A stretch of 36,243 bases of DNA, taken from positions 1 to 36,243 of IMG/VR virus record IMGVR_UViG_3300045051_000064. The stretch is one strand, 5' to 3'. The position numbers were made by a program, and so were the translations under genes. Source of the DNA: a virus. Positions 1 to 36,243 of the stretch are shown here, piece by piece. Below the pieces are notes generated by a model. It was not told the origin of the DNA. It made no database searches and worked only from the letters and a program-made list of their open reading frames with translations. Numbering within the stretch: position 1 is the first letter of the stretch; every line of letters begins with the position of its first letter.

Positions 1-93
1 CCTCGCCGCCGCCCACGCCGCCGCCCTCGCCGCCGCCCTCGCCGCCTCCGCCTCCGCCGCCGCCCACGCCGCCGCCCACGCCGCCTTTTGCGA
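1..93. repeat. Low-complexity GCC-rich tandem repeat at the window edge
   Basis: Degenerate 9-12 bp units built from gccgcc with cac, ctc or tcc interruptions fill the first ~93 bases. They encode the Ala/Trp/Arg helix of the minus-strand gene. The contig probably stops here because such a repeat is hard to assemble or because a circular map was opened here. Confidence 0.8.
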
Positions 94-378
94 TCTATCC
101 GAACCGTTCATCCAGTTCGTAGCCCATGTGCGCCACGCCTCGTCCGCGCAGTATGGCTCGGCGCAATAAATGGCAAATGCTACAGCAACGAGTATTCCCT
201 CCGATTGCTCCGTGGAGCGCAAGACCCACAAGCAGTCAGATTGACCGTTCACCTCCAATATGGTGCGCAGGTCGATCTGGCCGGTGAAGTCTCGGCCGAC
301 ATGGTTGGCGATGAGATTGTAGCCTCGCTCGCACGCATTATTTTGGCGCAACAGCGCAAGTGTGGTGGTCAACTTCAT
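1..378 (-). CDS. Ala/Trp/Arg-rich phage protein, 3' end cut by window edge
   Basis: The frame opens with the ATG at 376-378 and stays open to base 1, giving 126 residues and no stop. The N-terminus (MKLTTTLALLRQNNACERGY) is an ordinary globular start. From about residue 98 the protein becomes a repeat of the type AWAAAWAAAEAEAARAAAR, predicted to form one long Ala-rich helix with Trp, Glu and Arg on a face. I know this composition from small phage proteins of unknown function that share a similar N-terminus. The start overlaps the helicase stop in an ATGA junction, and GAGGAG lies just upstream. A promoter inside the helicase gene (411-439) could drive it separately. Function unknown. The real C-terminus is outside the window. 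Confidence 0.7.
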   Translation of the reverse strand, partial: MKLTTTLALLRQNNACERGYNLIANHVGRDFTGQIDLRTILEVNGQSDCLWVLRSTEQSEGILVAVAFAIYCAEPYCADEAWRTWATNWMNGSDRSQKAAWAAAWAAAEAEAARAAARAAAWAAAR

Positions 379-2075
379 TTGGTAAACTCCTCAGTCGTAT
401 GGTGCGGTGCATTGTGGGGCAAGTTGACCGTGTTGTCAACCCTTTCACGTAACGCTTCCGCCTCGGTGCGCCCTAGCGTTTGCGCCATGCCGACATCTAC
501 GCCAAACGTCAGATAAAACTCCCGCTGCAATCGCGCCACGCTATCCGCATCTTGCTCTTGCGTCAGACTGCCCGCCCACGCGGCCATCGCCTGACGCAAC
601 GCCACTTGTGCTTCTTGTCGCTCACGATGCCGTTTAACTACCGCACCCTGGATGGCGGGTGTTGCACCCCACGGTATCGTCGGCGCACCATCCACATGCG
701 CAATGCCGTGCTGTATTGCCGCGAGCGCAGCGGGGTCCAACTCACTCAATACCCCATCCACCTGCTCCGGCGCGCTGCGCCCAGACGGTTGCGTCTCGTG
801 TGAACAATATGGGCATTTGCGCCCGATCACGCGCTCGTAGCTGCGCAGACACATGGGGCATGTTGTGATAGCTACGGTTGGTTTGTTGCTGGCACTGCGC
901 CGCTCACGCCGATCGAGCGTCCACTCGCGCTCACCGACCGCGATGTACCACTCTCCCGTCTGGGCGCATCGCTTGGCTTGACAGTGCCGTGTCGTATTGC
1001 CCACGTGGTCGATGACGATCCCTTTGGTCTTACCCGGCAACGCACGTTTGACCCGACCGATCTGTTGCGTGGCAAGCGTATAGGATTCCGATGCACGGGC
1101 CAACGAAATGACCTCCACATCCGGTAAGTCAAATCCTTCGCCAGCGATCTCACATGACACCAGTTGCAGGATTTGACGATTGCGGAATTTGCGGAATATG
1201 GCGTTGCGTGCGTCGGGCGGGGTCTTACCTGTGACCACCTCGGCAGGCACACCGGCAGCACGGAACGCGACGGCGACCGCGACACAACTCTCCACATCAA
1301 CACAGAACGTCATGCCGAGCAAGCCATCTGCCAGCCTGCGGTAATGGTCAACCACGTCGCCCAGGATGTGCGACTTACGCGTCGCTTCGGCGAGTGGTTT
1401 CGGGCTGTAGTCACCGGATGCGGCGACCGGCACGGTGGACAGATCGAGGTCGGATGGCGGCGCATAGATGACGTGTGGGGCGAGGAAGCCCATGAGCTCA
1501 ATGGAGCGCGCGTTCGGGCCTTCGAGCAATACATCCATGTAGCCGTCAGCGTGACGACCCAATCCCTTACCATCCGCGCGTATCGGTGTGGCTGACAAAC
1601 CGAGCGCGCGGGCATTGACCATCTTCTCGCGCACCTTGCCATGCGCCCCGCCTTTTATTTGGTGATGAACTTCATCGAGTACCAGCAAGCGGCATTCGGC
1701 CCACAACGGGTCGCTGTCTGGCAACCCTACGAGAGTTTGCACGCTGGCAATGACGACGCTGGCGCGATGGTCAACGTGATCGTACAAGCCCTCCGCAACG
1801 TGCCTGCGTGAACACTCGCGCCGCAACGCTGGCTGACCAATGACACGATGCCGCACTCCATTACGTGCCAGTGCAAGTGACTCGCCAGACAATAGTTCAG
1901 CACGATGCGCGACAAATACCGACACGGATGGCTCGTGCAATAGGAAATGTGCTGCACAGACCGATTTACCGGCACCGCACGGTAGTACACCGAGTACATC
2001 ACGCGCGCCATCACGCCACGCTTCGGAGATACGGGCGGACAGGTCGGCTTGGAAGGGTCGGAGTTGGACGGTCAT
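375..2075 (-). CDS. DEAD/DEAH-box superfamily II helicase
   Basis: A 566-residue ATP-dependent nucleic acid helicase. A Q-motif-like start (LRPFQADL) precedes Walker A GAGKS at about residues 34-38. Motif II DEVH is at 134-137, a SAT motif follows (GLSATPIRADG), and motif VI is QIGRVKRALPGK near 337. A four-Cys zinc ribbon (CPMC...CPYC) lies near residues 425-445, ahead of a charged helical tail. Phages with DUF2800/DUF2815 replication modules usually carry such a helicase, so a role in origin opening or fork movement is likely, though its exact role cannot be read here. It overlaps the methyltransferase upstream and the Ala-rich gene downstream by ATGA junctions, so all three are probably translated together. 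Confidence 0.9.
   Translation of the reverse strand: MTVQLRPFQADLSARISEAWRDGARDVLGVLPCGAGKSVCAAHFLLHEPSVSVFVAHRAELLSGESLALARNGVRHRVIGQPALRRECSRRHVAEGLYDHVDHRASVVIASVQTLVGLPDSDPLWAECRLLVLDEVHHQIKGGAHGKVREKMVNARALGLSATPIRADGKGLGRHADGYMDVLLEGPNARSIELMGFLAPHVIYAPPSDLDLSTVPVAASGDYSPKPLAEATRKSHILGDVVDHYRRLADGLLGMTFCVDVESCVAVAVAFRAAGVPAEVVTGKTPPDARNAIFRKFRNRQILQLVSCEIAGEGFDLPDVEVISLARASESYTLATQQIGRVKRALPGKTKGIVIDHVGNTTRHCQAKRCAQTGEWYIAVGEREWTLDRRERRSASNKPTVAITTCPMCLRSYERVIGRKCPYCSHETQPSGRSAPEQVDGVLSELDPAALAAIQHGIAHVDGAPTIPWGATPAIQGAVVKRHRERQEAQVALRQAMAAWAGSLTQEQDADSVARLQREFYLTFGVDVGMAQTLGRTEAEALRERVDNTVNLPHNAPHHTTEEFTK
411..439 (-). promoter_or_regulatory. Internal promoter with TTGAC-N6-GTCAA operator
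   Basis: On the minus strand TTGACA (434-439) is followed by a 17-base spacer and CACAAT (411-416), about 33 bases before the Ala-rich gene. The -35 is half of an inverted repeat at 424-439, identical over 16 bp to the one at 2854-2869. It lies inside the last codons of the helicase gene. The exact match with an intergenic promoter is the main support; activity is inferred. Confidence 0.55.
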
Positions 2076-2836
2076 TTAGGTGCGCCCCAAGGTGCTGCGT
2101 CGATGCGTTGCTCCGCAATGGCAAAATACTTGTCATCGCGCTCTATCCCTGCAAAATAGCGTTTGGTGTGCATACATGCAACGCCGGTCGTACCGCTCCC
2201 CATCGTGTTGTCGAGCACAAGGTCCGATTCATTGGTATAGGTGTGGATAAGATATTCCATAAGCGCTAATGGTTTTTGCGTCGGATGGTGATTTTCATTT
2301 CGTCCGACTCGATTGCTAAAACCAATTACACTTGTTGGAAACCTAGATCCATCGTCATCCCACCTTTTTAATTCTCGATCACCATAACATTCACCTGAAT
2401 GTTTTGATGTGGCGTGCTTTCTCTTTGTACGTAGATGCTCTGGGATCGCCCATTTCTGCGGAAAATAAGGCGGAGAGCCGAAACTAAAAACACATATGTT
2501 TTCATGCGCCGTGAGAGGTCTGCGTTTGGCACTTAAAAAACCTTTCGGATTTGTCTTTTCATAAATCCATTCGTATTTAAATGCCGACAGGTTAGAGGTA
2601 ATCAATGCCGAGGTAAACGGTTGCGACCCAAACAACACAATCGCCCCGTTCGGCTTGATGATGCGTCTGTACTGTTCCCACAACGGCTCGAACGGTATCA
2701 CCATATCCCATTTGCACGCGGTCGTCCCATACGGCAGGTCGCATAGAATCATGTCAATCGACCGATCCGCGAACCGACTCATCATTTCCAACGTGTCGCC
2801 TTTGTATAACGCTGCTTCGGCACGCATCTGTCTCAT
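2072..2836 (-). CDS. Phage DNA methyltransferase (N6-adenine/N4-cytosine type)
   Basis: A 254-residue SAM-dependent methyltransferase. The catalytic motif IV is DLPY (33-36) and comes before the SAM-binding motif I, seen near the C-terminus as DNTMGSGTTG, which is the order of the beta class (Pfam N6_N4_Mtase). HPTQKP near residue 185 is a usual family signature. DLPY favours N6-adenine but N4-cytosine is not excluded. No restriction endonuclease partner is visible, so it is probably an orphan enzyme protecting phage DNA or affecting expression. A second ATG at 2825-2827 lies about 10 bases from GAGGAGG and may be the true start, because the first ATG almost touches it. The middle of the gene is visibly richer in A/T than its neighbours. 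Confidence 0.92.
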   Translation of the reverse strand: MRQMRAEAALYKGDTLEMMSRFADRSIDMILCDLPYGTTACKWDMVIPFEPLWEQYRRIIKPNGAIVLFGSQPFTSALITSNLSAFKYEWIYEKTNPKGFLSAKRRPLTAHENICVFSFGSPPYFPQKWAIPEHLRTKRKHATSKHSGECYGDRELKRWDDDGSRFPTSVIGFSNRVGRNENHHPTQKPLALMEYLIHTYTNESDLVLDNTMGSGTTGVACMHTKRYFAGIERDDKYFAIAEQRIDAAPWGAPK

Positions 2837-2853
2837 ACCTCCTCATAAAGTTA

Positions 2854-2883
2854 TTGACAACACGGTCAATGTACCATTATGAT
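2854..2883 (+). promoter_or_regulatory. Early promoter with TTGAC-N6-GTCAA operator
   Basis: TTGACA (2854-2859), 18 bases, then TATGAT (2878-2883): close to the sigma-70 consensus. The inverted repeat TTGACAACACGGTCAA at 2854-2869 covers the -35 box. The same stretch could also face left: on the minus strand TTGACG (2892-2897), 18 bases, TACATT (2868-2873) points at the methyltransferase. A protein bound at the repeat would control both directions. Confidence 0.75.
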
Positions 2884-2932
2884 CTGTTCCGCGTCAACTA
2901 TATTTTTAATAACCACTGTGGAGGAACCCACC

Positions 2933-3757
2933 ATGAGCTTAAGTATTACTATCAGCAACATCGACAATTTGACCGATACCGAGCGAGCGGTACTGCGCTT
3001 GATTGTCGGAGATGAACAGGTCACATTGAGCGGACCGACGGCGACGCAGCGGTATTTGGAAGGTTTGGCCTGCACGGGTGATGGTTGTGGCGATACGTTG
3101 CCTCCGTTATCCGCTGAGGCATCTGACCGCATTTATGCCACCGAGGGATTTATTGCTCCAGCTCCACCCATCCCAGCCTCCGCCGAACTCGACTCTGCTG
3201 GCCTGCCGTGGGACAAGCGCATTCACTCGTCCAGCCGCGCCAAAGTTGCAGATGGCACATGGCGCAAGATGCGCGGCGTGAACGACGCACTGGTGGCGAC
3301 GGTCGAGGCGGAGTTGCGCGCGGTGCAGGCGATACCAGTGCCGGTACCTCAGACGCACGGCTCGCCCGAGCTTGACGCCGATGCGGTAAAGCTGGAAGCG
3401 ATGGCCGGTGCTGGCGCGGCTGGGCCGACGCTGGCTGCCGTATTCGGCGCATATACCGAGGCAAACAATATGGAGAACTATGTGCCGCTTCCAGCGCCCG
3501 TTCCAGCGCCCGTTCCAGCGCCCGTTCCAGCGCCCACGCTTGCCGAAATGCAGGCCAAACTGGACGCAGTAGACGTGCCCCTCACATTTGCCGACTTGAT
3601 GAAGTACGTCACGCCGATGCTGGTGGCGGGAAAATTGCCGCAGGATAAGTTGCTGGCGATCACTGCTGAGTTTGGCCTGCCACACCTGGCCGCACTTGGT
3701 GCGCGCCCCGACCTGGTCGAAGCGGTGAAGGCACGGATTGACGAGGTGTGCAAATGA
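2933..3757 (+). CDS. Hypothetical early protein with Pro-Ala-Val linker
   Basis: A 274-residue protein I do not recognise. The start chosen is the ATG at 2933, with GGAGG eight bases upstream. An in-frame ATG at 2879 falls inside the promoter -10 region and cannot be used by that transcript. The N-terminal part is acidic, the middle has a basic patch (DKRIHSSSRAKVADGTWRKMRG), and a linker of three repeated APVP units near residues 187-200 leads to a helical C-terminal domain. Modular architecture with a flexible linker suggests a partner-binding or DNA-binding adaptor, but this is inference. It is first in the plus-strand operon and overlaps the next gene by ATGA, so it is expressed with the replication genes. 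Confidence 0.8.
   Translation: MSLSITISNIDNLTDTERAVLRLIVGDEQVTLSGPTATQRYLEGLACTGDGCGDTLPPLSAEASDRIYATEGFIAPAPPIPASAELDSAGLPWDKRIHSSSRAKVADGTWRKMRGVNDALVATVEAELRAVQAIPVPVPQTHGSPELDADAVKLEAMAGAGAAGPTLAAVFGAYTEANNMENYVPLPAPVPAPVPAPVPAPTLAEMQAKLDAVDVPLTFADLMKYVTPMLVAGKLPQDKLLAITAEFGLPHLAALGARPDLVEAVKARIDEVCK
3488..3535 (+). repeat. Tandem 12-bp repeat encoding APVP
   Basis: Near-perfect tandem copies of a 12-base unit (ccagcgcccgtt) encode the Pro-Ala-Val linker of the gene above. Copy number may vary by slippage without breaking the frame. Confidence 0.75.
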
Positions 3758-3951
3758 GCGCCGTTACCCTGTGGGCTTCACGAGAGGGGGATGCGAAGGT
3801 AGTCGCAATCGAATCTCAGCGCGGAATCCGCGTCAGAGTGTATATCGAAGATGGTGAAACCTTCGTGCGTATTGATCGGCATTCCGAACCGATCCCCATC
3901 TGTGAAGGGTTGCCCCTGACCCTTGATTTTACGAGCGGAGGCCAAGCATGA
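3754..3951 (+). CDS. Small hypothetical protein
   Basis: A 65-residue protein (MSAVTLWASREGDAK...). The start at 3754 overlaps the previous stop as ATGA, and its own stop overlaps the next start the same way. It has alternating charged and hydrophobic residues suggesting a small beta fold, with no Cys pairs, signal peptide or membrane segment. I do not recognise the family. Its place directly before the DUF2800 nuclease suggests a replication or recombination accessory role. Confidence 0.75.
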   Translation: MSAVTLWASREGDAKVVAIESQRGIRVRVYIEDGETFVRIDRHSEPIPICEGLPLTLDFTSGGQA

Positions 3952-5063
3952 GTGACCACGCTCCCTTCGCCCCGTCCGGCCTTTCCCGCGTCGTTGCCTG
4001 CCCGGGGTCGTACAACCTGATCCGCGCGGCGCGAGCCGCAGGTCTGACTCTGGATGAGGACGATACCGATGCGTCACGCGAAGGCACGGCAGCGCATGAA
4101 GTGGCCCAACGGCTCGTTCAAGACGGCTGGTACATGGAGGTTGGGTCGCTCACCAGCAATGGCGTAGCGGTGACCGAAGAGATGGTCGAAGGCGCGCAAC
4201 TCTATGCCGAAGCCGTCGCCCCGTATCTGGCGGGAGCGCGCATTGAGCAACACATTGAGTGCCTTGTCATACACCGTGACTGTCACGGTACACCAGACCT
4301 ATCAAGCGGCCCGACTGACGGCACGCTATTTGTGGCCGACTACAAATTTGGTCACAGGTACGTGTCACCTGTGATGAATTGGCAACTGATCGCCTACGCC
4401 ATTGGCTCAATGCCGAGTTACTTGCCAACCGTGAGCGTCATCCTACAAATCATTCAACCCCGCTCGTATCACCGAGACGGGCCGGTGCGCGAGTGGATTA
4501 TTGATGGCAACCAACTGCGGGATTATGCACAGGTGTTATCCACGGCTTGTCACGCAGCCGAGCAACCTGACGCACAATGCGCAACCGGCCCGCAGTGCTA
4601 CAAGTGCCCAGCACGTCACGTCTGCGAATCCGCGTTGCACATGGAGCAATCCGCGCTGTACCTGTCAGGCAGCACCGTCCCTCTCTATGCGTCTGTCGAA
4701 GCCAAGGCGGTGCGTTTACGCCAGATACGCCGTGCAGCCGATCACCTCAAGCAAATGGAGTCCGGTATCACCGAGGATTTGATCGCAGCGGCGCGTCGAG
4801 GTGTTAATGTGCCAGGATTCACACTCAAGGCGGGGGCTGGACGCGAGAAATGGGTCGCCGAGGTGTCAGAGGTCATTACACTTGGCGCAGCATTGGGTGT
4901 CGATCTGAGCAAACCAGGATGTATCACGCCAAACCAAGCACGTAAAGCCGGATTGTCGTCTGATATCGTAGCGGCATGCTCCGAGCGTTCGTCTGGTGAG
5001 GTCAATCTGGTCGAGGACGATGGAAGCGTGGCGCGTCGGATATTTGGTGGAGGTGGAGCATGA
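3948..5063 (+). CDS. DUF2800-family PD-(D/E)XK nuclease (Cas4/RecB-like)
   Basis: A 371-residue protein matching the DUF2800 phage family, thought to be RecB/Cas4-like nucleases. Visible features are C18 in ACPGS, the helix EGTAAHE (46-51), the metal ligand D117 in GTPD, and D131-Y-K133 as the (D/E)XK pair. A Cys cluster follows (C211, C217, C220, C226), probably binding an Fe-S cluster together with C18 as in Cas4. It would process DNA ends or recombination intermediates during replication. DUF2800 and DUF2815 genes are commonly neighbours in phage replication modules, which fits the ssDNA-binding gene 570 bases downstream. Both ends are joined to neighbours by ATGA overlaps. Nuclease activity is inferred from motifs. 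Confidence 0.88.
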   Translation: MSDHAPFAPSGLSRVVACPGSYNLIRAARAAGLTLDEDDTDASREGTAAHEVAQRLVQDGWYMEVGSLTSNGVAVTEEMVEGAQLYAEAVAPYLAGARIEQHIECLVIHRDCHGTPDLSSGPTDGTLFVADYKFGHRYVSPVMNWQLIAYAIGSMPSYLPTVSVILQIIQPRSYHRDGPVREWIIDGNQLRDYAQVLSTACHAAEQPDAQCATGPQCYKCPARHVCESALHMEQSALYLSGSTVPLYASVEAKAVRLRQIRRAADHLKQMESGITEDLIAAARRGVNVPGFTLKAGAGREKWVAEVSEVITLGAALGVDLSKPGCITPNQARKAGLSSDIVAACSERSSGEVNLVEDDGSVARRIFGGGGA

Positions 5064-5254
5064 ATAAGGTGTGCCCAATACGTCTCGTGTCAGTCGCCAT
5101 AATGTCACAAGCAATAACATCTGCGGCACTGGTATATCCTAAAAATGCGGACGAACTCGTAAAACTTATCGATACGTCCGACCGCAATTGCAGTACCCAC
5201 AATTGCGCCATGTGGAACAAACGCCGCAAATGCTGCGGCTTAATAACCGCTTGA
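5060..5254 (+). CDS. Small Cys-containing hypothetical protein
   Basis: A 64-residue reading frame coupled to the DUF2800 gene by ATGA. It has a short hydrophobic N-terminus and a Cys-rich end (C44, C49, C58, C59). Its stop codon lies inside the next promoter, at the TTGACA box. I do not recognise it. Support is translational coupling and correct placement; no conserved motif is seen. Confidence 0.5.
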   Translation: MNKVCPIRLVSVAIMSQAITSAALVYPKNADELVKLIDTSDRNCSTHNCAMWNKRRKCCGLITA

Positions 5255-5279
5255 CACGACCGTCAATTTGCGTTACTGT
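5251..5279 (+). promoter_or_regulatory. Promoter with third TTGAC-N6-GTCAA operator
   Basis: TTGACA (5251-5256), 17 bases, TACTGT (5274-5279). The inverted repeat TTGACACGACCGTCAA (5251-5266) has the same half-sites and spacing as those at 424-439 and 2854-2869. It would drive the coiled-coil gene and the ssDNA-binding-protein gene as a separate unit, sensitive to the same regulator. Confidence 0.7.
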
Positions 5280-5313
5280 AGCACCTGCAACATACCCACA
5301 ACTTACAAAGGAG
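5278..5313 (+). repeat. 36-bp direct repeat, copy 1 (leader with ribosome site)
   Basis: A 36-base sequence ending in the Shine-Dalgarno AAAGGAG is repeated exactly at 5588-5623. This copy begins at the end of the -10 box and forms the 5' untranslated leader of the coiled-coil gene. Confidence 0.95.
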
Positions 5314-5321
5314 ACACACAA

Positions 5322-5591
5322 ATGGCAAAAACTCCGGCACTTTCGACACAGTTGAAAACGGCCAACCTCAAAATCGCCGAACTCGAAAAGCAATTGATGT
5401 CCGCGAGGCAAACCAGCGAGTACAACGCAAAGCAGAGCAAGGACGCGTCCGAGATGCTCGAACAAGTGCATCAAGTGCTCGATGCTGTACCGGGGAGTAT
5501 CGCTCGTGAGAGCGAAGGTGAAAATTCGTGGGATCGCGTCAAACGTAGTCCTGTAACACGGCTTGCCGCTTGGCTCGCCATCCGTCCGTAG
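5322..5591 (+). CDS. Small coiled-coil protein
   Basis: An 89-residue protein starting at the ATG at 5322, behind AAAGGAG. Residues ~10-60 are helical with heptad-like Leu/Ile spacing (LKTANLKIAELEKQL), a probable coiled coil, followed by a basic tail. No family recognised. It lies between two copies of a 36-bp leader, and its TAG stop is supplied by the second copy, so the gene and a leader look like one arm of a duplication or insertion. It is probably co-expressed with the ssDNA-binding protein and may act with it; that is inference. Confidence 0.75.
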   Translation: MAKTPALSTQLKTANLKIAELEKQLMSARQTSEYNAKQSKDASEMLEQVHQVLDAVPGSIARESEGENSWDRVKRSPVTRLAAWLAIRP

Positions 5592-5623
5592 CACCTGCAA
5601 CATACCCACAACTTACAAAGGAG
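5588..5623 (+). repeat. 36-bp direct repeat, copy 2 (leader with ribosome site)
   Basis: Exact second copy of 5278-5313, 310 bases downstream. It supplies the stop codon of the coiled-coil gene and the ribosome site of the ssDNA-binding-protein gene, but lacks the promoter seen before copy 1. Confidence 0.95.
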
Positions 5624-5631
5624 CTTTAATT

Positions 5632-6435
5632 ATGCCTGATATTTTATTTCCAGCCGGACGCATGGTCGGCGGCAGTCTCGACAAACTGTTCCCCGTCATG
5701 GACGATCACACCAAGCAACAGAAGATCGGCAAAGACGGCCAGCCGATGTTCGACTGTTCTTTCGCGTTCGCCATTCCGAAGGGTGGCGAGACACACTGGT
5801 CGCAAACCCCGTGGGGCAAGGTCATCTACGAAACCGGCGCAGCGGCCCACCCGACCTCCGTGACCTCGCCATCGTTCTCGTGGAAAGTCATCGACGGCGA
5901 CAGCACAGTGGTCAACAAAGCAGGCAAGCGCCCCTGCGACAAGGCAGGCCATCCCGGCCACTGGGTCATCTGGTTCTCGCAAGGCTGGTTGCCCAAGCGC
6001 GTCAATGCCACAGGTGAGGTCGAATTGCCGGACGGCGCAATCGTCCCCGGCTACTACATCCAAGTGTTTGGCAGCGTGGCGGGCAACAAACTCGTCCCGA
6101 ATGGAACGCCTGGAGTGTACCTCAACCCCATCGCTGTCGCGCTGGTGGGCGAAGGTGAACGTATCGCAACGGATGTTGACACGACCAAGATCGGCTTCGG
6201 CGGTGCGGCATTGCCCGCTGGCGCAAAACCTGTGACTGCAGCGGCTCCGCAGTTCGCAGCCCCAACGCCGACACCGACACATGCGGCTCCAGCTCCCATC
6301 GTGCCCAATCCCGCCATCCTCAACGTGCCAGTGCCACGTCAAATGACTGCGAAGGCGTCAGGCGCACCGTATGAAGCATTTGTCGCACAGGGTTGGACGG
6401 ACGACATGCTGCGTCAACAAGGCTATATGGTGTGA
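5632..6435 (+). CDS. ssDNA-binding protein, DUF2815 / Enc34 type
   Basis: A 267-residue protein of the DUF2815 family, whose characterised member is the Enc34 phage ssDNA-binding protein with an OB-like fold. Supporting features are the aromatic and basic N-terminal core (FPAGRMVGGSLDKLFP, WGKVIYE, GHWVIWFSQG) and the typical GYYIQVFG...GVYLNP region near residues 143-165. A Pro/Ala-rich tail (~205-245) follows, ending in YEAFVAQGWTDDMLRQQGYM, an end motif common in phage ssDNA-binding proteins. The start is the ATG at 5632 behind AAAGGAG in the repeated leader; an upstream in-frame ATG at 5563 lies inside the previous gene. It would coat ssDNA during replication with the family-B polymerase and helicase. 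Confidence 0.87.
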   Translation: MPDILFPAGRMVGGSLDKLFPVMDDHTKQQKIGKDGQPMFDCSFAFAIPKGGETHWSQTPWGKVIYETGAAAHPTSVTSPSFSWKVIDGDSTVVNKAGKRPCDKAGHPGHWVIWFSQGWLPKRVNATGEVELPDGAIVPGYYIQVFGSVAGNKLVPNGTPGVYLNPIAVALVGEGERIATDVDTTKIGFGGAALPAGAKPVTAAAPQFAAPTPTPTHAAPAPIVPNPAILNVPVPRQMTAKASGAPYEAFVAQGWTDDMLRQQGYMV

Positions 6436-6437
6436 GC

Positions 6438-6495
6438 CTAGCACGCTAGGCGCGTGCTGTAACTCAAGCGGCCCGGCTTACACAGTGGGCCGCTT
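6438..6495 (+). terminator. Hairpins after the ssDNA-binding gene, terminator-like without U-tract
   Basis: Two hairpins follow the stop: CCTAGC-AC-GCTAGG (6438-6451) and a perfect 9-bp stem (6466-6474 with 6487-6495, 12-base loop). No T-run follows, so intrinsic termination may be partial. mRNA processing or protection is equally possible. Confidence 0.5.
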
Positions 6496-6518
6496 CGGTG
6501 ACAACGTGAGGGGATGAT

Positions 6519-7004
6519 ATGAATGTAACTTTAGAAAAACTGATCGAGATGAAGCAAGAGGTGGCACCTCTTGGAAAACGCGCTATTTGGACGATGTCAA
6601 AAGAAGCGTTCTCACACATCAGTCATTTGAAGGACGCTGACCATCATTATGTGTGTACCGCACGCTATGAGGGCGACCCAAATCCACCACATCTTCTCGG
6701 ATTGCCGGTAGATGTGTCGCACACCTACACGGGGATAAACATTATCCCGCTTTCGGGTCCGGTTCAGGACGCCGATATTCTTGCGATCCGAGATTCGAGT
6801 TCTGACCCCGTGAATCATCCAAAGCACTACACGTCACATCCGAGCGGCATTGAGTGTATCCGGGTCACGGAACACATGGGTTTCAATCTCGGAAATGCGG
6901 TCAAATATATCTGGCGTGCGGACCTAAAACAAGACGCCATCGAAGATTTGCGCAAGGCGAAATGGTATATCGAGCGCGAGTTGACGAAGCGTGGTGCGCA
7001 GTGA
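6519..7004 (+). CDS. DUF3310-domain protein
   Basis: A 161-residue protein with two parts. The C-terminal ~65 residues (DPVNHPKHYTSHPSGIECI...NAVKYIWRADLKQDAIEDLRKAKWYIERE) match the DUF3310 family of phage proteins, sometimes annotated as nucleotide-kinase-like without firm evidence. The N-terminal ~95 residues are not recognised. The ATG at 6519 has GAGGGG upstream. It opens a new run of overlapping small genes leading to the DNA polymerase. The next gene starts with GTG overlapping this stop (GTGA). A role in nucleotide metabolism during replication is a guess from context. Confidence 0.85.
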   Translation: MNVTLEKLIEMKQEVAPLGKRAIWTMSKEAFSHISHLKDADHHYVCTARYEGDPNPPHLLGLPVDVSHTYTGINIIPLSGPVQDADILAIRDSSSDPVNHPKHYTSHPSGIECIRVTEHMGFNLGNAVKYIWRADLKQDAIEDLRKAKWYIERELTKRGAQ

Positions 7005-7363
7005 CCATCCAATGCCGCTGTATCAACAGGATTAACGGGCGAGTATGTTTCGCCCGTAAGAGCTTGGCCAAGCTGCCGGCGTTGTACGCAGCGCCCCGCT
7101 ACATGCCACGCTGTCCGTCGTGTGGAGCGCGCAAGTGGATGGTTGACAAGCATCGAATACTCAAGGAATTGCCGAATCAGATCAAATGCTGGTGTACTGG
7201 CTATCCGGTGTTATCAGCAAGAGGCGTGCCGCATCGCAAGGGAAGCAAATATTGTGAACATCACCCGCACGGGTATTATAACCAAGCAAAAAGAGAAGGA
7301 GTACATGATGACGATATCCCGTTGGAACATATTGGCCGGCGAGTCGATGCGTGTCCGTTCTAA
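7001..7363 (+). CDS. Putative zinc-binding protein
   Basis: A 120-residue basic protein starting with the GTG at 7001, which overlaps the DUF3310 stop as GTGA. It has Cys/His groups typical of zinc ribbons: C5 and C7, CPSC near residues 35-38, CWC near 58-60, and a final CEHH. The first half (CRCINRINGRVCFARKSLAKLPALY) is Arg/Lys rich. Probably a small nucleic-acid-binding phage protein; no named family assigned. A longer frame with an upstream ATG at 6854 would lie inside the DUF3310 gene and is unlikely. Confidence 0.72.
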   Translation: MTIQCRCINRINGRVCFARKSLAKLPALYAAPRYMPRCPSCGARKWMVDKHRILKELPNQIKCWCTGYPVLSARGVPHRKGSKYCEHHPHGYYNQAKREGVHDDDIPLEHIGRRVDACPF

Positions 7364-7514
7364 TCACGCAATGAGTGCGTTTGAACAGGCCGATTTACAA
7401 AAACAACACGCCAACATGCTCGCCGCTTTGACACTCATCAGCGAAAGCGACAAATGCCCGGCGATACTCGCACAGGTTGCGATCAACGCAATCAACGGGG
7501 TGAAAATTGGGTAA
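7305..7514 (+). CDS. Small hypothetical protein
   Basis: A 69-residue protein whose start (ATG at 7305, with a second ATG at 7308) sits 5-8 bases after GAAGGAG, within the end of the zinc-binding gene. Mostly helical (FEQADLQKQHANMLAALTLISES), with no Cys cluster or membrane segment. No family recognised. The good ribosome site and gene order support it. Confidence 0.65.
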   Translation: MMTISRWNILAGESMRVRSNHAMSAFEQADLQKQHANMLAALTLISESDKCPAILAQVAINAINGVKIG

Positions 7515-7518
7515 GATT

Positions 7519-7698
7519 ATGATTGTCGGCGGCAACCGCAATGGCGAATATATCAAATGGTTCGGCAACCGTGTGCTCATAGACGGCGTGCATCATGTGC
7601 TGCATAGAGTTCATTTGTCCAATACCACAATGGGCGAGTATTACGTCAAAGAGGGTGTGCCTCCAGGTGAAATCGTGCGGATCGAGGTGTGCGGATGA
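7519..7698 (+). CDS. Small hypothetical protein
   Basis: A 59-residue protein, MIVGGNRNGEYIKWFGNRVL..., rich in beta-type residues. The ATG at 7519 is preferred; an in-frame TTG at 7507 is possible. Its stop overlaps the polymerase start as ATGA, so translation of the polymerase may depend on it. Function unknown. Confidence 0.65.
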   Translation: MIVGGNRNGEYIKWFGNRVLIDGVHHVLHRVHLSNTTMGEYYVKEGVPPGEIVRIEVCG

Positions 7699-9674
7699 GC
7701 CGTCTAATCTGTGAAGCGTGCGATCACGGTTACGATCCAGACGCAATGGAGTGCCCGTGGTGCGGTGCATCGGCACAACTGGCACACGTCTCACACTCCA
7801 TCAGCGTGTTCGATACCGAATGCTATCCGAATTATTGGCTGTGCAAATTTGACACTGGTGAAGTGTTCCAACTGACACCGGGCGGTACGCTCGATATTGC
7901 CGGTCTGCGTCGCGCATTGAGTCAGTACACAATAGTCAGCTTCAACGGTATTAGCTACGACATACCTATTGTGAGCCTCGCGCTGCAAGGTCACGACAAC
8001 GCTACGCTCAAGGCTGCATCCGATGCTATCATTGTTGGTGGCAAGCGTGCGTGGGAGATAACCCGTGACCTGTTGGAATGGTGCGATCATATCGACATGA
8101 TCGAGGTCGCGCCAGGACAGGCAAGTCTCAAGATGTACGGCGCAAAGATGCATTCTCGCAAGCTGCAAGACTTGCCGTTCGATCCGAATCTACCGTTGGC
8201 ATGGTGGCAGATAGTATTGTTGCGCGATTACTGTGACAACGATCTGCACACCACCCGCGAGTTGTACGACACGTTTCAAGCGCAACTCGATCTGCGCAAA
8301 AATATGAGTGCCGAATACGGTGTTGATCTGCGCAGTAAATCAGACGCGCAGATTGCCGAAGCTGTGATGAAGCAGACATTGCCGTTCAAAGTCGAACGTC
8401 CATATATTTCACCCGGCACGCAGTTCAAATATCAGCCGCCAGAATGGTTGCATTTCCAGCACTTGCAACTTCTGCAACTGCTCGACCGCAACGCTTTCAC
8501 CGTGTCCATGTCTGGCGGCGTTGATATGCCGGACGAATTGGCGAACACACTTATCCGCATCGGAAGCAGCGCATACAAAATGGGCATCGGCGGGCTGCAT
8601 AGCACCGAGTCGCAAATTGTGCATCTGGCCGACAATCAATACGAACTGACGGATTTTGACGTTGCGAGCTACTATCCATCGTTGATCTTGCGCACCGGTA
8701 TCGCGCCGCAGCAAATCGGGCCGCAATTCCAGAACATTTACCGGCAGTGGTATGATCGCCGACTTGCTGCAAAACGTAGCGGCGATAAAAAAACCGCCAA
8801 CAGTCTCAAGACGCTTCTTAATGGCACGTTCGGAAAGCTCGGTAGCATGTGGTCGATATTTTACGCACCGACTGAAATGATACAAGTCACCGTAACCGGG
8901 CAGCTTGCTTTGCTCATGCTGATCGAGATGTTGGAGCTGCATAGTATTCAGGTGGTAAGTGCCAACACGGACGGTATCGTGCTACGCACACGGCGCGATA
9001 TGGCATGGCTGCGCGACCAGTGTGTTGCGTGGTGGGAGTCGGTCACACGGTTTGAGACTGAGCGTACTGATTACACAATGCTTGCCAGTCGTGATGTGAA
9101 CAGTTTTATCGCAGTCAAACCGGACGGTACGGTAAAACTCAAAGGCGCATTTGCCCCACCGGAGCCGGGCGCGTCCGGCTGGCCCAATCCAACCGGCCAA
9201 GTGTGCGTCGATGCGGTCGTAGCATATTTGGCCAATGGCGTGCCATTACGTGACACCGTGTACGCGTGCCAGGATGTGCGGCAGTTTGTCTATGTGCGAC
9301 AAGTCAAAGGTGGTGGATCGTATTTGGCATCCGCCGTGCCGCCGAAATCGACCACACTCACGATGATGCGGACATTCTGTGGCATCGAAGGGCTTACCAG
9401 CGATGAAGTTCGCGCCATCTATGCCACCACCCGTGACCAAGCGTTATCCCAGGCTCGATACTTGGGCAAGGCAGTGCGCTGGTACTATTCGGCAGGCTCG
9501 ACAGGTTGCATAATCACACCAGCTGGCGGACTGGTTGCACGAACGGAGGGTTGCGTTCCGCTTATGGATCTGACAGACAGCGTGCCGGACGACATTGACC
9601 GCGAATGGTATGTGCGTGAAGCTCGATCCCTGTTGATTGATTTGGGTATTGACATCGCCGTCAATAATCTGTAG
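7695..9674 (+). CDS. Family-B DNA polymerase with 3'-5' exonuclease
   Basis: A 659-residue replicative polymerase. An N-terminal zinc ribbon (C6, C9, C20, C23) precedes the exonuclease motifs: D40-T-E42 (Exo I), N84...D89 (Exo II) and Y179-C-D-N-D183 (Exo III). The polymerase motifs are A DFDVASYYPS (320-329), B KTLLNGTFG (372-380) and C ANTDG (423-427). Motif C has Asn where most B polymerases have the first Asp of DTD, but the second, catalytic Asp426 is kept. Motifs A and B are only ~45 residues apart, so the TPR2 insertion of protein-primed enzymes is absent. It copies the phage genome with helicase and ssDNA-binding protein. The start at 7695 overlaps the previous stop. Comparable modules often carry a family-A enzyme instead. 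Confidence 0.9.
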   Translation: MSRLICEACDHGYDPDAMECPWCGASAQLAHVSHSISVFDTECYPNYWLCKFDTGEVFQLTPGGTLDIAGLRRALSQYTIVSFNGISYDIPIVSLALQGHDNATLKAASDAIIVGGKRAWEITRDLLEWCDHIDMIEVAPGQASLKMYGAKMHSRKLQDLPFDPNLPLAWWQIVLLRDYCDNDLHTTRELYDTFQAQLDLRKNMSAEYGVDLRSKSDAQIAEAVMKQTLPFKVERPYISPGTQFKYQPPEWLHFQHLQLLQLLDRNAFTVSMSGGVDMPDELANTLIRIGSSAYKMGIGGLHSTESQIVHLADNQYELTDFDVASYYPSLILRTGIAPQQIGPQFQNIYRQWYDRRLAAKRSGDKKTANSLKTLLNGTFGKLGSMWSIFYAPTEMIQVTVTGQLALLMLIEMLELHSIQVVSANTDGIVLRTRRDMAWLRDQCVAWWESVTRFETERTDYTMLASRDVNSFIAVKPDGTVKLKGAFAPPEPGASGWPNPTGQVCVDAVVAYLANGVPLRDTVYACQDVRQFVYVRQVKGGGSYLASAVPPKSTTLTMMRTFCGIEGLTSDEVRAIYATTRDQALSQARYLGKAVRWYYSAGSTGCIITPAGGLVARTEGCVPLMDLTDSVPDDIDREWYVREARSLLIDLGIDIAVNNL

Positions 9675-9724
9675 GATTTGGCGCAGGGGTGAATATGAAA
9701 AGTGAAACTCGGCGCGATACTGGC

Positions 9725-9789
9725 GGCTAACGAACAGAAATAACCGGCTCCGCGCTTTTGCGGAGTCCGGGTTGATTGACGGGTTAGGC
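9725..9789 (+). other. Integron attC-like site 1
   Basis: A 65-base imperfect palindrome opening with GGCTAAC (9725-9731) and ending with GTTAGGC (9783-9789), the pattern of integron R'' (RYYYAAC, one mismatch here) and R' (GTTRRRY) boxes. Inside are unpaired spacers of 10 and 9 bases, an AACCGG / CCGGGTT arm, and a CTCCGC / GCGGAG stem closed by CTTTT-rich loop bases. Two bases, T and G, are extra on the right arm only, like attC extrahelical bases. It lies just after the polymerase and a possible 11-codon frame (9695-9730) whose TAA is inside the R'' box. No integron integrase is visible. Confidence 0.6.
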
Positions 9790-9856
9790 CCCGTCTTAAC
9801 TACGGAGATAAAAATGCCAAAAGCAAAAATCCCGGCAAACGCAAAGGAGAATGAAG

Positions 9857-10264
9857 ATGCAACACGCACGCAGCGATTACAACGTAATTCAGGACACCAC
9901 GGCGGCCCGCAAGCTGGCAGAGCTTGTACTGGACATGCAGATGGCGACCGACAAGGGATTGGTGGCTCGACGACTCGCCCGCGAAGTGCTCGGCATTACC
10001 GATGCCGGCCGCGCTCCCGCGATGAACCCGATTACCACCAATGGCACGACTCGCTTGATTCCCGACGATGAGCCGGTATTCCTGCTGCGCGGCCAAGATC
10101 AGCACGCCTCGAAAACCGTGTGCTTCTGGGCCTCGGCAGTCGAAGCGGCGGGCGGAGACCCGGAGATTGTGAGGGTTGCGAGAGCGCATGCCGTGAAGAT
10201 GCTCGACTGGCCGAAGAAGAAGCAACCGGACTTGCCGGCTAACGCCAACATAACCGGCGGCTGA
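9857..10264 (+). CDS. Small phage protein bracketed by attC-like sites
   Basis: A 135-residue protein. The ATG at 9857 is 7 bases from AAAGGAG; the in-frame ATG at 9851 is too close. The C-terminal half (EPVFLLRGQDQHASKTVCFWASAVEAAGGDPEIVRVARAHAVKM then WPKKKQPDLPA) matches a phage and plasmid family I know only as hypothetical. The last ~9 codons run into the attC-like site, so the natural end was probably near DLPA. An alternative frame starting at 9814 behind ACGGAG overlaps it and may be only a short translated leader. With an attC-like site on both sides, the unit 9784-10288 has the layout of a single gene cassette. Confidence 0.75.
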   Translation: MQHARSDYNVIQDTTAARKLAELVLDMQMATDKGLVARRLAREVLGITDAGRAPAMNPITTNGTTRLIPDDEPVFLLRGQDQHASKTVCFWASAVEAAGGDPEIVRVARAHAVKMLDWPKKKQPDLPANANITGG

Positions 10265-10294
10265 AAGCCGTCCGCGTTGATGTAAAAGTTAGGC
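10237..10294 (+). other. Integron attC-like site 2
   Basis: A 58-base imperfect palindrome with the architecture of site 1: GGCTAAC (10237-10243), 8-base spacer, AAC-CGG arm, CGGCT / AGCCG stem with GAA loop, one extra T and one extra C on the right arm, GTT, 9-base spacer, GTTAGGC (10288-10294). The loop and spacers differ from site 1 while the boxes and bulges are kept, which is how attC sites vary. Confidence 0.6.
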
Positions 10295-10323
10295 TGGTTT
10301 TGTCAATAACGAAGAGGTGAGTT

Positions 10324-10650
10324 ATGACTGATGAAATTATTATCGGCAAGTGCAAGTGTGGCGGATATGGACAGGTATTTAATGCTGAAACTGAGCATGA
10401 AATGGGTCGCTGCCACGATAGTTTGCCAGTTGTGAAGGAGCGATCTAAATGCTATTCACTAATATCAAAACAACAGCTTCAAATTGAAGATTTGCTCAAT
10501 GAAGTGTCTGATTTTAAAGATAGCATATCGAAAGTGCGACTGCTCTTGGTATGCATCGGCGGACCTCTTAACGATAACAAGCTCGGATACTCTAAAGAAC
10601 AGCGTGCGGTTTTTTCTAAAATTTTAGACATACTAGGTGACGATGCCTAA
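10324..10650 (+). CDS. Hypothetical protein, possible second cassette gene
   Basis: A 108-residue protein starting at the ATG at 10324 behind GAGGTGAG. The N-terminus has a small Cys motif (CKCGG, later C), followed by a helical, coiled-coil-like middle (SKQQLQIEDLLNEVSDFKDSI). Not recognised. The gene is clearly richer in A/T than the replication genes, and its TAA stop lies inside GCCTAAC, an R''-type box, as is common for cassette genes. It directly follows attC-like site 2, so it may be a captured cassette. Confidence 0.7.
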   Translation: MTDEIIIGKCKCGGYGQVFNAETEHEMGRCHDSLPVVKERSKCYSLISKQQLQIEDLLNEVSDFKDSISKVRLLLVCIGGPLNDNKLGYSKEQRAVFSKILDILGDDA

Positions 10651-10683
10651 CGAGGTATAGACACCTCCAAAGGTGCATAATCC
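10645..10683 (+). other. Possible degenerate third attC-like site
   Basis: GCCTAAC (10645-10651) fits RYYYAAC and is followed by a CACCT-CCAA-AGGTG hairpin, but no GTTRRRY box closes it. Either a truncated site or chance. Confidence 0.25.
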
Positions 10684-10704
10684 AGAAAACACACAGGAGA
10701 TATT

Positions 10705-10959
10705 ATGAACAAATGCTCACCTCAACAGATGTTAAAAGTGATCGCACGGAACGCGGAAGCCCCAGTGCATTTGCCGGAGACGCGATTGATTTTAGCCATA
10801 TTCGGAACTGCAATAAGTGATCTGTTAGATCCGGATCATCGCAGAAGCGCGAGGCGATTTTTTGCCAACGGACTTTTTCATATATACTGCGACTTGATCG
10901 GTTTGAATCCGAGCACCACTCGACAATTATTAGTTACCGGTGGATTTTTACGCGTATGA
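10705..10959 (+). CDS. Small phage protein, conserved ARRFF motif type
   Basis: An 84-residue protein with the ATG at 10705 seven bases after CAGGAGA. The core DPDHRRSARRFFANGLFHIYCDLIGLNPSTTRQLL resembles a widespread small phage family (acidic DP, then ARRFF, then a helix-turn-helix-like C-terminus). These are usually annotated as hypothetical and sit near replication or regulatory genes. DNA binding is plausible from the short C-terminal helices but not shown. Confidence 0.75.
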   Translation: MNKCSPQQMLKVIARNAEAPVHLPETRLILAIFGTAISDLLDPDHRRSARRFFANGLFHIYCDLIGLNPSTTRQLLVTGGFLRV

Positions 10960-11036
10960 TTAAAAACTACATTTATCTGCGAATGCGTAACGTGCGGCAC
11001 GGTGTTGCATTTCGAACGGCTACCGGTCGATTGTGA
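10956..11036 (+). CDS. Possible 26-residue peptide
   Basis: A frame of 26 codons whose ATG overlaps the previous stop as ATGA, encoding a basic peptide (MIKNYIYLRMRNVRHG...). Support is coupling only. Could be a non-functional read-on at the end of the operon. Confidence 0.3.
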   Translation: MIKNYIYLRMRNVRHGVAFRTATGRL

Positions 11037-11048
11037 AAGACCGATGTG

Positions 11049-11300
11049 ATGCGTGCCATATTCCTGTTCGCAGCATTGCTTTATAGTCAGGATGCCACCA
11101 CGGAAAAGCATGTGACGCGATTAGGTAGTTACCTGCCGGAGTTTATTGGGGCACCGTGCAGCTTGGCAAGCGATTATGAAGATGGGAAATGTGTTCTGGT
11201 CACAGTCAGATCGCGACCCAAGATCGTCAAGGCCATTACCACTTCCACCCTACACCGACACCGACAAACCAAGCGCCATCACTATCGATCGAGGCGTTAA
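11049..11300 (+). CDS. Possible small secreted protein at the operon end
   Basis: An 83-residue frame from the ATG at 11049. The N-terminus (MRAIFLFAALLYSQD) resembles a short signal peptide. The last ~65 bases run antisense into the end of the lysis gene, and the tail there (RHRQTKRHHYRSRR) is unlikely to be selected protein sequence. The ribosome site is weak. Kept as a possible truncated gene; no terminator is visible between the converging operons. Confidence 0.35.
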   Translation: MRAIFLFAALLYSQDATTEKHVTRLGSYLPEFIGAPCSLASDYEDGKCVLVTVRSRPKIVKAITTSTLHRHRQTKRHHYRSRR

Positions 11301-11766
11301 TGCCGGCATGGAACGACTTGATCTGCAGTACATCCTCGCGCAGTGAGAGCCGGACAACCCGTAACCCACTCCAAGATTTGATGCCGTAATCGACCCGTAG
11401 CTCGCCGGTCTGTTCGACCGCGAGCCATGGATGCGGTTCGCTTCGATATAAGGTCTGCACTTCGCCGGTCTGCGCGTCAATCACTGTTGTGACGGTCTGC
11501 GGGTGGGTGTCTTTGGGCAGGCGGGCGGAGGTCAGGACGTATTTGTTCGGGTCGTCCTTGATCTCGTCCGGCAGTTTCAGTTTGCGCTTTGCCGGCGCGG
11601 TGTAGACCGGCACCTTGGGCGGCGTGATGTCCACCCTCGGAACATCGCTCAGGCGCTTGTCCGGCTCGGCCGGGTGCCAGCTATCCACTGGCTGAGGGGT
11701 TGGCTTGAATAACCACAACACCAGCCCGGCGACCAGCACCATAACGATGATGGCGAGCTTATTCAT
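11236..11766 (-). CDS. Membrane-anchored periplasmic protein of the lysis cassette
   Basis: A 176-residue protein with one N-terminal membrane segment (MNKLAIIVMVLVAGLVLWLF), then a Pro-rich stretch and a soluble domain with VTTVIDAQTGEVQTLYRSEPHPWLA. I recognise this pattern from phage proteins near lysis genes that are called hypothetical. The ATG at 11766 overlaps the holin stop by eight bases. Its position fits a spanin-like role, but it lacks the long coiled coil of Rz proteins, so function is open. It ends the lysis cassette, converging with the early operon. Confidence 0.72.
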   Translation of the reverse strand: MNKLAIIVMVLVAGLVLWLFKPTPQPVDSWHPAEPDKRLSDVPRVDITPPKVPVYTAPAKRKLKLPDEIKDDPNKYVLTSARLPKDTHPQTVTTVIDAQTGEVQTLYRSEPHPWLAVEQTGELRVDYGIKSWSGLRVVRLSLREDVLQIKSFHAGINASIDSDGAWFVGVGVGWKW

Positions 11767-12103
11767 TCCCGCCCTTGTTGATCTGCGAGTCGAACAGATA
11801 ACCGGTGCCGAAGGCCATGATGGCGACGGCGATACTGGGACCATGCAATTTGCCGAGCATCAGCATAGACCAAACCAGTTCAGGATTGATGAAGTCGGCG
11901 GTGCCAGTCGTCGCCGCAGTCCAGCTCACGCCGAGTAGGGCTATACCAGTCACGCCGGATCTGCTCGGATGATCGGCAATCAGATAGTCCAGCAACGTGC
12001 CAAAATGGCGACCGTCCTTGCATACCTTGCGGTAGTGCCAATACGCACCAAGTGTGGACATGATGAGAAATGCGATAAATGATGCGATGCTGATCGATTC
12101 CAT
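11759..12103 (-). CDS. Putative holin
   Basis: A 114-residue membrane protein with about three hydrophobic segments (near residues 5-22, 50-66 and 90-105) and a short charged end (SQINKGGNE). It follows the endolysin by two bases; GGAGGAG at the end of the endolysin gene is its ribosome site. Size, topology and place match phage holins that open the inner membrane for the endolysin. The family is usually annotated as hypothetical or holin-like, so the call rests partly on context. Confidence 0.7.
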   Translation of the reverse strand: MESISIASFIAFLIMSTLGAYWHYRKVCKDGRHFGTLLDYLIADHPSRSGVTGIALLGVSWTAATTGTADFINPELVWSMLMLGKLHGPSIAVAIMAFGTGYLFDSQINKGGNE

Positions 12104-12105
12104 GT

Positions 12106-12594
12106 TTACTCCTCCTTTATACCCAAATCAGTTATAAAACGTTGCCAGGGAAAACCCGCTCCCGGGTCGATCTTGCGTCCCGGCGAAATATCGCTGTGGC
12201 GCGTCACCCGGGTAATGCTGTGCAGGCGCAGCCATTCGCGGCACTGCTCGAGCACCGCCTCGTATTGCATGTCGGTCAGGTAGGGGTGCGCGATCGCCGT
12301 GGCGAATTGGGCGTAGTTGTGATGGCCCGCCACCATGATCTCGATGCCGAGCGAGTCGGTGTTAAAGCCGAGCGCGTGATATGCGCCCTGCTCGTCGTTG
12401 CGGCATCGGTAAATAATCCCATCCGGCGCGGCCAGGGCGTGTGCCGACAATCCACTTCGCAGCAGAAAATCCGGGGCATGTTCGTATTGCCCATGTTCGA
12501 CCTCGACGTATTCAGCCATCGCATGGACGATGATTGTCCGTGGGGTCTGGTGATGCGCACCGTAGGGGTTATAGCGGCTGCGAATGAGTCCCAC
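12106..12594 (-). CDS. Endolysin, N-acetylmuramoyl-L-alanine amidase (Amidase_2)
   Basis: A 162-residue single-domain zinc amidase that cuts between muramic acid and L-alanine of peptidoglycan. Ligand-type residues are H24 (IIVHAMAE), H133 (TRHSDISPGRKIDPG) and D143, with H52 in SAHALA. The HSDISPGRKxDPG motif is diagnostic for Amidase_2/PGRP-type enzymes. It has no signal peptide, so release depends on the holin. The start is a GTG at 12594, with AAGGG upstream inside the previous gene. Confidence 0.93.
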   Translation of the reverse strand: MGLIRSRYNPYGAHHQTPRTIIVHAMAEYVEVEHGQYEHAPDFLLRSGLSAHALAAPDGIIYRCRNDEQGAYHALGFNTDSLGIEIMVAGHHNYAQFATAIAHPYLTDMQYEAVLEQCREWLRLHSITRVTRHSDISPGRKIDPGAGFPWQRFITDLGIKEE

Positions 12595-12595
12595 T

Positions 12596-12862
12596 TTAAT
12601 GACCCTTGATCGCAGCTACAATGCCGGTCCAGATGACGTAGGCGACGCCGCCGACGAATGCGCCGATCATCACCAGCGTGCCATGGTCAGATGCCTTGCG
12701 CAATTTCTTGCCGAAGCGCAGATCCTCTCGGAATTCTTCCACGCTCTCCGGCTTGTCGATATCGACGCCGAGAATCGCAAATACTTTTTTTACTGCATGA
12801 TCGGCGGCCTGGATAGACTGGGGGCAGGTATCGACATCACGTTTCAGTTCGCACTCGTTCAT
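12596..12862 (-). CDS. Small membrane protein at head of lysis cassette
   Basis: An 88-residue protein with an amphipathic N-terminus, the motif VEEFREDLRFGKKLRKA and one C-terminal membrane segment (TLVMIGAFVGGVAYVIWTGI). I know the FREDLRFG type from small phage membrane proteins next to endolysins. It could be an antiholin or second holin; this is inference from place and topology. The ATG at 12862 has AAGGA seven bases upstream. Confidence 0.75.
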   Translation of the reverse strand: MNECELKRDVDTCPQSIQAADHAVKKVFAILGVDIDKPESVEEFREDLRFGKKLRKASDHGTLVMIGAFVGGVAYVIWTGIVAAIKGH

Positions 12863-12878
12863 CTATTCATCCTTTATC

Positions 12879-12905
12879 AAATACGCGCGTCGGCAGCGCG
12901 TATTT
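12879..12905. terminator. Perfect 10-bp hairpin before the lysis cassette
   Basis: AAATACGCGC, a 7-base loop, then GCGCGTATTT. On the plus strand it runs into TATATTTT, fitting a terminator for plus transcripts. On the minus strand it sits in the leader between the peptide at 12942-12995 and the lysis genes, where it could attenuate them. Confidence 0.5.
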
Positions 12906-12941
12906 ATATTTTCAGCGCCTTTGCGGTAATTGCACTCATAT

Positions 12942-12995
12942 TTACAGTATCGGGTAGGTGTCGGCGACTGCGGTTCTTGCTGATAGCTGTGTCAT
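12942..12995 (-). CDS. Possible 17-residue leader peptide
   Basis: ATG at 12995 with AAGGA upstream encodes MTQLSARTAVADTYPIL and stop. It precedes the 10-bp hairpin and the lysis genes, the arrangement of a leader-peptide attenuator. Only the ribosome site and position support it. Confidence 0.3.
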   Translation of the reverse strand: MTQLSARTAVADTYPIL

Positions 12996-13016
12996 GGTCA
13001 GTCCTTAAAAAGAGTA

Positions 13017-13045
13017 TTGACTTATAGAAAAATAAAGCGCATAAT
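13017..13045 (+). promoter_or_regulatory. Promoter of the secreted-protein gene
   Basis: TTGACT (13017-13022), 17 bases, CATAAT (13040-13045). It lies in the only minus-to-plus switch inside the late region and points at the gene at 13135, so that gene can be expressed independently of the late operon. Confidence 0.65.
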
Positions 13046-13134
13046 CATCACGTGGTCGCCGGAGGGCGGGTAAGTTGGCGGAGCCTATACTCCCGATTGC
13101 TACACCACTCACTCGACGCTTATAGGAGCACATC

Positions 13135-13497
13135 GTGCTGAAACCGTTTATTCTCGTCTGCCTTCTCACCATCGCCTCGTCCGCCCGTGCCGACGAGTGG
13201 CGCGACGCCGACACCTACCGCGAAGCCACGTACCTCACGCTGCACGCGCTGGACTGGCTCCAAACGCGCAACATCGCGCGCGATCCGACCAGATGGCACG
13301 AGCAGAATCCCATCCTCGGCGCCCACCCCTCTGTGGGCCGGGTCGATGGCTACTTCGCCCTCGCCGGCTTGGCGCAGTACGCCATAGCTAGGTACCTCCC
13401 TGCGGAGTACCGCGAGGCGTTCCAGTACGTGGGCATCGGCTTCGAGGGCGGGATGGTGTCTCATAATTTTTCGCTCGGAATAGGGGTTCATTTTTAA
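13135..13497 (+). CDS. Secreted phage protein of moron type
   Basis: A 120-residue protein starting with GTG at 13135 behind AGGAG. The N-terminus is a clear signal peptide (MLKPFILVCLLTIASSARA), so the mature protein is periplasmic or at the outer membrane. The core LDWLQTRNIARDPTRWHEQNPILG.HPS...YFALAG matches a family common in phages and prophages, function unknown. It has its own promoter and opposes the late genes on both sides. Its stop overlaps the tail-protein stop at 13494-13497. This placement is typical of an independently expressed host-modifying (moron) gene; that role is inferred. Confidence 0.8.
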   Translation: MLKPFILVCLLTIASSARADEWRDADTYREATYLTLHALDWLQTRNIARDPTRWHEQNPILGAHPSVGRVDGYFALAGLAQYAIARYLPAEYREAFQYVGIGFEGGMVSHNFSLGIGVHF

Positions 13498-14705
13498 GCG
13501 AGCTTATAGTTTATCGAAAATTCGCCACAGCCCTTCGTTCCAGACGCGGTAAATGCCTCGCTGCCAAGTGGCCCATTGTAGAAAGTAAGAATTTGATTCG
13601 TTTCAATTGTAAGAACGCCATGCAGCACTGTTCCCGAATTGATTACGCGCATTGGAATGGACTGCTGTGCGAACTGGTTGTCTAGGCACGCTGGTAGCCC
13701 CGTGATCGTAAATGCTGTCGTGTTCGACGTCCCGACGAGCTGCGGAATTGCCAAATTAACAACCCCATTTTCTACGGTGTAACTTGCCGTGCCGGTGATA
13801 CTTGCGGTAAAGCCTGTGCCAGTCGCAGTGAATGTCCCTGACACGCTATACGTCAGCTTGAACTGCGTAGTCGTGATCGACCTTACTTGCACCAACGCGC
13901 CAGCAGCGAGGGTGATTGTTTTGCCGCTTGGAATGCCCTCGATCAACAGGTTTGCGCCAGCGGTGAACAAGCACGCATCTGCGCAATACAATTCCCTGAA
14001 CATACCTGCTTGTGGCGCAGCAACAAAACCGGTACAGGTTGCCGTTCCGGTGTAGTCGATAAGCTGCCCGGTGGTTACAGCGAAGATATCGGGTGTCGCC
14101 GCAGATGCGACTGTGGTCTTCGCTGTGTTGATGGCAAGCGCGGAGAATGCCTGCGCCGCACTCCCGCCCTTTGCCGCAAACCAGTTCAACATGTTGGTAA
14201 ACGACACTCGGTTCAATAGTCCGCTTACGCTATCCCAAATACCAATCTCGTCAGCGCCGACCGGCGTAGTCTTGTTGGTTGCGCCGTGCACTTGAGCAGC
14301 GATGTCAGCGGCAGGTGCCGACTGTGAAATTAACCACGAGGTAAGTGTTCCCGAGCCGCGAACATACTCAATGTTAAGCACAAGTGCGCCAGTGCCTGAG
14401 TTATACGATGTGACCGATCCCACCATCAGATTCGTACTTGGTGCGGCCGCATCTGCGACGACCACGTACATACCACCAAGGAACGACTTGCCGGTCGATA
14501 CCGTGAATGATTTTGAACCCGTGCCGATTGCGACGCTCGAAGCGCTCGTATCGGTCGTGCTGTTCAGATTCATCGCAGTGGCCGTTGCGTTCGCTTCGGT
14601 CACAAAAGTCGGCAGATGCGTCAAGAATGCTTCGATGGCGGCATCAAACACATCCTGAGCTTGCGACCTGGATGGCGTTGGTGTGGGAAACGCGCTTATT
14701 GTCAT
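13494..14705 (-). CDS. Tail fibre-like distal tail protein
   Basis: A 403-residue protein. The N-terminus (PSRSQAQDVFDAAIEAFLTHLPTFVTEANATATAMNL) and the following Thr/Ser-rich beta region (SSVAIGTGSKSFTV...LVLNIEYVRGSGTLTSW) match phage tail-fibre N-terminal regions that attach the fibre to the tail tip. The C-terminal ~200 residues are beta-rich and end with a Cys-containing motif (GTKGCGEFSINYKL). It is the last gene of the tail group, so it is a candidate receptor-contact protein. Starts at 14705 in an ATGA overlap; the end converges with the secreted-protein gene. Confidence 0.75.
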   Translation of the reverse strand: MTISAFPTPTPSRSQAQDVFDAAIEAFLTHLPTFVTEANATATAMNLNSTTDTSASSVAIGTGSKSFTVSTGKSFLGGMYVVVADAAAPSTNLMVGSVTSYNSGTGALVLNIEYVRGSGTLTSWLISQSAPAADIAAQVHGATNKTTPVGADEIGIWDSVSGLLNRVSFTNMLNWFAAKGGSAAQAFSALAINTAKTTVASAATPDIFAVTTGQLIDYTGTATCTGFVAAPQAGMFRELYCADACLFTAGANLLIEGIPSGKTITLAAGALVQVRSITTTQFKLTYSVSGTFTATGTGFTASITGTASYTVENGVVNLAIPQLVGTSNTTAFTITGLPACLDNQFAQQSIPMRVINSGTVLHGVLTIETNQILTFYNGPLGSEAFTASGTKGCGEFSINYKLA

Positions 14706-16087
14706 GTCAATCCCTCTATTTCTATGTTGCAAACCGACCAATCGGCCTGTTCGAGTATCACTGAGAAATCGCGATAGAACCCATATATGATGGTACTTTC
14801 GCGATCCGAACTACCGACATACACAACTGGGGTCGCACGGTACAGACTGAGCGCCTTAATGATACCTTCCGTCTCCGATCTGTCAAGATGCAGATTGAAG
14901 CTGGCACGCTTGCGGAAGGCACGCTCTGTGATCGTGTAATTACCAAAATCGTCCAAAGTCTTGACACTGTAGTCGTCAATTCCAACCGATGCGCCGGACT
15001 TGGTATCACCGATGAATTTTGACAATCCGAGCACAATCGCGCCGCATTTCACAGTGCTACCCGTGTCGTTAATGGTGATAGTCACCTCCAGATTGGCATA
15101 CGGTGGAAAATCCATGTCAACGAAATCGGACAGATGGGTTATCGGTTCAAAAAACCATGACCAATATGACGATACTTCCAGTGACGAATGTAGATCATAA
15201 GTGTTCGGGCCGTATGCCACGGAATGCGCGGTATGTGTTCCAGAACCAGCGTCAGTCGTGTTTATCGGTGTGCCACCCGCCGTCAATGCCACATTGAACG
15301 TATCGGTCGCAGCGTTGACTACATAATAAAACGTGCTCGCCGTCAAACCGGCGGGAAGCGCACCAGTAGTCGTAAAATAAACCTTCTCGCCGTCGAGCTT
15401 AGCATGTGCTGTCCAAGTCACGACTGCTGGTGAACCATTGCTTATAGTAACGGTGGCGGTGCGGTCAACGGCATGGATCACGACCTCCGCAGCCGACACG
15501 TTCATTAGCGCGATGGAATCGACCCGACCTTTTGTCTGCAACACATATTTCATCGTGTCCGCACGTTCGGTCTGAGATGTAACGCTACCATCAAAACATT
15601 TCCAACGATTTGTCGCGCCCAGGTCGAGCCAAAAATCCGGCGACTTATGCGGTGTATTACCGACGTTACTCGCAACCAATGACTCGTAAATTTTGTGGCT
15701 CGATATGACAGCAGTGTGCGTACCGCTACCGGCCGAAGTGGTCAGTATCGGAGATCCACCACGCGTCAATGACACGGAGAAAATATTTGCCGCCATCTCA
15801 ACGATATAATATCTCGTGCCGGTAGACAGCCCTCCAGGGAGCGCTCCGGTCGTCGTGAAGGACAGCGCTTGCCCGTTCGACCAGCCATGCGCTGTCCATG
15901 CGATAGACACCGGTAATCCGGTCGATGCTGAATTGCTGATCGTCACAGCAAGCGACGGGGAGACGACGATCACGCGATCCCCAACGGCATAGGTTGTGGC
16001 AGCAACATACGCGGCGTAGTCAGCCTCTGTCACAGTGGTTGATACCAATGCCACATCCGTGACATCAAATGGTCGGATCATCTTCAT
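14702..16087 (-). CDS. Distal tail protein with two Ig-like repeats
   Basis: A 461-residue protein. Two copies of an ~80-residue beta repeat are visible near residues 46-127 and 212-290. Each has TISN, WTAHG/A, FTTTGALP.GL, YY.V and AGSGTHTA. Such repeats occur in phage tail fibres and baseplate proteins and may bind surface sugars. The N- and C-terminal parts look like the structural scaffold. Overlaps by ATGA at both ends keep it coupled to the tail genes. Confidence 0.72.
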   Translation of the reverse strand: MKMIRPFDVTDVALVSTTVTEADYAAYVAATTYAVGDRVIVVSPSLAVTISNSASTGLPVSIAWTAHGWSNGQALSFTTTGALPGGLSTGTRYYIVEMAANIFSVSLTRGGSPILTTSAGSGTHTAVISSHKIYESLVASNVGNTPHKSPDFWLDLGATNRWKCFDGSVTSQTERADTMKYVLQTKGRVDSIALMNVSAAEVVIHAVDRTATVTISNGSPAVVTWTAHAKLDGEKVYFTTTGALPAGLTASTFYYVVNAATDTFNVALTAGGTPINTTDAGSGTHTAHSVAYGPNTYDLHSSLEVSSYWSWFFEPITHLSDFVDMDFPPYANLEVTITINDTGSTVKCGAIVLGLSKFIGDTKSGASVGIDDYSVKTLDDFGNYTITERAFRKRASFNLHLDRSETEGIIKALSLYRATPVVYVGSSDRESTIIYGFYRDFSVILEQADWSVCNIEIEGLT

Positions 16088-16680
16088 GGTGTGGCAATAT
16101 CCAAAAGTTTAATAGCGAAGGTCACTGTGTCGGTGCCCGGTCCATTGTTTGTAAATCGAAGCAACATATTCGTGCTTGCCGGAATCACCCACTCATCTCC
16201 GCCACCTGGAACAGTACCGCCATCCTGCTTACTTCCGATGACGGAATATGTCTCAAGAAACGTTCCGACATCTGTAATGGTCGGGTCTTGATAGATGGCG
16301 CTATATGGCGTCAGCGATTGTTTTCCGAGATGCTTGTTAATCAACGTTTTTTGCGTACCGTTGGCACTGATAGTTGGATTTTTATACAGCGTCAAATATC
16401 CGTTCGCAAGTGCCGAAGTGTAGACAAAATCCTTGATGTGAATCTCACCAGTCGTGCCGTTTTTGATGAGAATATCTTTGTTGGCGCCATTTGTAACGCT
16501 GACTCTATCCGAATGAACCCACGATGCTCCGATATGAATCATATAATGATCCACATCCGTCACGATTATTGAATGGCCGATCGTATCGGATATGACGTTG
16601 CCGAAATCATCACACAAGACGACATTCATCGCCTTGTAGGTAAATTTGTGCCGATCAGTCTCTACTGTCTTTGCAACCAT
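16084..16680 (-). CDS. Hypothetical tail protein
   Basis: A 198-residue beta-rich protein directly after the tape measure gene. The ATG at 16680 overlaps the previous stop (TGATG); a GTG at 16683 is the alternative. The final third (GGTVPGGGDEWVIPASTNMLLRFTNNGPGTDT) resembles a jelly-roll strand pattern. Position after the tape measure suggests a distal tail component, but the family is not recognised. Confidence 0.65.
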   Translation of the reverse strand: MVAKTVETDRHKFTYKAMNVVLCDDFGNVISDTIGHSIIVTDVDHYMIHIGASWVHSDRVSVTNGANKDILIKNGTTGEIHIKDFVYTSALANGYLTLYKNPTISANGTQKTLINKHLGKQSLTPYSAIYQDPTITDVGTFLETYSVIGSKQDGGTVPGGGDEWVIPASTNMLLRFTNNGPGTDTVTFAIKLLDIATP

Positions 16681-19600
16681 CACGCGGTCACTTCTCTAAT
16701 ATCCGGCAGTCCTTCGCCGTTCCAACGATTAATCACCTTATACGTACGCTGCGTGGCGGTGGCAATGGCGACTTGCCCGGCCCGATTGTCGCTACGCAGC
16801 ATCGCAACCTCATCACGTAAAGCGCGTATCTCTGCGGCCACTTCTCCGCCGCCACTCATGGATACCCCGAGCCGACCGTCTGAGCCGCGCTGTAAGGGCA
16901 TAACGGCCTCATCCCCAGCCTCACCCATCACCCCGGCGGAGAACCCGCCTCCGTTGGCGAACATAAACGGCGTGGGGGTGTTAAATATGCCATTGGTGAA
17001 CACACCTCCGTTGGCGAATGCGGGAAGGCTCTCGTAAGTAGCACGCGCTGCGGTCATGTATGCGGCAAGGGGCATTCTTTTTCGGTCGTATGACGGGATA
17101 CCTGCTTCTGGAACCCCCTCTTCCCAACCGATCCCCTGGCTGATAACGTTTAACGCTTTGGCCTTCAATATTTGTCGCGATAGCGATATGTTCGCCGCAG
17201 TCTCGGTCTCCAGAGCCGTTCCAGCAGCCGCCGTAGCCCCGGCAATGGTTGCCGCCCCTGTAGCCCCGGCAATGGTCAACTTTGGCGCTACATTCTGCGC
17301 CGCTGTTACTGTTGCGCGAATATAATCTTGGAGCGTGCTGAATGCGTTAATATTCAGCAAATTTTTCAATGCATTTGTGGTCGCAACGGTGGATGCTGTG
17401 ATCGTGTTAAACGCGTCTGCCACGCTGAGTAAGCGGTTGACTGTTTCATAATTTCCGAGCTTCAATTCCAACGCAACACGATCTGCGAACTGTTTATTTG
17501 TTTCGATTCCAGTGATGCCCAACTCATAAAACGTCCGCCCGACCGAATCAAGAGCCGGTTGCAATTTTTGAGCATCGGTCAGAAAGGTGTTTACAAAAAA
17601 TCCGGCTTTCGAATTGAAGGCGTCTAACCCACCAGCGGCATCGATCAGTCTTTGACGCGCATCCGTTGACGCAATGCCTATCGTACCGAATGCGTCTTGT
17701 TGGGATACACCCAACGCCACGATCAGCGAACTGGTCGAATTGAACAACGTGGTCAGGCGTTGCGCGGTCTGGATGAGGTTCTCACCCTCCTTACGAAATT
17801 GTTGCAATGCTGGAATAAGCGCATCGGCCATGCCTGACGCCAGTGCCGCAATATCGTCTCCCGAAGAATTTAATTCAAATGACCACTTACGCGTCCGAAT
17901 TGACAAGTCGCCAATAGCCGAGCCCAATGTGTCGTACACGGTCTGGAACGACTTTATGGACGTATCCATCATTTTTTGCTGTTGCTGGGTCAACTCCGAA
18001 TATCGAGTCGTGTAAACGGTGCCTCCACCAAATGCGCCACGATTCTCTCCAGATACTTGCGCCATTCTTCCAGCAAATCCACCCCTGGACGCAGTGCCAA
18101 TCATTTGGGGAGCGCGACTACTGCGATCAAACGATCCAAGCAATCCGAGACTTTGCGCCGATTTGAAAACCGTGTACGCCGCGACAGCATACATTGCGCC
18201 AGTTCCAACCGTACCGATGGCCCCACTTGTTCCACTCGCGCCTTGTGCGCCGGTATTCTTCTCAGTAGCCAATGTGTTTGCCACGAGTGCCTTAACCCAA
18301 TCGACCCCGGCGCTGACCACCACCGTCATCTCTTTTTGAATAGGTTTGTCGATGAGTTCTTCACGAATAATATCTCGAACGGATGCAAACATTCCCCGGT
18401 TGTCAGACACACCTTTGACCAGTGCGACCGATATACTTGAGGCGATCCGCTTTGTGTCCTCCGCTTCCGCCTTGGCGACATCATCAACAAATTTTTGATG
18501 GCTGTCGAACGCATCCTGGATACGCTTTTTACGATCTTCGTCAGATTTGACGCGCGCCTTGTCAGCCTCGATGCTGGCCTGCCGCTGATCGAGGCTGATC
18601 GCCACCTCTTGAGCCATGACATAATTCAGCGCCTCCTGCGCTGTTTTCTCATCGCTCTTTAATTTCGTCCACGCAAGTGACACGCGTTCCGAATTGTTCA
18701 GAGATGTGTCGTCAGATTGCACCTTCGCATCCATCTCGGAATAGATGCGCAGCATCGTGGACTCGTGTTGCTTCTTTTCTTTATCACTCAGGTCGGCCAG
18801 CTTGACGGCGTATTTATCAGCGAGTTCAATCTGCACCTTACTCGAAGCGTTCTGTGCTAACGCGGCATCGACGTTTGCCAGATACAACTTGTCCAATTCG
18901 GCTTTTTCCGCACGATACTTTTCGGATTTGGTCATGTGAAACTTGTTAAACGCATCCGTCGCGCCGCTCCATGTGCTCTCGAGTTTTACTTGATGAGCCG
19001 ATTCCAACGCCTCAATTTTGGCGTCAATGATGCGTTTTTTCTGCAACGCCTCGGACAAATCTTTTTCTGTCCCAAAACCGAAGCCGCGTTCTATCTTTTT
19101 ACGCTGCGCCGCCTGCGCGCGTTCAACCTCCGCCTGTGCGGCGGCTTGTTCTTGTTTCGCAGTCTCCAAACTCATTTCGGCGATCTTTTTGGTGAAAGCA
19201 TCAATGCGAACATTCAGGTTGCCAAAAATGCGATCAATAAACCCGGTCACGTCCGCGAGTTCATAAATGCCGAACAGTATCAATCCGACAATGCCGGCAG
19301 TGCCGACTGTCGATTTGAGCCTGGCGAATAGGCTCATGGAACCCGCAGCCTGCAACTCTGTCGCAGACGCCACGGCGGCAGACGATGCGGCGAGTCGAGC
19401 GTTTGCAGCAGTCAGACCGGTGGTGACTCCGGTCTGCCATGCACGAGCTGCAGCAACATCACGAGCGGCTAATGCGTTGGCCATCTCAGAACGCGCAATA
19501 ACCACATTCATTGCCAACGCCTCACCATGCGCTGCGGTCAGCGCCGATTGCGCCGCGACAGCCTCAAGTGTCGTCATAACAAACTTGGTGGACACGACCG

Positions 19601-20468
19601 ATATGTAAATCATAAAGGCCGCGACCAGCTCGTTCATAAAACCAGCGAGGATCTTGATGCTTTCCGACAACAATTTGAACGACGCGATGATGGCCGAATT
19701 TGAACCGGACGCAGTGGCAAACTCCCCAAACAACAACGTCAGCTCATTACGAGCCACCGTCCATGCCCCGGTAATCGTCTGAGTGGCCTCCGCCATTTGT
19801 TTGAACTGCGCGGCTATGGCTGGATCGCCAAGGGCTTTAACCAACACATCCGCCGTGATCTTGCCGTCGATAGACAACTGACGGAGGGCACCGAGCGGAA
19901 CCCCCATGCTATTCGCCACGACCTTCATCACGTTGGGCATAGCCTCCATGACCGCACGGAACTCCTCGCCACCCAGTCGGTTTGCTCCCATCGCTTGTGA
20001 CAACTGGAGTGCGGCACTTGCGGCCTCCGCGCTTGTTGCGCCATACGCCTTTAGACCAAAACTCACCGTCTCGGTCACAGTTGCGAGTTTGGCCTGCGAG
20101 ATACCCATGCCCTCAGTCGTATTGAGCAGACGGGTGTAGAGCATCGTCGTTGCCGAGATGTCGGATTGCGCGATAGTAGATATGCGGCGGATGTCGGTGA
20201 GCGCCTGGTTGTAGCCCTGTTGCGATTTGGTACTCAAGCGGATCTGCGCGTCCATCTTCGTGTAAGCGTCCGCAGTACGTCGCATCTGGTCTGCGACGAG
20301 CCCTATACCCAACCCCATACCGAGCGACGACATGGCGCGTTGGGCGCTGGCAACACTGCGCTCGATCTTGTTCATCGAATCGCCGACGACGCGTTCCGCC
20401 CGGCGCATGTCATCTGACAAGCGCGCCATGTTGGCGAGCATTTGTATCTCAAGTATGCCGGCTATCAT
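16680..20468 (-). CDS. Tail tape measure protein
   Basis: At 1262 residues this is the largest gene of the window. Residues ~40-240 match the tape-measure domain of TMP_3/TIGR02675 type (YTKMDAQIRLSTKSQQGYNQALTDIRRISTIAQ...GGEEFRAVMEAMPNVMKVVANSMG). A hydrophobic helix follows near residue 390 (AGIVGLILFGIYEL), then a long helical coiled-coil centre. The C-terminus has the Gly/Phe repeats FANGG and GEAGDEAVMPL usual in this family. It sets tail length and is ejected with DNA. At ~0.15 nm per residue it predicts a tail of about 190 nm. Starts in an ATGA overlap with the chaperone extension. Confidence 0.93.
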   Translation of the reverse strand: MIAGILEIQMLANMARLSDDMRRAERVVGDSMNKIERSVASAQRAMSSLGMGLGIGLVADQMRRTADAYTKMDAQIRLSTKSQQGYNQALTDIRRISTIAQSDISATTMLYTRLLNTTEGMGISQAKLATVTETVSFGLKAYGATSAEAASAALQLSQAMGANRLGGEEFRAVMEAMPNVMKVVANSMGVPLGALRQLSIDGKITADVLVKALGDPAIAAQFKQMAEATQTITGAWTVARNELTLLFGEFATASGSNSAIIASFKLLSESIKILAGFMNELVAAFMIYISVVSTKFVMTTLEAVAAQSALTAAHGEALAMNVVIARSEMANALAARDVAAARAWQTGVTTGLTAANARLAASSAAVASATELQAAGSMSLFARLKSTVGTAGIVGLILFGIYELADVTGFIDRIFGNLNVRIDAFTKKIAEMSLETAKQEQAAAQAEVERAQAAQRKKIERGFGFGTEKDLSEALQKKRIIDAKIEALESAHQVKLESTWSGATDAFNKFHMTKSEKYRAEKAELDKLYLANVDAALAQNASSKVQIELADKYAVKLADLSDKEKKQHESTMLRIYSEMDAKVQSDDTSLNNSERVSLAWTKLKSDEKTAQEALNYVMAQEVAISLDQRQASIEADKARVKSDEDRKKRIQDAFDSHQKFVDDVAKAEAEDTKRIASSISVALVKGVSDNRGMFASVRDIIREELIDKPIQKEMTVVVSAGVDWVKALVANTLATEKNTGAQGASGTSGAIGTVGTGAMYAVAAYTVFKSAQSLGLLGSFDRSSRAPQMIGTASRGGFAGRMAQVSGENRGAFGGGTVYTTRYSELTQQQQKMMDTSIKSFQTVYDTLGSAIGDLSIRTRKWSFELNSSGDDIAALASGMADALIPALQQFRKEGENLIQTAQRLTTLFNSTSSLIVALGVSQQDAFGTIGIASTDARQRLIDAAGGLDAFNSKAGFFVNTFLTDAQKLQPALDSVGRTFYELGITGIETNKQFADRVALELKLGNYETVNRLLSVADAFNTITASTVATTNALKNLLNINAFSTLQDYIRATVTAAQNVAPKLTIAGATGAATIAGATAAAGTALETETAANISLSRQILKAKALNVISQGIGWEEGVPEAGIPSYDRKRMPLAAYMTAARATYESLPAFANGGVFTNGIFNTPTPFMFANGGGFSAGVMGEAGDEAVMPLQRGSDGRLGVSMSGGGEVAAEIRALRDEVAMLRSDNRAGQVAIATATQRTYKVINRWNGEGLPDIREVTA

Positions 20469-20932
20469 TTTGCCAACCCCTCAAGATGTCGCTGCAGACG
20501 TTTGGCCTGCTCGGCGGGATCAACTCTGGCGTAGGGCGCATCGCGCCAAGGCGGGAGCGCAGTCGTGGAAGTTGCGGCTTGCTGTGCTGATAAGTATTCC
20601 ACCGACATCCTCCGCAACGTTTGTGATTCCCAAACATTCAACTCAATACCAGTGTTGCTCATCCAGGCGTGCAGTTCGCCATGTGTCAGCGGGTATTCGC
20701 CCATCTCACCATGCAACGTCGGCCCTATGTCAAATAAGTACGCAGCGATGTATTGGGCGCCGCATTCTGGCATAGCCAACGGTTTGCCGTATTTCTTTTC
20801 AAGCGTCGCCCGCCGCGACTTGTGCTTCTTCCCCTTGTCTTTGTCGGGGTGGTCCGGCGCAGTGTTAAGCCACGCACTGTGCCGGACAAATACGATCAGT
20901 TCGTCGCGACAGGCTTCGAGAAATTTGCCCAA
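20465..20932 (-). CDS. Tail assembly chaperone frameshift extension (T part)
   Basis: An open frame of ~150 codons with no good start: only a TTG at 20932 and no ribosome site. It is entered by -1 slippage from the preceding chaperone gene at AAATTTC (20920-20926), giving a fusion of about 278 residues from 21300 to 20465. The extension is basic (KDKGKKHKSRRATLEKKYGK) and ends beside the tape measure gene, as the T domain of lambda-type gpGT does. T domains bind the tape measure and tail tube subunits during assembly. Confidence 0.8.
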   Translation of the reverse strand: MGKFLEACRDELIVFVRHSAWLNTAPDHPDKDKGKKHKSRRATLEKKYGKPLAMPECGAQYIAAYLFDIGPTLHGEMGEYPLTHGELHAWMSNTGIELNVWESQTLRRMSVEYLSAQQAATSTTALPPWRDAPYARVDPAEQAKRLQRHLEGLAK

Positions 20933-21300
20933 TCACCAATAAACTTTGCCACCTGATCGGCAATGAAACCGATGCTCTGATCCGAATACACCGCGATCTT
21001 GAGTTCATCGCCAGTCAGTTCGCCATAACTCAAATTCTCAAACGACTCGGTGCAGTCGGCGAGGAATCTGGCATTTTCTTCGCGCTTTTGTTCGGCGGTT
21101 TGCTCGGTCTTACCGCGACGCTTGAGCATGTCCATCATGCGATTCTGTTGCTGCGCCTGAGCCTTGGCATATTGCTTCGAACCGGGCCCGAATAGATTGG
21201 CTGCAACCTCTTTGCCGTCCTCGGTATACATGAGTTCTTCGGAAGCGTCGCGCAGATGCAGCCTGCCGGTCGCGGATACTGACTTTGTACGAATGTCCAT
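20896..21300 (-). CDS. Tail assembly chaperone (G part)
   Basis: A 134-residue protein between tail tube and tape measure genes, the conserved place of the G chaperone. The ATG at 21300 lies behind AAAGGAG. It is helical and charged, with KQYAKAQAQQQNRMMDMLKRRG and a C-terminal FIADQVAKFIGDWANF. Translation normally ends at 20896; slippage at 20920-20926 yields the longer GT protein. It keeps the tape measure soluble and recruits tube subunits. Confidence 0.8.
   Translation of the reverse strand: MDIRTKSVSATGRLHLRDASEELMYTEDGKEVAANLFGPGSKQYAKAQAQQQNRMMDMLKRRGKTEQTAEQKREENARFLADCTESFENLSYGELTGDELKIAVYSDQSIGFIADQVAKFIGDWANFSKPVATN
20920..20926 (-). promoter_or_regulatory. -1 programmed frameshift site AAATTTC
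   Basis: In the chaperone frame the bases read A AAT TTC, the canonical X XXY YYZ heptamer. Slipping back one base gives AAA TTT CTC and enters the T frame exactly. Only ~7 codons separate it from the zero-frame stop. Confidence 0.85.
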
Positions 21301-21309
21301 TTTGTTACT

Positions 21310-21419
21310 CCTTTTCGCTAGGTTACATAGGGCACCCCGTGTTGGCGGCGTAGTTATATTGTTAGTACCGAGCACGGCGCTCCTAGCGAAAGGAGACACC
21401 GGCCCGGCCTATGCTCGGT
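21310..21419 (-). repeat. Two interleaved inverted repeats between tail tube and chaperone genes
   Basis: The 121-base gap holds a near-perfect 12-13 bp pair (21310-21322 with 21382-21393, one extra base) and an exact 8-bp pair ACCGAGCA / TGCTCGGT (21367-21374 with 21412-21419). The pairs cross each other, so in RNA they are either alternative stems or a pseudoknot. Probably tunes expression between the abundant tube protein and the scarce chaperone. Confidence 0.6.
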
Positions 21420-21421
21420 TA

Positions 21422-21886
21422 TCAGACCTGTGCGACGATTACGGGCTTGCGGCATATTGCCAGATCGAAAGTCCGCTTCTGCACATCGTTCACTGCTCCA
21501 TCCTGAATCTCGTCTTTCGTCACGATGACGTCGAGATAATGGACCGAGGTGTCCTGATATGTAACTTTGATGCTGTAGTGCGCATTGGATTCCGCTGCAG
21601 CCTCGATGATGTCTTGGCCCGCATCGCTTGGCAGATATCCGCATGTTACGGACAGATTGCCATAATTTTTGGAGCCTTTCACCTTCGTCACAACGGCAGT
21701 GTCGATCGGCGTGAACTCAGTCACCGATGCCGTGATACCGTGCGGACCGATGGTTTCGATCTCTTTGATCGCGGTGTAGGTGATGGATGTTGCGCCGTAC
21801 CCTGCAGCATCATAGGTTGCCGGAAGAGATGCGCTGATTGCTAGGGTCGTTCCCGACATCGATTCGATAATTGTGCGTTCTGCCAT
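21422..21886 (-). CDS. Major tail tube protein
   Basis: A 154-residue beta-rich protein starting at the ATG at 21886 behind AAGGAG. It has SGTTLAISASLPATYDAAGY, IKEIETIGPHG and KGSKNYGNLSVTCGY...DIIEAA, a pattern typical of siphovirus tube proteins of the gpV/phage_tail_2 kind. It sits between tail terminator and chaperone genes, the standard order. Hexamer rings of it stack around the tape measure. It is isolated by hairpin-rich gaps on both sides, consistent with high expression. Confidence 0.85.
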   Translation of the reverse strand: MAERTIIESMSGTTLAISASLPATYDAAGYGATSITYTAIKEIETIGPHGITASVTEFTPIDTAVVTKVKGSKNYGNLSVTCGYLPSDAGQDIIEAAAESNAHYSIKVTYQDTSVHYLDVIVTKDEIQDGAVNDVQKRTFDLAICRKPVIVAQV

Positions 21887-21940
21887 GATGCTCTCCTTCA
21901 AGCGGTTGATAAGGGACTACTCTTCACGCGCGAATCCTAC

Positions 21941-21967
21941 AATACTTGCGGCGTGTTCGCAAGTATT
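21941..21967 (-). terminator. 10-bp hairpin after the tail terminator gene
   Basis: AATACTTGCG, a 7-base loop, CGCAAGTATT: a perfect stem just after the stop at 21971 and before the tail tube gene. No U-tract follows, so it may stabilise or separate mRNAs rather than end transcription fully. Confidence 0.5.
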
Positions 21968-21970
21968 TAC

Positions 21971-22372
21971 TTATCTTGCAAATTTAACCATAAAATCTTG
22001 CGACTGCTCATACACCATGAGCACGTCGTCAAAGAAATCTGGGCCATCGCCAGCGGGTAAAATCGAGTCACACGTAAAACCGTTGATCGTGCCGCTGGAG
22101 TTGGGGCACGCGGCACGAACGAGCGCCATGTACGACTTTTGCAATGGGTAGCTGGCGGCGTAAACAGTTACTTGAACACGCTCGCTCGCCTGCTTCAATG
22201 TCTCGGTCATGGCAACAGTGTTGCGCTGGACAGTGCTGACCGACCTCACCGAAATATATGGCACGGCAGTATTCTCCGGCACGGCTCCCGAAAATATACG
22301 GGCGGCAGGTATCTCGGCAACGAGCGTAGCGTTACCTGCCAACTTGCTGCGAACAATGGCCACACCGCTCAT
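21971..22372 (-). CDS. Tail terminator / tail completion protein
   Basis: A 133-residue protein with the pattern of DUF3168/gpU-like tail completion proteins: a helical start (MSGVAIVRSKLAGNATLVAEI), RIFSGAVPENTAVPYISVRSV, then VQVTVYAASYPLQKSYMALVRAA and a C-terminal strand. It follows the HK97 gp10-like gene and precedes the tail tube gene, the standard position. It caps the tube and joins it to the neck. Starts at 22372 in an ATGA overlap. Confidence 0.78.
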   Translation of the reverse strand: MSGVAIVRSKLAGNATLVAEIPAARIFSGAVPENTAVPYISVRSVSTVQRNTVAMTETLKQASERVQVTVYAASYPLQKSYMALVRAACPNSSGTINGFTCDSILPAGDGPDFFDDVLMVYEQSQDFMVKFAR

Positions 22373-22926
22373 TCTTCTTCCACCACAATGTCTGGCATGT
22401 CTAAGCCTCCGCGTTGCTCCAGTCGGCGGTACACGTATTTACCAACAGCCACGACCGCCTCGGCCTGTTTTGTATCTGCCGCTGGTCGCAAGAACGGATT
22501 TGGCCGCGCGCCAGGGTGCATTCCGCGCCGTCCGTTGGAGTGAGGCTTCGTGCCATATTCGACCCATGTGGCCCAAAACACCGGACCACCGCTCAGTGCG
22601 CGACCACTCAATGTTGGGCCTTGAAACTCGTTGGAACCTTTAGTTTCAACACCACCAGCGCGAATAGATGCGGTAACACGACCTTTTCGGGAGCGAGTGT
22701 TTCCAGTACGAATGGTATCCCGCAACGCACCAGCATACGCTCCGTATCGCTCGCGGTTACGATCTGACGGCTCAGACACCGGAACATTGGCGCGTGCTTG
22801 CTTGGCGATCACGTTAGCCCCGGCCCGCATGGCACCACGCATGATGTTGCGCTCAATCTTGATCGGCACGGTTTGCAACATGGCGTGCAATTCCTTCAAG
22901 CCTTTGATGTGAACATTATCCGCCAC
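22369..22926 (-). CDS. HK97 gp10-like neck/tail protein
   Basis: A 185-residue basic protein of the HK97 gp10 family: helical start (IKGLKELHAMLQTVPIKIERNIMRGAMRAGANVIAKQARANVPV), an Arg-rich middle and WVEYGTKPHSN...HPGARPNPFLRPA near the end, the best signature of the family. The start is taken as the GTG at 22926, six bases after GGAG; an in-frame ATG at 22980 would overlap the previous gene by 65 bases. It helps attach the tail. Confidence 0.85.
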   Translation of the reverse strand: MADNVHIKGLKELHAMLQTVPIKIERNIMRGAMRAGANVIAKQARANVPVSEPSDRNRERYGAYAGALRDTIRTGNTRSRKGRVTASIRAGGVETKGSNEFQGPTLSGRALSGGPVFWATWVEYGTKPHSNGRRGMHPGARPNPFLRPAADTKQAEAVVAVGKYVYRRLEQRGGLDMPDIVVEEE

Positions 22927-23449
22927 GACGGCTCCATTTTGGTTTATCCGTTGGCGGTGCGGCGTAATATTCAACCGCAACGCCGCGCCCAGCCAACTCC
23001 GCGATCAGCGCTGGAATGGCCGCAGCGGTCACTCCGTCGTAACCATACGGCGCGTTGAATGCGTCATAACCTTTCGGGTCAAAGCCAGCGAGCACGATGC
23101 GCGTCGCTCCGCGCTCGGCGGCGAGCCGAATTGCGGAGATACCGTTATTACGCACATGGACGGTCCGGTTTGGCCCGACTTGGACGTGTTCGTACGGGAA
23201 CGGGACATACACATGGGTCAGGTCATCGCTCGGAACGCCTGCTACGCGCAGACCGGCAAAACCTGCATCGGCACCAACAGAATGCGGCGGCATCACGTTG
23301 TCGATGGTGACGAGCATGTCGGCGGTCGGCGCGTTCCTGACACCACTCGATGCAGCGATCACATAGTCGGCAGTCGCCGCAGATATGTCACACTGCGCTC
23401 CGCCAACTACAAGTACTGTCTTCCCGGTCAGGTCTGGGAGTCGGTTCAT
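22916..23449 (-). CDS. Rossmann-like protein of unknown role in the neck region
   Basis: A 177-residue protein starting at the ATG at 23449 behind GGAGG. The beginning, TGKTVLVVGGAQCDISAATADYVIAASSG, has a beta-strand, GG turn and helix typical of Rossmann-like folds. Later comes GATRIVLAGFDPKGYD, like a second nucleotide-sugar-type strand. This is not a usual structural component. The pattern recalls DUF115-like or glycosyltransferase-associated proteins, but I cannot assign it. It sits between head-closure and gp10-like genes and overlaps the small gene upstream by ATGA. Confidence 0.65.
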   Translation of the reverse strand: MNRLPDLTGKTVLVVGGAQCDISAATADYVIAASSGVRNAPTADMLVTIDNVMPPHSVGADAGFAGLRVAGVPSDDLTHVYVPFPYEHVQVGPNRTVHVRNNGISAIRLAAERGATRIVLAGFDPKGYDAFNAPYGYDGVTAAAIPALIAELAGRGVAVEYYAAPPTDKPKWSRRGG

Positions 23450-23649
23450 TGTTTGGCCTCCTTGAGCAATATGGCACTGTCTAGCGCAATATCCAATTCG
23501 TCCACGAGAACTGTGATCTGAGCCGTGATAAGGCCGTCCGGCAGTATCGGATTGATGACGATCTTCGACACACAATCCACGTTGACGCCATCGACCTCGA
23601 CTTTTACGGCATCAGCGGTGCGATTGCCTCGTATCGTCACTTTTGTCAT
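23446..23649 (-). CDS. Small conserved phage protein
   Basis: A 67-residue protein, MTKVTIRGNRTADAVKVEVDGV...PDGLITAQITVLVDELDI, a beta-rich pattern seen in phage neck regions without known function. It overlaps neighbours as TAATG upstream and ATGA downstream. Probably a minor structural or accessory protein. Confidence 0.7.
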   Translation of the reverse strand: MTKVTIRGNRTADAVKVEVDGVNVDCVSKIVINPILPDGLITAQITVLVDELDIALDSAILLKEAKQ

Positions 23650-23990
23650 TATGTACTCACTCTCTCGATCAAAATTTCCATAAATTCGTGCCGCCCAATC
23701 TCAGCTGGGCCGCCGACGATTTGATGCACTATACCACCGATGAGGCAGCGCATCGAGGCGTCGATGTCAGAACGGTAGCGCATTCTGACCCGTGCGCGCC
23801 GGACGGATACCTGCGTGTTGTTGCGCATCTGTTCCGCTTGCTGCCTGGTCGGCAGCACGTCCATCACTTCGGCCCACACGGTTGCCTTGGGCAACCAGGA
23901 GATGACCTCAGTGCCGTACACGGGGTCTTGAGAAATGGATTTATTTTCAAAACGCACCCTCGTGTCCATGTTGGAGACTTGGATGGTCAC
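23649..23990 (-). CDS. Head closure / head-tail joining protein
   Basis: A 113-residue protein of the phage head-tail joining family (Pfam phage_H_T_join, SPP1 gp16-like): DTRVRFENKSISQDPVYGTEVISWLPKATVWAEVMDVLPTR, then RRARVRMRYRSDIDASMRCLIGG. It plugs the connector and receives the tail. The start is the GTG at 23990 overlapping the previous stop (GTGA); the ATG at 23969 is the alternative. Confidence 0.82.
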   Translation of the reverse strand: MTIQVSNMDTRVRFENKSISQDPVYGTEVISWLPKATVWAEVMDVLPTRQQAEQMRNNTQVSVRRARVRMRYRSDIDASMRCLIGGIVHQIVGGPAEIGRHEFMEILIERVST

Positions 23991-24346
23991 AATGTTAATC
24001 CCAACCGATAAAGCGTCACATACGCGCCCTCAACATCGCAGTCCACCACGATGCTGTTTGCGATCAGGTCAGCGCATTGCGCCAGCGTGACGGCTCCTTG
24101 GGCAGCGGCAAAAATCGCCTGTGTGGCAGCATCTTTCTGTTCCTGCGTGGCATTCTCCAGCGGCAGCAGTGCGTCCCACTCCGCGCCGATCTGGCCGGAT
24201 GAAACGTAGTAGGCGAGCGCCTGCGTGGCTTTGTTGTAAACGGGAGTCTGGAACATGCCTGCTCCACCCGGGGCCAGTCCGGCGGCGAGGGCGCGGGCCA
24301 GCGGAGCGCGGGATTGCTCGATCAGAATGGTGCGGTTGATGTTCAT
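23987..24346 (-). CDS. Hypothetical protein paired with the head-spike fibre
   Basis: A 119-residue helical protein (MNINRTILIEQSRAPLARALAAGLAPGGAGMF...). The middle NKATQALAYYVSSGQIGAEWDALLP is distinctive, but I cannot name the family. It starts in an ATGA overlap with the lectin-like fibre gene and may assist its folding or attachment; that is a guess from position. Confidence 0.65.
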   Translation of the reverse strand: MNINRTILIEQSRAPLARALAAGLAPGGAGMFQTPVYNKATQALAYYVSSGQIGAEWDALLPLENATQEQKDAATQAIFAAAQGAVTLAQCADLIANSIVVDCDVEGAYVTLYRLGLTL

Positions 24347-25509
24347 AGCGTCATTCCTATTTCTGCAGCGACAGCCGCTTTTATTATAGCTTCGCTCGCT
24401 GCGGACGGGCAGGCGTTCTTGACGTAGACCATCGCATAAATGTCAGCGATGTCGAAGCTACTGGCCGCGCCGTTGTCCTTTCCGATTGTGAATCCCGCCG
24501 TACCTGCGACGACGACAGGACGCGCCACGGTTTCGGCGGTTGCGTTGTTTATCTGGACCGATAGATTTGTGCCGTTGTCCTTGGCAGTCAGGACGTAAGG
24601 TGTGCCGACATTCACGGTTACGGTCGATGCTTTGGTAGTAAACGCGGTGTTATTTCCGGCGCTCAAGCTGAGTTTATTGGAGGCGTCATGTTGCACCTTA
24701 TAACCAGTATTGGTGCCGTTATCCGCCCATATCGTCCGTAAAGTCCCAGCCCCGCCAGTAGGCTTCATGGCTATGCACCAGAACCCGCCAGCACTTCCGC
24801 CGCCGCCAGTTGCAGAGGTTAGGTTGTCGTCGGTGCCGAGGAGTTCGGCGTAAACTTTGCCGTTCACATCTTGCTTAAGTCCCGGCCTTGCAGGTGCGGT
24901 GGCTTGGATGGAGTGGTTGCCAGCAAGTGATCTGATTGATACTGAGGTGAAAACAGCAGTTTTTGCTGTATCCCCAGAAGTATAGCTAGCCTTTAACCAT
25001 ACTTGTGAAGTTGACCCAACAGGAACAACGGCACGAATTGTTTTACTTCCAGCAGCAGTATAGGTGTATGCGCTGTATTGATTGCTTGGAGCGACCCCAG
25101 TTCCAACTCGCAGTTCTATCATTGTTGCATCCGTAGCTGATTGCAGTGTTGCCATAACCTCCCAGCCGCCAGCGGAAGCAGGTAATGCTACGTAAGCGTG
25201 TGAATTACCTTTTAAGGTTACGGATGCTGCTGATATAACTACGGACGCGCCATTTGTTCCACCAGCTGTGAAGTTTGTTAGTGCACTAACTTGTTCTGCC
25301 CCCAACCCCAGCCCCAAGTGCTTGTCCAGTATCATCCCTAACGGGCTATTGATCGCGCCAGCAGTCGTGCCGGCGCTGTCCTGTTTGACCGAGGAAATGT
25401 CACGCGGGAAGTAGACAAAGCCGTCATAGTTGTTGCCACGAAAAATGGCCGACAATCGCGTCAATAACGAACGCTTGCCGCTATGAATCCCGAGGCCGAT
25501 ACCGAGCAT
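24343..25509 (-). CDS. Lectin-like (LamG/ConA) surface fibre, probable head-spike fibre
   Basis: A 388-residue protein. A short N-terminal section (GLGIHSGKRSLLTRLSAIFRG) leads to a beta region near 80-200 with carbohydrate-binding-type strands. The C-terminal ~160 residues are laminin-G/concanavalin-like: GFWCIAMKPTGGAGTLRTIWADNGTNTGYKVQHDASNKLSLSAG and later YVLTAKDNGTNLSVQIN...GFTIGKDNGA. It is coupled by TAATG to the spike-base-like gene upstream. A base plus lectin fibre pair matches the head spikes of the Rhodobacter gene transfer agent, which bind host capsule, so the same job is inferred. Confidence 0.72.
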   Translation of the reverse strand: MLGIGLGIHSGKRSLLTRLSAIFRGNNYDGFVYFPRDISSVKQDSAGTTAGAINSPLGMILDKHLGLGLGAEQVSALTNFTAGGTNGASVVISAASVTLKGNSHAYVALPASAGGWEVMATLQSATDATMIELRVGTGVAPSNQYSAYTYTAAGSKTIRAVVPVGSTSQVWLKASYTSGDTAKTAVFTSVSIRSLAGNHSIQATAPARPGLKQDVNGKVYAELLGTDDNLTSATGGGGSAGGFWCIAMKPTGGAGTLRTIWADNGTNTGYKVQHDASNKLSLSAGNNTAFTTKASTVTVNVGTPYVLTAKDNGTNLSVQINNATAETVARPVVVAGTAGFTIGKDNGAASSFDIADIYAMVYVKNACPSAASEAIIKAAVAAEIGMTL

Positions 25510-25781
25510 TACGCCATCCCCTCGATCACGCCTGCAAGCAAACCAGCACTCGATCCAGTCGATTTAACCTTTTTGGCGCGAATGGGCCGAGTCTCTCCGT
25601 CGGCGAAATTACACGCGCAATCAACGCCATCAGCGCCGGTCACAACAAGCACTCCGCCGACTGTCACACGAATGGCGCGGGTCGCAATGGCAAGTTCGTT
25701 TGTATCATGCGGTGTGATGACGAACACGGAACTTGCTGGCGCTTCCAGCCCTGGCGTATATGCTGCAAATAAATCGCTCAT
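25509..25781 (-). CDS. Spike base protein, RcGTA rcc01079-like
   Basis: A 90-residue protein: MSDLFAAYTPGLEAPASSVFVITPHDTNELAIATRAIRV, VGGVLVVTGADG, PIRAKKVKSTGSSAG. It follows the pattern of the small spike-base family named for RcGTA rcc01079: ITP.D...L...TRAI/L, GG, then PIR...V.ATGT. In that particle it anchors spike fibres on the capsid. Its immediate neighbour is a lectin-like fibre gene. Confidence 0.72.
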   Translation of the reverse strand: MSDLFAAYTPGLEAPASSVFVITPHDTNELAIATRAIRVTVGGVLVVTGADGVDCACNFADGETRPIRAKKVKSTGSSAGLLAGVIEGMA

Positions 25782-25796
25782 ACTATTCTCCTTGAA

Positions 25797-26732
25797 TTAC
25801 GAATAACTCCGAACCATCTCGGAGTCGAGCAAGCTGTCAACGAAATCGGGCTCAAACGTCGGCATACCGAGTTGCTTAACGTTCTGGTCACGCTGATCCC
25901 ACAAGGTTTTGATGCGAATGAGCATCCAGTTCTTGACACATTGCGGAACCGCCGATGCCGCGCCATACCCGGCAACGAAACGCACCTTTACTGCGTTGTT
26001 GCGGTACTGCGTAACGGGCCACACGAGGCCGAACGCTGGGGTGATGCGCGCAGGCTCGGTCGTGCTGTCCACGAGGTACTGATCAGCAGCGAGCGTTTGT
26101 TCAACACCGTTCGAGTCAAAATATGTGATGGCCGTAACGGATTGAATCGGCACCGGTAGTCGGAGAGTCCAGCCAGGAAAACAATCGAGATACAGGTCGA
26201 GAGTTTGTGTGATAAGTCTACGCTTGAGATGTGGCTCGACATGCTGACGCGCTGCGACAATGAGCATATTGAGCAACGGGTCGCCGGTCGTGTTGGTCGT
26301 CGGAGCACCAACACCAAGCGAGGCATCGGCGATATTGTCCGTATAAGTCGTCGTTGTGTTGTCTGATATGGTTGCCAGTAGGAAATAAGTCGAGCCGCCG
26401 GCAAGCGTGCGATACAACTTGCGCGCTGTGACAGATGCGCCGCCGAGCGGTATTCCTGACACCAACACTTTGCCATTGACCGTCTTGTCCGCCACGGTGA
26501 CAACTGCAGATGCAACACCCGCCTGCGTCTCGCCATCCGCCGTCACGTATGTCACGAGATAGCGATGCGCGCCGTTATCCACGTTACCGGGTGCGGCGGG
26601 ACTGACCAATGCAACGGTCGGCGCGGATGGCGCGGGCTCTTGATTTGTTTCGTCAATGCGACAATGCGCCGCCACCTCTGCAAGCGTGATAGGCTCGGTC
26701 GTCGGTGGGGTGACGACGACGAGTTGCCCCAT
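25797..26732 (-). CDS. Head-tail connector (gp6 / phiE125 gp8 type) with inserted Ig-like domain
   Basis: A 311-residue protein. Residues 1-30 (PITLAEVAAHCRID) and ~151-311 (DPLLNMLIVAARQHVEPHLKRRLITQTLDLYLDCFPG...PIQSVTAITYFD) form the phage gp6-like connector, phiE125 gp8 family. Usually the first part is followed directly by the helix starting DPLL. Here about 120 residues of Thr/Val-rich beta structure are inserted (APSAPTVALV...YLVTYVTADGETQ...TTTTYTDN), resembling an FN3/Ig-like domain of phage fibres. The connector ring sits under the portal; the insert may project outward. Start in a TAATG overlap. Confidence 0.82.
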   Translation of the reverse strand: MGQLVVVTPPTTEPITLAEVAAHCRIDETNQEPAPSAPTVALVSPAAPGNVDNGAHRYLVTYVTADGETQAGVASAVVTVADKTVNGKVLVSGIPLGGASVTARKLYRTLAGGSTYFLLATISDNTTTTYTDNIADASLGVGAPTTNTTGDPLLNMLIVAARQHVEPHLKRRLITQTLDLYLDCFPGWTLRLPVPIQSVTAITYFDSNGVEQTLAADQYLVDSTTEPARITPAFGLVWPVTQYRNNAVKVRFVAGYGAASAVPQCVKNWMLIRIKTLWDQRDQNVKQLGMPTFEPDFVDSLLDSEMVRSYS

Positions 26733-26986
26733 TATCGACTCCCGCGACGCGGCGGTGTGCTACGGCCTGGCGGCGGAGTGACGGGTTGCGCAGGCGAAAC
26801 GGCGTGCTCGGGCGGCACGGCGATTGCCTGCTCACGTACCGGCACGACGCAAAACGTCACGTCGTCGGCGTAGCCACCACGCACCAACGCAGATGCTTCT
26901 TCATCAGAAACATCGAAACGAACATCTCCCGGCTGGAATGAACCAGCCGGGCCACAGGAGATGGTCTTGTACTTGATGTCAGCCAT
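26732..26986 (-). CDS. Small hypothetical head-region protein
   Basis: An 84-residue protein with a short folded N-terminal part (MADIKYKTISCGPAGSFQPGDVRFDVSDEEASALVRGGYADDV) and a Pro-rich tail (PPEHAVSPAQPVTPPPG). The DVSDEEA..LV.GGYA pattern is common in small phage neck-region proteins of unknown function. Start behind CGGAG. Confidence 0.7.
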   Translation of the reverse strand: MADIKYKTISCGPAGSFQPGDVRFDVSDEEASALVRGGYADDVTFCVVPVREQAIAVPPEHAVSPAQPVTPPPGRSTPPRRGSR

Positions 26987-27003
26987 AATATCACTCCGTT
27001 GGA

Positions 27004-27630
27004 TTACGCAACGTATCCTTCGAGTTCAATTGAGAACTTGCCAGCGGTGTATGCTGCAGCAGTACCCGCCGCGCCGCCGGTCAAGTAGAGATACTGACCC
27101 GCCGCTGGCAACGCGCCAAGCTCAGTGGACAGCCCGAGCGTCCATGCGCCGCCAGAAGTCAATAAAGCCGTCTCGGTCAGCGCAGCAATGCCGCCATCGA
27201 ACACGCCGGTCGCCTCGGTCGCGGAATACAGATCAATGTCGGTCACACCGCCAACTGGTGCTTCCAGACATTTGACGCGACCAGAGAACACCGTACCATT
27301 TTTGGCCGCAGTGATTTGCCCGAGATACGCAGCACTCGCGCCTTGGCCTATGATGTCCAAGTCGGTTGTGGACGAAGATAGCCCGGTCAAGTCGATCAGG
27401 ATGGACGTGCGAATGATGTCGCCAACACGCTCAACGCTCGACTTGAATACCGTGCCAACGCCGCCGGAAATACCCGCTCCAGGCGCACCGTTGTTTTCAA
27501 AAACCTGCGCTCCGGCCTCGACGATGATTTGCCCGCCAGATTCGACTCGCTGGATACCGCCCGATGCGATGACATGCTCGTCACCACCCTGTTTGTGATA
27601 AACCTTTGGCGTATAACTTGGATCACTCAT
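27004..27630 (-). CDS. Structural head protein, probable capsid-associated
   Basis: A 208-residue protein. The N-terminus (SYTPKVYHKQGGDEHVIASGGIQRVESGGQIIVEAGAQV) has the repeated ASGG/ESGG beta turns of a phage family next to capsid genes. The rest is a Gly/Ala/Thr-rich beta domain (DLDIIGQGASAAYLGQITAAKNGTVFSGRVKCLEAPVGG). Probable decoration or spike-type protein; exact place on the virion unknown. Good ribosome site (AAGGAG). Confidence 0.72.
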   Translation of the reverse strand: MSDPSYTPKVYHKQGGDEHVIASGGIQRVESGGQIIVEAGAQVFENNGAPGAGISGGVGTVFKSSVERVGDIIRTSILIDLTGLSSSTTDLDIIGQGASAAYLGQITAAKNGTVFSGRVKCLEAPVGGVTDIDLYSATEATGVFDGGIAALTETALLTSGGAWTLGLSTELGALPAAGQYLYLTGGAAGTAAAYTAGKFSIELEGYVA

Positions 27631-27651
27631 GTCGAACTCCTTGAATTTAGA

Positions 27652-27669
27652 GCGGGGCCGAAGCCCCGC
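27652..27669 (-). terminator. 7-bp GC hairpin with UUCG loop
   Basis: GCGGGGC-TTCG-GCCCCGC read on the minus strand, eight bases after the stop of the gene at 27677-28120. No strong U-tract follows, so mRNA stabilisation or partial termination is likely. Confidence 0.55.
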
Positions 27670-27676
27670 CGAATTG

Positions 27677-28120
27677 TTACGATGCTGCGCCCAACGCGAA
27701 CTTGCTGGCGATCACGGATGCATCTTGCGTGGTCGGGCGGTTCTTTGCGTTGTACTGGATGGCGATGATTCCGCCGACGACCGCATCTGCAGCTGTGCGT
27801 GTCAGATTGGCGAACATATAGCGCAGTGCTGGTTTGTATATGTCAACCATCAGTGCCTTGCTGTCAGCGTCAGCCGCTCCAGCAGTGAACGCGGCGGTCG
27901 CCCCTTGGGACACTGGTGCAGGAACGGTCAGATGATTTGCCGAGTTACCCTTGGCGGTCAGAGTCAACACGCTGTTTACAGTCACATCGCCCAGCAGGGC
28001 GACGAACATGACGCCTTCATAGCCGCTCATGTCCAGAATGGAACTGTCGATTGCGGTTTGCGCGGCAACGGCTGCGGGGCTGACTACTGTGATCTTAATG
28101 TCTTTGCTCAAATTGCTCAT
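27677..28120 (-). CDS. Probable head decoration protein
   Basis: A 147-residue protein beginning at the ATG at 28120 behind GGAG. It is a Val/Ala/Thr-rich beta domain (MSGYEGVMFVALLGDVTVNSVLTLTAKGN...DIYKPALRYMFANLTRTAADAV). It directly follows the major capsid gene, where decoration proteins are often encoded. The family is recurrent in phages but has no assigned function. Flanked by hairpins on both sides, consistent with a high level of product. Confidence 0.68.
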   Translation of the reverse strand: MSNLSKDIKITVVSPAAVAAQTAIDSSILDMSGYEGVMFVALLGDVTVNSVLTLTAKGNSANHLTVPAPVSQGATAAFTAGAADADSKALMVDIYKPALRYMFANLTRTAADAVVGGIIAIQYNAKNRPTTQDASVIASKFALGAAS

Positions 28121-28141
28121 GGTACACTCCTTGTTGGATGT

Positions 28142-28161
28142 GGGGCGACTTGCGCCGCCCC
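28142..28161 (-). terminator. GC hairpin after the major capsid gene
   Basis: A 6-bp stem GGGGCG / CGCCCC with an 8-base loop, eight bases after the capsid stop. Like the neighbouring hairpin it lacks a U-tract. Confidence 0.5.
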
Positions 28162-28168
28162 GTTACGA

Positions 28169-29398
28169 TTAGGCCAGTTTGACCCTGGCGAAAGCTTCGG
28201 CCAACACGGGCATACCGTCCGTGGACAGGCGACCGATGAAGCCAACCTGATCGGTTTCAGCGTACAGTTCGTTCAGACGCTTGATCTGCAAGTCCAGCGC
28301 ATCGGCGATCCAGTAGTTCGAGAAGTCGCCCAAGATGCCGACATACTGGCCGGTCGTCATGGTGTTGGGGGCAAACTCGGACATGATGACCGGGCGGCCC
28401 AGCAGGCGATCAGGTTCGCCGTCACGCACACTCTCGCGCCAGATGTACTGACCGTCGCCGTCCTTCAACTTGGCGATCTGAGACAGCACATCGCGGTGGA
28501 ACATCCAGTCCGAACGATTCCAATATTGACCCTTGAGGGAATACTTCGCGTTGGTCAGGCCATCGAAAGTGACGGTTGTGGCCGCATTGCCGGTCGAGAT
28601 GTCGCGGGCGGTGGTGATGCCGTCGTTCGACGCGGTGAACACGCCGAGAGCTTGGTTGACACCGGAGCCGGTCATAAAGCCCTTCTCTTGGGTCACGCCG
28701 AACTTGTACGACAGACGATCCATGACGATGCGCTCGGCTTGTGCACTCATGCGCATCAGTGTCTCGGACACCTTGATGCGTTTCGCCATCGGGTGCGGGT
28801 TCAGCTTGCGCTTGCCGAAAGCCAGTGCGCTGTCCTCGGAGCCGGTCGCCAGTTCGGTCGTCCATTCAGCATCGGACGCATCAGTCGCCAGCGTCGGAAC
28901 GCCGAGAGATGCGGCAGTCGGAATGCGATACTTGGTCGCGCGCTGGCGGATGAACACCATGTCGTCCACATTCTTGATTAAGCCAGCGACGAACTGTTCC
29001 GGCGTGACGATAAAACCGCCAGCGGTGTCACTATCGGCTTGCAGTGCACGCCACTCGTCGGCTTGCAGTGCGCCACGGCCTTCGACCAGCAATTTGCAGA
29101 ATGCCTTTGTGCGGAACTCGACATCCGGATCAGCAGCTTTGCCGCGTGCCTCCCCAGTGGCACTGTCCAGACCTGCAGCAACCTGCGCGGCAGCGGTGCG
29201 CTCGGCTTCCGCCAACGCTTCGTGACGGCGAATTTCGTCGCCCAGAACGCCAACTTGATTCATCATCGTGTCGAATTGACCGGTCTCTTCGGTGGTGGCG
29301 GAACGCTTCTCAGCCTCGGCTTTGTTCAAAATAGCACGGGCATCGGCAATCAATTTACCGCGTTGATCGCGGAGTTCTTTGAGTTTATTGCTCATCAT
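28169..29398 (-). CDS. Major capsid protein, HK97 fold
   Basis: A 409-residue protein (or 408 from the second ATG at 29395). Residues ~1-100 are a charged coiled coil (LKELRDQRGKLIADARAILNKAEAE...), the delta scaffold domain removed by the protease. Then come DTAGGFIVTPEQFVAGLIKNVDDMVFIRQRA and the HK97-type core (KVSETLMRMSAQAERIVMDRLSYKFGVTQEKGFMTGSG, NQALGVF, LLGRPVIMSEFAP). It follows the protease gene as usual. AAAGGA precedes the start. The 88-base gap upstream contains two TATAACAG octamers. Confidence 0.93.
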   Translation of the reverse strand: MMSNKLKELRDQRGKLIADARAILNKAEAEKRSATTEETGQFDTMMNQVGVLGDEIRRHEALAEAERTAAAQVAAGLDSATGEARGKAADPDVEFRTKAFCKLLVEGRGALQADEWRALQADSDTAGGFIVTPEQFVAGLIKNVDDMVFIRQRATKYRIPTAASLGVPTLATDASDAEWTTELATGSEDSALAFGKRKLNPHPMAKRIKVSETLMRMSAQAERIVMDRLSYKFGVTQEKGFMTGSGVNQALGVFTASNDGITTARDISTGNAATTVTFDGLTNAKYSLKGQYWNRSDWMFHRDVLSQIAKLKDGDGQYIWRESVRDGEPDRLLGRPVIMSEFAPNTMTTGQYVGILGDFSNYWIADALDLQIKRLNELYAETDQVGFIGRLSTDGMPVLAEAFARVKLA

Positions 29399-29415
29399 AA
29401 TTCCTTTCCATCTGT

Positions 29416-29486
29416 TATACCCCCGACTCGAACACCTGTTATAGCATCCGCTGTCGAGGGTATCGAGCGGATTGCCGAATTTTACG
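29416..29486 (-). promoter_or_regulatory. Candidate extended -10 element before the capsid gene
   Basis: On the minus strand the gap between protease and capsid genes holds ATGCTATAACAG and, about 20 bases on, GGTATAACAG. The first has an extended -10 look (TGCTATAAC) but no clear -35. A phage-specific late promoter or processing signal is possible. Confidence 0.25.
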
Positions 29487-30419
29487 CTACTGCGATCCTT
29501 CCAAATCAAGACGCCGCGCCATCAAGCTCAAGCGCCATAAATCTCCCGGCGCCTCCGCTTGCATCACATCACGCAACGAACGCACCGCCACATCAGTCGA
29601 AGCATACGCCGGATATGTTACTGGGGATACGTCGAATAGTTCCACTTCCAGCAACGTACGCAGCCACTCACCGTCCACCTTGACCCATTTGTCGTAGATG
29701 GTGAGGAAACCAAAACTACACTGGTTTACATCACCGCGAGAGATAGGTGACATGCACATATCGTTTACGAGTTGGGTGTCAGGCGCGTCACACTCGTAAT
29801 ACAAGCCCTCACTGTCCTCGGACATGCGCAGTGTGCCGGATTTATTGCGTCCCAACACGAAATTGTCATCGTGATTCCACAAGCAACGAATGTCTCCGGA
29901 TTTAATAGTCTTGGCGAACGCGCCTGGAGCGATACGCTCACGGAAGCCGCCCAAGTCCTCGGATAGAGAGTCAAATTTAGCAGCGTGGCCGCAAATTTTC
30001 TTTGCCTTTCCATCTTCTATCACGGCTCGTAATTCACCGGTAACGATGCGACGTTCTTCTTTGTCCATATTCCACCCGTTCTTCTTTTTGTCAATCATTT
30101 CCAGCATCATGCCGGCAGCGTCGTACACATCGGTCTCATTTTGCTGCCCAGCTCGTTGACGGATTGCGACCAGACCGGAGCGGTACACCTTGCCGTCCTT
30201 GCCGAACGGGTACTTGTAATGCTCTTTCGTCTCAGCGTCGGCATCGGAGTCAACCGCCATGTGCATCTTACCGTAAGCCACCCAATCATCGCCATTCGCG
30301 CCGAGCAAGGCGTTGCCGTCTGCCGCACTGAACGACCACGCTGACGAAGTATTCACCTCGCCAGCCGCTATCAGCGACTTGCAGTGCTTCATTCCGGCCT
30401 GATTTACGGTTATAGCCAT
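29487..30419 (-). CDS. HK97-family prohead protease (S78) with N-terminal extra domain
   Basis: A 310-residue protein of two parts. Residues ~1-112 (WSFSAADGNALLGANGDDWVAYGKMHMAVD...YKYPFGKDGKVYRSGLVAIRQRAGQQ) form a domain that often precedes phage proteases. Residues ~125-290 are peptidase S78: GHAAKFDSLSEDLGGFRERIAPGAF, H183 in LWNHDD and S235 in QCSFGF, the expected catalytic pair. It cleaves the capsid delta domain after assembly. Strong ribosome site GGAG. It lies between portal and capsid genes. Confidence 0.9.
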   Translation of the reverse strand: MAITVNQAGMKHCKSLIAAGEVNTSSAWSFSAADGNALLGANGDDWVAYGKMHMAVDSDADAETKEHYKYPFGKDGKVYRSGLVAIRQRAGQQNETDVYDAAGMMLEMIDKKKNGWNMDKEERRIVTGELRAVIEDGKAKKICGHAAKFDSLSEDLGGFRERIAPGAFAKTIKSGDIRCLWNHDDNFVLGRNKSGTLRMSEDSEGLYYECDAPDTQLVNDMCMSPISRGDVNQCSFGFLTIYDKWVKVDGEWLRTLLEVELFDVSPVTYPAYASTDVAVRSLRDVMQAEAPGDLWRLSLMARRLDLEGSQ

Positions 30420-30446
30420 GTGCTATCTCCTTTTGCGCGCAACATA

Positions 30447-31700
30447 CTACACCTCGGGCGCCGATGCAAGTGGTTGTTTGACCACCTCTTTGCCGAGGTC
30501 GCCGATGCGGGTCAGATTCAACTGCACGGTGTAATCATTCATGCCCGGAGCATCGCTCGTGTTGCGACCCTCTAATCGACGCAACTCGTTTCGACTCAGG
30601 ATTCCATTCTGCGCACACGAGGCGTTCCATTTACCACGAGCCTCGCTATCACCACGCATCAGGCCATCCAAATCGAACATTGCGCTATGTGTGCGGCGAC
30701 TACTGTAGAACAAATCACGCTGCATGGCTTGTTCCCAGCGCACGACTTGCGGTCCGATAGTGTCTGTTGTCCACTCGATACCTTGATGCTCGATATTGTT
30801 GTTGGTGCTACGTGTCAGTTCCGCAACCTTGTGCGGTGGAACACCGAAGATGCGGCAGATGTCGATGACTTGAAAGCTGCGTGTTTCAAGAAACTGCGCA
30901 TCTTCGCTTGTCATTCCAACCGCCTGCCACTCCAAACCATCTTCAAGTACAGCGATCTTGTTAGACTTATCGACGCCACCGTGTATATCATTCCACGACT
31001 CACGCAAACGCTTGGCTGCCTCCGTATCCTTTAGACGCCCCTTCATCTTTAACAAACCACCTGGACGCGCACCATTCCCAAACAGCCGGGCGCCATGCTC
31101 CTCGGTGGCCATAGCCAAACCGATAGCTTCGCGATGCAGCGAAATTGGACTGATCGGATTGATACCATCGGAACTCATCAGATGCAGAAAGAACATCTCA
31201 TCTTGCAGAATGACGCGCTCCGGTCCATTGTTCGGACAATATTTGAACGCGAGCTTGCCACTTGGGGCTCTGAAAGGAAACACATGGTCGGGATGCAACG
31301 GGACCAATTCTTCGACCCCGGATCCGCCAGAACTAATGATCTCGGAATAACATTTGCCTCGCAAACAGAAATGACCCTCCATCATCTCGCGCCACTCAAA
31401 TGATGTCTGCCAGCGATTAGGCTGCCATGCGAGTTTGTCAAACAACGGATGTTTGCGATCTGTCTCATGCCCGCCGTCTGGCAGATTGCGTTCAACGGTT
31501 AGCGGAAGGGACGCAAGAGCCTGTGCGCGCAATGAGACACAGCGAAATACGGCGGTCACACGCATGGCGCTGTCCGCTGTGACGGACATTCCAGACGACG
31601 ATCGTGACCCCATACCAAACCATTCAGCGATTACAGGGTCGCGTGGTGGGCCAAGCACTTGCGACGTGGCGCGAGTAGACAATTGCGACAGGAGGCCCAT
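30447..31700 (-). CDS. Portal protein, HK97 family
   Basis: A 417-residue portal forming the dodecameric DNA entry ring. Signatures are MRVTAVFRCVSLRAQALASLPLTVER, WRQ-type PNRWQTSFEWREMMEGHFCLRGKCY, VELVPLHPDHV, LHLMSSDGINPISPI, FGNGARPGGLLK and CRIFGVPPHKVAELTRSTNNNIEHQ. The start is the ATG at 31700, which overlaps the stop of the small membrane gene (TGATG); a longer frame from 31739 would overlap that gene needlessly. The C-terminus ends in a Leu/Lys-rich helix. Normal length for the family. Confidence 0.93.
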   Translation of the reverse strand: MGLLSQLSTRATSQVLGPPRDPVIAEWFGMGSRSSSGMSVTADSAMRVTAVFRCVSLRAQALASLPLTVERNLPDGGHETDRKHPLFDKLAWQPNRWQTSFEWREMMEGHFCLRGKCYSEIISSGGSGVEELVPLHPDHVFPFRAPSGKLAFKYCPNNGPERVILQDEMFFLHLMSSDGINPISPISLHREAIGLAMATEEHGARLFGNGARPGGLLKMKGRLKDTEAAKRLRESWNDIHGGVDKSNKIAVLEDGLEWQAVGMTSEDAQFLETRSFQVIDICRIFGVPPHKVAELTRSTNNNIEHQGIEWTTDTIGPQVVRWEQAMQRDLFYSSRRTHSAMFDLDGLMRGDSEARGKWNASCAQNGILSRNELRRLEGRNTSDAPGMNDYTVQLNLTRIGDLGKEVVKQPLASAPEV

Positions 31701-31861
31701 CAGCCACGCGCTCCGAGCCAGAACAACACGGCGCCGCATACGATATATGCGGCAGGAGGATAAATCATGGAGATGCCGTATCCAACCATACCGAGTCCTC
31801 CAAACGCGACAGCATCACGCAAGTCAAACAAGGATACAAGTTGTCTTAGACGTTCGCGCAT
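31700..31861 (-). CDS. Small membrane protein between terminase and portal
   Basis: A 53-residue protein, MRERLRQLVSLFDLRDAVAFGG..., with two closely spaced hydrophobic segments (AVAFGGLGMVGYGISMIY and AAYIVCGAVLFWLGA). GAGGG stands just before the ATG at 31861, and the stop overlaps the portal start. I know similar two-helix genes in this position in HK97-type phages; their role is unknown. Confidence 0.7.
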   Translation of the reverse strand: MRERLRQLVSLFDLRDAVAFGGLGMVGYGISMIYPPAAYIVCGAVLFWLGARG

Positions 31862-31936
31862 AATCCCTCAAAATGAATATCGCTAATCAGCGGAGTGGTC
31901 ACACTATCATACCGTTTTAGACAAAGCAAGCAAGTG

Positions 31937-33643
31937 TCAAACGCTCACGATTCCGCGATCGTTGTATATGCTGGATGCCGACACGGGATTTAGCGCCATC
32001 AGCGACACCGCATTAAGCAACGCCATCAGCGGGTCGATCTTGGCAAACCCCGACGCCTGCTTGGTGATGCTCACAGCGTTACCCTTCGGCTCGACCTTGG
32101 CATTACCGACACACCATGCCATCATTTCGCTTCCACCGTGTTCAAAAACACCCTCGGCGAGCCAACGTTCGGCAGTCTTTATCGCGCCAGCCATCTTCCA
32201 ACCCTGCGAAATGCCGACCATGACATCGACCATGCGGCCCTCCGAATCGGGAACTTGCTCAGGTATCCCCGCCCCGACAAGCGCCTCAAGAATCGCACCG
32301 ATGCCATAGGGATCAACACCAATCTTGTCCAACAACCCAGCGTCATAAACACGCTTTACGATGTCAACAAGTTGAGCGATGTCGTCACCGATTTGTTCAA
32401 CGAGCGTCAAATCGCCTTGCTGGGAAAAGTCGCGGAACCTCGGGGCTTCGGCTTTACGACGCTCAAGTACGGACGGATGTGCCCAGGCGTGACCCCAGTG
32501 TAGCTTACGCCCACTCACACGGTCGCGGCCCAGCACGGCGAGGCCTAGCAAATCGTCCAAGCCGCCACCATCTATACCTACGTCCACGACTTCGCAGCGG
32601 TCTAGCAGGTTGTCTAGGGTCAGGCCGGTGAGTGACGCCGCTTCCCAGTGATCGGCACCAGCCCAACGATCAGAACGAAGGTTCAGCCCGATCTCCACGT
32701 TGAGGTGTTTGGCCAGGAAAGTCTGCATCCCCCCGTCAATTTTATGCTGGTTCTTTTTTAGATTATCCTCAAGCCACGCACGCGACACGCTGCGGCCTAT
32801 GTTTGGGTTTGTGATGTGAAAGTTCTCTGGCAGCAAGTACGCTTTTTCGGCGATCATGTCCTTCGGGAACTCATACAGCACACCGAGCGATTTTGGGTCC
32901 ACGATCATCCCGTCGCGCACGTCTCGGAAATACTGCAATTTGTCCTTAAAAACACCACTCGGAGCTTCGTCGCTCTGCGTGGTCAGATAAATCACCCAGC
33001 CCTCGTCGCGCGATATTTGCCCGCCGAGGGCTTCTTGAAACATGGACTCGGCGTTGACCTTTTTGCCGAAAATCCAGTGTTCATCAACCATGACCCGACC
33101 AGCCTTCTTACCTGATACCGTGTCGGTGTCTGCCGCTACGACTTTCAGGCTTTGCTTAGTGTGACGGTGCGTGATAGTACGGATGTGATCCTGCACCAGA
33201 AAGATTGTGCTCAATTCTTCATCGGCACGCACCATAGCCGCCGCAGGCTTAAACGAGTTATCCGCTACTTCCTTCGTTGGGGCTAGGATGAGATGTTCTT
33301 CGTCCTCACGCCAGCACAGTATCGTCGCGGTCAGCATGATCCCTGCTGCGATAGTGGACTTTGTGTTCTTTTTAGAGACGAGGAGGTAAAACTCGCGGAT
33401 CAGTTGGTTGCCTGTCTCCGCGTCATACGCCCCGAATATGGCAGACACGAAATCAAACACCCACTGTTCAGAACACTCTCCGAAAGTCGGCTTGCCCGGC
33501 TGGTCTGTAACCCGCAGCGATTTGAATATGGCGAGGGCTTCTTCCGCTTGTTCGGGAAATATCGGCGGCGGAATGATCGAGTCTCCGCGCCGGATGCGGT
33601 CGGCCCAATCCATACATGAAGTAGTCCATACTGGGCGAGTCAT
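31937..33643 (-). CDS. Terminase large subunit
   Basis: A 568-residue packaging motor. The ATPase part has a deviant Walker A, SKKNTKST (90-97), with Thr in place of the usual Gly, and Walker B VMVDEH (185-189, D187 and E188), followed by YLTTQSDEAPSG as a coupling motif. The nuclease part has the acidic residues of VGIDGGGLDDLLGLA and later DPYGIGAI. It belongs to the Terminase_1/YmfN (COG4626) group. Starts at 33643 in an ATGA overlap with the HD gene. Packaging mode (cos or pac) cannot be read from the sequence. Confidence 0.93.
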   Translation of the reverse strand: MTRPVWTTSCMDWADRIRRGDSIIPPPIFPEQAEEALAIFKSLRVTDQPGKPTFGECSEQWVFDFVSAIFGAYDAETGNQLIREFYLLVSKKNTKSTIAAGIMLTATILCWREDEEHLILAPTKEVADNSFKPAAAMVRADEELSTIFLVQDHIRTITHRHTKQSLKVVAADTDTVSGKKAGRVMVDEHWIFGKKVNAESMFQEALGGQISRDEGWVIYLTTQSDEAPSGVFKDKLQYFRDVRDGMIVDPKSLGVLYEFPKDMIAEKAYLLPENFHITNPNIGRSVSRAWLEDNLKKNQHKIDGGMQTFLAKHLNVEIGLNLRSDRWAGADHWEAASLTGLTLDNLLDRCEVVDVGIDGGGLDDLLGLAVLGRDRVSGRKLHWGHAWAHPSVLERRKAEAPRFRDFSQQGDLTLVEQIGDDIAQLVDIVKRVYDAGLLDKIGVDPYGIGAILEALVGAGIPEQVPDSEGRMVDVMVGISQGWKMAGAIKTAERWLAEGVFEHGGSEMMAWCVGNAKVEPKGNAVSITKQASGFAKIDPLMALLNAVSLMALNPVSASSIYNDRGIVSV

Positions 33644-34140
33644 GCTGGCAGCAAATCGTGCGCCATCTGCCACAAGTCTGCATCTCCTTCACGCAAAACC
33701 TCAAGCAGTGACCGTTTTTCAGCAAAATATACTTTCGCAAACTCAGGATCATACGCTGCGATGCTCCGCGTGTTGTCGATCAGGTCGGCTAACTTGATCG
33801 TCTTTGCGGCGGCAGACGCCTTTGCCGTATGCTCTCGGTCAATCCGCTTACGGGCAGCGCGATTGCCGTCAGACGGAACGCTCACGTCGGTCAACTGCTC
33901 AACCAATGTCGCAATCTCGGAACCGAACATTTTTTCAATACCCCACAAAGTCGCATGGGTGTCCTCCACGGTGTCGTGCAGCCACGCTGCGCAAAGCATC
34001 TCTTCGGAATGCGGGACGGAGCGCACCAATTCAACCACGCTTGCGGGGTGAACGATGTACGGGTCCCCCGTATATTTGCGACGCTGGTTAATCGCCGCGT
34101 GGCATCGTTCGGCGTAAATTTTTGCCTGTTGCTCCCTCAT
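33640..34140 (-). CDS. HD hydrolase of small alarmone hydrolase (SAH) type
   Basis: A 166-residue HD-domain protein resembling the hydrolase half of RelA/SpoT and Mesh1. It has RRKYTGDPYIVHP (20-32, H31), WLHDTVEDT (53-61, H55-D56 and catalytic E59-D60) and KLADLIDN (117-123, D119 and N123). All manganese and catalytic residues expected for (p)ppGpp hydrolysis are present, and no synthetase or TGS/ACT domain follows. It would remove the alarmone 3'-pyrophosphate in the host cytoplasm. It lies between small and large terminase genes with ATGA overlaps on both sides, so it is expressed late, at a time when starvation signals or toxin-made alarmones could stop the phage. Substrate is inferred. 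Confidence 0.85.
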   Translation of the reverse strand: MREQQAKIYAERCHAAINQRRKYTGDPYIVHPASVVELVRSVPHSEEMLCAAWLHDTVEDTHATLWGIEKMFGSEIATLVEQLTDVSVPSDGNRAARKRIDREHTAKASAAAKTIKLADLIDNTRSIAAYDPEFAKVYFAEKRSLLEVLREGDADLWQMAHDLLPA

Positions 34141-34673
34141 CTCTCACCTCCCACCACCTTGAGCGGCGGCGCGCTCGCCTTGAACTTACCCGACCCCGCC
34201 GCCTTTGCCGCCTCCAACTGCTTTTCCTTCTTTCCCTTCTTGCCGTCATCCGACGCCTCGGCCTGCGCCGCCAGCAGCAATTTGAGCGTGTTGGACCGCA
34301 CCGGCAGGCTGACCGCCTTCATCATCGCCGCCCGCCGTCGCCCGTCCCGGTCGTTGGCCGTCTCACTCTCGATCAGATCCTCCAACTCGCCGATATGCGC
34401 GGTCACTGTGTCCAACTCGTCCAGCATCCGGCGCGTCAGGTCTTGCGTGAGCTCCGCGTTGGTCATGCCGGACGTGTCGGCGGCCGGGCGGCGCAGCAGG
34501 TCGCGGGGCGGCGGCTCTGGGCGGGGCGGCGTGACGGGTGCGCCACGCGTCCAGCCGAGCTTTTTTGCCATTTTGCGGACGTAGGCCTCGCTGACGTGAT
34601 GCTTTTTGCCGATTGCGACGTTGGATAGCTTGCCAGCCTTCCAGTCCTTCTCGATTGCGTCAAGATTTGCCAT
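34137..34673 (-). CDS. Terminase small subunit
   Basis: A 178-residue protein. The N-terminal helix-turn-helix (MANLDAIEKDWKAGKLSNVAIGKKHHVSEAYVRKMAKKLGW) binds packaging sites. A Pro-rich linker and a helical oligomerisation region follow (TNAELTQDLTRRMLDELDTVTAHIGELEDLI), then a Lys/Ala-rich tail. Start chosen at 34673 with GGGG six bases upstream; an in-frame ATG at 34706 is possible. Position just upstream of the large subunit supports the call. Confidence 0.85.
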   Translation of the reverse strand: MANLDAIEKDWKAGKLSNVAIGKKHHVSEAYVRKMAKKLGWTRGAPVTPPRPEPPPRDLLRRPAADTSGMTNAELTQDLTRRMLDELDTVTAHIGELEDLIESETANDRDGRRRAAMMKAVSLPVRSNTLKLLLAAQAEASDDGKKGKKEKQLEAAKAAGSGKFKASAPPLKVVGGER

Positions 34674-34744
34674 CGTACGACCCCGATCACTAATAGATTC
34701 GGGCATCCTAACCCAATTTAGTACGAGATGCAAGCGGTCTCGTA

Positions 34745-35098
34745 CTACCCTCCATGCGCCTGTTTAGCGGTGATTCGGGCATGGCAATCGCGATTGATCG
34801 CCTGCAGATTGCTCGGATGGTCGATCTCGTCCGGCGTCCAGCCCCGGGCGCGCGCCTCGGCCTTGCCGACGATATGGTGCACTTGATCGGCAACAGTGAG
34901 CCGCAACCGCCCGCCCTGGCACTCTGGGCACTGGCATAGACCATGATCGCGCCGCAGAATAACAACCCTCAGCTTCTCCCACTCATAGCCGTAGCCGCGC
35001 TGGTGCCGGTTTCCGCGCTCAGCATCCACCTTCCAGCCGGTGGCCGGGGCAGGCCTGGCTCGATCGAGCAATTTTGGGCGTAAGCATTTAAGTTTCAT
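34745..35098 (-). CDS. HNH endonuclease
   Basis: A 117-residue HNH protein with CQCPEC (zinc knuckle), DQVHHIVGKAEARARGWTPDEIDHPSNLQAINRDCHARIT. The HH...N...H residues form the beta-beta-alpha-metal active site. Small HNH proteins next to terminase genes are common in HK97-type phages and can be needed for cos cleavage. The ATG at 35098 is preferred; the frame opens further upstream only with a TTG. It is the first gene of the late operon. Confidence 0.9.
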   Translation of the reverse strand: MKLKCLRPKLLDRARPAPATGWKVDAERGNRHQRGYGYEWEKLRVVILRRDHGLCQCPECQGGRLRLTVADQVHHIVGKAEARARGWTPDEIDHPSNLQAINRDCHARITAKQAHGG

Positions 35099-35254
35099 GC
35101 GGGGGAGTGTACGGTGAAAACGCGCACAGCGCAATAATCACAGTTGTTGCCGCTAGTCCTGAATATGTCCGCATGGTTCGGGACAAGAAAACTCGTTTAA
35201 ATTCAAAACAGTTCCTTTATTCCTCTATTTCTTCTTAAATTAGTTAGAAAATAG

Positions 35255-35274
35255 ATATATGTATATACATATAT
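35255..35274. repeat. Perfect 20-bp AT palindrome
   Basis: Two 10-base arms without spacer, flanked by ATAG and CTAT that extend the symmetry around one extra base. Candidate repressor site or unwinding element. Confidence 0.6.
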
Positions 35275-35417
35275 ACTATCTATATCTATATATAACGCAT
35301 ATAAATGTAAAAGAATGAGCCGCCCTCAGGACAAGCGGACAAGTTGTAAAAAGTGGTATATTTTCCTTGTATCTCAATAAGTTACAGAATGCCTCTATTT
35401 GGCCTCTATTTTACCCC

Positions 35418-35447
35418 TTGACACGCATATCTTTTCATAGATATAAT
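35418..35447 (+). promoter_or_regulatory. Consensus sigma-70 promoter with operator in the spacer
   Basis: TTGACA (35418-35423), 18 bases, TATAAT (35442-35447): both boxes are perfect. Between and over the -10 lies the inverted repeat ATATCT-TTTCAT-AGATAT (35427-35444), well placed for a repressor, perhaps the product of the gene it drives. Confidence 0.8.
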
Positions 35448-35485
35448 CAAATTGTCAGCTTAATAATCAAAAAGTGGAGGTATTT

Positions 35486-35911
35486 ATGAGTCAGTTGCAG
35501 AAAGCGGTGGATTATTATTATGCAAATCCAAAAAATAGTAGAAATTCTGTAGCCTCAAAGTTTGGTGTCGGGAACGGAAATCTCTACATTGCGTTGAAAA
35601 AACACGATTTGGACATTGCTGAATACAATGCGATCGGCGATGCGAAGTTGAATTCAATCGACGCATGGCTCAGTGGTAATCCTGGCGCCGGCATAAAGGA
35701 TGCGGCGTCAGTATTTGGTATCTTGCCCAGTACTCTGAGGTCAGCATACCGTGGTCAGAAGATTGCGGCTCGACGTGCCCGACTGGCAAACGGCTTTGTT
35801 GAGGCGGATCCTGTCGCAGAGATGCGTGAGAAATGTGCCATGATTGCCGAAACTGTCGGTGGTGAGCATGGTGCGGCAATAGCGGCTTCGATTCGTTCGG
35901 TGGAGGTGTGA
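35486..35911 (+). CDS. DNA-binding regulator with two HTH-like motifs
   Basis: A 141-residue protein from the ATG at 35486 behind GGAGG. Residues ~1-40 (LQKAVDYYYANPKNSRNSVASKFGVGNGNLYIALKKH) and ~55-95 (IDAWLSGNPGAGIKDAASVFGILPSTLRSAYRGQ) both look like Psq-type helix-turn-helix units, suggesting a tandem DNA-binding fold. It is transcribed from the perfect promoter at 35418 and is divergent from the late operon. A candidate for the protein binding TTGAC-N6-GTCAA or the local palindromes; which one is unknown. Confidence 0.78.
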   Translation: MSQLQKAVDYYYANPKNSRNSVASKFGVGNGNLYIALKKHDLDIAEYNAIGDAKLNSIDAWLSGNPGAGIKDAASVFGILPSTLRSAYRGQKIAARRARLANGFVEADPVAEMREKCAMIAETVGGEHGAAIAASIRSVEV

Positions 35912-35912
35912 G

Positions 35913-36128
35913 ATGCGGACATGCATAGGTTGCCAACACGCTGATTGGCGCAAGACGGCGAATGGTCGGCTGCACCCGTCTGGGGACGGCCAATGTCGAT
36001 ACGAGTACAAAGTCCCGGCGTTGCCTCAGAGCATGTACTGGATTGGGCGAGCGCCGGAACCAAGTGGGAGGCACATCTCGCGCAAGGACGAATTGAAAGA
36101 CCATTGCGCCTATTACTTGCGCGCGTAA
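35913..36128 (+). CDS. Small Cys-containing phage protein
   Basis: A 71-residue protein starting one base after the regulator stop, with GGAGGTG as ribosome site. CIGC at residues 4-7, a further Cys near 28 and one near 65 form a likely zinc site. The start MRTCIGCQHADWRK with H...G.CRY is a pattern I know from many small phage proteins without function. Co-transcribed with the regulator, ended by the terminator at 36153. Confidence 0.75.
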   Translation: MRTCIGCQHADWRKTANGRLHPSGDGQCRYEYKVPALPQSMYWIGRAPEPSGRHISRKDELKDHCAYYLRA

Positions 36129-36152
36129 CAACCCTCTCGGACCGACCATTTG

Positions 36153-36174
36153 GCCCGCCTTGAGCGGGCTTTTT
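36153..36174 (+). terminator. Rho-independent terminator
   Basis: GCCCGC-CTTGA-GCGGGC followed by TTTTT. It ends the regulator operon 25 bases after the last stop. Confidence 0.9.
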
Positions 36175-36243
36175 CACGCCTACCGATTTGACATAATCTG
36201 GCGAACCTCAAATTCCACCACCGAAATTTTTTGTCCAAATGGG

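Follow-up and report, generated by a model that had tools for sequence, protein, structure and literature searches.

The DNA analyzed here, called the window throughout, makes up a whole virus record in IMG/VR, 36,243 bases long. Families of a phage DNA polymerase, helicase, methyltransferase, exonuclease, terminase, portal and major head protein were matched in it. Immediately of concern is the region downstream of the polymerase gene (7689-9674, + strand; phrog_1252, E=7.5e-172). A hairpin-forming site at 9725-9789 is followed by gene A (9851-10264, + strand, 137 aa), whose stop codon falls within a second site at 10237-10294; then comes gene B (10324-10650, + strand, 108 aa), and its stop TAA is part of a lone third box, GCCTAAC (10645-10651), that closes the array. 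Gene A matched no Pfam or PHROG family and gene B no family either. In a blastn search of deposited phages with the 3 kb locus, similarity was confined to the polymerase.

Two other features of the window may be mentioned. The 36-nt sequence GTAGCACCTGCAACATACCCACAACTTACAAAGGAG is repeated exactly at 5278-5313 and 5588-5623, ahead of two adjacent genes, with a ribosome-binding-like AAGGAG at its 3′ end. At the contig end (1-378), GC-rich 12-nt repeats underlie a minus-strand ORF whose product is a low-complexity AAAWAAAR repeat.

Integrons are bacterial gene-collecting devices, and an earlier note on this DNA had read the two sites as integron attC sites, with boxes GGCTAAC...GTTAGGC, bracketing a gene inside a phage genome. 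The sequence bears out the coordinates and boxes for both sites; no other CTAAC-N36-60-GTTAG pair occurs in the window, where 0.18 would be expected, and the DNA folding of their + strands beats shuffled sequences (z −3.1 and −3.5). We built a covariance model, R1, from 20 bacterial attC sites, namely those of class 1 resistance cassettes (five from annotated plasmids) and sites from mostly betaproteobacterial contigs; its arm pairs covary, as 37 double-change cells were counted where shuffles gave 12. As some R1 members had been recruited by a window-like pattern, which brings circularity, a second model, R2, was built from class 1 resistance-cassette sites alone. Site 1 scored 49.5 bits with R1 (E=1.7e-10) and 29.8 bits with R2 (E=3.5e-6), site 2 41.7 bits (E=1.6e-8) and 39.1 bits (E=7.1e-9), respectively, these E-values being rough by the tool's own statement. 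The next-best R1 match in the window had 12.6 bits; R2 picked both sites and nothing else (next-best E=1.5). Genuine class 1 sites mostly score 39-68 bits with R1, the weakest 20, and both window sites lie inside this range; covariance scores far below those of known attC sites, which the earlier note had named as grounds for giving up the reading, were thus not seen. Among 29 other viral loci (269 kb), whose selection rested on a gene A homologue rather than on a site, R1 found no match above 13.4 bits. An Rfam scan gave no match, nor did a blastn search of deposited phages with the site consensus as query. A palindrome-like short inverted repeat, GCCTAGCAC-GTGCTAGGC at 6436-6451, immediately 3′ of a gene ending at 6435, is a weak match in both models (10 bits, not significant).

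Read on the minus strand, the boxes of both sites are GCCTAAC...GTTAGCC. R″ fits RYYYAAC, R′ departs from GTTRRRY at one position, and six of the seven box pairs form. The right arm of both sites on the + strand runs T-CCGNGTT-G-AT (read by eye), and the extrahelical bases stand on one arm only, at the same positions as those of class 1 sites in the R1 and R2 alignments. Earlier, two extra bases had been counted, a T and another, on the right arm alone; the arm was correct, but the count is three: the T, a variable base and a G located 8 nt after the T. On the evidence of sequence and polarity, of the paired arms and of the extrahelical bases, 9725-9789 and 10237-10294 are integron attC sites; these two are presumed to be active.

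The first reading had missed orientation. Both R1 and R2 place both sites on the minus strand, the attC ‘top’ strand, so that attC polarity is opposite to that of the gene. The extrahelical T and G of the + right arm occur where class 1 bottom strands carry theirs (e.g. L105:5274-5345); thus the + strand is the foldable bottom strand, and both + strand genes are antisense to attC. A typical cassette has its gene in attC polarity and the attC at the gene's 3′ end; here the site comes first, then the gene. IntI cuts attC at G^TTRRRY. With the polarity reversed, the crossover would therefore be at AA^C of the + strand left box: the predicted R′ boxes (minus strand) are the + strand GGCTAAC at 9725-9731, cut between 9730 and 9731, and at 10237-10243, cut between 10242 and 10243. 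The predicted units are cassette 1 (9731-10242, 512 bp), site 1 with gene A, bounded on the strength of polarity and of the left-box boundaries of cassettes shared by relatives; and cassette 2 (10243-10650, 408 bp), site 2 with gene B up to GCCTAA^C of the lone box, placed by polarity and sequence. A unit between the right boxes, 9784-10288, proposed earlier as a single cassette, was rejected on attC polarity and the left-box boundaries of shared segments, and what had been taken for one cassette resolves into two with an array-end box.

A homologue of gene A in the phage contig L005 is 77% identical and also has an attC site just upstream; the alignment begins only just after the site. As the stop codon of gene A (10262-10264) is inside site 2, the last seven codons would come from, and change with, the neighbouring cassette.

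The array ends in an attI-like element (10645-10675, minus strand): the box GTTAGGC (10651-10645), 10 nt, and the inverted repeat CACCT/AGGTG (10662-10675), giving the layout CACCT-TTGG-AGGTG, 10 nt, G^TTAGGC. At the IntI-side junction of four loci (L143, L144, L138 and L139) an inverted repeat is likewise separated by 10 nt from G^TT; attI1 too has an inverted repeat, a short spacer and G^TT, with a spacer of 8 nt versus 10 nt in the window. A search pattern derived from the window, L039 and L075 led to five additional viral stretches, two of which are near-duplicates; attC matches of the same polarity were present in all five. In 24 bacterial genomes no IntI had the motif, in the window's form, next to it, and the five motif-bearing records were without IntI; for this reason 10645-10675 is described as attI-like, and its role as attI is put forward as a presumed one. 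In an isolate-derived virus record, L152, an attC array at 3969-11786 has large ORFs in attC polarity, with the array-end motif at 4865-4893; hence the motif is not strictly phage-type.

Scans with the core pattern yielded 2 and 47 viral stretches and 24 bacterial stretches. R1 matches were present in 48 of the 49 viral records, many as long arrays (for example, 11 sites in the record of L004). The sense of genes between neighbouring sites was judged by Shine-Dalgarno sequence and ORF, and by family matches; orientation of the longest ORF, considered as a measure of gene sense, was discarded as unreliable in GC-rich DNA. The viral inter-site intervals, some of which lack independence owing to near-duplicate contigs, comprised 84 with the gene antisense to attC, 2 sense and 44 unclear; in class 1 arrays the ratio was 3:0 sense. 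Bacterial contigs were mixed (13 sense, 21 antisense), as the core pattern had also recruited phage-type arrays in bacterial assemblies. In an independent test, 54 antisense frames matched 7 Pfam and 47 PHROG families; 54 sense frames matched none. As judged from these frames and intervals, antisense gene orientation is general in viral records with the window's site family; since the loci were recruited by a window-like core, the rule is shown for this site family only.

The families matched in cassettes include N6/N4 and Dam methyltransferases, PAPS reductase, MazG, DHH phosphoesterase and Tad3. Tad3 is a Thoeris inhibitor, i.e. a counter-defence (anti-Thoeris) protein; its gene, at L147:16296-16664, is in an inverted cassette between sites at 16180-16235 and 16691-16757, in a record that has a terminase. 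In another phage contig, a tRNA-like sequence (L003, 3333-3410; recognized by eye) directly adjoins an attC site at 3270-3332.

All-against-all blastn of the loci produced 32 shared segments. Segment starts fell at the left box 14 times versus 3 at the right box; segment ends, 15 times versus 0. L004 and L076 share a 342 bp cassette at 100% identity, and both flanks differ exactly outside AAC...AAC; in L076 this cassette is the one next to IntI. The two loci have a second cassette in common, which neighbours the 342 bp one in L076 and is ∼3.2 kb off in L004. L072, L079 and L080 have different flanks around a 457 bp cassette that is ∼99% identical among them. These alignments show phages with this site family swapping units, each made of a site and the gene downstream of it, that end at the AA^C box. 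A comparison of related phages for gain or loss had been suggested earlier; cassettes were indeed gained and lost in relatives, but none of these cases is a presence or absence at the window's position, and no relatives identified by polymerase were found with such a difference at the window's own locus.

One could argue that the window's sites are relics of a single capture from a host integron, which persist as an immobile spacer between two genes. There are two sites only, no integrase accompanies them, and no identical counterpart of either cassette was found outside the window. On the other hand, boxes, arms and extrahelical bases are kept in both sites, which score like functional ones, and exchange in relatives is recent; we regard the relic explanation as unlikely, though deserving more weight than the alternatives discussed below.

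Which enzyme would move the cassettes? The earlier statement that no integrase is in sight in this phage genome holds: phage genes are present and there was no PF00589 (tyrosine recombinase) match in the 36 kb record. A complete integron has an IntI gene beside attI and an array; with no tyrosine recombinase on its contig and two attC sites 447 bp apart, no integron integrase nearby, the window is by definition a CALIN. As the contig is possibly incomplete, IntI could lie elsewhere in the genome. Full-length IntI was found in three viral records (482, 466 and 398 bits versus the TIGR02249 cut-off of 265), and it adjoins arrays in L143, where a second tyrosine integrase stands beside it, and in L144. 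A deltaproteobacterial assembly holds a tailed-phage-like contig, as seen from translated ORFs (L139/L151; G012 contig 50), with a full IntI, three attC sites with inverted genes and an adjoining GpA-like terminase ORF. In L143, L144 and L139/L151 attC polarity relative to IntI is canonical, and cassette genes run towards IntI.

A recombinase of the phages' own, not IntI, could be imagined instead, one that evolved onto attC-like sites. A PF00589 match is absent from 38 of the 49 array-bearing records, which leaves the enzyme unassigned for most of them, and no IntI gene was seen next to the array-end motif; yet there are viral records, and a phage-like contig, in which IntI does adjoin arrays of this kind, and one of the shared cassettes sits directly at the IntI-side attI-like box. 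A non-IntI enzyme therefore seems to us improbable.

Still less credit is due to the idea that array-bearing viral contigs are misclassified or chimeric bacterial integron contigs. Some are short fragments with none of the hallmark genes tested, and the L152 array, with its ORFs in attC polarity, is beside a prophage; however, the large terminase was detected in at least 17 of the 49 viral records by two families alone, the window's array is inside a contig with terminase, portal, capsid and polymerase genes, and gene polarity is systematically unlike that of bacterial arrays, which makes this explanation very improbable. That the hairpins are intergenic terminators or RNA-processing elements, attC-like by chance, has a next to negligible probability: they are stable and located between genes or at gene ends, and attC sites in general may be weak terminators (Qi et al. 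2023, PMC9892861), but no + strand terminator-like call (a hairpin with a T run, as in intrinsic terminators) was made at either site, the class 1-based R2 selects both sites alone in the window, and cassette-exact exchange in relatives is not expected of terminators.

A chromosomal integron in a Methylotenera contig (IntI, six attC sites and, by inspection of translations, housekeeping-type genes) bears on the host side. It has antisense genes, one of them on a cassette 82-83% identical to cassettes of phages L060 and L004; this likeness implies that the phage and host pools exchange cassettes, or did.

We consider it highly probable that the window derives from a tailed phage carrying, in its replication region, an inverted-gene CALIN of two cassettes, which IntI would move in trans. 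The sites would fold whenever the gene-sense strand becomes single-stranded; IntI from a host chromosomal integron or from a co-resident IntI-bearing phage would then excise or insert cassettes, presumably cutting at the AA^C box of the folded bottom strand. In IntI-bearing relatives, where the IntI/array layout is canonical, phage transcription would enter the array at its far end and proceed towards IntI, so that only inverted genes would be expressed. Behind a host integron promoter the inverted genes would be silent.

One could speculate further, with a chance we put slightly short of even, that phages own a separate pool of backward-gene cassettes, which IntI could move among phages and host integrons, and which would be silent at host promoters and read from phage promoters only. 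If so, host chromosomal integrons would be silent reservoirs of phage counter-defence genes, such as methyltransferases and Tad3. The data indicate that uncultured phages, many of them linked to betaproteobacteria, shuffle small accessory genes, counter-defence genes included, by integron cassette chemistry. Reversed gene polarity offers a simple testable signature that distinguishes phage-type from bacterial cassettes, and phage-type cassettes could explain some of the backward genes in bacterial arrays.

That phages carry integron cassettes, as the earlier note had suggested, is right in so far as attC sites are present in a real phage; it is not new. Qi et al. (2023, PMC9892861) described integrase-less attC clusters in the virulent phages TJE1, PH101 and P12002L and complete integrons in temperate phages, and IntI1 recombined five of the six phage sites that they tested. 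Their phage CALINs resemble the present one in having attC sites and small cassettes in phage genomes, often with no integrase, and methyltransferase cargo. Cassettes of TJE1 and PH101 were described as typically oriented (Qi et al. 2023, PMC9892861); a TJE1 site that we checked runs with its gene, whereas in the window's site family genes are antisense to attC. The literature searched (preprints and most subscription papers were outside the search) contained neither inverted polarity, nor cassette-exact exchange among uncultured phages, nor a host chromosomal integron with phage-type cassettes; within that range these are the new parts.

Class 1 and betaproteobacterial chromosomal integrons share with the phage family the attC boxes, arms, extrahelical bases, lengths and crossover box. 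They differ in that their genes run with attC polarity and away from IntI, while those of the phage family run against it and towards IntI. Bacterial cassettes with reverse-oriented genes likewise have the gene antisense to attC within the cassette; in bacterial arrays such genes are generally exceptions, and in the phage family studied here they are the norm.
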